DNA of 39,749 bases, taken from positions 1 through 39,749 of the forward strand of contig DUOA01000088.1 in NCBI GenBank assembly GCA_012839095.1. Reading direction: 5' to 3'. Origin of the DNA: Clostridiales bacterium. Lineage in GTDB: Bacteria; Bacillota; Clostridia; Caldicoprobacterales; DTU083. Both the position numbers and the translations under genes were made by a program. The notes under the pieces are model-generated. The model worked only from the letters and a program-made list of their open reading frames with translations, was not told where the DNA came from and searched no databases. This document shows, one piece after another, positions 1 to 39,749 of this stretch (position 1 is its first letter; each line of letters starts with the position of its first letter).

Positions 1-539
1 ACACTTAGAAAAAGTGTCTGTGCGATTTCCTGATTGCTTTTCCCCTGCATCAGCAGATGAATGATATCCTGTTCCCGCTGGGTAAAGTCCGAAAGGGATG
101 CTTCAGGCCTTCTTTTTATGCTGATATGTTTTGTGATCTTTGCGGCGATGTTCCCCGGTAAAATGACCATGCCCCGCACGGCATCACGAATGGCTTCAGA
201 CAGTTTCGCCCCGCTGATGTCTTTGAGCAGATACCCCGAGGCACCATGGGTGATGGCACCAAGAATGGATTCATCGTCATCAAAGGTTGTTAATATCAAA
301 ATCGCCGTTTCGGGGAAATCCTGCTTTATCAGGCGCGTTGCCTCCACACCTCCCATATTGGGCATACGAATATCCATGAGAACCACCTGCGGGTGATGGA
401 TGCTGGTTTGTTCATAAGCCTCAATACCGTTCCTTGCTTCGGCAACCACGCAAATATCAGGATTTGCATCAAGGAGGGCGCGCAGTCCGTCCCGGATGAT
501 GGTTTGGTCATCCGCCAATAGAACAGTGATCTTATTCAT
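1..539 (-). CDS. NarL/LuxR-family response regulator (3' end outside window)
   Basis: Reading the minus strand from the ATG at 539 gives MNKITVLLADDQTIIRDGL, a receiver-domain start with the acidic DD pair. The phospho-acceptor Asp lies in VVLMDIRMPN, then come the Thr switch (ILTTFDDD) and the Lys of GYLLKDI. After a linker the ORF enters a LuxR-type HTH (LSDFTQREQDIIHLLMQGKSNQEIA) and runs off the window at base 1, so the last recognition-helix residues are missing. The ATG overlaps the TGA of the upstream histidine kinase (ATGA, 536-539), which implies translational coupling and a two-component pair. By family it should be phosphorylated by that kinase and bind DNA as a dimer. The stimulus and targets cannot be read from the sequence. 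Confidence 0.95.
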   Translation of the reverse strand, partial: MNKITVLLADDQTIIRDGLRALLDANPDICVVAEARNGIEAYEQTSIHHPQVVLMDIRMPNMGGVEATRLIKQDFPETAILILTTFDDDESILGAITHGASGYLLKDISGAKLSEAIRDAVRGMVILPGNIAAKITKHISIKRRPEASLSDFTQREQDIIHLLMQGKSNQEIAQTLFLS

Positions 540-1924
540 TCGGCATCCTTCTTTCCTTGTACAACGGGGATCATAAGGCTGATGGTGAATCCTTCCCCCG
601 GCGCACTTTCTAATTCCAGGGTCCCGCCCACGCTTTGTATACGCTCCTGCATGATGGACAGCCCTGAACCGGATTTTATGGCATCAGTTCCAAAGCCGTT
701 ATCGGTAAAGGCAAACCGCAGCTGACCGTTATGCTCGCCGATAAGGATATCCGCTCCGGTTGCATGCCCATGCCTGATCGCATTGGTTGCACACTCCTTC
801 ACCACTGAAAGCAGAATGCCTGCTTGGAGCGGAGGTAAGGCAATCTCTGATTCCATAACTATATGAATATCGAGTCCGGTATCAGAACGGATTTCCTGTA
901 CAAGCTGACTGAGGGCAGCGGCAAAATCTGTTTCGCTTCCCGCCCGGACCAGTCTGACGGAAGCGCGAAGCTCCGAAAGTCCGCGCCGTACCTGTTCCTT
1001 TCCCTGATGCAGTTTTTGCGCTGCCTGCGGCTCCGATACAAGCCCCTCTGCCGCTTCCAATGCCAGTACAGCAGCGGTCAGCGTATGGCCCACTGTATCG
1101 TGCATCTCGGCAGCGATGCGGTTTCGTTCTTCGACTACGGCTAAACCTTTCAGTTTTTCGGATTGCTCATGGACCGTGCGAATGGCGGATTCCAATCTAA
1201 CGCTTGTAATCATCTGTTTTTTTAATGTGTAAAAGGCCAGCAGGGCAAGAAGGACCACAATCGTGTTGACGAAGAAATAGCGAACAAGATCGCTCATATC
1301 TGCGCTTTGGGATAAAGACACTGTTCTTGCTGTACTGCCCAGAAGATAAGCACCCAGGGCACCGATTCCATATACCCTGGCCCGGGGCAGCGATGCGTGA
1401 TTGATTGCGCTGAAGCCTGCAATGATGGAAAGAAACAGGTTGTCCCCCGATACATCCAGATATTGAATAGGAATACACAAGATAAGCTGCAGCATGGGCA
1501 GAATGGGTTCGCTTATGAGCCGCTTTGTTTCGGGAAGCAGATTGTAGAGGAGCATAATAAGAAAAGAGATGGTCAGCAGCCAGAGCAAAGGGTTATACAC
1601 TGGAGTGCCGGCATTCTCCGCCAGCATATGCAGTCCCATCACTTGATAGGCAATCAGAAGAAGAAAGAAAATGCCCTTGATTGTGAGGTGGTTAGCCCTT
1701 TCCACTTCAGCATCAGTGGTATCCCTGGGCGGCGTTTTTTCAGCACGGAGCAGATAAAATGCAATGGCGGCCAGGCCGAAAAAGGCAATGGATAAGATAT
1801 ACAGGATGCGATGCAAGGTATTTCGTTTATCTTTTCTCACGCTCTCCACAATGCATAGGATTTGCATCAATAACTGAAGCAAGAGCCCCGGAAGCAAGAA
1901 CGGCCAAATTTCCCCAATTCGCAT
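536..1924 (-). CDS. membrane sensor histidine kinase, NarL-partner (HisKA_3) type
   Basis: About 462 aa from the ATG at 1924. A longer reading from a TTG at 1981 is possible, but the GC-rich Shine-Dalgarno-like stretch just before 1924 favours the shorter form. The N-terminal half has roughly six to seven hydrophobic segments (about residues 5-25, 40-60, 84-100, 113-130, 142-156, 162-172, 219-233) with no obvious extracellular sensor domain. A coiled coil leads into the HisKA_3 box, VEERNRIAAEMHDTVGHTL, with phospho-acceptor His near 275. The HATPase part shows the N box (KECATNAIRHGHA), DNGFG and GSGLSIMQERI. It autophosphorylates and passes phosphate to the overlapping response regulator. 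The DesK/LiaS-like architecture suggests sensing in or near the membrane; that is inference. Confidence 0.95.
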   Translation of the reverse strand: MRIGEIWPFLLPGLLLQLLMQILCIVESVRKDKRNTLHRILYILSIAFFGLAAIAFYLLRAEKTPPRDTTDAEVERANHLTIKGIFFLLLIAYQVMGLHMLAENAGTPVYNPLLWLLTISFLIMLLYNLLPETKRLISEPILPMLQLILCIPIQYLDVSGDNLFLSIIAGFSAINHASLPRARVYGIGALGAYLLGSTARTVSLSQSADMSDLVRYFFVNTIVVLLALLAFYTLKKQMITSVRLESAIRTVHEQSEKLKGLAVVEERNRIAAEMHDTVGHTLTAAVLALEAAEGLVSEPQAAQKLHQGKEQVRRGLSELRASVRLVRAGSETDFAAALSQLVQEIRSDTGLDIHIVMESEIALPPLQAGILLSVVKECATNAIRHGHATGADILIGEHNGQLRFAFTDNGFGTDAIKSGSGLSIMQERIQSVGGTLELESAPGEGFTISLMIPVVQGKKDAE

Positions 1925-2042
1925 ACCCCTACCCCGCCTTCCCGATGGACTGCCTTTCGTACCACTTATCACTGAACACAAGCAATTTATGTGACAGCAC
2001 CTTCATATGATAAAATATACTTGGCAGTAATTGATAAATATT

Positions 2043-2071
2043 ATTTTACACTATTTTCAATAATATGTAAA
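2043..2071 (-). promoter_or_regulatory. candidate sigma-A promoter for the two-component operon
   Basis: On the minus strand, TTTACA (2066-2071) and TAAAAT (2043-2048) are separated by exactly 17 bp; each hexamer matches the consensus at five of six positions. Transcription would start near 2036, giving a leader of about 110 nt before the kinase ATG. Confidence 0.5.
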
Positions 2072-2366
2072 TCAAGTCTATTCTAAGGAAACTCTATAAA
2101 CCCCTTCTCATCCCTTTGATAACCAGAGGTGAAAATGATACGGTGCTTAATAACTATATGCTGCGGACCAAGGTTCAAAACTTTACAAAATCTCTCAAGT
2201 TTTTCAACTAATTTGTTGTGATTGTATTATAATATAGTCAGACACACCATGCGCCGGTTGCTTTGATGCCTAGCCTAAAAATGTTGTAAAACCAAATGAA
2301 TTGATATATCATAATGATTATATTGACTCTGCGTTATACTTAGCACAAAAGCGAGTGAAGTACCGA
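2072..2366. other. divergent intergenic region, no gene seen
   Basis: AT-rich spacer between the two-component operon and the carboxypeptidase gene. TATAAT at 2228-2233 is a plausible -10 for the plus-strand gene, but no good -35 lies 16-18 bp upstream. I recognise no riboswitch, repeat or small ORF with a convincing ribosome site here. Confidence 0.4.
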
Positions 2367-3383
2367 ATGATAAGAAACTCCATAAAAAAGGTCTGGAGAA
2401 ACCAAATTTGGATAGTTTTTAATATTGCACTTTTGTCCTGCGTGATTGGAACGGGTTTTTTAAATGGTGATGAACTCACTGCCAGGCAAGAGGAAATTAC
2501 TGCTGAAAAAACTTCGGAAATGCCGCAAGAATCTGATTCACAAGCAGGTACTGGGTCATGTGCAATGCTCTCAGATATGCGGGATCCTATTACGGCGGAG
2601 ATAGCAGAGCTCGGACATAGGGGAAATATACCTCAGACCTTTATTGGAGGTTTGAGCATGCAATGGGAACCGGAAGAAGACGCTGTTTCCAATGAATCGG
2701 CTGAATATGAAAACATGGAATACAGTGAGGAAAATGTAAACATAGAAAATATTGAGGAGAGCATACCGGATAACAGCAATAAGCCGAAGGTAAACACTGC
2801 TGAAGAAAATCCTGAAGCTATAGATGTTTTGGTTAACAGAATCCACGTGTTGCCGGCTTCTTATGCACCATCTAATCTTGTTGTGCCTGATGTTCCTTTT
2901 TCGCCCAGGGCCAATTACAGATTATTAAGGGAAGAAGCAGCTGCTGCTTTGGAAGAAATGTTCAGGCATGCTTTGAAGGCTGGACATAAATTGTATGTCC
3001 AGTCCGGCTACAGGAGTTATAATGATCAAAAGGCTATATTCCAGAGTAATGTCAGAAAACGGGGAAGTGTTAAAAAGGCTTCCCGGATAAGTGCCAATGC
3101 AGGGGAAAGCGAGCATCAGACCGGCCTGGCTGTGGATATAACATCAAAAAGCGTAAAATATAAACTGACAACATCCTTCGGCCGGACGGCTGAAGGGAAA
3201 TGGGCAGCGGAAAATGCCCACAAATACGGCTTCATAATACGGTTTCCCAAAGGAAAGGAAGATATAACCGGTTTTATGTATGAGCCATGGCATTTAAGGT
3301 ATTTGGGCGTAGAATTAGCCACTGAGGTATACAAGAGCGGATTAACATATGAAGAGTTTTTGGATCAGTCAATGGATCAGTAA
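2367..3383 (+). CDS. VanY/DacB-type D-alanyl-D-alanine carboxypeptidase (peptidase M15B)
   Basis: About 338 aa from ATG 2367 (MIRNSIKKVW). The frame is open from a TTG at 2301, but the hydrophobic anchor (IWIVFNIALLSCVIGTGFL) sits naturally behind the ATG start. The next ~150 residues are acidic and low-complexity (many E, N, S), a flexible extracytoplasmic stalk. The C-terminal ~180 residues are the peptidase: SGYRSYNDQKAIF, then the zinc/catalytic motif SEHQTGLAVDI (His and Asp ligands), and EPWHLRYLG with the catalytic Glu and third zinc ligand. The family trims the terminal D-Ala of peptidoglycan stem peptides. No vanHAX or vanRS-type resistance genes adjoin, so wall maturation is more likely than glycopeptide resistance. 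Confidence 0.9.
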   Translation: MIRNSIKKVWRNQIWIVFNIALLSCVIGTGFLNGDELTARQEEITAEKTSEMPQESDSQAGTGSCAMLSDMRDPITAEIAELGHRGNIPQTFIGGLSMQWEPEEDAVSNESAEYENMEYSEENVNIENIEESIPDNSNKPKVNTAEENPEAIDVLVNRIHVLPASYAPSNLVVPDVPFSPRANYRLLREEAAAALEEMFRHALKAGHKLYVQSGYRSYNDQKAIFQSNVRKRGSVKKASRISANAGESEHQTGLAVDITSKSVKYKLTTSFGRTAEGKWAAENAHKYGFIIRFPKGKEDITGFMYEPWHLRYLGVELATEVYKSGLTYEEFLDQSMDQ

Positions 3384-3436
3384 AAAAGCGCTGCAAATGG
3401 ATACTGTTCATCTGCGGGCTTGCGGCAGATGATTAC

Positions 3437-3466
3437 CCCTGCAAAACCATGCAGGGTGATTTTTTG
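3437..3466 (+). terminator. intrinsic terminator after the carboxypeptidase
   Basis: CCCTGCA (3437-3443) pairs with TGCAGGG (3450-3456) around a 6-nt loop, followed by TGATTTTTT. A second hairpin (CATCTGC/GCAGATG, about 3410-3432) lies just upstream. Confidence 0.75.
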
Positions 3467-3477
3467 GAAACATAATA

Positions 3478-3507
3478 TTGTACAGCCATATAATAATTGG
3501 GTATAAT
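3478..3507 (+). promoter_or_regulatory. mgtE: candidate promoter of mgtE
   Basis: TATAAT at 3502-3507 with a poorer TTGTAC (3478-3483) 18 bp upstream. Initiation near 3514 would give a leader of about 150 nt, ample for a cis-acting RNA. Confidence 0.5.
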
Positions 3508-3611
3508 TAGAGTAGTTTACAAGATTTTAATGAAAGGGTGAAGGGTGGTGATGGTTTTGGACTCCGGTCCTGTGCCTGGACAAAGTAGTAATAATACAAT
3601 TCAATACAGTA

Positions 3612-3660
3612 AAGGAGCCCGGACTGTCACTTCGTGCAGCAGGTGCTCCTTATAAGGAGG
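3612..3660 (+). promoter_or_regulatory. mgtE leader with competing Shine-Dalgarno decoy and sequesterer
   Basis: AAGGAGC (3612-3618) can pair perfectly with GCTCCTT (3645-3651), closing a hairpin that contains CTG/CAG and CAC/GTG helices (3624-3639). The same CTCCTT strand can instead pair with the true Shine-Dalgarno AAGGAG (3654-3659) immediately 3'. The two pairings exclude each other, so the first leaves the ribosome site free and the second hides it. The upstream part (3555-3580) contains GGAC and GTCC blocks that can pair in several ways. I do not see the conserved core of the Mg2+ M-box here, so the identity of the element is open. Confidence 0.45.
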
Positions 3661-3667
3661 GCTTGAC

Positions 3668-5011
3668 ATGAACGACATGATCTCTTTCGTTGAAACATGC
3701 ATCCAGGAGGGAAAGTTTTCAAGGATACGAGAGGAAATCATTGAGCTTAACGTTGTCGATATTGCACAGCTTCTGGATGAATTGGAGGAGGAAAAAACCC
3801 TTATTGTATTCCGCTTGCTGCCAAAGGAGATCTCCGTTGAAGTGTTCTCCTATATGTCCACCGAGCAGCAGCAATACATCATTGAGTCCATTACGGACAA
3901 GGAAATCCAGAATATAATCAGCAACATGTTTATGGATGACACGGTGGATATCCTGGAGGAAATGCCGGCTAATGTAGTAAAGAAAATTCTCAGAAATGTC
4001 AGTGAGGACAGAAGAAAGCTTATTAACCAGTTTCTGAGATACCCGGACTACTCGGCCGGCAGCCTGATGACAATTGAATATGTGGATCTGAAAAAGGAAA
4101 TGACGGTGGAGCAGGCCATACAGCGTATCAGAAGTATCGGCCTGGACAAGGAAACCATTAATATCTGCTATGTGATGGATCAAAACAGGAAGCTGGAAGG
4201 GGTAATTCCCATTCGGCAGCTGCTGCTGAATGACGGCTCTACAAGAATAGGAGATATTATGGAGACCAACTTCATCTCCATAGATACCCATACGGATCAG
4301 GAAGAGATTTCCAACCTGTTCAGAAAGTATGATCTGCTTGCCATGCCGGTGGTGGATCACGAAAACAGGCTGGTGGGCATCATAACAATTGACGATATCG
4401 TTGATATTATTGAGCAGGAAAACACAGAGGACTTTCAGGTGATGGCAGCCATTCAGCCCTCTGAAGAAGAATATCTGAAAACCAGGGTTACCAGACTGGC
4501 TAAAAACAGAATTGTCTGGCTGCTGATTCTGATGATTTCAGCAACCTTTACGGGAACCATTATTAAACATTACGAGGAAGTGCTGTCCTCAGTCGTTGTT
4601 CTGGCGGCTTTTATACCTATGCTGATGGACTCTGCAGGAAATGCAGGTTCCCAGTCTGCAACCATGATCATCCGCGGTCTGGCATTGGAAGAGATTCATA
4701 TACGGAATATCGGAATGGTGATTTGGAAGGAGCTCAGGGTTGGTCTGATGGTGGGCATTATCCTTTCAGCGGTTAACTTTTTAAGGGTGTATTGGTTTGA
4801 GAAAACGGATATTGCAGTTGCCATAACAATCAGTATCAGCTTGTTTCTGACTATTGTACTGGCTAAGGTTGTGGGCAGTTCACTGCCTATCCTGGCGAAG
4901 AAAATTAAACTGGATCCGGCTATCATGGCTGCTCCCATGATTACAACCATTGTTGACGCCTTGTCATTGCTTGCCTATTTCAGAATAGCCACATGGCTTA
5001 TTTTTAAGTAA
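3668..5011 (+). CDS. mgtE: magnesium transporter MgtE
   Basis: 447 aa, the usual MgtE length, with ATG 3668 behind AAGGAGG. Domain order is canonical. The superhelical MgtE-N domain covers about residues 15-125 (DIAQLLDELEEEKTLIVFRLLPKE, ILEEMPANVVKKIL). A CBS pair follows to about 255 (YVMDQNRKLEGVIPIRQLLL; AMPVVDHENRLVGIITIDDIVDII). The C-terminal half carries about five membrane helices with the family signatures MDSAGNAGSQSATMIIRGLAL and KLDPAIMAAPMITTIVDALSLL. In this family Mg2+ bound between the N and CBS domains closes the pore, giving feedback on uptake. The gene stands alone between a terminator and a methyltransferase gene, and its leader looks regulated. Confidence 0.97.
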   Translation: MNDMISFVETCIQEGKFSRIREEIIELNVVDIAQLLDELEEEKTLIVFRLLPKEISVEVFSYMSTEQQQYIIESITDKEIQNIISNMFMDDTVDILEEMPANVVKKILRNVSEDRRKLINQFLRYPDYSAGSLMTIEYVDLKKEMTVEQAIQRIRSIGLDKETINICYVMDQNRKLEGVIPIRQLLLNDGSTRIGDIMETNFISIDTHTDQEEISNLFRKYDLLAMPVVDHENRLVGIITIDDIVDIIEQENTEDFQVMAAIQPSEEEYLKTRVTRLAKNRIVWLLILMISATFTGTIIKHYEEVLSSVVVLAAFIPMLMDSAGNAGSQSATMIIRGLALEEIHIRNIGMVIWKELRVGLMVGIILSAVNFLRVYWFEKTDIAVAITISISLFLTIVLAKVVGSSLPILAKKIKLDPAIMAAPMITTIVDALSLLAYFRIATWLIFK

Positions 5012-5049
5012 TAATGATGTGATAATTATGCAGCATTTCAGGTGCAAAG

Positions 5050-6705
5050 GTGGTAATGGTGAGAGATATCAGTGCTGAGCATCCATCCGGGAAACTTGAG
5101 GGTTCCGGAACCTCCGCAAGTTCAGAGGCCTCCGCAGGTTCGGGGGCCTTATTTTCCAGGATTCCCCTGATAAATAAAATACGGGCGAGTCAGAAAGAAA
5201 TGCGGTATGGGCTGATATGGGAGGATAAAACGGAGGAATTCGAGCTGCTTACAGCTGAGAAGCTGCCTGTACTTAAGCATATACCGGAGTATGACATTGT
5301 ATCTTCAGATGATTCTGAAGACAGCGAGGACCGGTGCAACATCCTGATCGAAGGGGATAATTATCACGCGCTGGTATGCCTTAATCAAACTTATCCAAAT
5401 CAAATTGATCTTATTTATATTGATCCGCCGTACAATACCGGCAGTCGGGACTTTATATACAAAGACCGGTATGTCGAAAAGGAAGATGAATACAGCCACT
5501 CCAGGTGGCTTTCCTTTATGTATAAGCGGCTGATGGCCTGCCGGGAGCTGCTTAAGTCCGACGGCGTTATCTTCATATCAATTAACGAAGAGGAACTCTC
5601 CCAGCTGAAACTCCTGTGTGACGAGGTATTCGGACCGGAGAATTACATGACCATGTTTACTGTTAAGGTCAGGCATGAAGAGCGCATACTGAAGATGGAT
5701 AAGGATTTTCACGAAGTTGTGGAATATCTGCTGATGTATCGCAAAAGCGATCAGCACAAGACAGTAAAGAGAAAACGGGACAACACATCCAACGATTTAT
5801 ATGTATATGAAATAGAGGAGCTGGCTGCCCCATCCGTAACCATGAAATGCGGTGACAAAACCGTCCAGGTATTCAGGCCGGGTGAATACAGAATCATAAG
5901 GAGGCAGCCGGATGTGCGGCTGTTTAAGAAAATCTGCATAAGAGGAAGCATTAAAGAGGGGAACTCCAGCGGAAGGTTTTACATGCAATACCTTTCAGCC
6001 CTCCAGGAAGAAAAAAGGGGCTGTCTTATCAAGGTGCCTGATATCGGAAATGACAGTCATGGATACAGATATTTTCTGATGCCTTCATCCTCCTCCAAGG
6101 TTAACGGGGATTATTTTCAGGGGGTTCCGCTGAACAGAAAGGAAACAATAGAGCTGCCCTATCCCAATTACCTGGACTTCGTCCGGGAGTTCAATACAGC
6201 CGGCTATGAAGGAGGGGTTGATTTCCGCGGTAAAAAGCCGGTTTCCTTCCTGCTGAAGGTATTTGAACTGGGTGGCATGAACGAGAAAAAAGACGGAGTC
6301 GTGCTGGATTTCTTTGCCGGATCCGGTTCCACCGGTGAGGCTGTTTTGGAACTTAATAAGGCGGACGGCGGCAAGAGGCGGTTTATTCTTTGTACCAACA
6401 ATGAAAGCAATATCTGCTATGACATTACACTGCCAAGGCTGAAAAATGTCATTCAGGGATATCCGGCCAGGGTGACTCAGGATACAATTCTGCTGGACAG
6501 GCAGCTGACTTATTCCGACCTTGCCAAAATGGACCGGATATTAGCCATAATATCCAGCATAGAGGAAGAAAACCGATGCCGCTATGAAACTGTATTGAAA
6601 ACAGTGGCAGATAACAGGATAAGGGTAATTGGCAGATGCATAAAGAGCAGAAAGGAAGGATTGGGCGGCAGCCTGAAGTTCTATAAAACTGCCTTCACCG
6701 AGTAA
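5050..6705 (+). CDS. solitary adenine-specific DNA methyltransferase, type III Mod-like (beta class)
   Basis: 551 aa from GTG 5050; ATG 5056 is an equally good start behind AAAGGTGG. The catalytic motif IV DPPY lies at 125-128 (LIYIDPPYNTG) and the AdoMet-binding motif I at 422-429 (DFFAGSGSTGEA). The order IV, target-recognition region, I marks the beta class shared with type III Mod subunits. The N-terminal ~80 residues carry a Ser/Gly/Ala-rich stretch, and the C-terminus contains the family block LCTNNESNICYDITLPRL. No Res helicase-nuclease or other restriction gene adjoins, so it appears to be an orphan, possibly epigenetic, methylase. The product would be N6-methyladenine, or less likely N4-methylcytosine; the target cannot be predicted. 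A strong terminator follows. Confidence 0.9.
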   Translation: MVMVRDISAEHPSGKLEGSGTSASSEASAGSGALFSRIPLINKIRASQKEMRYGLIWEDKTEEFELLTAEKLPVLKHIPEYDIVSSDDSEDSEDRCNILIEGDNYHALVCLNQTYPNQIDLIYIDPPYNTGSRDFIYKDRYVEKEDEYSHSRWLSFMYKRLMACRELLKSDGVIFISINEEELSQLKLLCDEVFGPENYMTMFTVKVRHEERILKMDKDFHEVVEYLLMYRKSDQHKTVKRKRDNTSNDLYVYEIEELAAPSVTMKCGDKTVQVFRPGEYRIIRRQPDVRLFKKICIRGSIKEGNSSGRFYMQYLSALQEEKRGCLIKVPDIGNDSHGYRYFLMPSSSSKVNGDYFQGVPLNRKETIELPYPNYLDFVREFNTAGYEGGVDFRGKKPVSFLLKVFELGGMNEKKDGVVLDFFAGSGSTGEAVLELNKADGGKRRFILCTNNESNICYDITLPRLKNVIQGYPARVTQDTILLDRQLTYSDLAKMDRILAIISSIEEENRCRYETVLKTVADNRIRVIGRCIKSRKEGLGGSLKFYKTAFTE

Positions 6706-6720
6706 AACCTGATGGATGAA

Positions 6721-6756
6721 CCGGCGGAGTTAAATCTCCGCCGGTACTATTTTATT
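6721..6756 (+). terminator. intrinsic terminator overlapping the nrdG stop codon
   Basis: A perfect 9-bp stem, CCGGCGGAG (6721-6729) with CTCCGCCGG (6736-6744), and loop TTAAAT, followed on the plus strand by TACTATTTTATTT. It ends the methyltransferase transcript. The loop contains the stop codon of the convergent nrdG; on the minus strand the stem lacks a T-run. Confidence 0.8.
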
Positions 6757-7278
6757 TAATATCCTTGTCTTCTTCATATCGATGATGCGCTGATTGGATG
6801 AGCCTCTGAATTTAAGCAGAAGGCTTTTTTTATCCTGCTGAAAAGGCCCGTCTATCAGAAGGTCTGCCCCATCCAGCAGACTGCTCCAGTCAGGCCGGGC
6901 ATGGATTCCATCCATGAGCTGCTCATAGGTATAGCCGGTATAGACGATTACATCCAGATTCATTTCCCTTACACGCCGGACAAGCTTGGAAAATGCAGCT
7001 GCCTGCTCAAAGGGTTCTCCGCCGCTTAAGGTGATGCCGTCCAGCAGGGGATTGCTTTTAATCTCCTGAATGATGGCGTCGATCTCAACAAGCCTGCCTC
7101 CATCAAAGGAGTGAGTGTGGGGATTATGACACCCCGGACAGCGATGCCGGCAGCCCTGGGCAAATACTACATAACGGATGCCGGGTCCGTCTACTATGGA
7201 TTCCGGTTCTATGCCTGCAATCCGTATGATACCGGCTGAGCTGCCTGTCACAGCTGGTGTGCTTGTCATTAAGGTCAT
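6730..7278 (-). CDS. nrdG: anaerobic ribonucleoside-triphosphate reductase activating protein
   Basis: 182 aa, a radical-SAM activase of ordinary NrdG length. The Fe-S cluster ligands are the CX3CX2C motif in GCRHRCPGCHNPHTHSF, and LSGGEPFEQ is the conserved SAM-contact motif. It generates the glycyl radical on NrdD by reductive cleavage of S-adenosylmethionine and therefore works only without oxygen. Its ATG (7278) overlaps the nrdD stop (ATGA, 7275-7278), so the two are translationally coupled, with nrdD first. A second in-frame ATG lies three codons in. Confidence 0.96.
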   Translation of the reverse strand: MTLMTSTPAVTGSSAGIIRIAGIEPESIVDGPGIRYVVFAQGCRHRCPGCHNPHTHSFDGGRLVEIDAIIQEIKSNPLLDGITLSGGEPFEQAAAFSKLVRRVREMNLDVIVYTGYTYEQLMDGIHARPDWSSLLDGADLLIDGPFQQDKKSLLLKFRGSSNQRIIDMKKTRILNKIVPAEI

Positions 7279-9587
7279 AGGTGGCTCACCCTGTCTCTTA
7301 CTTCAGCTTTTTTGGCGTTGTTGAAGCGATCCAGAGTGCCGGCCAGGTAACCGGTTATCCTTCGGATTCGCTCAAATTTCTCATCCTTTTCCTCCCTGCC
7401 GCAGGCCGGACAGGTATCACCTATTATTCCGGTATATCCGCAGACCGGATCCCGATCAACCGGATGGTTAATGGATCCATATCCTACTCCGGCTTCCTTC
7501 ATTGCCCGGATGATCTTCTCAAATGCGCTCAGGTTATTAAGCGGATCTCCGTCCAGCTCCACATAGGTGATGTGCCCTGCGTTGGTCAGCTCATGATAAG
7601 GTGCTTCCAGTCTGATTTTATCAAAGGCGCTGAGCTTATAGTAAACCGGTATATGGAAGCTGTTGGTATAGTATTCTCTGTCTGTCACACCTTCTATGCT
7701 GCCAAATTTCGCACGGTCCATTTCAACAAACCGGCCGGCCAGACCTTCCGCCGGAGTTGCAATCAGGGTGAAATTCATCTTGTATTTCCTGCCGGCTTCA
7801 TCCATTCGTCTTCGCATATGCCTGACTATGGCAAGACCAAGTTCCTGTGCCTCCCCGGACTCCCCGTGATGTTTGCCGATTAAGGCCTTCAGGCATTCTG
7901 CCAGGCCGATGAATCCCATAGTGAGGGTACCGTGCCTAAGCACTTCCCGTACCTCATCTTCAGGCCCCAGCTTTTCCGAGTCCAGCCAGACGCCCTGTCC
8001 CATGAGAAAGGGAAAATTCTTCACCTTTTTCCCTGCCTGTATCTCATAGCGCTCCCACAGCTGATTGATAACCAGATCAATGATCCTGTCCAGCTCCTGA
8101 AAAAAAGCCTCAACATTTCCGCTGCTTTTTATTCCCAGCCTGGGAAGGTTCACGGATGTAAAGCTCAGGTTTCCCCTGCCGGATACTATTTCCCTGGACG
8201 GATCGTATACATTGCCGATGACTCGTGTGCGGCAGCCCATATAGGCAATTTCCGTATCGGGATTGCCAGGGCGGTAATAGCTAAGGTTAAAGGGCGCATC
8301 CAGAAAAGAGAAATTGGGAAAAAGTCTTTTTGCGCTGACCCTGCAGGCGAGTTGGAACATATCATAGTTTGGATCTCCTGGATTATAGTTGATGCCCTCC
8401 TTGACTTTGAAAATATGTATGGGAAAAATCGGGGTTTCTCCATTGCCCAGGCCTGCCTCCGTTGCCAGCAGCAGATTTTTGCTTACCATCCTTCCTTCCG
8501 GTGAGGTATCTGTTCCATAGTTGATGGAGCTGAAGGGAATCTGTGCCCCTGCCCGGCTGTGCATGGTATTAAGGTTATGGACAAATGCTTCCATCGCCTG
8601 ATAGGTACGGCGATCTGTTTCCTTTTCGGCGTTTTGTGATGCAAACCCTTGTATCCTTTCAAGCAAAGTATTATCTGCTGCAAAGCGTGAGAGCCATTCT
8701 CTTTCCGGTTTCTGATACTCAGTCATATCCGACAGGGAGGGAAAAAGATTGTACTCTGTACGGATGTATTCCGTCATTTGTTGGACAGCTTCTGATGCAT
8801 TCTTTATTTCGGTCAGTAATTCCAGGGCTTTGGTCAGATTCTGCCTGTACAGACGGGCAAAGGTTTTGGCAACGCCGGGTGCCATGCCGTAATCAAAGTT
8901 GGGTATACTCTGTCCGCCGTGCTGATCGTTTTGATTGGACTGTATGGCTATGCAGGCAAGAGCAGCATAGCTGCTGATATCATTGGGTTCCCTTAAGTAT
9001 CCGTGACCGGTGGAAAAACCTCCTGTAAACAGCTTCTCAATGTCAATCTGGCAGCAGGTGGTGGTAAGTGTTAAAAAATCCATATCATGAATATGAATGT
9101 CTCCATCTTTGTGCGCTGCAGAATGCTCCGGTTTCAATATGTACAGGTTGTTGAACTGCTTGGCACCTTCCGATCCGTATTTCAGCATTGTGCCCATGGC
9201 AGAATCGCCGTTGATATTGGCATTCTCCCGTTTAAGGTCGTTGTCTTTGGCATCAAGAAAGGTCAGCCCTTCATAAATCTTCATCAGTCTGGTGTTCATT
9301 TCCCTTACGCGGGTTCTTTCTGCCCGGTAGAGGATATACTTCTTGGCGGTTCTGGCATGCCCGTTTTCAATCAGAACCTTTTCCACGGCATCCTGGATTT
9401 CTTCCACAGTGGGCACCTTTCTGTCCATGACCAGTTCAATGTATTGAACAACTTTTTCTGCAAGGGACAGGGCTGTGTCATAGTCATCTCCGCCTGCAGC
9501 ACCTGCTGCCTTGAATATGGCATTCGCTATCTTTTCAATATTAAAGGGCACTTCACGGCCATCACGTTTTCGAATCTTGGTAATCAT
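7275..9587 (-). CDS. nrdD: anaerobic (class III) ribonucleoside-triphosphate reductase
   Basis: 770 aa with ATG 9587. An N-terminal ATP-cone (about residues 3-92, KIRKRDGREVPFNIEKIANAIF) is the allosteric domain. The catalytic barrel follows. The glycyl-radical segment is RITGYLAG near 743-750, with Gly 746 as radical carrier and the family ending FNNAKKAEVRDRVSHL. The zinc site just upstream shows three cysteines (about 716, 726, 729; PVCGYTG and CPACG) rather than four, so a His or water may complete it. It reduces ribonucleoside triphosphates to dNTPs in anaerobic growth and needs NrdG. Expression is probably controlled by NrdR at the boxes upstream. Confidence 0.97.
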   Translation of the reverse strand: MITKIRKRDGREVPFNIEKIANAIFKAAGAAGGDDYDTALSLAEKVVQYIELVMDRKVPTVEEIQDAVEKVLIENGHARTAKKYILYRAERTRVREMNTRLMKIYEGLTFLDAKDNDLKRENANINGDSAMGTMLKYGSEGAKQFNNLYILKPEHSAAHKDGDIHIHDMDFLTLTTTCCQIDIEKLFTGGFSTGHGYLREPNDISSYAALACIAIQSNQNDQHGGQSIPNFDYGMAPGVAKTFARLYRQNLTKALELLTEIKNASEAVQQMTEYIRTEYNLFPSLSDMTEYQKPEREWLSRFAADNTLLERIQGFASQNAEKETDRRTYQAMEAFVHNLNTMHSRAGAQIPFSSINYGTDTSPEGRMVSKNLLLATEAGLGNGETPIFPIHIFKVKEGINYNPGDPNYDMFQLACRVSAKRLFPNFSFLDAPFNLSYYRPGNPDTEIAYMGCRTRVIGNVYDPSREIVSGRGNLSFTSVNLPRLGIKSSGNVEAFFQELDRIIDLVINQLWERYEIQAGKKVKNFPFLMGQGVWLDSEKLGPEDEVREVLRHGTLTMGFIGLAECLKALIGKHHGESGEAQELGLAIVRHMRRRMDEAGRKYKMNFTLIATPAEGLAGRFVEMDRAKFGSIEGVTDREYYTNSFHIPVYYKLSAFDKIRLEAPYHELTNAGHITYVELDGDPLNNLSAFEKIIRAMKEAGVGYGSINHPVDRDPVCGYTGIIGDTCPACGREEKDEKFERIRRITGYLAGTLDRFNNAKKAEVRDRVSHL

Positions 9588-9725
9588 AGGTGGTTTTTCC
9601 TTTCTGTATTCAACTTTTTGATTTTTCTTTTGTCTTGGGTGTCATTTTTTTGAACATCTTTCATTTGCTTCTTGAATCCGGGCTGTCATTATGAGAAAAT
9701 GATACAGTCTCAGACAAGAGAATCC

Positions 9726-9778
9726 GCAAGTTGGAACTCCTGAAATTATGCATATGTTTCACAGCTCGCTTAACTTGC
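9726..9778 (-). ncRNA. stem-loop in the nrdD 5' leader
   Basis: GCAAGTT and AACTTGC (7 bp, perfect; 9726-9732 with 9772-9778) enclose an inner stem of CTG and GAAA pairs (about 9740-9745 with 9757-9764) capped by an 11-nt loop containing ATGCAT. It would lie in the first third of an approximately 210-nt leader. I do not recognise a known RNA class. Confidence 0.3.
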
Positions 9779-9783
9779 ACAAA

Positions 9784-9799
9784 ACACAATATGTAGATG
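9784..9799. promoter_or_regulatory. NrdR box 1 (distal, degenerate)
   Basis: ACACAATATGTAGATG matches the NrdR consensus acaCwATATaTwgtgt at about 12 of 16 positions. It begins exactly 31 bp from box 2, the three-helical-turn spacing typical of paired NrdR sites. Confidence 0.65.
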
Positions 9800-9804
9800 A
9801 ATAT

Positions 9805-9833
9805 ATGGTAGCACATACTATATATAGTGTCAA
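9805..9833 (-). promoter_or_regulatory. nrdD promoter
   Basis: On the minus strand a perfect TTGACA (9828-9833) lies 17 bp from TACCAT (9805-9810). NrdR box 2 fills most of the spacer. The predicted start is near 9798. Confidence 0.7.
9815..9830. promoter_or_regulatory. NrdR box 2 (near-perfect)
   Basis: ATACTATATATAGTGT differs from the ideal palindromic NrdR box at one base. It overlaps the -35 element and spacer of the nrdD promoter, the expected place for a repressor. Confidence 0.85.
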
Positions 9834-9890
9834 TTGAAATTTGTTAATTATCAGATGCCTATAAGCTGCAATAATTAAATGAGAAATTAT

Positions 9891-9918
9891 GGTTAAGACC
9901 TTGCATTTTACGTATAAT
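9891..9918 (+). promoter_or_regulatory. candidate -10 region for the nagZ-like gene
   Basis: TATAAT at 9913-9918 lies about 100 bp before the ATG; the -35 region (about 9890-9895) is poor. This sequence overlaps a spurious upstream ATG (9917) of the same frame, which argues that the true start is downstream. Confidence 0.45.
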
Positions 9919-10015
9919 GTTTATTAGGCATTACAGCCCTTTTGAGCTGTATATATGTAATTCCTTAATTTTTTGCTGCTATCATCATGTTTTTGAGATC
10001 GAAAGGAGAAACTCC

Positions 10016-11341
10016 ATGATTTTCAGATACAGAAGATCTTATTTCAGTGTACTCCTGGCCCTTATTTTGTCTTTTTCAATCCTCTTGTCCTTGCCGGCCT
10101 GTGTTCCGCATACCGGCCAGGACAATAAAGAACCGGCTCCATCTCCATCAGCAGCCCCCCGGGAAACAGAGGAACCGGCAGAGGAGACTTCTGCCCCCGC
10201 AGATACCGGTGACATGGAGCCTGATCCAAGGCCTGACTCGGAAAGTGAATACAGGGAAATACTGGCTTCCATGACATTGGAGCAGAAAATCGGCCAGTTG
10301 CTGCTTGTGGGATATTCCAGCGATGAGCAGGCTGAAACCATGATAAGGGATCATAAGGTTGGAGGCATCGTATTATTTCGCAGAAACTTTGATACCTTTG
10401 AAGAACTTCATCAGATTACAGGCAGGCTAAGGGAGTATAACCAAAAAAGCCCTCTTCCCCTTTGGATTGCACTGGATGAGGAGGGAGGCACGGTGACCCG
10501 TCTTCCTTCGGGGAAAACCCCCATTCCGGATGCAAGAAAGGTGGGCAGCTTTGATGATGTCTCTCTGACCCGGGCAACCGGCTGGGTGATTGGCAGGGAA
10601 ATGGCTGCAGCAGGGGCTAATCTGGATTTTGCTCCGGTAGTGGATATTGTGGATAATCCTGACAATGAGTTCATGCTGAAGAGAAGCTATGGAAGTACGG
10701 CGGATATGGTTGCCAGGCACGGCAGAGCTTTTTTTCAGGGGCTGAGGGAATCAGGAGTCCAGGGTTGTGCCAAGCATTTCCCGGGCCATGGGGGCACCGC
10801 AGTGGACTCGCATAAGAATATGCCCGTTATTGATATTTCACTGGAAGAATGGAAGCAGAAGGATGCTGTCCCCTTTATGGCCATGATAGAAGCCGGAATC
10901 GATATGATAATGGTGGGGCATCTGGCATATCCCCAAATAGATCCGTCTGCTCTGCCGGCCAGTATGTCTGTTGTGTTTATGCAGGAACTGCTCAGGGAGC
11001 AAATGGGATATAAGGGATTGATAATAACAGATGATATAGAAATGCTGGGATATCCCCAGGGCGATGACAGGAAAGATGCGGTAGTTGCCTCGTTCCTGGC
11101 AGGTGTGGATATTTTTGCGGTCGGCCATACTCTTAGGGTACAGCTGGATGTATTGGAGGCTTTGAAGGAAGGTGTTGAGACCGGCGTAATATCTGAAAAG
11201 CGCATTGATGATTCCCTGATGCGGGTGATAAAAGCAAAGCAAAGGCTTATGGACATACAGTCATACAGTCTGGAGGAGGCAAGGCAGATATTCGGAAGTG
11301 ATGAGCATATGGAAGCAGTCAGGGTACTAATAGAGAACTGA
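10016..11341 (+). CDS. nagZ: beta-N-acetylhexosaminidase lipoprotein (glycoside hydrolase family 3, NagZ-like)
   Basis: 441 aa from ATG 10016, preceded by GAAAGGAG. A longer frame to 9917 is unlikely because that ATG lies in a -10 box. A lipoprotein signal ends in LSLPAC (Cys 29), followed by a ~45-residue Pro/Glu/Ala/Ser-rich linker. The GH3 domain follows: KIGQLLLVGY, LDEEGGTVTRL, the GH3-NagZ signature KHFPGHGGTAVDSH (about 253-266; His is the catalytic acid/base in this family) and nucleophile Asp in ITDDIEMLG (about 339). It should remove N-acetylglucosamine from muropeptides on the outer face of the membrane, in wall recycling. The gene is monocistronic. Confidence 0.92.
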   Translation: MIFRYRRSYFSVLLALILSFSILLSLPACVPHTGQDNKEPAPSPSAAPRETEEPAEETSAPADTGDMEPDPRPDSESEYREILASMTLEQKIGQLLLVGYSSDEQAETMIRDHKVGGIVLFRRNFDTFEELHQITGRLREYNQKSPLPLWIALDEEGGTVTRLPSGKTPIPDARKVGSFDDVSLTRATGWVIGREMAAAGANLDFAPVVDIVDNPDNEFMLKRSYGSTADMVARHGRAFFQGLRESGVQGCAKHFPGHGGTAVDSHKNMPVIDISLEEWKQKDAVPFMAMIEAGIDMIMVGHLAYPQIDPSALPASMSVVFMQELLREQMGYKGLIITDDIEMLGYPQGDDRKDAVVASFLAGVDIFAVGHTLRVQLDVLEALKEGVETGVISEKRIDDSLMRVIKAKQRLMDIQSYSLEEARQIFGSDEHMEAVRVLIEN

Positions 11342-11395
11342 TATATTTTGGGCTTTTGTAAGTGCACATTGAATCATGGTGAGAATATAATATTA

Positions 11396-11443
11396 TTAGA
11401 TATGCAATGGTATATATTAGTAAATATATAAATGCATATCTAA
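11396..11443. repeat. 48-nt nested inverted repeat before the spore-protein gene
   Basis: The outer arms TTAGATATGCA (11396-11406) and TGCATATCTAA (11433-11443) are perfectly complementary. Inside, TATATATT (11411-11418) and AATATATA (11423-11430) are again perfect, with loop AGTA. It ends 8 nt before AAAGGAG. No T-run follows, so it is a poor terminator. It could be an mRNA-stabilising hairpin, an operator, or contain a sporulation-sigma promoter. Confidence 0.7.
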
Positions 11444-11470
11444 TTTCCCATGAAAGGAGCAGACAGTTAT

Positions 11471-12334
11471 ATGCCTTATGTGCGCTACAACAATTCCAAA
11501 ATAGAGATTATCAACTCAGTGGACAAAAAAGCATTTTCAGGTGTCGATAAGGCAGATGGCAAGGCCAGGGTCAGGTCAGCCAGGGTGGATGTAACCAGTC
11601 TGGTTACGGACAACTGTGAGAATACACCGGTTCCAATATCTGCTTACGGCTCCGGTTCTGTCGCCAGAGTACCGGTTGTACTGGCCCAACTTACCGTGCA
11701 GGCTCACGTAAACTCGGTAGTCACTCTGCCGGAGTATGCCTATGAAATCAAGCGAATCAGAAAGCATCTCAAGATCACTCAGTGCCTGCTGATACAGGAT
11801 ACGAATATACTCTTTATAAAAGGCTTTATCCGCAAGAATATAGAGTACGCCACCCGTTCAACCTCCAATGCAGAGGGTTTTGCCGGCGATATCAGGCATG
11901 CCACGGTTGACATTCCCTTTAACTGCACCACACCGGTAACCTTTAACGGCCTGGCTCCGGTGCAGCCGGTGCAAAACACCTCCACCGAGTTTCAGTATCT
12001 GAAGAGAGAGGAGATTCATCATCCTGACTTCTCAGAAAAGGATGAACTTCAATCCGGGGATTTGAGAGAACACAACCAGATATCCACGGAATTCTTTAAT
12101 GAGCTGCCCTTCTGCGATCTGATAAGTGCCCGCATAGTAGAATTCGATGAGCAGCTCATGCCGGAACCTCCCAGGGACAAGAATTATGTCACGCCCTTTG
12201 AGGAAAAAAGATTCCACAGAATAGAGGAAAAAATGGTGTTATTTATTACCCTGAGACTGCTGCAAAACCGCCTTGTTGCAGTTCCCGCCGTAGCAGGTGC
12301 CGCAGATGATCGGCCTCGCAGGAGGATCGACTAG
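11471..12334 (+). CDS. CsxC-like spore coat/exosporium protein
   Basis: About 287 aa from ATG 11471 (MPYVRYNNSK), preceded by AAAGGAG; an upstream ATG at 11450 has no ribosome site. There is no signal peptide or membrane segment. Residues about 75-165 resemble the SPOCS/CsxC-type domain of clostridial spore surface proteins: VVLAQLTVQAHVNSVVTLPEYAYEIKRIRKHLKITQCLLI, then LFIKGFIRKNIEYAT. The C-terminal part is charged and ends in an Arg-rich tail. By family it should be made in the mother cell and assembled on the spore surface. The assignment is from remembered family motifs, not a search. The gene is monocistronic behind a large inverted repeat. Confidence 0.7.
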   Translation: MPYVRYNNSKIEIINSVDKKAFSGVDKADGKARVRSARVDVTSLVTDNCENTPVPISAYGSGSVARVPVVLAQLTVQAHVNSVVTLPEYAYEIKRIRKHLKITQCLLIQDTNILFIKGFIRKNIEYATRSTSNAEGFAGDIRHATVDIPFNCTTPVTFNGLAPVQPVQNTSTEFQYLKREEIHHPDFSEKDELQSGDLREHNQISTEFFNELPFCDLISARIVEFDEQLMPEPPRDKNYVTPFEEKRFHRIEEKMVLFITLRLLQNRLVAVPAVAGAADDRPRRRID

Positions 12335-12523
12335 GCAATTTGCTTCACTATCACTGCTGGTTGGGACCATTTAAGTAGTGGCCCTTCCGGCTTACTTAAG
12401 GAAGATTCCCGGCGCATGCCCTGTACTTCTGTTTTCTAATCTATAATAGACCGGAATGCATCTGCATATAGATTGTATAAGGTCTCCCAGCCGGAGACCA
12501 TTTCAAATCAGGGATGTGTTCTA
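12335..12523 (+). promoter_or_regulatory. intergenic region with candidate promoter and leader hairpin
   Basis: TTAAGTA/TACTTAA (12371-12399) forms a stem with inner GCC/GGC after the spore-protein gene, without a T-run. TATAAT at 12442-12447 is a -10 candidate for the metallopeptidase gene. GGTCTCC (12481-12487) and GGAGACC (12493-12499) form a perfect 7-bp hairpin with a 5-nt loop about 25 nt before the start codon. Confidence 0.45.
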
Positions 12524-14062
12524 ATGAAAGTCTTCTTGAAAAGACATGCCAAATTTTTATTAACAGGCATATTGATTATCACCCTGCTGCTGGCCGGCTT
12601 ATCTTGCACAGGCTGGCATGAGCTTCTGTCCCGGTTTTATACCCCTTCGCTTCTGGTTCGAGCCGGCAGGGGGCTTAATCAGTATTATATTCAGGCGGAG
12701 TTTGATCCTGACGCAAAAACACTTGAATGTTATCAGAAGACGGAATATATAAATCGGTCAGAAGACCGGCTCACTCATCTTTATTTCCATCTGCACCCCA
12801 ATGCATATCTTTATGAAAATAAGCCTGTATTTGAAAAGCGTAATATGAGCCTGGCATATCCCGGCGGTTTTTCCCCGGGTTCACTGGATATGATTCAAGT
12901 CAGGCTGAATGGAAAGGAAGTCCCCTTTGTCACAGGTGGATACAGCGAAAATATCCTGATGCTGCCCCTTGAGGGCAGCCTGGATCCAGGCGGAAAAACG
13001 ATTATTGAAATGGAGTATATAGTAAAAATACCCTATTGCCTGGGCCGGTTCGGGCATGGTGACAAAATGTACAAGCTGGTCAACTGGTACCCTCATGCCT
13101 GTGTATATGATCAGAAGGGATGGAATCTGGATCCCTATTATGCCATAGGAGATCCTTTTTACAGTGATGCTGCCAATTATCATGTTACGATCACTGCACC
13201 GGCAGACTTTGTTATTGCCGCAACAGGTGAGGTCAGAAGGAAAAAGGGGGATGGTAGTCATGTTACCTGGGAAATTGATGCCCCGGCCGTCCGCGACTTT
13301 GCCTGGCTGGCCGGAAAGGCATATCAGACAGCATCAAGGAAGGTGGGCAGAACAAGGGTTGTTTCCTATTACTTTACACCGGAAGCCGGGCAAAAGGCAC
13401 TGGACTACGCTGCAGAAGCCCTTTCATATTTTAATGATGTTTTCGGCGAATATCCTTATCCCAGGTTTTCGGTTGTGGAGGCGGATTTTTTTATCGGAGG
13501 CATGGAATATCCCAATTTGATTATGATGGACAGCAATTTGTATAAAAAAGAGGAAGGGGATTATCTTGAGCTGGTAACCGTACACGAGACCGCTCATCAA
13601 TGGTGGTACGGCCTGGTAGGCAGCGATCAGATCCGGGATGCCTGGATGGATGAAGGATTGACTGAGTATTCAACTGTTCTCTACTATGGCCATCGCTATG
13701 GCAGAGAAAAAGAAGAAGAAGTATATGACAGTCTGATTGGAAAAGGAAAGTACAGATATCTGAAGGTCTATTACGAGGACGGGCAGGTGGATGAAACTAT
13801 CCATCGCCCTGCCTATGAGTTTAGTGACTGGCTGCATTATGATCTTCTGGTTTACGGAAAAGGAGCCATGCTCTTTCACTCACTGCGGGAAGAAATGGGA
13901 GATGAGCTGTTTTATAAGGCTATAAGGATATATTTTCACAGACACCGGTTTCAAAATGCGGGCAAAATGGACTTAATCAGGGCCTTTAATCAGGTAACGG
14001 AACAGGACTGGCAGCCGCATTTTGATCAATGGCTGTATGATCAGGCAAAAGAATATGAATAA
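12524..14062 (+). CDS. membrane-anchored M1-family metallopeptidase (gluzincin)
   Basis: 512 aa from ATG 12524, with AGGGA upstream; the frame opens at a TTG at 12473 that lacks a ribosome site. One hydrophobic segment (about residues 10-28, FLLTGILIITLLLAGLSC) anchors it outside the cell; the Cys there is not in a clean lipobox. The N-terminal beta domain resembles M1 aminopeptidases. GGMEYPNLI (about 325-333) is the equivalent of the GAMEN substrate motif. The zinc site is HETAH (354-358) with Glu 377 in DEGLTEYS, exactly 18 residues later as in M1 enzymes. It would trim peptides at the cell surface. The C-terminal helical domain of classical aminopeptidase N is short or absent. Confidence 0.92.
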   Translation: MKVFLKRHAKFLLTGILIITLLLAGLSCTGWHELLSRFYTPSLLVRAGRGLNQYYIQAEFDPDAKTLECYQKTEYINRSEDRLTHLYFHLHPNAYLYENKPVFEKRNMSLAYPGGFSPGSLDMIQVRLNGKEVPFVTGGYSENILMLPLEGSLDPGGKTIIEMEYIVKIPYCLGRFGHGDKMYKLVNWYPHACVYDQKGWNLDPYYAIGDPFYSDAANYHVTITAPADFVIAATGEVRRKKGDGSHVTWEIDAPAVRDFAWLAGKAYQTASRKVGRTRVVSYYFTPEAGQKALDYAAEALSYFNDVFGEYPYPRFSVVEADFFIGGMEYPNLIMMDSNLYKKEEGDYLELVTVHETAHQWWYGLVGSDQIRDAWMDEGLTEYSTVLYYGHRYGREKEEEVYDSLIGKGKYRYLKVYYEDGQVDETIHRPAYEFSDWLHYDLLVYGKGAMLFHSLREEMGDELFYKAIRIYFHRHRFQNAGKMDLIRAFNQVTEQDWQPHFDQWLYDQAKEYE

Positions 14063-14106
14063 TTTACCAAAATCGGTAAATATTAAAATAAATTAATTTT
14101 TTATTA
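14062..14106 (+). terminator. weak hairpin after the M1 peptidase
   Basis: ATTTACC (14062-14068) and GGTAAAT (14075-14081) form a 7-bp stem; a T-run (AATTTTTTATT) appears only about 16 nt later, so termination is uncertain. Confidence 0.4.
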
Positions 14107-14144
14107 AAGAAGGATTTTTAAATACGACGTCGAATAAATAAAAT

Positions 14145-14161
14145 TGTAACAATTTCGTAAT
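14145..14161 (+). promoter_or_regulatory. WalR-like direct repeat
   Basis: TGTAAC-N5-CGTAAT fits the WalR (YycF) consensus TGTWAH-N5-TGTWAH with one mismatch. It lies where a -35 would be expected, about 19 bp before TATAAT (14180-14185), an activator position. A wall endopeptidase gene follows, a typical WalR target class. Confidence 0.4.
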
Positions 14162-14179
14162 AATTTTAACTGGTACAAG

Positions 14180-14185
14180 TATAAT
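14180..14185 (+). promoter_or_regulatory. -10 element of the M23 endopeptidase gene
   Basis: TATAAT with no recognisable -35, consistent with activator dependence. The start codon is 45 nt downstream, behind AAAAGGAG. Confidence 0.5.
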
Positions 14186-14230
14186 AGAAGTGAGAAACAA
14201 AAGTCAGAGATCAAAAGGAGTATTAAGGTA

Positions 14231-15895
14231 ATGAGTTTCTTCCGCCGTCCCGACCTGGACAAGTTCTTTAACAAAATTTTAAATTCAGGCTTTTATGCAG
14301 CCATACAAACCGTTTGGAAAAGCAGCATATCGAAAATATCGAATATTGCCCGTTCTATTGTTCATTCTCTCAAAAAATATTCTGTTTGGAAAAAAAGCAT
14401 ATCGAAAGCTTCGGATATTGGCCGTTCTGTTGTTAAGCATCCGGTTTGGTCCAGGGTCTTTAGGACAAGCTTTCTCAGTACAGGCATCAGGCAGCTGAGC
14501 GTTCTGCTCCTGCTGGGGCTTTTTCTGACCACGGGCATGATAGGAAATATCGAGGAAGCCACCGCGGAAACGGAAGAAACAATCGCATCCGTTGTCACGG
14601 CACACAGAGTGCTCCTGAACGGAAAGGAAGCAGGACTGGTTTCTGCTCCGGCATCGGCGCTTTGCATAATGGATGAAGTCCTGAAGGATGCAGAAACGCT
14701 TTACGGCATAGAGGTTTCTCTGAAGCACAAGCCTGTCTTCGAAAAGGTCACTGTTTCACCCGAGCAGTTGTCCACCAAGGATGAACTGGAGGAAGCCTTA
14801 CGGAAATACTCAGAAATACTTGTAAAGGCATATGCCCTTTATGCTGATGATGAAGAAATAGGGATTTTTAAGACCGAGGAAGATACAGAAAAGCTGCTGG
14901 ACCAGGTCAAGGCTCCTTATATGGATGATGCTGTAGATGCTGCTGTAGATGCTGCTGCGGACGATGCAGTCTCGGATGATGCAGGCTCCGTGGAAGAAGT
15001 TGGCTTTGAGGAAGAAATCAGAGTTGATACAGTATATGTACCTTTTGCCGAGATTCAGAGCGTGGAGGCTGTAATGGCCAAAGTACAGGAAGCACAGGAA
15101 ACGGTGGAGGAATACACCATAAAGAAAGGGGATACCTTCTGGTCCATTGCCAAAGCTTACCAGGTAAATTATATGGAGCTTAAGGAAATGAATTCAGACC
15201 TGGATCCTGATCGCCTGCAACTGGGACAAACCATCAGGCTTTCCTATCCGAAGCACCTGCTTAATGTAGTAACCAGCGAGATAGTGGAATATGAAAAATC
15301 CATTCCCTATCAAACCGAAACCCAGAAGGACAGCTCCATGTATACCTACCAGACCAAGGTTGTAAGGCAGGGCAAGGAAGGCACAGCCATGGTAAAGGCC
15401 CGTCTTATAAAGGTAAACGGAATTCAAAAGGAAAAGGAAGTACTCTCTGAGGAAGTTATTAAGGAACCGGTCAACAAAATTGTAAAGAAGGGAACAAAGG
15501 CGGCTCCGGCTTCAGTATCCAGAGGAAGCGGCAGGCTGACCTGGCCTACAAAAGGCAGGTTGACATCCAGATTTGGAAAGCGCTGGGGCAGGCTTCATAA
15601 GGGAATCGATCTTGCCAATTCCAAGGGAACTCCAATTTATGCAGCCGAATCGGGTAAAGTGATATTCACCGGCAGGCAAGGCGGTTACGGCAACCTGATT
15701 CAAATAGACCACGGCGGCGGTATGGTAACCTATTATGCTCACCTGAGTAAAATAGCTGTTTCCAAAGGGAAATCAGTTTCCAGAGGGCAGTTGATTGGTT
15801 ATATGGGAAGTACCGGAAACAGCACAGGTTCCCACCTGCACTTTGAGGTACGCATAAATGGGAATCCCAAGAACCCTCTCAGTTATCTCCCATAA
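14231..15895 (+). CDS. LysM-G5-M23 peptidoglycan endopeptidase with repeated N-terminus
   Basis: 554 aa, ATG 14231. The N-terminal ~90 residues are cytoplasmic and basic. They hold an imperfect duplication: VWKSSISKISNIARSIV and VWKKSISKASDIGRSVV, 24 residues apart, with a third VW start 20 residues later. One membrane helix follows (LSVLLLLGLFLTTGMI), then a low-complexity Asp/Ala stretch (about 235-253). A LysM domain lies at about 294-340 (YTIKKGDTFWSIAK) and a G5-like domain at about 345-425. The C-terminal M23 domain carries HKGIDL (H456, D460) and HLHFE (H535, H537). It should cut peptide cross-links while tethered to the membrane. The architecture recalls clostridial SpoIIQ-like or DipM-like proteins, but it is not clearly either. 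Confidence 0.93.
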   Translation: MSFFRRPDLDKFFNKILNSGFYAAIQTVWKSSISKISNIARSIVHSLKKYSVWKKSISKASDIGRSVVKHPVWSRVFRTSFLSTGIRQLSVLLLLGLFLTTGMIGNIEEATAETEETIASVVTAHRVLLNGKEAGLVSAPASALCIMDEVLKDAETLYGIEVSLKHKPVFEKVTVSPEQLSTKDELEEALRKYSEILVKAYALYADDEEIGIFKTEEDTEKLLDQVKAPYMDDAVDAAVDAAADDAVSDDAGSVEEVGFEEEIRVDTVYVPFAEIQSVEAVMAKVQEAQETVEEYTIKKGDTFWSIAKAYQVNYMELKEMNSDLDPDRLQLGQTIRLSYPKHLLNVVTSEIVEYEKSIPYQTETQKDSSMYTYQTKVVRQGKEGTAMVKARLIKVNGIQKEKEVLSEEVIKEPVNKIVKKGTKAAPASVSRGSGRLTWPTKGRLTSRFGKRWGRLHKGIDLANSKGTPIYAAESGKVIFTGRQGGYGNLIQIDHGGGMVTYYAHLSKIAVSKGKSVSRGQLIGYMGSTGNSTGSHLHFEVRINGNPKNPLSYLP

Positions 15896-15948
15896 AGCTT
15901 TACTATGATAGTTACCGCCTTTCTGATAACGGCAGCAATGAAGGAAAG

Positions 15949-15978
15949 AGCCCGCGGCGTCCGCTGCGGGCTTTACTC
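15949..15978 (+). terminator. intrinsic terminator after the M23 gene
   Basis: AGCCCGCGGC (15949-15958) pairs with GCTGCGGGCT (15963-15972, one G-T pair) around a GTCC loop, followed by only a short TTTA. Confidence 0.7.
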
Positions 15979-15990
15979 ATCATGATGAGT
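15975..15990. repeat. perfect 16-bp palindrome
   Basis: ACTCATCATGATGAGT is fully self-complementary. It sits directly after the terminator and about 90 bp upstream of the murA -10, a candidate binding site for a dimeric regulator. Confidence 0.6.
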
Positions 15991-16000
15991 GTAATGCAAA

Positions 16001-16070
16001 TTTTACATTTGAATGCGAAAAATAAGTAGAAAAAGCCGGAATGATATACTTTCTTAATGCAAATGTAAAA
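16001..16070. repeat. 11-bp inverted repeat in the murA promoter region
   Basis: TTTTACATTTG (16001-16011) and CAAATGTAAAA (16060-16070) are exact complements 48 bp apart. Each copy abuts an AATGCAAA motif. The second copy lies just upstream of the extended -10. Confidence 0.6.
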
Positions 16071-16076
16071 CAGGCA

Positions 16077-16085
16077 TGTTATAAT
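16077..16085 (+). promoter_or_regulatory. murA: extended -10 promoter of murA
   Basis: TGTTATAAT has the TGn extension plus a perfect TATAAT; no good -35 is visible. Initiation near 16092 gives a leader of about 108 nt. Confidence 0.65.
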
Positions 16086-16199
16086 AACCACATAAAAACC
16101 TGCAATCTTTATTGGAATTGCAGCATAAAATGCAAAAAGCATTGGCTGACAAATGAATACAGGAGGTGAAGCCCTTAGTCACCAGGCTGGGGCACGCTT

Positions 16200-17501
16200 T
16201 TGGAGAAATTTCATATATCAGGTGGGAAACCGCTTGCCGGAACAGTTCATATAGGAGGGGCAAAAAACGCAGCTGTGGCAATTATGCCTGCTGTTCTTCT
16301 GGCAGATGAACCTTGTACCATCTACAACATACCCTATATAGACGATGTAATCATACTGGCAGACATACTGGAAGAGGTTGGTGCCAAGGTTTCTTTAAAC
16401 AGCGGAGGCTGTGCCGTTATTGACGGTTCTTCAGTGACCTGCAATAAGGCACCATATGATATGGCGAAGAGGATGCGGGCCTCCTATTATCTGCTGGGGG
16501 TACTGCTCGGAAAATTCGGCGAGGCTGAAATCCCCCTGCCCGGAGGCTGTGAAATCGGCGCCCGGCCAATTGACCAGCACATTAAGGGTTTTGAAGCACT
16601 TGGTGCTAAGGTGGATATTGAGCATGGAGTGGTTAAGGCCAGGGCAGACAGGCTGGTTGGAAACGAGATTTATCTGGACGTTGTCAGCGTTGGCGCTACC
16701 ATCAATATCATGCTTGCTGCTGTAAGGGCTGAGGGTTCCACTACCATCGTCAATGCAGCCAAGGAGCCTCATGTGGTGGATGTGGCCAACTTTCTCAATA
16801 CCATGGGAGCACGTGTAAAAGGTGCAGGCACCGATACCATCCGGATCAAAGGTGTGGACAGAATGAACGGCTGCGAATACACCATCATTCCCGATCAGAT
16901 TGAGGCAGGCACCTTTATGATAGCAGCTGCGGCCACCGGTGGAGACGTTGTAGTCGCCGATGTCATTCCCAAGCATCTGGAATCCACTACTGCCAAACTG
17001 CTGGAAATGGGTATGGAGGTAATTGAAGGGGACGACTATATCAGGGTTAGAGGAATCAGAAAGCCCAGAAAGGTCAACATAAAAACTCTGCCATACCCCG
17101 GATTCCCGACGGATCTGCAGCAGCCCATATCAGTTCTGTGCAGCATTGCCAAAGGTACCAGTATCATAACAGAGAGCCTTTTTGACCACCGTTTCCGCCA
17201 TGTGGAGGAGCTTCGCAGAATGGGGGCCAATATCAAGGTGGAGGACAGGGTGGCCATCGTTGAGGGAGTAGACGCTCTCACAGGAGCCCTGGTGTCCGCT
17301 ACGGACCTGAGAGCAGGAGCGGCGCTTATTATAGCCGGGCTGACTGCACAGGGAGTTACAGAGGTGGAAAATATTCACTATATAGATCGGGGCTACGAAA
17401 AAATAGAAAAGAAGCTGTCAGCAATCGGGGCTGATATAAGGAGATTGAAGGACGGAGAGAATCTTTTGAAGGTTATCTCATCCAATATAGCCGTAAGGTA
17501 G
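16200..17501 (+). CDS. murA: UDP-N-acetylglucosamine 1-carboxyvinyltransferase
   Basis: 433 aa, normal MurA length. It transfers enolpyruvate from PEP to UDP-GlcNAc, the first committed step of peptidoglycan synthesis in the cytoplasm. Family signatures include ISGGKPLAGTVHIGGAKNAAVAIMPA, MRASYYLLGVLLGKFGEAEIPLPGGCEIGARPIDQHIKGFEALGA (the Cys of PGGCEIG is the fosfomycin-reactive residue) and PYPGFPTDLQQP. The start is a TTG at 16200: MEKF matches the usual N-terminus and an in-frame TAG at 16176-16178 rules out longer forms. The strong AGGAGGTGA is oddly placed at 16161-16169, more than 30 nt upstream; the nearer candidate is only GGGG. A terminator follows the gene. Confidence 0.97.
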   Translation: MEKFHISGGKPLAGTVHIGGAKNAAVAIMPAVLLADEPCTIYNIPYIDDVIILADILEEVGAKVSLNSGGCAVIDGSSVTCNKAPYDMAKRMRASYYLLGVLLGKFGEAEIPLPGGCEIGARPIDQHIKGFEALGAKVDIEHGVVKARADRLVGNEIYLDVVSVGATINIMLAAVRAEGSTTIVNAAKEPHVVDVANFLNTMGARVKGAGTDTIRIKGVDRMNGCEYTIIPDQIEAGTFMIAAAATGGDVVVADVIPKHLESTTAKLLEMGMEVIEGDDYIRVRGIRKPRKVNIKTLPYPGFPTDLQQPISVLCSIAKGTSIITESLFDHRFRHVEELRRMGANIKVEDRVAIVEGVDALTGALVSATDLRAGAALIIAGLTAQGVTEVENIHYIDRGYEKIEKKLSAIGADIRRLKDGENLLKVISSNIAVR

Positions 17502-17519
17502 AATGAGTTCTTAGACTGG

Positions 17520-17554
17520 CATTGGTCATGCAATCGGTTATGCAATGGTTTTTT
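17520..17554 (+). terminator. intrinsic terminator after murA
   Basis: CATTG-(GT)-CAT (17520-17529) pairs with ATG-CAATG (17540-17547), an 8-bp stem with a 2-nt bulge, followed by GTTTTTT. Confidence 0.65.
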
Positions 17555-17581
17555 ATTCATTATTTTGTGGTTAAAGGAAGC

Positions 17582-17611
17582 TTAAGACAGCCATTGGATT
17601 GACAACATAAT
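17582..17611 (+). promoter_or_regulatory. candidate promoter of the ABC-F leader
   Basis: TTAAGA (17582-17587) and CATAAT (17606-17611) are 18 bp apart. A perfect TTGACA at 17599-17604 also lies here but has no matching -10. Transcription would begin about 20 nt before the leader-peptide ATG. Confidence 0.4.
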
Positions 17612-17639
17612 ACGTAAAACAGGAGAAAAGGAGAAAGAA

Positions 17640-17666
17640 ATGAGGATTTGTTTCTTAGCCGGATAA
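17640..17666 (+). CDS. leader peptide MRICFLAG of the ABC-F attenuator
   Basis: An 8-codon ORF, ATG 17640 to TAA 17666, preceded by AAAAGGAGAAAGAA, one of the strongest ribosome sites in the window. It lies just upstream of a long terminator hairpin and 313 nt before an ABC-F gene. Short leader ORFs in this position are known from ribosome-mediated attenuation of antibiotic-resistance ABC-F genes. The hydrophobic ICFL core is compatible with a drug-dependent stall, but that is inference. A small hairpin (AATCA/TGATT, 17665-17681) overlaps its stop codon. Confidence 0.65.
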   Translation: MRICFLAG

Positions 17667-17684
17667 TCAAAATATCTGATTGAT

Positions 17685-17764
17685 GCATGTGCAGTGGGCA
17701 AGCAGACTGCGGTGCGCTTAAGGCATACATAATGTATTGTATGTCTTTGTTGCGGTGCTTTTTT
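17685..17764 (+). ncRNA. transcription attenuator of the ABC-F gene
   Basis: The terminator form pairs AAGCA (17700-17704) and CTGCGGT (17707-17713) with GTTGCGGTGCTT (17749-17760), stacked below an inner 10-bp helix AAGGCATACA/TGTATGTCTT (17720-17729 with 17738-17747), and ends in six Ts (17759-17764). The antiterminator form pairs 17685-17695 (GCA, then TGCAGT) with 17706-17715 (ACTGCG, then TGC), which consumes the whole lower 5' arm of the terminator. The two are mutually exclusive. Ribosome position on the leader peptide could choose between them. Confidence 0.65.
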
Positions 17765-17845
17765 ATTATGCGTCAATCACCAGCTAAGGGACAATTGTCA
17801 TACAGTATCTAATTTTCTTCATCTGCTTTTTTATTCCTTTGAGAC

Positions 17846-17890
17846 AGAACTGTTATTGGACATTTGTTCATTAGCAGTTCTTTTGTTTTG
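17846..17890 (+). terminator. second terminator-like hairpin in the ABC-F leader
   Basis: AGAACTG (17846-17852) pairs with CAGTTCT (17875-17881); an inner GGAC/GTTC helix with loop ATTT fills the loop, and TTTTGTTTTG follows. It is still about 90 nt upstream of the ABC-F start, so it would be a second block to read-through. Confidence 0.5.
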
Positions 17891-17978
17891 CAAAAACAGC
17901 TCCCGCAGAACCTGACGCTGAAGCAAGCAGTGCTGACAAAAGCGGGGTGCTGAATTGCCATGAAGGAGTGATCTTTAT

Positions 17979-19742
17979 ATGCTGCTGCTTCAATGCATAG
18001 ATATAAAAAAGAATTTTGGAATAAATGAGGTACTGAAATCCGTCACCCTGGACCTGGAGGAAGGCGAAAGGACAGGGCTGGTGGGAAAAAACGGGGCAGG
18101 TAAAACCACCCTTGCAAACATAATCGCAGGAAACCTGAAGGCTGATGAGGGTGAAGTTCGCTGGCACAGAAAGGATGTGGAAATCGGATATCTGCGGCAG
18201 TCGGTTTTCTATACCGCTGAACTGCTGCATGAGCTATGCCGGGAGCAGGACGTGTTTAATCAGGCAAAGGAATTTCTTCACCTTTCCAGCGAACTGGGCA
18301 CGGAAAAGGTGCATCAGTGGGCTGATGAACGCTTTGAGGCCTTGAGCGGAGGCGAAAGGACCAAGCTGGCCCTGGCCCATATCTGGTCAGCCAAGCCCGG
18401 ACTCCTGATTCTGGATGAACCCACAAATCACCTGGATATTCAGGGAGTACAATGGCTCATAGATGAACTGAAGGGTTATCCGGGAACAATTCTTGTCATA
18501 TCCCATGATCGCTACTTCCTGGACAAAACGGTGAATCGCATTCTTGAGATTGAAAACGGTGTGATTCATGAGTACAAGGGCAGCTATACGTTTTACCGCA
18601 ATGAGAAGAAAAAACGATACGAATCCCGGCTTCACGCCTATGAAGTCCAGAAAAAACAGGAGGAAAAACTGGAACAGGAGATAAGAAGGCTTAAGGCCTG
18701 GGCGGGCAAGGCTCACAGGGAGTCGACAAAAAAGGGTGCCAAAAGCGGTAACAAAATGGGTACAAAGGAATATTTCCGGGTTAAGGCAAAGAAGATGGAC
18801 AGGCAGGTTAAGTCCGCTGTGAAGCGGCTGGAGAAGATGAGAAGTGAAGGAGCAGAAAGACCCGGGGAAGAGCCTCTTATTTCCTTTGAATTCAGTCAGA
18901 AGGATGCCCATGGAAGAAGGATCCTGGAGGCCTATGAAATACGAAAAAGCTTCGGAGAAAAGGTTCTGTTTGAGGAAAGCAGCTTTTATCTGCAGCGGGG
19001 GGAAAGAATGGGCATATATGGGCCCAATGGCTGTGGTAAAACCACATTGGTAAGAGCTGTCCTCGGAATGGAAAAGGTGGAAGGCAGGCTTTTTGTGTCT
19101 CCTTCGATAAAGATAGGATATGTCAGCCAGGATGTACTTGAGCTTAAGAAGGAGAAGAGGGCCCTTGATCTGTTTGAAGTATCCGGCAGAAAGGAGCAGG
19201 GCAGAATACGGACCATGCTGGCCAACCTGGGACTGAATGAACTGCTTTTGCATCAGCCTCTTAAGAATCTGAGCATGGGGGAACGAACAAAGCTCAAGCT
19301 GGCCAATCTTCTGGTTAGTGAATATGATATGCTGATACTTGATGAGCCTACAAATCATCTGGATCTATACACAAGGGAACAATTGGAGGACGCCCTGCAG
19401 GACTATGAGGGTACCATACTGCTTGTCACCCATGACAGATATATGTTGGAGAAAATCTGCAGCAAGCTGCTGATTTTTGATGAAAGAAGAATTAAACGGG
19501 TGGAACACGGCCTGGAGGAATACTTAAAGAAACAGGAACATTTGAACAGGGCAGAAAGAGCAAAAGGACCCCAAAAGACAGAAAAGAGCCTGACTCCGGA
19601 GGAAGAACGCATGCTGCTGGAGAATCGCATATCTGCAGTGCTGAGCAGATTAAGCGAAACTGAGCCGGGAACGCCGGACTATCAGGCTCTGGATGAAGAG
19701 TTCAGAGAACTTACTGCAAAAAGGAAAAGTGCCCTCCTATAA
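17979..19742 (+). CDS. ABC-F family ATPase, likely antibiotic-resistance (ribosome protection) type
   Basis: 587 aa with two ABC domains and no membrane segment. Domain 1 has Walker A GLVGKNGAGKTTL, signature LSGGERTKLAL and Walker B LLILDEPTNHLDI. Domain 2 has GIYGPNGCGKTTL, LSMGERTKLKL and MLILDEPTNHLDL. The interdomain linker (about 205-290) is long and basic (KAHRESTKKGAKSGNKMGTKEYFRVKAKKMDRQ), the arm that enters the ribosomal E/P site in Vga/Lsa/VmlR/CplR-type proteins. ATG 17979 follows GAAGGAGTGA. The attenuated leader supports a drug-inducible role, probably against lincosamides, pleuromutilins or streptogramins; the spectrum is inference. Its stop overlaps the convergent malic enzyme stop by 6 bp. 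Confidence 0.9.
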   Translation: MLLLQCIDIKKNFGINEVLKSVTLDLEEGERTGLVGKNGAGKTTLANIIAGNLKADEGEVRWHRKDVEIGYLRQSVFYTAELLHELCREQDVFNQAKEFLHLSSELGTEKVHQWADERFEALSGGERTKLALAHIWSAKPGLLILDEPTNHLDIQGVQWLIDELKGYPGTILVISHDRYFLDKTVNRILEIENGVIHEYKGSYTFYRNEKKKRYESRLHAYEVQKKQEEKLEQEIRRLKAWAGKAHRESTKKGAKSGNKMGTKEYFRVKAKKMDRQVKSAVKRLEKMRSEGAERPGEEPLISFEFSQKDAHGRRILEAYEIRKSFGEKVLFEESSFYLQRGERMGIYGPNGCGKTTLVRAVLGMEKVEGRLFVSPSIKIGYVSQDVLELKKEKRALDLFEVSGRKEQGRIRTMLANLGLNELLLHQPLKNLSMGERTKLKLANLLVSEYDMLILDEPTNHLDLYTREQLEDALQDYEGTILLVTHDRYMLEKICSKLLIFDERRIKRVEHGLEEYLKKQEHLNRAERAKGPQKTEKSLTPEEERMLLENRISAVLSRLSETEPGTPDYQALDEEFRELTAKRKSALL

Positions 19743-20909
19743 CCGGGCTACGCCGCTTTTCCGGGCAGCTTCTGCGACTGCGGATGCCACGGCAGGTGCT
19801 ACCCTTTCATCAAGGGCACCGGGAAGGATATTGTTCTCATTCAGTTCATCATCGGGGATAACGGAAGCAATGGCATAAGCCGCTGCAATTTTCATTTCCT
19901 CATTTATATCGGATGCCCGTACATCAAGGGCACCCCGGAATATCCCGGGGAAAGCCAATACATTGTTTACCTGATTGGGATAGTCCGATCTGCCTGTACC
20001 CACAATCCGGGCTCCGGCCTTTTTAGCCAGTACAGGATCTATTTCGGGATCGGGATTGGCCATGGCCAGAACCAGGGAATCCTCATTCATGGAGCATATC
20101 ATTTCCTCTGTTACAATATTTGGTGCGGAAACGCCGATAAAGACATCCGCGCCTCTCATTGCATCTGCCAGGCTTCCTTTTGTGCCCTCGGGATTGGTTT
20201 TAGCGGCCAGGTCTTCCTGCATAAAGTCGTTGACCGGGTTGCCGGGATATAAAATTCCATGCCTGTCGCAAAGAACCATGCGTTTTACACCCAGATGCAG
20301 AAGCAGCCTGGCTATGGCAGAACCGGCAGAGCCTATTCCGTTTATGACAACCTTGATATCCTCTATATTCTTCTTAAGAATCTTCATTCCGTTTATTACA
20401 GCTGCGCTGCATACCACAGCCGTGCCGTGCTGATCATCATGAAATACGGGAATATCCAGGCGCTTTTTCAGCTCCTCCTCTATCTTATAGCAGCGGGGGG
20501 CGGCAATATCTTCCAAATTTATGCCACCGAAAGAAGGAGCCAGAATCTCCACTGTACGCACTATCTCGTCCACATCCTTGGTGTCCAGGCAGACGGGAAA
20601 GGCATCCACATTGGCAAAGCTTTTGAATAAAACGGCCTTTCCCTCCATAACCGGCATGGCTGCCAGCGGGCCGATATCGCCCAGGCCCAAAACCGCCGTA
20701 CCATCGGATACCACGGCTACCATATTGCCGCGGGAGGTATATCTGTACACATCCTCCGGGTTCTTGTGGATCTGCCTGCAGGGTTCTGCTACACCGGGGG
20801 TGTAGGCGGTGCTCAGATCGTCTCTGTTATTTACCGGCACCTTTGATCGCACTTCAATTTTACCTTTCGCTTTCTCATGCAGGGCTAATGCTTTTTGACC
20901 GTAATTCAT
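19737..20909 (-). CDS. malic enzyme (oxaloacetate-decarboxylating malate dehydrogenase)
   Basis: 390 aa, the short bacterial form, ATG 20909 behind AAGGAGGACAATT; the upstream TTG extension to 20975 is unlikely. Motifs are YTPGVAEPC (catalytic Tyr), GLGDIGPLAAMPVMEGKAVLFKSF (with the catalytic Lys), the metal-binding Glu/Asp in NLEDIAAPRC and FHDDQHGTAVV, and the NAD(P) fold VINGIGSAGSAIARLL. It converts malate to pyruvate and CO2 with reduction of NAD(P)+, linking C4 acids to fermentation. Cofactor preference cannot be fixed by eye. The gene is monocistronic and converges on the ABC-F gene; the last codons of both overlap. Confidence 0.95.
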   Translation of the reverse strand: MNYGQKALALHEKAKGKIEVRSKVPVNNRDDLSTAYTPGVAEPCRQIHKNPEDVYRYTSRGNMVAVVSDGTAVLGLGDIGPLAAMPVMEGKAVLFKSFANVDAFPVCLDTKDVDEIVRTVEILAPSFGGINLEDIAAPRCYKIEEELKKRLDIPVFHDDQHGTAVVCSAAVINGMKILKKNIEDIKVVINGIGSAGSAIARLLLHLGVKRMVLCDRHGILYPGNPVNDFMQEDLAAKTNPEGTKGSLADAMRGADVFIGVSAPNIVTEEMICSMNEDSLVLAMANPDPEIDPVLAKKAGARIVGTGRSDYPNQVNNVLAFPGIFRGALDVRASDINEEMKIAAAYAIASVIPDDELNENNILPGALDERVAPAVASAVAEAARKSGVARL

Positions 20910-20987
20910 AATTGTCCTCCTTAGGCATTCACTACTTTTTTGATATGTTTTGATAACCGACTGTGATATTCTCAACCTACACGGTTC

Positions 20988-21001
20988 ATTATACCATTAT
21001 A
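20988..21001 (-). promoter_or_regulatory. tandem -10 elements for the malic enzyme gene
   Basis: Minus-strand reading gives TATAATGGTATAAT, two overlapping -10 hexamers 8 bp apart; -35 matches are weak (TTACAA). The start codon lies about 80 bp downstream. Confidence 0.45.
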
Positions 21002-21192
21002 TGATAATTTTGTAACAGACTGCTTTGATGAAATTTTTACATCTTGTGCATCTTTTATTTTTTATGTTTAGAATGCAATGTTTTTCAGACAAGTGGAATA
21101 TTACAGGTTTATATATTATAATAAAATGGATATTGAAAAGCATCGTGATGGGTAATAAACAGACATCATGCGGCAGATAAAAGAAATTTAGT

Positions 21193-21198
21193 ATAATA
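21193..21198 (+). promoter_or_regulatory. candidate -10 for the walJ operon
   Basis: TATAAT with no clear -35; the 10-bp repeats follow directly downstream. Confidence 0.4.
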
Positions 21199-21207
21199 GA
21201 ATTAACA

Positions 21208-21237
21208 TGTTACAGTATGTTACAGAATGTTATAGAG
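21208..21237 (+). repeat. three 10-bp direct repeats upstream of walJ
   Basis: ATGTTACAGT, ATGTTACAGA and ATGTTATAGA follow each other without a gap. Each contains TGTTAC or TGTTAT, a match to the WalR half-site TGTWAH, with 10-bp (one helical turn) periodicity. They begin about 10 bp after the -10 box and end about 16 bp before the walJ start. Confidence 0.75.
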
Positions 21238-21253
21238 AATCCGGGGGACGACA

Positions 21254-22051
21254 ATGAACTTTAAGGTATGCTCGCTCTTCAGCGGGAGCAGCGGGAATTC
21301 AACTTATATAGGAACAGAAAAAACGCATATACTGGTAGATGCCGGACTGCCCGGCAAAAGTATTATCTCTGCCCTTAGACATATAGGCATAGACAGCAGG
21401 GAGCTGAAGGGTATCCTGATAACCCACGAGCATTCTGATCATATTAAAGGAGCAGGGGTTTTGTCCAGAATGCTGAACATTCCCATATACGCCAATGAAG
21501 AAACCTGGAATGCCATGCAGGATAAAATCGGCCGGGTGGCTCCTTACAATAGAAGAATATTTTATAACAACATGGACTTTTATATTGATGATGTCAATAT
21601 TCAGCCCTATAAGATTCCCCATGATGCAGCCGATCCCGTTGGCTTCAGCCTCTATTACCAAAACAGAAAAGTAAGTATAATCACTGATTTGGGGCACACT
21701 AACAACAAACTTATTAAAACCGTTATGGACTCGGATCTGGTTATTTTGGAAGCCAATCACGATACGGATATGCTGATGGCCGGGCCCTATCCCATGCATT
21801 TAAAGAAAAGGATTCAGGGCAGAAAGGGTCATCTTTCAAATAAGGACTCGGGTCTGGCATTGCTGGAAATGATTAAGGGCAGGGTCACCCATGTTCTGCT
21901 TGCCCATCTGAGCCGGGAAAACAACTACCCTCAGCTGGCATATCAGACCGTTACCGATATTCTGGTGAGCAATGGAGTGCAGCCGGGCAAGGATATTCAA
22001 GTGGATATGACCTACCGGGATCGCGCCAGCAATCTGTATCATATCGGATAA
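21254..22051 (+). CDS. walJ: MBL-fold metallo-hydrolase WalJ (YycJ)
   Basis: 265 aa, ATG 21254 behind GGGGGACG. The N-terminus SLFSGSSGNSTYI and the metallo-beta-lactamase motif THEHSDHIKG (two-metal site), then later His/Asp residues (DLGHT; EANHDTDML), match YycJ/WalJ. The family is linked to coordination of cell division with DNA replication and is thought to act as a 5' exonuclease. Here it precedes an HtrA protease, with rlmH further on, the order known from the Bacillus walRKHIJ-htrA-rlmH region; the two-component genes themselves are not upstream. The 48-nt gap to the next gene suggests an operon. Confidence 0.93.
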   Translation: MNFKVCSLFSGSSGNSTYIGTEKTHILVDAGLPGKSIISALRHIGIDSRELKGILITHEHSDHIKGAGVLSRMLNIPIYANEETWNAMQDKIGRVAPYNRRIFYNNMDFYIDDVNIQPYKIPHDAADPVGFSLYYQNRKVSIITDLGHTNNKLIKTVMDSDLVILEANHDTDMLMAGPYPMHLKKRIQGRKGHLSNKDSGLALLEMIKGRVTHVLLAHLSRENNYPQLAYQTVTDILVSNGVQPGKDIQVDMTYRDRASNLYHIG

Positions 22052-22099
22052 AGGGCTGACCGGAGCAGGCCATGACGGGAATCGACTGGAGGGAATGGC

Positions 22100-23230
22100 T
22101 TGCACCATAACCTATTTAAAATCATTTTTAAAATCATTGCTATTGCTGCAGTGGTTTTTTTGTCTTCCTGCAGCATGTTTGAACCTTCCGGTGACGGTAA
22201 AGAGTACCGGTACCGGGAAACCCCATACCCACGGCACTCTGTTGAGCCTCAGTCTGTAAGAGAGCCTGTGCAATCAGGCACCATAGCCTGGGCTGTGCAA
22301 AAGGTCAGTCCTTCCGTAGTGGGAATTTCCACTACCCATGTCCGAAAGGGAAGCTATGAGTTCGGGACGGAATCGCTGGTGGAAGGGATTGGTTCCGGCT
22401 TTATCGTCAGTTCGGAAGGCTATGTGCTGACCAATGACCATGTAGCGGTTTCAACGGAGGCAGAGATTGTTGTGATTCTGCACAATGGGGATGAGGTTAA
22501 GGGAAGGGTGCTTTGGACCGACCCCACTCTGGATCTGGCCATGATTAAAATAAAGGCTGCTGATCTGCCTGCTGCTGAACTGGGGGACAGTTCTCAACTT
22601 ATTGTGGGTGATCCTGTTATTGCAATCGGCACCCCGCTGGGGCTTCAGTTTCAGCACACTACTACTGCAGGGATTATAAGTGCCCTGGATCGTACCGTGG
22701 AAGTAGGGACCGAAAGAGGCCTGAACTTCATGGAAGATTTGATACAGACCGATGCCTCCATCAATCCTGGCAACAGCGGCGGGCCGCTGGTGAACCTGGC
22801 CGGACAGATTATCGGAATAAACACCGTAAAGGTGGTTTCGGCAGAGGGAATAGGCTTTGCCATCCCCATCAATGCAGCCAAACCCATTATACAGCACTTT
22901 CTGGAGGATGGAGGATTTGAAACTCCTTACATTGGCATAGTGGGTTACGACAAATCCATTGCCCATTACTATAAACAGACCGACGGCTTGATTGACGGTG
23001 TTTATGTTGTCAATATGGATCCCCGGGGCCCGGCATATCAAAGCGGCATCAGGGTGGACGATATTGTCATCAGGGTGGCCGGCCGGCCTGTAACAAAGAT
23101 GCTGGAGCTTAGAACAGCTGTTTACTCGCATCATGTGGGGGATACGGTACCGGTTGTCGTCATTAGGGACGGAGAGGAAATGGAGTTCAGCGTAAAGCTG
23201 GAGCGCAGTCCGGTGCCATTGGCCGATTGA
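22100..23230 (+). CDS. HtrA-type trypsin-like serine protease lipoprotein
   Basis: 376 aa from a TTG at 22100 behind GGAGGGAA; the ATG at 22095 is out of frame. A lipoprotein signal ends in LSSC (Cys 24), unusual because many firmicute HtrAs keep an uncleaved N-terminal helix. The S1C triad is His 114 (LTNDHVAV), Asp 145 (DPTLDLAMI) and Ser 226 (NPGNSGGPL). One PDZ domain (about 275-370) ends the protein (DPRGPAYQSGIRVDDIVIRVAGRPV). It should degrade or refold damaged proteins at the outer membrane face. It forms the conserved pair with walJ and is followed by a strong terminator. Confidence 0.95.
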   Translation: MHHNLFKIIFKIIAIAAVVFLSSCSMFEPSGDGKEYRYRETPYPRHSVEPQSVREPVQSGTIAWAVQKVSPSVVGISTTHVRKGSYEFGTESLVEGIGSGFIVSSEGYVLTNDHVAVSTEAEIVVILHNGDEVKGRVLWTDPTLDLAMIKIKAADLPAAELGDSSQLIVGDPVIAIGTPLGLQFQHTTTAGIISALDRTVEVGTERGLNFMEDLIQTDASINPGNSGGPLVNLAGQIIGINTVKVVSAEGIGFAIPINAAKPIIQHFLEDGGFETPYIGIVGYDKSIAHYYKQTDGLIDGVYVVNMDPRGPAYQSGIRVDDIVIRVAGRPVTKMLELRTAVYSHHVGDTVPVVVIRDGEEMEFSVKLERSPVPLAD

Positions 23231-23237
23231 ACAACAG

Positions 23238-23267
23238 AAATCCCCCTTTCAATGGGGGATTTTTTTA
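23238..23267 (+). terminator. intrinsic terminator after htrA
   Basis: AAATCCCCC (23238-23246) and GGGGGATTT (23254-23262) form a perfect 9-bp stem with a 7-nt loop, followed by TTTTT. Confidence 0.92.
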
Positions 23268-23368
23268 TCAGCTTTATTACCTGCTGCCGTCAACAGTTCT
23301 TTATTCTGCGCTTCCTATTTACGAAATATAATTAATAAGATATGATAATCGGGAAGGGAGGAATGACT

Positions 23369-24385
23369 ATGGAGGATATAATGGTACAATCATTTGAAGA
23401 AGAGGTACAGAAAAAGCCGAATACTCCCACACCTGCAGCCGGCGGCATTCTGTATCTGGCAGTTCTTTTGCTTATGCTGCTGTCTTCATTTTTGACACAG
23501 TATATCAGCATGGAAGGCGATCGCTATTATATCTATATGTTTTTGATTCAGCTGATAACCATAGGCCTGCCGCCTGCGGTCTACCTGATTTGGTTCAGAA
23601 AAGACATCAAGTACACTCTCAGGCTTCAGAAGATCAGTCTGGCTGAGATTCTGCTGTCCATGGGAATGGCGGTTTTTGGATACTTTGTAATCGTTTTTAT
23701 TAACCTGCTGTGGCTTATATTCCTCAGTCGATTCGGCACACCGCAGCAAACGGCCATCCCGCCTATAGAAAGCGGGAGGCATTACCTGATGGCTATAGGT
23801 GTTATCGCGGTTATGCCTGCTGTTTTGGAGGAAATACTCTTTCGAGGGGTTATACAAAGGGGATATGAAAGGTATGGAAGGCTCACATCTATTCTGCTGA
23901 CCGGTGTCCTCTTTGCATTTCTGCATGTGAGCATTGTATCCATTCCTGCCATCATTTTATTGGGAATCCTGCTTTGTTATGTGGCCTACCGGGCGAATTC
24001 CATATGGGTAAGCATGATATTCCACTTTACAAACAATGCCATCGCTGTTACCTTTGCCTTCCTTTCCAATATGCTGTTCAAATTGTTCCCTGTTGATTTG
24101 GAAGGCATGCCCGCTTCATTTACCGATATACCCCGTGATGAGCTTATCATGATGGTCATTGCATGGGCAATCACCGGATTTTTTGCTTTGCTGCTGTTTG
24201 GTGCCTGTTTTGCAGGCTTCCATATCGTTACCAGGGGAAGAGGAAGAGAACTGGCAGCAGGCACTGCTGTTAAGGAGAAGGGCAACCGGCTGATGGTTGT
24301 ATTACCGGTAGTGCTGGCAATTTTAGTTATTATTGTTCTTCTTGTACTCGAAGTAATCCAGATGATCCATCCCATACCGATTTAG
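23369..24385 (+). CDS. CPBP-family intramembrane metalloprotease (Abi/Rce1-like)
   Basis: About 338 aa from ATG 23369, six nt after GGGAGGA; in-frame ATGs at 23342 and 23363 are less well placed. About eight hydrophobic segments are visible. The CPBP motifs are EEILFRGVIQRG (Glu 154, Glu 155, Arg 159), FAFLH (His 186) and the late MIFHFTNNAIAV. By family it is a membrane-embedded glutamate protease; substrates are unknown. It follows the htrA terminator and runs 40 nt ahead of rlmH, so it probably leads its own operon, interrupting the htrA-rlmH order seen in Bacillus. Confidence 0.9.
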   Translation: MEDIMVQSFEEEVQKKPNTPTPAAGGILYLAVLLLMLLSSFLTQYISMEGDRYYIYMFLIQLITIGLPPAVYLIWFRKDIKYTLRLQKISLAEILLSMGMAVFGYFVIVFINLLWLIFLSRFGTPQQTAIPPIESGRHYLMAIGVIAVMPAVLEEILFRGVIQRGYERYGRLTSILLTGVLFAFLHVSIVSIPAIILLGILLCYVAYRANSIWVSMIFHFTNNAIAVTFAFLSNMLFKLFPVDLEGMPASFTDIPRDELIMMVIAWAITGFFALLLFGACFAGFHIVTRGRGRELAAGTAVKEKGNRLMVVLPVVLAILVIIVLLVLEVIQMIHPIPI

Positions 24386-24425
24386 CAGACAGATGCCTGT
24401 TAAGGCAGCAGAAACGAGAGAGACA

Positions 24426-24905
24426 ATGAATATAAGGCTTATATGTGCAGGTAAGATAAAGGAAAAATATCTGATTCAGGGTATTTCGGAATACATGAAA
24501 CGCCTCAGCCGATATGCGAGAATAGAGATTATCGAGGTGGAGGACGAGAAGGCTCCCGATAACTTGTCCCAGGCTGAAGAGGCCATTATAAAGGAAAAAG
24601 AGGCTGCCCGGATCAGCAGGCATTTTCGTGACGGTGCCGTAAAAGTCATATTGGACATAGAGGGTAAATCCTATAGTTCTGAGGAGTTTTCAGCTGTACT
24701 TCAGGATTATGGTCTCGCCGGCCGCAGTCAACTGGATTTTGTGATAGGCGGTTCCCTTGGTTTGGATCAGGGGATCATCCGGCAGGCTGATCTGCTATTG
24801 TCCTTCTCCAGACTCACCTTTCCCCATCAGTTGATGAGGCTGATACTGCTGGAGCAGATTTACCGGGCATTTCGTATTGCCAGGGGAGAACCGTATCACA
24901 AATAA
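24426..24905 (+). CDS. rlmH: 23S rRNA pseudouridine(1915)-N3-methyltransferase
   Basis: 159 aa, standard RlmH length. ATG 24426 (MNIRLICAGKIKEKYL) is chosen over an in-frame ATG at 24393 because it matches the family N-terminus. The SPOUT knot at the C-terminus is clear: LDFVIGGSLGLDQGI, FSRLTFPHQLMRLILLEQIYRAFRI, and the terminal GEPYHK. It methylates m3-pseudouridine 1915 in helix 69 of 23S rRNA on assembled 70S ribosomes. The ribosome site is a modest GAGAG. Confidence 0.97.
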   Translation: MNIRLICAGKIKEKYLIQGISEYMKRLSRYARIEIIEVEDEKAPDNLSQAEEAIIKEKEAARISRHFRDGAVKVILDIEGKSYSSEEFSAVLQDYGLAGRSQLDFVIGGSLGLDQGIIRQADLLLSFSRLTFPHQLMRLILLEQIYRAFRIARGEPYHK

Positions 24906-24956
24906 CCGGCAGCTTGCCGGCAGCACTTTACAATACAGGACAATGGAAGAGGGTAA

Positions 24957-26390
24957 ATGAAAAATACGGAACAGGATATGAATAGTAAAAATAATTTAAC
25001 GCAGGGAAGTATACCAAAGGCATTGTTCAGATTGGCCATCCCAATTATGGGGACATCCTTTGTCCAAATGGCATATAATCTGACAGACATGCTATGGGTG
25101 GGCAGACTCGGGTCCAGGGCGGTTGCTTCAGTCGGGGCAGCCGGATTTTATGTCTGGCTGGCGGCTGCCTTTATACTGATACCCAAAATCGGGGCGGAAG
25201 TGGGAGTTGCACAATCGACAGGCAGGAAGGATGCTGAGGGAACAAGGAAATATATCAGACACTGCATTCAGCTTGTAATTTTCCTGGCTGTCCTCTATTC
25301 ATCGACTCTCATTATTTTCAGAAAATACCTGATTGGTTTTTTCAACCTTAAAGAAGCGGATATTGTCAATGATTCAATCACTTACCTGGTGATTATATCC
25401 TCCGGTCTTATATTCTATTTTATAAACCCCATATTCTCCGCAATATTTAATGGGTACGGTGAAAGCAGAACACCCTTTATGATTAATTCTATAGGGCTGA
25501 TCATGAATATAATTCTGGATCCACTGCTGATATTTGGTATAGGCCCCTTTCCCAGACTGGAGGTGGCAGGTGCTGCAACTGCAACAATATTGGCACAGGC
25601 AGTGGTTACCTTAACCTTCATAATTACCGCCGCAAAGAGAAAGGAGCTTTTTTCGGATTTACATCTTTTAAAACTTCCCGATTTGTCTCATATCCGGCAT
25701 ATCGTAAAACTGGGGCTGCCCGCTGCCCTCCAAAGCGGATTGTTCACCGGATTTGCAATGGTGATAACGCGGATTATTTCCCAGTGGGGGCCGATTCCCA
25801 TAGCGGTACAGAAGGTAGGTTCGCAGATAGAGTCCCTGTCCTGGATGACGGCAGGCGGTTTTCAGACTGCTATGGCCGCCTTTGTGGGGCAAAACTATGG
25901 CTCAGGAAAGTGGGACAGGGTGGTAAAAGGTTATTTTGCCGGGATGTCGATCATGTCGGTAATCGGAATAATAGCCACTGTACTTTTGATCTTCGCTGCC
26001 AGGCCCTTGTTTTCCGCCTTCATATCGGAAGAGGAGACCATAAAGTACGGGATTGTCTATCTTAGAATACTGGGGCTGTCCCAATTATTCATGTGCATTG
26101 AATCAACATCTGCAGGCGCTTTCAATGGATTGGGGAAAACCATCCCTCCTTCCGTAGTGGGAATCACCCTGAATGGCCTGAGAATCCCGGCAGCACTGCT
26201 TTTGTCATCCACCAGTCTGGGATTGAACGGAGTATGGTGGGCGATCAGCATATCCAGTATATGCAAAGGCACTGTGCTTACAGCCTGGTATCTGATAATG
26301 CTTGGAAGAAACCCGAATACGCGGGAACTGGGTATAATGCCCGGGAAATATGATGCTGTCAAAATCGAAACGGAACTAGAGCAACAGTAG
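24957..26390 (+). CDS. MATE-family efflux transporter
   Basis: 477 aa with about twelve membrane segments in two halves. The N-terminal signature IPKALFRLAIPIMGTSFVQMAYNLTDMLWVGRLG is typical of NorM/DinF-type MATE proteins, as is the second-half repeat near LGLPAALQSGLFTGFAMVITRI. It should export cationic compounds in exchange for Na+ or H+; the substrate is unknown. ATG 24957 follows GAAGAGGGTAA and lies 51 nt after rlmH, so co-transcription is likely. Confidence 0.93.
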   Translation: MKNTEQDMNSKNNLTQGSIPKALFRLAIPIMGTSFVQMAYNLTDMLWVGRLGSRAVASVGAAGFYVWLAAAFILIPKIGAEVGVAQSTGRKDAEGTRKYIRHCIQLVIFLAVLYSSTLIIFRKYLIGFFNLKEADIVNDSITYLVIISSGLIFYFINPIFSAIFNGYGESRTPFMINSIGLIMNIILDPLLIFGIGPFPRLEVAGAATATILAQAVVTLTFIITAAKRKELFSDLHLLKLPDLSHIRHIVKLGLPAALQSGLFTGFAMVITRIISQWGPIPIAVQKVGSQIESLSWMTAGGFQTAMAAFVGQNYGSGKWDRVVKGYFAGMSIMSVIGIIATVLLIFAARPLFSAFISEEETIKYGIVYLRILGLSQLFMCIESTSAGAFNGLGKTIPPSVVGITLNGLRIPAALLLSSTSLGLNGVWWAISISSICKGTVLTAWYLIMLGRNPNTRELGIMPGKYDAVKIETELEQQ

Positions 26391-26495
26391 TATGCATATA
26401 AAAGATTCTATGAACGAGGAAAATATTAAGATTTATTGATAATATAGAGATATTCAAAAAAAGATATATGGTAAACAGAAGGAGGAAGATTACCA

Positions 26496-26912
26496 ATGAA
26501 ATCCTACAGAAAAGAATTGTATTTCAGTACAAGAACCAGGAGAGCCTTTATTAATATTACGCCCCAGGTTGAAGAATGCTTAAGGGAAAGCGGCATTAAG
26601 GAAGGGCTTCTGTTATGCAACGCCATGCATATTACTTCCAGTGTTTTCATCAATGATGATGAATCCGGTCTGCACAGCGATTTTGAAAGATTCCTGGAAA
26701 AGCTGGCACCGGAGAAACCCTATGACCAATATGCCCATAATGGATATGAAGATAATGCCGATGCCCATCTGAAGAGAACTATTATGGGAAGAGAAGTTGT
26801 TGTTGCGGTCACTAATGGAAGGTTAGACTTCGGCCCCTGGGAACAGATCTTCTACGGTGAATTCGATGGAAAAAGATCGAAAAGGGTATTGGTCAAAATT
26901 ATAGGTGAGTAG
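26496..26912 (+). CDS. yjbQ: YjbQ/UPF0047 family protein
   Basis: 138 aa, ATG 26496 after AGGAGGAAG. Conserved blocks are [61 protein letters not shown] and [19 protein letters not shown]. Members of this family have weak thiamine-phosphate synthase activity and can substitute for ThiE when overexpressed; the natural role is unsettled. No other thiamine gene is nearby. It is followed by a symmetrical terminator. Confidence 0.93.
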
Positions 26913-26971
26913 GATGTAACTACGGATGAAATGGACGATATAATTGATTTTAAGTATCATTGATTTTATGT

Positions 26972-27002
26972 AAAAAGTGGGTAGTTGAGCTGCCCTCTTT
27001 TT
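26972..27002. terminator. bidirectional-looking terminator after yjbQ
   Basis: GGGTAG (26979-26984) pairs with CTGCCC (26990-26995), loop TTGAG. The stem is flanked by AAAAAG on the left and CTTTTT on the right, so it could stop transcription from either side. Confidence 0.8.
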
Positions 27003-27013
27003 GATTTCTCCTC

Positions 27014-27058
27014 TGTTATACTTGAGCCATACTAAGTCAGCCAAAATTCAACTTAGTA
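27014..27058 (+). promoter_or_regulatory. extended -10 promoter and 5' hairpin of a small ORF
   Basis: TGTTATACT (27014-27022) is an extended -10. The predicted transcript then begins with a perfect 8-bp hairpin, TACTAAGT (27030-27037) with ACTTAGTA (27051-27058), 13-nt loop. Confidence 0.45.
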
Positions 27059-27087
27059 ATAATATCATTCAGAGGAGGAGATTTAAC

Positions 27088-27213
27088 ATGATGAAAAGCC
27101 TGATGAACAAAGTTGAGCCTAACCGCAAATCCTTTCAAAACTTTAACAAGCTGATGGAGTTGTGCCGGCAACTACTACTTACTATATCGTCAGGGAGAAA
27201 AGAACGCTTATAG
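27088..27213 (+). CDS. 41-codon ORF of unknown function
   Basis: Starts with ATG-ATG at 27088 behind AGAGGAGGAG, as good a ribosome site as any in the window. The product is basic (many Lys and Arg, no long hydrophobic run) and begins MMKSLMNKVEPNRKSF. It ends at TAG 27213, and I find no continuation in other frames, so there is no clear sign of a decayed larger gene. It has its own candidate promoter and 5' hairpin and lies between two terminated units. I do not recognise it. It may be a real small protein or the relic of a gene whose 3' end is lost. Confidence 0.4.
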   Translation: MMKSLMNKVEPNRKSFQNFNKLMELCRQLLLTISSGRKERL

Positions 27214-27336
27214 ACAGGATAGTAAATATATGATGACTCAGGTCCGATGACTCAAATATGATATGATTAATCAAGTGGTAAATCCCTTTATACGGGTATC
27301 TATATATTAACAATTAAGTATTGAGGAGAGTTTTTA

Positions 27337-27768
27337 TTGTACGAACCAAAAATGAAGGAAAATGATGCCAGTGTTATAGAGTTCATAGAGAATGTAGAGC
27401 AGCCCAAGAAAAGGGAAGATGCCTATAAACTCTTGGAAGTATTTGAAGAAGCAACTGGGTATAAAGCAAAGATGTGGGGAACAAGCATCATTGGATTCGG
27501 TTCATTCCATTATAGATATAAGAGTGGACATGAAGGTGATGCTCCATATGTCGGCTTTTCACCAAGAAAAGCTAAGATAAGCTTATACTTGGCTCCGGAA
27601 GATTCTGATACCAGGCAATTATTAAAGGATTTCGGAAAACACACAACAGGAAAATCCTGTGTCTATATAAACAAACTAGATGATGTTAATATTGATATAC
27701 TAAGAAAGATGATAAAGCGAGCAGTAATATATACAAATGAATTATATCCACAGGAGCATGGCATATAG
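27337..27768 (+). CDS. DUF1801 (YdhG-like) domain protein
   Basis: 143 aa from TTG 27337, seven nt after GAGGAGAG; ATG 27352 is an alternative. The DUF1801 pattern is visible: AYKLLEVFEEATGYKAKMWGTSIIGFGSFHYRY, then FSPRKAKISLYLAP and the C-terminal LRKMIKRAV. The fold resembles frataxin/SRPBCC-like small domains; the biochemical role is unknown. No signal peptide is present, so it is cytoplasmic. The next gene begins 18 nt later. Confidence 0.85.
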   Translation: MYEPKMKENDASVIEFIENVEQPKKREDAYKLLEVFEEATGYKAKMWGTSIIGFGSFHYRYKSGHEGDAPYVGFSPRKAKISLYLAPEDSDTRQLLKDFGKHTTGKSCVYINKLDDVNIDILRKMIKRAVIYTNELYPQEHGI

Positions 27769-27786
27769 AACTCAGGATGGTGAATC

Positions 27787-28440
27787 ATGAAGGAAATAAA
27801 AGCGTTTGTAGAAGAATTGGCAGCGATGGAAGTCACACCTAATGTGTGCAACCAATATTCATATGAACAAGCGGAGAATGCAATAAGAAGGAGCAATCTT
27901 TATATTTATCTGCAACAGATGAAAAGGATATCTCCTGAGATCCTGCTGGTGGGAGAGGCACCCGGCTACAGAGGCTGCCGCCTTACCGGCGTCCCCTTTA
28001 CCAGCGAGCATCTGCTGATGAACAATATGAAAGGGCTCAATCTGTTCGGCAGGCAAAACGGTTACAGGTTGGCTGCCGAAAAAGACAGGCTGATGAAGGA
28101 AGCAACAGCAACAATCATATGGGAGACCTTGATACAACTAGATATTATGGTGTTGTCCTGGAATTCATTTCCCTTTCACCCGCATAAGAAGGAAAATGAA
28201 TTAAGCAACCGACCGCCGCTAAAAAAGGAACTACTGTTAGGCGAGAAGCCGCTCCTCCAAATATTAGAGTTATTCAATATTAATAAGGTGGTTGCCATTG
28301 GCAACAAAGCGGCTGAAAGCCTCAACAGGCTGGGTATTCAGCACGAAAAGGTACGACATCCGGCTCAAGGAGGCAAGAATGATTTTGTGCGCGGCATGTT
28401 AGAGTTGAAAGCGAGACTGAAAACCCGACAAATTTCTTGA
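27787..28440 (+). CDS. uracil-DNA glycosylase superfamily protein
   Basis: 217 aa, ATG 27787 after GGATGGTGA. The superfamily's active-site loop is seen in ILLVGEAPGYRGCRLTGVPFTSE (motif A-like, GEAPG), and the C-terminal HP motif in KVRHPAQGG (leucine/minor-groove loop equivalent). No four-cysteine Fe-S cluster of family 4/5 enzymes is visible, so it may belong to one of the less-studied subfamilies. It is presumably a base-excision enzyme or a non-enzymatic relative. It sits 18 nt after the DUF1801 gene, so the two are likely co-transcribed. Confidence 0.8.
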   Translation: MKEIKAFVEELAAMEVTPNVCNQYSYEQAENAIRRSNLYIYLQQMKRISPEILLVGEAPGYRGCRLTGVPFTSEHLLMNNMKGLNLFGRQNGYRLAAEKDRLMKEATATIIWETLIQLDIMVLSWNSFPFHPHKKENELSNRPPLKKELLLGEKPLLQILELFNINKVVAIGNKAAESLNRLGIQHEKVRHPAQGGKNDFVRGMLELKARLKTRQIS

Positions 28441-28563
28441 GGAGGAAGAAGCACCTGCTTATATGCCTATGATTTATGCAGGATGTTTCGTTTCTGTGTT
28501 AGTATGAAAACTGCTTTATGCCGAATAATAGATGTAACGTCTAGTTATTGGAGGTATAGAGGG

Positions 28564-29292
28564 TTGTCAGAGGGCTTAGTAGTTATTGTAAGAGGTATAA
28601 TTGGATTTTTTACGCTTCTTATCTTTGCCAGACTGTTTGGAAAAGAACAGATCAGTCAGCTGACATTCTTCGACTATGTGCTGGGCATTACAATCGGTTC
28701 TATCGCATCTGAACTAACTGTCGATTTGTCAAGCAGAGCCTGGCCGCATTGGGTAGGACTTGCTACTTGGGCTGGTTTAGGTTTCTTACTTCAACTCATT
28801 ACACTAAAATGGAGATATGCGGCAAAATATATTGAAGGTGAGCCTACCATAGTAATCATGAATGGCAAGATAATGGAAAGTGCCCTTAAGAAAATGCAGC
28901 TTAGGGTTTCCGATATACTGGAACTGCTAAGAAATAAAGATGTTTTCGATTTACAGCAGGTGGATTTTGCCATCCTGGAGCCCAACGGCCAACTGTCGGT
29001 ATTAAAAAAACCCGAGCATCAATACTTAACCCCAAAGGATATGAATATAGCAGTTGAAGCAACCGGCATTAGTACCGAATTAGTATACGATGGGATAATA
29101 ATTGAGGAAAATTTAAGGCAGCTTAACAAGGATAGAAAGTGGCTGGCAGATGAGCTGAAAAAGCATGGATTAAAGGATCCGTCTGAAGCCTTTCTCGTAA
29201 CTTTAAACCCCGCAGGCAGCCTCTACGTTGACAAATATGAAGATCATATAAAGAAAATTACCGATATCGGAGATTACAAGGGACCCTACTAG
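28564..29292 (+). CDS. DUF421 (YetF-type) membrane protein
   Basis: About 242 aa from TTG 28564, nine nt after GGAGG; this start matches the short N-terminus of the family, whereas the in-frame ATG at 28483 adds a non-family extension. Three membrane helices (about 5-25, 35-50, 60-80) surround the signature RLFGKEQISQLTFFDYVLGITIGSIASE. A cytosolic YetF domain follows (GEPTIVIMNGKI, LRVSDILELLRNKDVFDLQQVDFAILEPNGQLSVLKK). YetF-type proteins are linked to spores and the membrane in Bacillus; the function is unknown. It is followed 11 nt later by a DUF4363 gene, a partnership recurrent in Clostridia. Confidence 0.9.
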   Translation: MSEGLVVIVRGIIGFFTLLIFARLFGKEQISQLTFFDYVLGITIGSIASELTVDLSSRAWPHWVGLATWAGLGFLLQLITLKWRYAAKYIEGEPTIVIMNGKIMESALKKMQLRVSDILELLRNKDVFDLQQVDFAILEPNGQLSVLKKPEHQYLTPKDMNIAVEATGISTELVYDGIIIEENLRQLNKDRKWLADELKKHGLKDPSEAFLVTLNPAGSLYVDKYEDHIKKITDIGDYKGPY

Positions 29293-29303
29293 GAGATGGT
29301 ATT

Positions 29304-29669
29304 TTGAAAAGATTTTTGGTTATGGCAATCCCTGTCGTAACATTGATTATTTTCATTATGGTCATGTTTAGCGGAGACTATTTAAAACAACCATTGGGGA
29401 CAGACGATAACATCCCTCAAACAATTGAAGCTATAATAAAAAGTATAGAAGCCGAAAATTGGGAATCAGTTGAAACAGAGACGCTAAATCTGGAGGCTGC
29501 ATGGAAGAAAGTTGTACGCAGAGTTCAATTTAGTGTAGAACGGGATGAAATCAACTACTTTACTACCAGCCTGGCTCGTCTGCAGGGTGCTGTATTAACA
29601 AAGGATAAATCCAGTGCTCTTATAGAGCTTAAGGAAGCATACAGCCATTGGGAAAACTTAGGCAGGTGA
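29304..29669 (+). CDS. DUF4363 protein, partner of DUF421
   Basis: 121 aa from TTG 29304 with AGGAGATGG overlapping the end of the upstream gene region. One N-terminal membrane helix (FLVMAIPVVTLIIFIMVMFSG) is followed by an all-helical extracytoplasmic domain with Trp residues (ENWESVETETLNLEAAWKKVVRRVQF), typical of DUF4363. The function is unknown. Tight spacing indicates co-expression with the DUF421 membrane protein. It ends two bases before the convergent tetR-type gene. Confidence 0.85.
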   Translation: MKRFLVMAIPVVTLIIFIMVMFSGDYLKQPLGTDDNIPQTIEAIIKSIEAENWESVETETLNLEAAWKKVVRRVQFSVERDEINYFTTSLARLQGAVLTKDKSSALIELKEAYSHWENLGR

Positions 29670-29671
29670 TC

Positions 29672-30244
29672 CTAACTGTACTTTCTTAAGGATGGCTCCA
29701 CATCGAACAAGGCTTCCAGAGAACGGTAATAATTCTCTTTCCAGTTAAAATCCCCTTTCAAAACGCACCACATAAATTCATAGCCGGTGAACATGTAGGC
29801 AGCTGCTTCATACAGCTGCTTTGCATTATTCTTATTACGAATCTGGTTCTTTTCCTGTGCCATTTCTATAATTTTTATTGCCAGTTCTTCCAGATCCCTT
29901 CTCAGATCAAAGGTTCTCTGATTTTCCTGGAGGTTTATGATGAGCAGCTGACTGTTGATATCGCTGCCTAATTCCATTATATTCCCTACCAGGTTGTCAA
30001 AGAGCAGAAGAATCTGCTCCCAATGACTGGAAGTATCCAGCATCTGAATCAAAACCGGTGTAAGATTCTCAATAACATGATCGTAATAATGCAGAATGAT
30101 ATCCTGCTTTGACTTAAAATGATAGTAGAAAGTTGGTTTAGTTATTTCGCAGGCATCACATATATCATTTATTGTGACATTATTGTATCCCTTTTCTATG
30201 AACAGTCCTACTGCTGTGCTAAAAACCTTGTCTTTGGTGGCCAT
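29672..30244 (-). CDS. TetR/AcrR-family transcriptional regulator
   Basis: 190 aa, ATG 30244 behind GGAAGGGCGG. The N-terminal HTH is typical: KDKVFSTAVGLFIEKGYNNVTINDICDACEITKPTFYYHFKSKQDI. The C-terminal ligand domain is divergent, with several aromatic residues. It is divergent from the flavin oxidoreductase gene, whose promoter carries two copies of a TTACCnnnGTAA-like palindrome, the likely operators. By family it represses until an effector, perhaps an enoate or related substrate of that enzyme, binds. Confidence 0.92.
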   Translation of the reverse strand: MATKDKVFSTAVGLFIEKGYNNVTINDICDACEITKPTFYYHFKSKQDIILHYYDHVIENLTPVLIQMLDTSSHWEQILLLFDNLVGNIMELGSDINSQLLIINLQENQRTFDLRRDLEELAIKIIEMAQEKNQIRNKNNAKQLYEAAAYMFTGYEFMWCVLKGDFNWKENYYRSLEALFDVEPSLRKYS

Positions 30245-30394
30245 ATGAGCAATTCCGCCCTTCCATGAACTTGTCTTCTTATCATAGCAACAAAAACATC
30301 AATTTTCAAGAATAAGAAAAAGAGCCGAGACCGGGGCCTTGTATCGGAGATAACCAGTGTATTTTAAAAAACTAAAAAATATTTGGAAAAAAGA

Positions 30395-30423
30395 TTGACA
30401 ATTATTTAACTATGTGTTATCCT
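30395..30423 (+). promoter_or_regulatory. promoter of the flavin oxidoreductase gene
   Basis: Perfect TTGACA (30395-30400), 17-bp spacer, TATCCT (30418-30423). The first operator palindrome starts inside the -10. Confidence 0.7.
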
Positions 30424-30455
30424 TACCGTAGTAAGAAAATTTATTACCTAGGTAA
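30422..30455. promoter_or_regulatory. twin operator palindromes, probably for the divergent TetR regulator
   Basis: CTTACCGTAGTAAG (30422-30435) and TTACCTAGGTAA (30444-30455, fully symmetric) share the frame TTACC...GTAA. Their starts are 21 bp apart, two helical turns, so two dimers could bind the same face. They overlap the -10 and the initially transcribed region. Confidence 0.65.
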
Positions 30456-30517
30456 AGGTTTTTCAACAAGCAGAAAACAAGCAGAATTTCAAATATATAA
30501 AAGGAGGAAACAACTCT

Positions 30518-32428
30518 ATGAAAATTTTAGAACATTCCCAGATAGGCAAAATGAAACTGCGGAACAGAATTTACATGGCTCCCATGGGTACATCCACGGA
30601 TCCGGACGGTTCCTTTTCGGATCGCTCTATTCGCTATTATGAAGAACGGGCAAAGGGCGGCTTTGGACTTATTATTACCGGTGCAAACCAGGTAACCACC
30701 AAGTATGAAGCCAAGGCATGCAATATCCTGGAAACTGCAAAATCCTTTGAGCAGTTGAACTTCCTGGCCCGAAGAATTCACAATCAGGGAGCAAAGCTCT
30801 GCATTCAGCTGACACCGGGTTTGGGCCGGATGCAGTTTACCACTGCGGATGTAAGGCCTTATGCTGCCAGCGAAGTAGATTCTTTTTGGTTTCCTGAACT
30901 TAAGTGCAAGGAGCTGAGCAAGGAAGACATCCAGTTCCTTGTTAAAAAAATGGCAGAAGGCGCGGCTATTGCCAAGCGTGCAGAGGTGGATGCTGTTGAG
31001 CTCCATGGTTATGGCGGCTATCTGATGGATCAATTCCAGTCCGAGTTATGGAACAAGAGAACAGATGAATATGGCGGCAGCCTTGAGAACAGAATGCGTT
31101 TTTCAGTGGAATGCGTAAAAGCAATACGGGAAGCAGTAGGTCCTGATTTCCCCATATTATTTAAGTTTACGCCTTATCATGGCGTGCCCGGCGGCCGGGA
31201 AATGGATGAAGGTATTGCAATGGCCAAAATACTGGAGGAGGCCGGGGTGGATGCTCTCCACGTAGACGTTGGCTGTTATGAAGCATGGTACAAGGCAATC
31301 AATACTGTATATGAGCCTCCACAGGTTCAATTGGATGTAGCTTATGAAATTAAGAAGAATGTAAATATACCTGTTATGTCTCAGGGTAAAATGCAAAATC
31401 CCCAACATGCGGAAGCAGCGCTTAGAGAAGGCAAGGCTGATTATATCGGACTTGGTCACATGGCAATAAGTGATCCCCATTGGGTAAACAAGGTTCAAAG
31501 AAATGAAACCTATGACATCGTTCCATGCATAGGCTGTAATGAATGCCTGTATGCAGGCTTCAGCGGCAAAATACTTCAATGTGCAGTTAACCCCCATGCC
31601 TTTGCAGAAGACTATTATCCTGTTGAGCCCGGGGATCCAAACAAACGTGTTTTAGTAGTAGGAAGCGGACCGGCCGGTATCATGGCAGCTGTTACAGCAG
31701 CTGAAAGAGGTATGCAGGTAGAACTCTGGGAAAAGAAAAACGAACTGGGCGGATTGCTGCTGGCAGCAGGAGGACCCAGATTTAAGAAAGATGTTATGGA
31801 TTATGTGAACTACCTGGTCAATAAGCTGCATCGCAGCAGGGTAAAGGTATCCCTCATGAAGGAAGCAACTCCTGAAAATGTGCTTGCCGGCAACTTTGAC
31901 AAGGTTATTGTTGCTACAGGTTCAAGCCCCATAATGCCTCCCATCAAGGGTATTGATGAGCCGTTTGTTGTCGGTGCAAATGATTTGTTAACCAACAGTA
32001 AGAGTTATGGCAAGAAGGTTGTTGTACTGGGCGGCGGGCTTGTCGGTTGTGAAACAGCATGCCACTGTGCCGAAAAGGCTGATGAGGTTACTATTATAGA
32101 AATGCTTCCGGAAGTACTGATGACCGTACAGCACAGCAAAAACAATGATCAGTCCCTGCGTCAGTTGATGAAGGATTGTAATGTCAAAGCCATCACCAAT
32201 GCGAAGGTGACCGAATTTAAGGATAACAAGGTCTACTATGAGCAGGACGGAAAGCAGGAAGTAATCGAAGCAGATACTGTAGCCATAGCAGCAGGATATC
32301 GTTCCAACACTTCATTGTATGAAGCCATTAACGGTAAGGTGGAATGTGCCATTGTAGGAGACGCAGAAGTGCCGGATAACATCCTGAAGGCAGTTCATCA
32401 TGGGTTTAACTCCGTACGCTGCATCTGA
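30518..32428 (+). CDS. FMN/FAD/4Fe-4S enoate-reductase-like oxidoreductase (OYE family, FadH type)
   Basis: 636 aa, ATG 30518 behind AAAGGAGGAAAC. An Old-Yellow-Enzyme barrel (1-330) includes HGYGGYLMDQFQSELWNKRTDEYGGSLENRMRF. An Fe-S motif follows, C337-x2-C340-x2-C343-x11-C355, where FadH has x3 between the second and third Cys. Then comes an FAD site (RVLVVGSGPAGIMAA, about 380) and an NAD(P)H site (KVVVLGGGLVGCETA). This matches 2-enoate reductase, 2,4-dienoyl-CoA reductase and the bile-acid enzymes BaiCD/BaiH. The substrate cannot be decided, and no bai cluster adjoins. The gene is monocistronic under the divergent TetR regulator. Confidence 0.93.
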   Translation: MKILEHSQIGKMKLRNRIYMAPMGTSTDPDGSFSDRSIRYYEERAKGGFGLIITGANQVTTKYEAKACNILETAKSFEQLNFLARRIHNQGAKLCIQLTPGLGRMQFTTADVRPYAASEVDSFWFPELKCKELSKEDIQFLVKKMAEGAAIAKRAEVDAVELHGYGGYLMDQFQSELWNKRTDEYGGSLENRMRFSVECVKAIREAVGPDFPILFKFTPYHGVPGGREMDEGIAMAKILEEAGVDALHVDVGCYEAWYKAINTVYEPPQVQLDVAYEIKKNVNIPVMSQGKMQNPQHAEAALREGKADYIGLGHMAISDPHWVNKVQRNETYDIVPCIGCNECLYAGFSGKILQCAVNPHAFAEDYYPVEPGDPNKRVLVVGSGPAGIMAAVTAAERGMQVELWEKKNELGGLLLAAGGPRFKKDVMDYVNYLVNKLHRSRVKVSLMKEATPENVLAGNFDKVIVATGSSPIMPPIKGIDEPFVVGANDLLTNSKSYGKKVVVLGGGLVGCETACHCAEKADEVTIIEMLPEVLMTVQHSKNNDQSLRQLMKDCNVKAITNAKVTEFKDNKVYYEQDGKQEVIEADTVAIAAGYRSNTSLYEAINGKVECAIVGDAEVPDNILKAVHHGFNSVRCI

Positions 32429-32474
32429 TACGTTTCATGCGGTTATTAAGTATAGCAAAGTTTGGTTATGATAT

Positions 32475-32516
32475 GGAGAACAGGGAAAGTCAAAGGCATC
32501 CCTGTTCTCCTTTTTT
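32475..32516 (+). terminator. strong intrinsic terminator after the oxidoreductase
   Basis: GGAGAACAGGGA (32475-32486) and TCCCTGTTCTCC (32499-32510), a perfect 12-bp stem, then TTTTTTC. Confidence 0.95.
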
Positions 32517-32568
32517 CTCTTTAGGCAGTATTGAGGTATATATCGTAATGACGCAGTTTAACCTTCGC

Positions 32569-32597
32569 TTGACCTGCCCTATAGCAGGGTATATTAT
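32569..32597 (+). promoter_or_regulatory. promoter of the ACP-phosphodiesterase-like gene, with palindromic spacer
   Basis: TTGACC (32569-32574), 17-bp spacer, TATTAT (32592-32597). The spacer holds the inverted repeat CCTGC/GCAGG (32573-32577 with 32584-32588). Confidence 0.6.
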
Positions 32598-32671
32598 AGG
32601 AAAAACACCGGAACAGCTGATTAGTCAGTGTACAATCAGCTGCTTTGGCATTGACAAGGAAGATTGGAAGA

Positions 32672-33283
32672 ATGAATTATTTGGCCCATATATATCTGGC
32701 AGACCACGGCAGCGAAAAGCTGCTTCTTGGTAATTTCCTGGGCGACTTTGTCAGAAAGTCGGAAGAACCTGCTTATGAGGATACCATCAGACAGGGAATA
32801 CATATGCATAGAAAGATCGACTCCTTTACGGATTCGCATCCGATATTTTTAATAAGCAGAAGAAGAGTTTCTGACTTGAACCGACGCTATGCAGGAGTTT
32901 TAGTGGATATGTTCTATGATCACTTTTTGGCTAAAAACTGGCAAGGATATTCTGGAATACATTTAGAAAAATATGTGCACAGTTTTTATGAAGTTTTGAA
33001 CAGGAATATAACCATCCTTCCGGGCAAGCTGAAAAGAATAATGCCCTATCTTACAGAAGAAAATTGGCTTCTGAATTACCGGGAAATATCGGGCATAGAG
33101 CAGGCGGTGAACAATATTGCCAGGCGGTTTGCACATTCGAGGCGTCCCATGAATCAGCCGATAATGGAACTTATAAACAATTATGAAGGGCTGGAGAACG
33201 ACTTTCGAGCCTTTTTCCCTCAGGCTGTAGATTATGCAAATCAGCTTATACAAATGATAGAAGACGAGGAAATTTACAGATGA
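32672..33283 (+). CDS. acyl-carrier-protein phosphodiesterase-like protein (AcpH family)
   Basis: 203 aa from ATG 32672 after GGAAGA. The N-terminus MNYLAHIYLADHGSEKLLLGNFLGDFVRK and HMHRKIDSFTDSHPIF are the AcpH (PF04336) hallmark, an HD-like metal-binding helical fold with conserved His and Asp. Members remove the phosphopantetheine arm from ACP, or act on other phosphodiesters. The activity here is inferred only from the family. It has its own promoter. Confidence 0.85.
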   Translation: MNYLAHIYLADHGSEKLLLGNFLGDFVRKSEEPAYEDTIRQGIHMHRKIDSFTDSHPIFLISRRRVSDLNRRYAGVLVDMFYDHFLAKNWQGYSGIHLEKYVHSFYEVLNRNITILPGKLKRIMPYLTEENWLLNYREISGIEQAVNNIARRFAHSRRPMNQPIMELINNYEGLENDFRAFFPQAVDYANQLIQMIEDEEIYR

Positions 33284-33662
33284 ACAGGTGTTGCAGTTAT
33301 TCAGCAGGCGTCGTAAAATATTTTCAAACCGCTGTATCAAATATGTGTACATGACAACTCACTCAATTAAGTTCTATGAATGTATTAACCTATGTCATAG
33401 GAGTGAATAGATATTGTTTGAGAAAATACAACTATTATTGTTTTTGATAAAGTTTTGTATTTGCCGGTAATATGTTGTAAAATAAATCCAGACCCCATAT
33501 CAAGAATGCTTAAACAGGAACGTAATTAGAACCATATATTGTTATTGATACTGCTCGTTACTATTGGCAGGATAACAAGTGCAGCAGAACTTCTCGTGAA
33601 GTTATGACAATACGAAAGAATAATACAAAATTAACATTATTTGCAGAATGCAGGTGAAAAAG
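33284..33662. other. intergenic region, no gene recognised
   Basis: AT-rich spacer. CCTATG-T-CATAGG (33389-33401) is a 13-bp odd palindrome, and AACTTC/GAAGTT (33588-33603) a 6-bp hairpin with a 4-nt loop and no T-run. I see no ORF with a convincing ribosome site and no known RNA. Confidence 0.4.
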
Positions 33663-33989
33663 ATGAACAAAACTGATAAGGAACAATGCAGGCATACCTA
33701 TGCAGCAGGTTATTCCTTCCGAATGCCTCAGCCATTTTTTCGCAGCTTGTTATGTGACAACTGCGGCCGCCAAATTAAGTTAAGTTTGCCTTGGCGCCTT
33801 GTTTTTTGGTTAGCAGAGATTGGCGGCCTTATAATTGCTGCAGAAGCGGCAAAATCTGTTCATATAGAAGTACTTGGAAGTATATTTTATGTTCAGCTTA
33901 TTGCTTTTATATTGGTGGTATGGGCTATACAGTTAATTGCCAGGTTTATCTTAAAATATGGCAAATGGATTGAAGCAAAAAAAGAATAG
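33663..33989 (+). CDS. small membrane protein with CxxC knuckle, unknown function
   Basis: 108 aa from ATG 33663 (MNKTDKEQCRHTYAAGYSFRMP) behind AGGTGA. The N-terminal third has a Cys-Arg-His and a later CDNCG knuckle, perhaps a minimal zinc site. Two hydrophobic segments follow (about 48-64 and 73-95: VFWLAEIGGLIIAA and IFYVQLIAFILVVWAIQLIA), then a short basic tail. I do not recognise the family. No co-transcribed neighbour is obvious. Confidence 0.65.
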   Translation: MNKTDKEQCRHTYAAGYSFRMPQPFFRSLLCDNCGRQIKLSLPWRLVFWLAEIGGLIIAAEAAKSVHIEVLGSIFYVQLIAFILVVWAIQLIARFILKYGKWIEAKKE

Positions 33990-34103
33990 CCGGTCATCAA
34001 ACAGAGTATTCGGGTTTCATTTATAAGGGATTCCATGGTGGATACCATTTTTACTTATCCATTGATATTTTGCCTGAAAGATGTTTGGCTGATGGAGGAT
34101 GCT

Positions 34104-34589
34104 ATGGTCGAACTAAAAGAAATCAATGAAGATAATTTTGAAGAATGCATTGCTTTAAAATTAAATAAGGAACAAAGCAAGTTTATTGCTTCTAATCTTT
34201 TTAGCTTAGCTGAGGCATATGCAATTAAAAACAGCGGAATGAACACCCCCATCACTTATGGTGTCTATAATGATAATATCATGGTAGGGTTCATAATGGC
34301 AGTTTATCAGCCGATAGATAAAAATGATCCTGAGGATTTTGAAAATGTATTTTACTTAGCAAGGATGATGATTGACAGTAAATATCAGGGAAAAGGCTAT
34401 GGAAAACAGGCAATGATAAAAATGATAGAAATAATGAAAGAATATCCCTATGGAGCTGCTGATGCGGTGGTTTTATCATGCAGCAGGGATAATACTATAG
34501 CAAATAAACTGTATACTTCATTAGGTTTCATAGATACCGGCGAAACAGATGAAGACGGGGATGTATATTTAAGGCTGGATCTGCGGTAA
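34104..34589 (+). CDS. GNAT-family N-acetyltransferase (BltD/spermidine-acetyltransferase-like)
   Basis: About 161 aa from ATG 34104, six nt after GGAGG; an in-frame ATG at 34035 lacks a ribosome site. The start VELKEINEDNFEECIALKLNKEQSKFIASNLFSLAEAYA resembles BltD-type polyamine acetyltransferases. The acetyl-CoA loop is MMIDSKYQGKGYGKQAM. The substrate is inferred only from that N-terminal similarity. Confidence 0.85.
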   Translation: MVELKEINEDNFEECIALKLNKEQSKFIASNLFSLAEAYAIKNSGMNTPITYGVYNDNIMVGFIMAVYQPIDKNDPEDFENVFYLARMMIDSKYQGKGYGKQAMIKMIEIMKEYPYGAADAVVLSCSRDNTIANKLYTSLGFIDTGETDEDGDVYLRLDLR

Positions 34590-34669
34590 GGCTGATAAGC
34601 CCGCAGTTTATGACGGATTTGCAAGCAAATAGGCTATAAGCAATTAATGAATCAATATGGGGGATGAAA

Positions 34670-35179
34670 ATGGAACAAGCTAAATTTATTATAAATACAA
34701 CTATGACAAGGAAAGACTATAGGAAGTTTTTGTATTTTGCGACCTTTAGGAGAAACAAGCTTATCATACCTTTCTTGATATTAATTTCCCTGGTTGGAAG
34801 CATAATAGTCAGCCTGGATAGCGGCGGCATTAATTTTATTATGCTGATTATAAGCTGGATTCTGCTTTTTGCACTGGCTGTTATTGTTGTTATACTAAAA
34901 ATCGAAAAAAGAAATTCTCAAAGGATAAAGACCGACAAAACAGGTGCCTTCGACAGCATTAATACTCTAAAGTTTTTTGACGACAGAATTGTAATGGAGA
35001 ATAAGGCACTTAAGTCAACAGGTGAGTTAAAGTACAGCCAATTTTATCGCCTGATGGAAAGTAAAGACTATTTTATTTTTTACATAACAGCCAACCAAGC
35101 ATCATTGGTAAGAAAAAAAGATGTGGATGATCCTGATGCTTTCAGGAAGTTTATCGTTGAGAAATTTAAAACAATCTAA
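34670..35179 (+). CDS. YcxB-like membrane protein
   Basis: 169 aa from ATG 34670 with GGGGGATGA upstream (ATG 34664 is possible). An N-terminal cytosolic segment (TMTRKDYRKFLYFATFRRNK) precedes two membrane helices (about 34-50, 55-80). A C-terminal YcxB-like beta domain follows (LKFFDDRIVMENKALKSTGELKYSQFYRLMESKDYFIFYITANQASLVRKKDV). The function is unknown for the whole family. Confidence 0.75.
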   Translation: MEQAKFIINTTMTRKDYRKFLYFATFRRNKLIIPFLILISLVGSIIVSLDSGGINFIMLIISWILLFALAVIVVILKIEKRNSQRIKTDKTGAFDSINTLKFFDDRIVMENKALKSTGELKYSQFYRLMESKDYFIFYITANQASLVRKKDVDDPDAFRKFIVEKFKTI

Positions 35180-35239
35180 TGTTACATTAAGGGAACTTGT
35201 TAGCCTTTTATGATAAATACAAATTTATGGGAGGTTGCT

Positions 35240-35866
35240 ATGAAAGAAGAAAAAGCAGAAAACAGTATTATTCAAAGGATAGGCAATATCTATCAGCTAA
35301 GCGCAATAAAGCGTTCTGTAATTATATGGCTGGTATTTCAATGCATATTATGGCTTGCCTTTGGTATCAGCTATATAATTAATAAAGATGCCTGGTCCAA
35401 TGTTATTGAGGTAGAATCGGCTGCAGCTGCGGTAGGAGGTTGGTGGTCAACTTTCCTATTTATTATTGTCAGCAATTTATTTATATGCATACTGATAATT
35501 CTGGGTAATGTATTTGTAAGGTTCAATATAATTACGCCTGGGTTAATAATCTTAGTTGTTCAGGGCATAATGATTGGATGGCTTGCAGGTTCAAATGGAT
35601 TTGAGATACCATTTGCCAGCGTTAAGGCAGCGAATCTTCAATATCTTAGAATAGGGATATGGGAAACAACGGCATATGCCTTAACTTGTGCAGTGACATT
35701 GCCAAAATCTCTTCTTATTGCTGATACATTTCCGGCAAAGAAATGGTCGCAAATACGTAAATTTAAAGATATTAAAACCAGCATTACAGAAACGATTATA
35801 CTATCCCTGTGCGTGGTATTGCTTATAGCCGCAGCGATTATAGAAACGTTTGCGATAATTGGCTAA
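35240..35866 (+). CDS. polytopic membrane protein, distant SpoIIM/DUF95-like
   Basis: About 208 aa from ATG 35240 after GGGAGG; the frame opens at 35210. There are about five hydrophobic segments (27-46, 68-90, 95-113, 140-155, 183-205). The middle portion (SNLFICILIILGNVFVRFN..., MIGWLAGSNGFEIPFAS) is laid out like the SpoIIM/DUF95 fold, with a Glu-x-Pro motif in the loop, but the similarity is weak. The function is unknown. It follows the YcxB-like gene by 60 nt and may share its transcript. Confidence 0.6.
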   Translation: MKEEKAENSIIQRIGNIYQLSAIKRSVIIWLVFQCILWLAFGISYIINKDAWSNVIEVESAAAAVGGWWSTFLFIIVSNLFICILIILGNVFVRFNIITPGLIILVVQGIMIGWLAGSNGFEIPFASVKAANLQYLRIGIWETTAYALTCAVTLPKSLLIADTFPAKKWSQIRKFKDIKTSITETIILSLCVVLLIAAAIIETFAIIG

Positions 35867-36017
35867 AGAACCAAGTAACAATACTTATTGAGGTACTTCA
35901 CTAAGATTAAGGTCACTACTTCCTATAACAAGGTATTCCCACTATGGTACAAGAAGAGAGTCTCTGTAATGCAATTAGGATGAAACCATATATATAGATA
36001 GTTAAGGGGAGTCCATA

Positions 36018-36386
36018 ATGAATATAATCAGAAAAATAATTGTTCCAGTATTGATGGTTTTAGTCATCCTTTTTATTTATATCGGTTATTCTACAACAAG
36101 AATAAACGAAGCATATTACAGAGAATTAGCTTGGGAAACTGTTGGAAAGGACAGTACAATCATAGATTGGGCAAGCGCCGATGTTGAGCTAGTTAAGCTG
36201 AATACTGAATCTTATCATAAATCTCCTGACTTAAGCGGAAGAATCAGCCATGGCCTCATTTTTCTAAATGGAGGGTATGCAGTACGTGTTCATTTTAGAA
36301 CAGTGCAGGATGGACTCTTAGGTCCCATTGTTCTCTACTTCAACCCATTTACAAAACAATGTATTGGAGCAGGATTAAGGTACTAG
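36018..36386 (+). CDS. membrane-anchored extracytoplasmic protein of unknown function
   Basis: 122 aa, ATG 36018 behind AAGGGGAG. One N-terminal helix (IIVPVLMVLVILFIYIGY) is followed by a ~95-residue soluble domain rich in beta-type sequence, ending in FNPFTKQCIGAGLRY. This is the size and layout of small PepSY/NTF2-like surface domains, but I cannot place it. It has one Cys and no lipobox. Confidence 0.65.
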   Translation: MNIIRKIIVPVLMVLVILFIYIGYSTTRINEAYYRELAWETVGKDSTIIDWASADVELVKLNTESYHKSPDLSGRISHGLIFLNGGYAVRVHFRTVQDGLLGPIVLYFNPFTKQCIGAGLRY

Positions 36387-36640
36387 TGTTGCTTCATTAG
36401 TTGTAGGTTGTTAACAGGGTTGTAATAATGAAGTGCCAAGGTAATTTTATCAGAAAATACACAGGACTTGCCCGAGCGGAGTTTCCCCGTAGATATACAC
36501 CTTCGAATAATAAATAACTGCTTAGGTTACTGCATTTGTTCAGGATATGGCAAGGTATATATAAGCAGGTATTAATTCAGCGGATAATCATAATGAAAAA
36601 TATAATACTGATTTTGTGAGTAAACTATGGAGGTTTGTTA
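36387..36640. other. intergenic region with inverted repeat
   Basis: CTTCATTA and TAATGAAG (8 bp, perfect; about 36393-36442) could form a large stem with a loop of about 30 nt, without a T-run. Beyond that I see only AT-rich sequence and no convincing gene. Confidence 0.35.
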
Positions 36641-37297
36641 ATGAAAAAGATGATTAATATCAGGAATGAAAAAGAAACAGATTACAGAAGAGTGGAAGAA
36701 ATTACGAGGAAGGCTTTCTGGAACTTATATGTGCCGGGGTGCGTTGAGCATTACTTGGTTCATATTATGCGATCCCACGATGATTATATTCCGGAGCTGG
36801 ATTTTGTGATTGAGGTTGATAATGAAGTCATCGGGAATATCATGTATACTAAAGCAAAACTAATCGATGAATCCGGGAAAGAAAAAGATATTCTGACTTT
36901 CGGCCCGGTTTGCATCCTGCCGGAATATCAGAGAAAGGGATATGGGAAAAAGCTGATTGAGTATTCCTTTGAAAAGGCAGCAGAACTCGGTTATGATGTG
37001 ATTGTAATATTCGGAAACCCCGGTAATTATGTTAGTCTGGGTTTTAAGAGCTGTATCAAGTATAATGTATGTCTTGATAACGGGGCATATCCGACAGCAA
37101 TGCTGGTAAAAGAATTAAAACCCGGTGCCTTGGATGGAAGGAAATGGGTATATCATCAAAGTTCTGTATTAGATATAAACGAACAGGAAGCCCAGCGATT
37201 TGACGAGGATTTTGAACCCCTGGAGAAAAAATACCGGCCAAGCCAGGAAGAGTTCTACATTTACAGTCATTCTGTTATACGTGATTCTGCTTTATAG
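36641..37297 (+). CDS. GNAT-family N-acetyltransferase (YhbS-like)
   Basis: 218 aa from ATG 36641 behind GGAGG. N-terminal INIRNEKETDYRRVEEITRKAFW, a mid-domain with FGPVCILPEYQRKGYGKKLIEYS (acetyl-CoA loop) and FGNPGNYVSLGFK match COG3153/YhbS acetyltransferases. The C-terminal ~60 residues extend the domain (LDGRKWVYHQSSVLDI). The substrate is unknown. It is a single gene. Confidence 0.9.
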   Translation: MKKMINIRNEKETDYRRVEEITRKAFWNLYVPGCVEHYLVHIMRSHDDYIPELDFVIEVDNEVIGNIMYTKAKLIDESGKEKDILTFGPVCILPEYQRKGYGKKLIEYSFEKAAELGYDVIVIFGNPGNYVSLGFKSCIKYNVCLDNGAYPTAMLVKELKPGALDGRKWVYHQSSVLDINEQEAQRFDEDFEPLEKKYRPSQEEFYIYSHSVIRDSAL

Positions 37298-37466
37298 GTA
37301 AGGCAGGCAAATATTCCGGAAGAATGTTATTTAACAAGGGCTTAATGTGAGGTGAGGTTAACCTTTTTTGGAGAGGTTGAACCGAAATTGGAGTCATTAA
37401 TACAGAGCGGCGGAAGTCAGCCTGCACATTAGGCAGCATCTGAAAAACGGAGGAGGAAATGCAGGA

Positions 37467-38279
37467 GTGGATAAGGAAAATATTTTAACTATGCTGGCTA
37501 AGTTAAGGGAGTTTCAATCTGGTGTACAAAATGTTCACCAATTATTTAGTTTCTCTTATCCTATCACCATAGTAAAAGATGATTTGTTTCACATCTATGA
37601 TGTTACTCTAAATGGCAATGAATATAAGTTAATAAAAACTGAACCTTGTCATTTTCCTATTCCCCATGGTGTGCGGGCAGCGTTTCCGTTGGAACGCTAT
37701 GGAGATAAAATATCTGCTATAATCACTGAGGAGGTATTTGACACACTGGACGGCTTTATAACAATTCTTCATGAGTTTGTTCACTGTGCCCAGTACAATC
37801 AGTGTGAAATGGAGTTAAGAAAGCAGCTTGCCATATCCGAATATTACCGGAAAGAGAATAATTACATGTGGGAGATAACCCATCCATTTCCGTACGATGA
37901 TCAGACCTTTATCGGCTTATTTGAACAATACATCAGCGCACTGGATGATTTTGATATAAGCAGGGCAGAAATGATTCGGACAAGGCTGAGCACTGAATTA
38001 AAAAAGGCAGATTTTGAGTATCTTGCATGGCAGGAATGGAAAGAGGGCTTTGCCAGATTTATTGAGAACAAGATAAAAGCCCGGTTGAACGTTGAAACAA
38101 ATCACAAGGGCAGAGAAAAACCATACAACAGGATTTCTTTTTATGAGAGCGGCAGCAAGTATATTTCACTGATTGATAGGGAGAACGAGGACATAATAGC
38201 TGATATTAAGGGTCTTTTCTTTGAAATGAATAAAGATGTATTGACGCTTGATATAAAATGCGGCTATTCGATTAAATAG
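37467..38279 (+). CDS. putative zinc metalloprotein with HEFVH motif, unrecognised family
   Basis: 270 aa from GTG 37467, ten nt after AGGAGG. It has no signal peptide or membrane helix. ITILHEFVHCAQY supplies HExxH (His 102, Glu 103, His 106), and WKEGFARFIENKI about 90 residues later offers Glu 193 as a third ligand, a gluzincin-like layout with a long insert. The N-terminal 100 residues look like a mixed alpha/beta domain. I do not recognise the family, so peptidase activity is only inferred. The next gene, a small Cys-rich protein, starts 24 nt later, suggesting an operon. Confidence 0.75.
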   Translation: MDKENILTMLAKLREFQSGVQNVHQLFSFSYPITIVKDDLFHIYDVTLNGNEYKLIKTEPCHFPIPHGVRAAFPLERYGDKISAIITEEVFDTLDGFITILHEFVHCAQYNQCEMELRKQLAISEYYRKENNYMWEITHPFPYDDQTFIGLFEQYISALDDFDISRAEMIRTRLSTELKKADFEYLAWQEWKEGFARFIENKIKARLNVETNHKGREKPYNRISFYESGSKYISLIDRENEDIIADIKGLFFEMNKDVLTLDIKCGYSIK

Positions 38280-38303
38280 GGCAGTGAAGAGGAGGTGAAC
38301 AAT

Positions 38304-38519
38304 ATGAAAGAAGAATTAAAAAATATACTTACTAAGTTTGCGGAGTCCGGCTGGGATTTGATTGATAAGCCTGCAATGGATTATCTGTCGGGGGTTGGGG
38401 ACAAGGCAACATTGGTTAAGGCAATAGAACAAGCTGATGAACAGTGTGGCAGCTGCGGTTGTGAATTCGATCCCCTCTACAAAAGAGCTTTGGAGCTATT
38501 ACAGATCCAGTGCACATAA
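38304..38519 (+). CDS. small CGSCGCE-motif protein
   Basis: 71 aa from ATG 38304 after GAGGAGGTGAACA. It is helical and acidic, with a single cysteine cluster near the C-terminus (EQCGSCGCEFDPLYKRALELL), a CxxCxC that could bind zinc or an Fe-S cluster. I recall similar short proteins in Clostridia without assigned function. It is probably co-transcribed with the HEFVH protein upstream. Confidence 0.7.
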   Translation: MKEELKNILTKFAESGWDLIDKPAMDYLSGVGDKATLVKAIEQADEQCGSCGCEFDPLYKRALELLQIQCT

Positions 38520-38605
38520 CCCAGCTTTGAGGAAACACAAAATTTTAAGCCCGGTTCAGCGGTGTAAGTAAAGCATAAACGATAGCTGAAATGAACCAAT
38601 AAGGG

Positions 38606-39562
38606 GTGATTGATCTGAAGAATAGCTTTATGGTGTTAACAGATGAGTACCAATCAAAGTGGGCAGATATGCAATTCTTTGATAAATCTATTCTAAGTCG
38701 TATAGATCCCGGAGTCAAACTTCACACAGAGCTCGCTCATGTCAGAAGCAGTGCAGCATCCTGTATTAATGTGCTGGGCAATTTAGGAAAAGAAGAAAAT
38801 AAAAGCGACCTTATTAAGTTTTTAAATCATTTTGGACTCAATGTCGAAGAAATCATTCCATTCCCATCGGGGGTTGATGTTAATGGTGAATGCTATTACG
38901 ATGAGGGGAATGTAATTTTTGAATGGGTAGGCCCGCTTAAGTCACCAATTAATGAAGCCGGGGGTAAAAGAGGGCAACATCGGACAAGCGTTGATGCGTA
39001 TATTTTGGCCAAAGCAGAGGGAAAGGTTACTCAGCTGTTAATTGAGTGGAAATTCACTGAAACATATCATGGCAGGACATATACGCATAAGTTTGGCGGT
39101 CTTAGGGGAAATGAACGTTTACGAAGATACTCGACTGTTTTGGCAAATCTGAGAAAGGCAAAGGATTTTCCATTTGATATGCGGTCAGAGGACACATTCG
39201 GGCTGGCCGATCTTGGTTATGAACCTCTCTATCAGCTGTTGCGGATGACTTTATTAGCAAAAACAACAACGCCGATGTATTTGACTTCGGATATCCTGGT
39301 AGAAGATTATCGGATTGTCCATTTATCACATTCCCAGAATGCAGGACTCAATTATCTGTCAGAGAAACATCTGATCTTTTCCCCGGGACTGCGAAATATG
39401 GCTGGAAAGTCTTTGCATGAAAGCTGGAGAACAATAATTACAGAGTCAGAAAACTGTAAGTTTTTCGGCGGATACTGGGATGAGGCTATAGAAGTTATCT
39501 CTGATACTCCACTGAAAAAGTACTTAAAAGAACGATTCTGCGGAGCAGGTCATATGGGCTGA
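38606..39562 (+). CDS. PD-(D/E)XK nuclease-like protein (PGN_0703-type putative restriction endonuclease)
   Basis: 318 aa from a GTG at 38606. The start is uncertain: AAGGGG sits too close to GTG, and ATG 38630 is far from it. A core TSVDAYILAKAEGKVTQLLIEWKFTETYHG offers Asp 130 and Glu 147-x-Lys 149, the catalytic pattern of PD-(D/E)XK nucleases, with basic residues after it (GGLRGNERLRRYS). I associate this layout with the PGN_0703 family of putative restriction enzymes, from memory. No methyltransferase is adjacent in the window; the next gene is cut off. It could be a solitary nuclease, part of a defence system extending rightward, or not a nuclease at all. Confidence 0.65.
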   Translation: MIDLKNSFMVLTDEYQSKWADMQFFDKSILSRIDPGVKLHTELAHVRSSAASCINVLGNLGKEENKSDLIKFLNHFGLNVEEIIPFPSGVDVNGECYYDEGNVIFEWVGPLKSPINEAGGKRGQHRTSVDAYILAKAEGKVTQLLIEWKFTETYHGRTYTHKFGGLRGNERLRRYSTVLANLRKAKDFPFDMRSEDTFGLADLGYEPLYQLLRMTLLAKTTTPMYLTSDILVEDYRIVHLSHSQNAGLNYLSEKHLIFSPGLRNMAGKSLHESWRTIITESENCKFFGGYWDEAIEVISDTPLKKYLKERFCGAGHMG

Positions 39563-39701
39563 CAGGATATACGCGCAAGTGACACAGCAGAATATATTTA
39601 TGTGGAATTGCCGAATGAAAGAAAAAATAAGTATAGAACGCAGACTGGCTGCCTATTTAAGTGTACATTCTTAATAAATAACTTAGAAGGAGAGTTGGAG
39701 A

Positions 39702-39749
39702 ATGGAAAAGGTAATATGGGTCAGAAGTCATGGAAAAATGTTGGGTTCA
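39702..39749 (+). CDS. start of a further gene, truncated by window end
   Basis: ATG 39702 behind AGAAGGAGAG opens a frame reading MEKVIWVRSHGKMLGS to the last base. It is too short to identify. It lies 140 nt after the nuclease-like gene, in the same direction. Confidence 0.6.
   Translation, partial: MEKVIWVRSHGKMLGS

Follow-up and report, generated by a model that had tools for sequence, protein, structure and literature searches.

A short leader open reading frame and competing RNA arms upstream of mgtE: a probable translational attenuator in Clostridia

Results

The window, that is, the whole stretch of DNA analysed here (39,749 nt of contig DUOA01000088.1 from a Clostridiales bacterium), carries on its forward strand a gene for a 447-aa protein at 3668..5011, whose ATG start codon at 3668 was read directly from the sequence. 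Pfam matches to MgtE (1.1e-37), MgtE_N (4e-29) and CBS (1.2e-16) identify it as the Mg2+ transporter gene mgtE, as an earlier note on this sequence had named it, and it is the gene that the leader described below would regulate. A consensus scan located a sigma-70-like promoter on the same strand at 3479..3507 (TGTACA, 17 nt, TATAAT; 10/12 matches), from which the mgtE transcript may possibly start; the scan gave three sites in the region against 1.2 expected. Two successive hairpins were seen at 3403-3465, between a vanY-like gene and this promoter (CATCTGC..GCAGATG, then CCCTGC..GCAGGG with TGATTTTTT after it); the second of them resembles a terminator for vanY. On the same strand, 38 nt 3′ of mgtE, begins a DNA methylase gene (N6_N4_Mtase, 5050-6705).

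In front of mgtE lies a short open reading frame (ORF) that the earlier note had missed (3557..3655, + strand; 32 codons from a TTG start, MDSGPVPGQSSNNTIQYSKGARTVTSCSRCSL). Its TAA stop codon (3653-3655) overlaps the mgtE Shine-Dalgarno (SD) sequence, 12 nt 5′ of the ATG, and its peptide has D2, P5 and P7, with a single acidic residue near its N-terminus. When 61 genomes were searched at the nucleotide level for 3480-3800, seven relatives gave a match in front of mgtE; three of these matches were strong (71-75% identity) and the other four weak. All seven have a short ORF, starting with TTG, CTG, ATG or GTG, with an GGTGGTGAT-like SD 5′ of the start and a peptide of the form M-D-S/Y/P..P-V/L-P, the M-D-x(2-3)-P-x-P start being common to the window and these relatives. 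Leaders L009 and L020 carry an in-frame three-base insertion, giving MDYPDPLP, and D2 is accompanied by D4 or D5 in the leaders MDYDPLP, MDSDPLP and MDYPDPLP. The pattern GGTG-N(4,9)-TGGAY-N6-CCNNNNCC, which combines the SD and the peptide motif, occurs once in the window's genome, at the leader; its reversed control gave two matches. Judged from its sequence, the leader ORF is probably translated.

The leader can be divided into four arms, all on the + strand. Arm 1 (3545..3565) comprises the leader-ORF SD (the GGTGGTGAT region), the TTG start and codons 2-3; arm 2 (3613..3634) contains most of a decoy, AAGGAGC (3612-3618); arm 3 (3640..3652) is an anti-SD with GCTCCTT at 3645-3651; and arm 4 (3654..3660) is the mgtE SD, AAGGAGG. 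Direct reading placed the decoy, CTCCTT (3646-3651) and the mgtE SD (3654-3660) precisely where the earlier note had put them, and its observation that the decoy and the SD vie for GCTCCTT is exact. Arm 2 can form a duplex with arm 1 or a hairpin with arm 3 on the same bases (13 of 18 are reused), and arm 3 can pair with arm 2 or arm 4. The 1:2 pairing, a third interaction absent from the earlier note, has a z of -3.07 (2/300 shuffles as good). The segment from arm 2 to arm 3 folds at -17.5 kcal/mol (z -3.03 versus dinucleotide shuffles, 2/200 as good), the mgtE SD region and the 40 nt before it pair at z -2.44 (10/300 as good), and the fold of the whole leader, taken by itself, is only moderately more stable than those of its shuffles (z -1.85; 10/200).

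In the predicted ribosome-free fold of an RNA ending at 3661, the 1:2 pairing takes up 0.84 of arm 1 and the SD pairs with arm 3 at 0.68. Blocking arm 1 in this RNA changed the pairing of arm 3 with the SD from 0.68 to 0.0 and that with arm 2 from 0.02 to 0.98. In longer RNAs, SD:arm 3 pairing prevailed at equilibrium (0.61-0.66), standing at 0.66 in the RNA ending at 3707 even with arm 1 blocked. Because the SD stays paired with arm 3 at full-length equilibrium, switching would need to be under kinetic control; ensemble folding, too weak at full length, was rejected as sole proof of a switch.

The same arrangement of arms is found in 32 mgtE leaders resembling that of the window (type A), which were chosen partly by peptide motif; a further chosen leader, L166, was left out because its ORF (MDSSPVPEWAG...) extends past the start of mgtE. 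The energy of the 1:2 duplex was below the shuffle mean in all 32 (mean z -3.9), and in 20 of them none of 300 shuffles gave better complementarity. The leaders' own arms pair at -21.6 kcal/mol, compared with -17.2 ± 0.54 kcal/mol when arm 1 is exchanged between leaders, a mean cost of 4.4 kcal/mol (0/2000 permutations as good as observed). The earlier note held that absence of covariation in relatives would speak against a switch, and strong covariation was found. Among 26 distinct ungapped composites (five bulged leaders and one duplicate left out), 92% of the 1:2 cells are standard pairs, both sides change in 7 of the 13 pairs (28 such cells), and the covariation score was reached by none of 500 shuffles and by no slid register (23-58% of cells paired), in an alignment whose anchoring on complementarity is a bias in its favour.

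The 2:3 hairpin has z<-2 in 25 type-A leaders, beats the 3:4 hairpin in stability in 31 and reuses arm-2 bases in all 32. Mutually exclusive 1:2, 2:3 and 3:4 pairings, with the ribosome-binding site (RBS) in arm 4 and the leader ORF on arm 1, were found, support for 3:4 itself, in which the SD pairs with sequence before it, being weak in relatives (mean z -0.93). When arm 1 was blocked in silico, SD accessibility rose in 15 or 16 of the 32 leaders and fell in 4 to 6 (p 0.005 to 0.045, depending on the RNA end), an effect of the right sign and of modest size. Codon 2 has A as its middle base in all 32 leaders, yet this base is paired in only eight. Among 36 additional leaders whose arm sequences differ, 25 again show downstream pairing of the start region at z<=-2. 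The mgtE upstream regions L176-L182 (family f2) carry a second leader type with the ORF MDAGPSNLPKS..., in which the leader start is one partner of arm 2 (CTGCCTC...GTTTTCC). Inspection by eye gives an alternative partner about 100 nt 5′ of mgtE, a conserved GGAAAACACGGGGCAG, with another conserved stretch, GAGCCATACATTA, in between.

The frequency of such leaders was assessed on mgtE genes sampled by protein search, which avoids selection by motif. An order sample (30 genomes, 26 with an mgtE hit) and a class sample (157 genomes, 89 with a hit) together gave 118 mgtE upstream regions, that of the window included and L189, whose N-terminus is missing, left out. An SD-led short ORF beginning M-[DE]-x(1-6)-P (the fixed rule) was present in 50 of the 118 and in 8 of 28 mgtE upstream regions from other classes of the phylum. 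Of 76 regions upstream of other genes in the fetched loci, two had one (Fisher p 4e-11 for 50/118 versus 2/76). With any D/E at codon 2, the corresponding counts were 73/118, 14/28 and 5/76. Peptides found include MDSSPLP, MDPGPLP, MDAGPSNLPKS, MDAYPGRS-like, MEVPLPQR and MDADPGSSS, and MSPDPDSKPKG is an example beyond the reach of the rule. The remaining 68 regions lack a fixed-rule ORF; some of them have acidic starts without proline and others no visible leader ORF. The fixed-rule ORFs in L225 (-354) and L283 (-339) were rejected as artefacts lying inside M-boxes, both loci having a second ORF that fits. One relative's mgtE match (L165, G010:C4:26327-27661) has a single in-frame TGA.

A pattern search of 391 genomes matched in 16, in 10 upstream of mgtE and in 6 elsewhere, and its reversed control matched in 4. 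A pattern scan of genome contigs returned at least 117 stretches; among the matches listed, 16 are mgtE leaders (L062, L075, L087, L088, L090, L091, L095, L104, L116, L123, L128, L132, L134, L147, L153 and L156), and the other listed stretches were set aside, being without an mgtE match and, where they hold short ORFs, looking like chance. The scan is too loose and therefore yields no frequency.

The earlier note had failed to find an M-box core, and the Rfam search agrees: no family, the M-box (ykoK, RF00380) included, reached its gathering score anywhere in the 39.7-kb window, and no riboswitch appeared between 3200 and 3900 at E<=10. The match to a known riboswitch class that the note proposed to look for with Rfam models was thus not obtained. 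In relatives the RF00380 model scores 70-157 bits, and 18 of the 32 type-A leaders have an M-box ahead of the leader ORF. For the 118 upstream regions, M-boxes were called within 600 nt by a nucleotide profile built from the Rfam hits. On a curated list (the fixed rule plus ORFs accepted by eye, in regions of which some contain Ns or are cut by contig ends), a leader ORF was present in 53, 17 with an M-box and 36 without; nine had an M-box only and 56 neither. Where both occur in one locus, the M-box is always upstream. Geosporobacter subterraneus DSM 17957 (L088, 188-3352) has an M-box, leader ORF, mgtE, second leader ORF and second mgtE in tandem. The second leader sits in the gap between the two mgtE genes without an M-box, an arrangement consistent with translational control. 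T-box leaders and TPP riboswitches were also seen near mgtE loci (L123, L134; L176, L178, L179).

Discussion

Taken together, these data suggest that mgtE is probably controlled by a leader-ORF-dependent translational attenuator. The leader ORF, its arms, their predicted mutual exclusion and their wide occurrence are borne out by sequence and covariation, and the attenuator architecture is well supported; a dependence on Mg2+, ribosome drop-off and the direction of control are what we infer from them. In the scheme that we propose, arm 1 of a ribosome-free leader would pair with arm 2, leaving arm 3 free to take the mgtE SD (arm 4), and mgtE would be off. A ribosome at the leader start would cover arm 1, so that the 2:3 decoy pairing could form and free the mgtE SD, and ribosomes running through the whole leader ORF would break 2:3 and turn mgtE off again. 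By analogy with MgtL and MgtQ, ribosomes at low Mg2+ may pause or fall off after the first residues, M-D-x(2-3)-P-x-P; a leader started yet unfinished would then be the sole state keeping mgtE on. This on-state would be set during transcription, 2:3 forming before the rest is made, and would afterwards be maintained by 2:3 or by ribosomes on mgtE.

The earlier note had seen in the leader the logic of a translational riboswitch. The decoy, anti-SD and SD logic of that reading stands, while a ligand-binding riboswitch is not supported, no aptamer-like conserved domain having been found. Conservation instead concerns a short leader ORF, with a further arm formed by its SD and start codon. An undescribed riboswitch class, in which Mg2+ or a metabolite stabilises 1:2 and hides the SD and the short ORF is incidental, would suit the competing helices and the metal-transporter gene, and a separate mgtE motif has been published as a riboswitch candidate in Thioalkalivibrio (PMC11109978). 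We nevertheless regard such a class as quite improbable, given that the window has no Rfam match, that no conserved unpaired core is seen apart from the coding start, that conservation tracks the reading frame (the 3-nt insertion of L009 and L020 is in frame) and that leaders whose arm sequences are unrelated also have an acidic codon 2.

Also unlikely is a leader that responds to prolyl-tRNA supply, EF-P activity or elongation stress in general, and not directly to Mg2+, with a stall at P5/P7 keeping arm 1 covered. Proline stands at codon 5 in 21/24 and at codon 7 in 21/24 of the type-A leaders from the protein-search samples, which are motif-selected, and in Salmonella the proline codons of MgtL act through EF-P (PMC6460261). 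Since type-A leaders were chosen partly by peptide motif, however, their proline and acidic codon counts are not independent evidence, and outside type A the peptides MDADSSRLC, MDVGDYSRL and METDGSS are acidic without early prolines. The acidic residue is the commoner feature, because several non-type-A leaders keep it in this way. Plain translational coupling, in which the terminating leader ribosome re-initiates at mgtE and nothing is sensed, would account for the overlap of the window's leader stop with the mgtE SD, 12 nt before the ATG. It is nonetheless very unlikely, as the position of the stop varies between -37 and +50, counted from the mgtE start, among the 32 type-A leaders and coupling would make the arm competition needless.

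The probable attenuator belongs to a known kind, the leader-peptide attenuator, and Mg2+ sensing through the stability of the translating ribosome is known from the enterobacterial MgtL and MgtQ. A literature search that covered few subscription papers and preprints found no leader peptide on mgtE described in Bacillota. As far as this literature shows, four features are new: the use of such a leader for mgtE in Clostridia, a 1:2 helix built from the start site, the widespread acid/proline leader ORF and the stacking of this ORF behind M-boxes. Related leaders precede mgtE in many Clostridia and seem to form a distinct magnesium gauge that combines RNA and peptide. More tentatively, with somewhat less than an even chance in our estimate, Bacillota may own a widespread Mg2+-sensing leader-peptide class, independent of MgtL, in which acid/proline chains destabilise the ribosome at low Mg2+, a start-site-built attenuator is wired to mgtE and an M-box is often stacked in front to give two-tier control. 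If this is true across Clostridia and other Bacillota, with an unrelated RNA and a different transporter, it would be a general way of gauging Mg2+; it would also make the co-occurrence of M-box and leader peptide at some loci testable and account for mgtE genes that have a structured leader without an M-box, the window's included.

Several known systems resemble this leader. The M-box (ykoK, RF00380) is Mg2+-related and lies upstream of many such mgtE leaders, being a separate element that is absent from the window. The M-box of Mycobacterium tuberculosis pe20 shares the SD-decoy logic (SD1/anti-SD/SD2), the SD of an upstream ORF acting as the anti-anti-SD; it is driven by the M-box aptamer, whereas the decoy here lies inside the leader ORF and an aptamer was not found (PMC12810186). 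The mgtE motif SRC-65-1 is also upstream of mgtE and includes the SD, but is reported only in Thioalkalivibrio, and is compared here by its description (PMC11109978). The EPDP start of MgtL, the leader of mgtA in E. coli and Salmonella, causes ribosomes to drop off when Mg2+ is low (PMC11282234). Our leader likewise has an acidic/proline N-terminus (D-x(2-3)-P-x-P), too short for a homology test, and precedes a gene for an Mg2+ importer, with alternative RNA folds that would be set by ribosome progress; MgtL works by Rho-dependent transcription termination, whereas the predicted target here is the mgtE SD (PMC11282234, PMC6460261). MgtL has two acidic residues near its start (Glu2, Asp4), as does MgtQ (Asp2, Glu5), whereas the window's peptide has one (D2). 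MgtQ, an 8-aa leader ORF between mgtC and mgtB of Salmonella, follows a scheme backed by tested mutants, in which 1:2 together with 3:4 hides the RBS and 2:3 frees it, and its Asp2 and Glu5 raise mgtB by this arm logic (PMC8092293). It shares with our leader an Mg2+ transporter gene, a short ORF over region 1, the arm scheme, an acidic codon 2 and the translational level, and the second leader of L088, between two mgtE genes, recalls its position. MgtQ is gammaproteobacterial, with mgtB as its target, whereas the ORFs here are about 26-52 aa long and precede mgtE in Clostridia. A further difference is their long 1:2 helix, which incorporates the SD and start of the leader itself, and they often follow an M-box.

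Follow-up and report, generated by a model that had tools for sequence, protein, structure and literature searches.

A putative three-strand transcription attenuator with an eight-codon leader upstream of a VmlR2-like ABC-F gene

Introduction

Short upstream open reading frames (uORFs) control several ABC-F genes. In Bacillus subtilis, the vmlR uORF encodes MIN and lies in an anti-antiterminator stem, which is accompanied by a mutually exclusive antiterminator, an intrinsic terminator and a NusG pause (PMC9226507). Drug-stalled ribosomes on the uORF induce the gene, a plan that was shown experimentally, and control includes sequestration of the gene's Shine-Dalgarno sequence; vmlR-type uORFs of other Bacilli encode MDN, MDK and MRK (PMC9226507). 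The cplR gene of Clostridioides difficile has the uORF MRI (consensus MR[I/M]) and combines transcriptional with translational attenuation, again shown experimentally, and the uORFs reported for VmlR2 and LsaA are MK[L/Q] and MAGN (PMC10201436). The same paper cites lmo0919 (VgaL) of Listeria monocytogenes as a further leader-controlled ARE-ABCF gene.

Here we describe a leader encoding MRICFLAG in the window, the whole 39,749-nt stretch of Clostridiales DNA that was analysed. The attenuator principle is known; we did not find this version described. MRICFLAG is absent from the literature searched, and the passages of a 2010 survey of premature terminators that list ABC-transporter leaders (PMC2965389) do not mention it. 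The leader matches no Rfam 15 family at the gathering score, the single match being a chance one (E 3.5). It would extend leader-controlled ABC-F genes from the known uORFs of 3–4 codons (MIN, MK[L/Q], MR[I/M], MAGN) to a type of 7–8 codons that is deeply conserved in little-studied Bacillota. Natural codon, truncation and frame variants of this type separate the role of the peptide from that of the RNA, and bear on a question raised in PMC10201436, namely which uORF features let lincosamide- and pleuromutilin-type drugs be sensed.

Results and discussion

A VmlR2-like ABC-F gene and its leader

The protein encoded downstream of the leader passed the NCBIfam model for ribosomal protection-like ABC-F proteins (NF000355; 472.9 bits against a cut-off of 380) and stayed under the cut-offs of the CplR, Vga, Msr, Lsa, Sal and OptrA subfamily models, far short of it in the case of CplR (305 against 780 bits). 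The nearest relative with a solved structure is VmlR2 from Neobacillus vireti (PDB 8BUU), which scores 540 bits compared with 365 bits for VmlR and 214 bits for the much less similar lmo0919 product. VmlR2 also ranked first in a fold comparison (43% identity, against 34% for VmlR by fold alignment) that used a predicted structure with a mean pLDDT of 77. Judging from these similarities, the product is an ARE-type ABC-F protein nearest to VmlR2. The first-pass annotation, which proposed an attenuator of the vmlR and lmo0919 kind, was right about the class, ribosome-mediated transcription attenuation with a leader peptide before a resistance-type ABC-F gene, and its eight-codon ORF and ribosome site are confirmed.

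The immediate upstream neighbor of this unit is murA (16200-17501), and no clear terminator was found between murA and the leader (window 17502-17639). The leader RNA could start at a weak promoter candidate (Table 1), which in the consensus scan is overall no better than chance, or else by co-transcription with murA, so that the attenuator may lie inside one murA–ABC-F transcript. At several same-family loci the upstream end, read by eye, resembles the end of murA, and at one of them (L009) the leader Shine-Dalgarno sequence begins only about 25 nt past the end of the upstream frame.

Table 1. Features of the leader and ABC-F gene in the window
Feature	Positions	Strand	Basis
Weak sigma-70-like promoter candidate (AAGACA, 16 nt, CATAAT)	17584-17611	+	Consensus scan, 9/12 matches
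Leader ORF Shine-Dalgarno, AGGAG	17629-17633	+	Sequence; nearly all collected leaders have a similar site
Leader ORF MRICFLAG, 8 codons + TAA (ATG at 17640, TAA at 17664-17666)	17640-17666	+	Conserved in 10/10 same-family orthologues and in more distant relatives
Strand 1, leader codons TTGTTTCTTAGC, putative anti-antiterminator with strand 2	17648-17659	+	Duplex search and covariation
Bridging stem P1, 5' arm; predicted to bring strands 1 and 2 together	17677-17689	+	Folding
Apical hairpin of the P1 arm (the first-pass 'terminator')	17720-17747	+	Folding
Bridging stem P1, 3' arm	17767-17779	+	Folding
Strand 2, GCTAAGGGACAA; pairs with strand 1 (off) or strand 3 (on)	17783-17794	+	Duplex search, covariation, folding
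Intrinsic terminator: hairpin 17848-17879, U-tract CTTTTGTTTT 17880-17889	17848-17889	+	Conserved hairpin, compensatory changes
Strand 3, TTGTTCATTAGC, terminator 3' arm, complementary to strand 2 (antiterminator)	17864-17875	+	Complementarity, covariation, folding
ABC-F gene Shine-Dalgarno, AAGGAG	17963-17968	+	Sequence
ABC-F ribosomal protection-like protein, 587 aa, VmlR2-like	17979-19742	+	NCBIfam NF000355; 8BUU match

The locus has a uORF with its own Shine-Dalgarno sequence, an anti-antiterminator that contains the uORF, and a terminator before the gene. It shares with vmlR the plan of a short uORF in an anti-antiterminator stem, an intrinsic terminator and an ARE-ABCF gene, together with an antiterminator that in the window is predicted by folding, and with cplR the Met-Arg start of the uORF, a 5' hairpin, a terminator and a PLSA-type ABC-F protein. 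It differs from both in its eight codons, where vmlR and cplR have three. The cplR terminator overlaps the Shine-Dalgarno sequence of the gene, whereas that of the window is placed 131 nt ahead of the start codon, its end falling about 100 nt short of the gene. VmlR2 is the closest protein, but its uORF consensus is MK[L/Q] and the window type is MRxx(F/I)LA; lmo0919 is alike in being a leader-controlled ARE-ABCF gene and unlike in protein sequence. On present evidence, the window leader fits the vmlR/cplR plan with a longer ORF whose codons themselves form a pairing strand.

Conservation of the leader ORF

Eleven of 13 genomes searched from the family of the window genome have the ABC-F gene, the window's own included. 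All ten same-family orthologues (L009 to L018) carry a leader at a similar place, about 240–510 nt upstream of the gene: MRICFLAS, MRNCFLA, MRNCFLAE, MRISFLAR, MRNCSLAG, MRRIFLAF, MRKIFLAA, MRRIFLAA and, twice, MRICFSVR. Two of these orthologues (L014 and L015) have one in-frame stop each in the translated ABC-F match (TGA and TAG), which may reflect assembly error or decay. Wider searches of the class (391 genomes), the phylum (398) and one further order (63), in which many of the relatives' genomes were fragmented, added distant ABC-F genes of 39–51% identity, many with leaders at the same place; within the phylum these include related leaders of the form M-R-x-x-F/I-L-A. The distant leaders of 7–8 codons include MRKxILA at ten loci, MRNSILA, MHKRTLA, MHKCFLA, MINLFLA, MFIKFLAF, MFIHVLN and MRITVLK, and those of 3–6 codons MRK, MRR, MRIQ, MFIRS and MFIKCS. 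A scan of genome contigs found only distant ABC-F genes, one searched family (f23) yielded zero additional orthologues, and the exact leader sequence was present, in a class-wide search, only in the window genome and one other (G003).

The choice of leaders outside the family relied on visual inspection or a simple Shine-Dalgarno rule, and at several loci no leader was found, so the following counts are of collected leaders and not of all genes. Codon 2 encodes Arg in 30 of 42 leaders, by five different codons (CGC, AGG, CGG, AGA and CGA). Among the 30 leaders of 7–8 codons, Leu6 is present in 27 (CTG, TTA or CTT) and Ala7 in 25, likewise with synonymous changes, and 11 different residues occur at codon 4, which is Cys in the window. 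The conservation of the leader ORF is far beyond chance, and the retention of residues through synonymous change speaks for translation of the ORF.

Predicted pairing of the leader codons with a downstream segment

Codons 3–7 of the same-family leaders are complementary to a segment (strand 2) that lies 71–159 nt beyond the ATG. Strand 2 is itself complementary to strand 3, the 3' arm of a hairpin with a U-tract behind it. In an alignment of 11 leaders with blocks chosen by hand, 93.8% of the cells of the 1:2 helix and the terminator are paired and 15 of 25 pairs show changes on both sides, with a covariation score of 0.429 compared with 0.213 ± 0.022 in shuffles and 0.08–0.13 for slid pairings. 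The 1:2 helix alone has double changes at 10 of its 12 pairs. Covariation is weaker for the 2:3 helix, where 71% of cells are paired, four pairs show double changes and the score was reached by 16 of 500 shuffles. L013/L014 and L033 provide the clearest examples: all three strands there differ from those of the window and yet retain their mutual fit. The leader ORF, the 1:2 pairing and the terminator are conserved. Most same-family relatives also have, by inspection, a P1-equivalent stem of different sequence.

An automatic search for complements of the leader codons, made without presetting strand 2, returned a match for strand 1 of the window that 2 of 200 shuffles equaled. For 9 of 14 leaders the complement was matched by just 0–8 of 200 shuffles; the result was weaker in L010, L013, L014 and L017 (16–32 of 200) and not significant in L018 (148 of 200). 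The top match in L010, L014 and L034 was a segment other than strand 2.

A T-rich stretch (CTTTTTTATTCC, window 17826-17837) lies between strand 2 and the terminator, and some relatives have a similar one at the same place. It might serve for NusG pausing (TTNTTT), as in vmlR.

Predicted folding of the leader with and without a ribosome

In the free whole leader, the 1:2 helix is predicted to form (15.6 bp expected) with a terminator occupancy of 0.93. With a ribosome on codon 1, 2, 3 or 4, under a model that hides all RNA to 15 nt past the ribosome and leaves the U-tract in the polymerase, predicted terminator occupancy is at most 0.03 and the 2:3 helix reaches 12–13 bp. The fold with the 1:2 helix and terminator and the fold with the 2:3 helix are mutually exclusive in these calculations for the window. 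In stepwise transcripts, formation of the 2:3 helix has begun in the RNA that ends at 17867, in which the terminator arm is still incomplete. When a 30-nt block was slid along the leader, the terminator was turned off via the 2:3 helix only if strand 1 was covered and the stop not reached (17631-17660).

An earlier stall calculation left the 5' end with the Shine-Dalgarno region and part of the U-tract free to pair, and was repeated without them. With this pairing allowed, stalls from codon 4 onward gave no switching; without the U-tract, a ribosome even at the stop codon switches the window terminator. The dependence on the exact codon differs between the two calculations and is not robust. 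Strong equilibrium switching was seen in 7 of 24 leaders, so the others must rely on kinetics or on another antiterminator, unless the wrong hairpin was chosen.

Proposed mechanism and alternatives

We propose that the leader is a ribosome-mediated transcription attenuator of the VmlR2-like ABC-F gene, to which we assign a probability of roughly 0.8. In the off state, the leader ORF would be translated quickly and the ribosomes would leave, strand 1 would pair with strand 2, and the terminator would fold and halt RNA polymerase ahead of the gene. In the on state, a ribosome stalled on the first codons would cover strand 1 and free strand 2, which would pair with strand 3 as the latter emerges; terminator folding would be blocked and the ABC-F gene transcribed. 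Its product would then free ribosomes from the drug and so reset the switch. Probable inducers are the pleuromutilins, the lincosamides and streptogramin A, drugs that interfere with translation at initiation or directly afterwards and that are associated with VmlR, VmlR2 and CplR, the nearest characterized proteins. We infer cellular translation of the leader, stalling by drugs, read-through and the drug spectrum.

The same switch might instead sense slow translation in general, whether caused by any inhibitor, by a ribosome assembly defect or by starvation, and not particular drugs. The calculation without the U-tract, in which the window terminator is switched whatever the position of the ribosome on the leader, agrees with this, as does the induction of vmlR by ribosome assembly defects (PMC9226507), and a three-codon leader such as that of L086 offers little sequence to read. 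However, the retention of Arg2, Leu6 and Ala7 through codon changes suggests some reading of the sequence, and we regard the general sensor as rather unlikely.

For the drug-responsive attenuator, the first-pass annotation had cast the peptide as the sensor. The kept Arg2 and Leu6-Ala7 with their varied codons speak for this, but some relatives keep the RNA strand regardless of the peptide. In L086, a natural test of the peptide's role against that of the RNA, the leader lies about 288 nt ahead of the ABC-F gene and has a stop at codon 4 (MRK*); the RNA after the stop is kept and still folds onto its downstream partner. L059 and L060/L061 have GTTCTTAAC in common but read it in different frames (MFIHVLN and MFIRS). 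Since L086 and L060/L061 keep the strand despite a cut or shifted frame, codons 4–8 probably act at least partly as RNA. A purely RNA role is argued against by Leu6 and Ala7, which persist across groups whose codons and partner strands differ. Both roles can be true. We suggest, tentatively and at somewhat less than even odds, that two devices are combined in one: drug-bound ribosomes would read the start of the peptide (Met-Arg, perhaps Leu6-Ala7), the same codons would serve as an RNA strand that is kept when the frame is cut or shifted, and MRxx(F/I)LA would define a drug-stalling leader class that is both widespread and undescribed.

A very improbable alternative is the switch originally drawn for this leader, in which transcription ends at a hairpin and T-run in 17700-17760 and is rescued by an antiterminator helix of 17685-17695 with 17706-17715. 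A real hairpin does exist there (17720-17747), as do the six Ts (17759-17764), and pausing or some termination is possible. However, the hairpin folds in the same way in the free leader and in all codon-stall states and ends about 11 nt short of the T-run, and by inspection neither is conserved in relatives. The antiterminator helix is nearly absent (1.8 bp expected, both free and with a stall at every codon), and no switching between the two structures appears in the folded states. A small hairpin seen over the stop codon can form locally but is minor in the whole free leader (0.7 bp expected), and its region differs in relatives by inspection. Of the conservation expected for the peptide and both helices, that of the peptide held and that of the helices, by inspection, did not. 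The conserved terminator and the three-strand pairing had been overlooked, the terminator lying about 85 nt downstream of the region annotated. The hairpin 17720-17747 and its T-run might act as a pause site, like the hairpin between the switch elements in vmlR. Scarcely credible, and rejected on the ground that codon 4 is free to vary, is an amino-acid attenuator in the manner of trp and his, in which the leader would respond to charged tRNA for Arg, Cys or Leu. The conservation of Arg2 and Leu6 speaks for it, but the leader has no run of one residue, codon 4 takes its 11 residues among 30 leaders, and the gene encodes an ABC-F factor and not a protein of biosynthesis or transport.

Leaders of other builds

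Two ABC-F genes from another family (L033 and L034; 43–44% identical) have the leaders MIIFSCK and MCGYSF and a terminator immediately before the gene. Strand 3 (CTTTCC) there also resembles the complement of the gene's Shine-Dalgarno sequence, which suggests control of translation in addition. Three further loci (L073, L074 and L075) have longer leaders of 13–16 codons (MRIQTATDNLVTC, MRIRPATWITGSHTVL and MRFKAGTEISHILR), with a common GGTGAGACTG after or near the ORF and TCTCACCCCC ahead of the gene; these are perhaps translational attenuators of another build.
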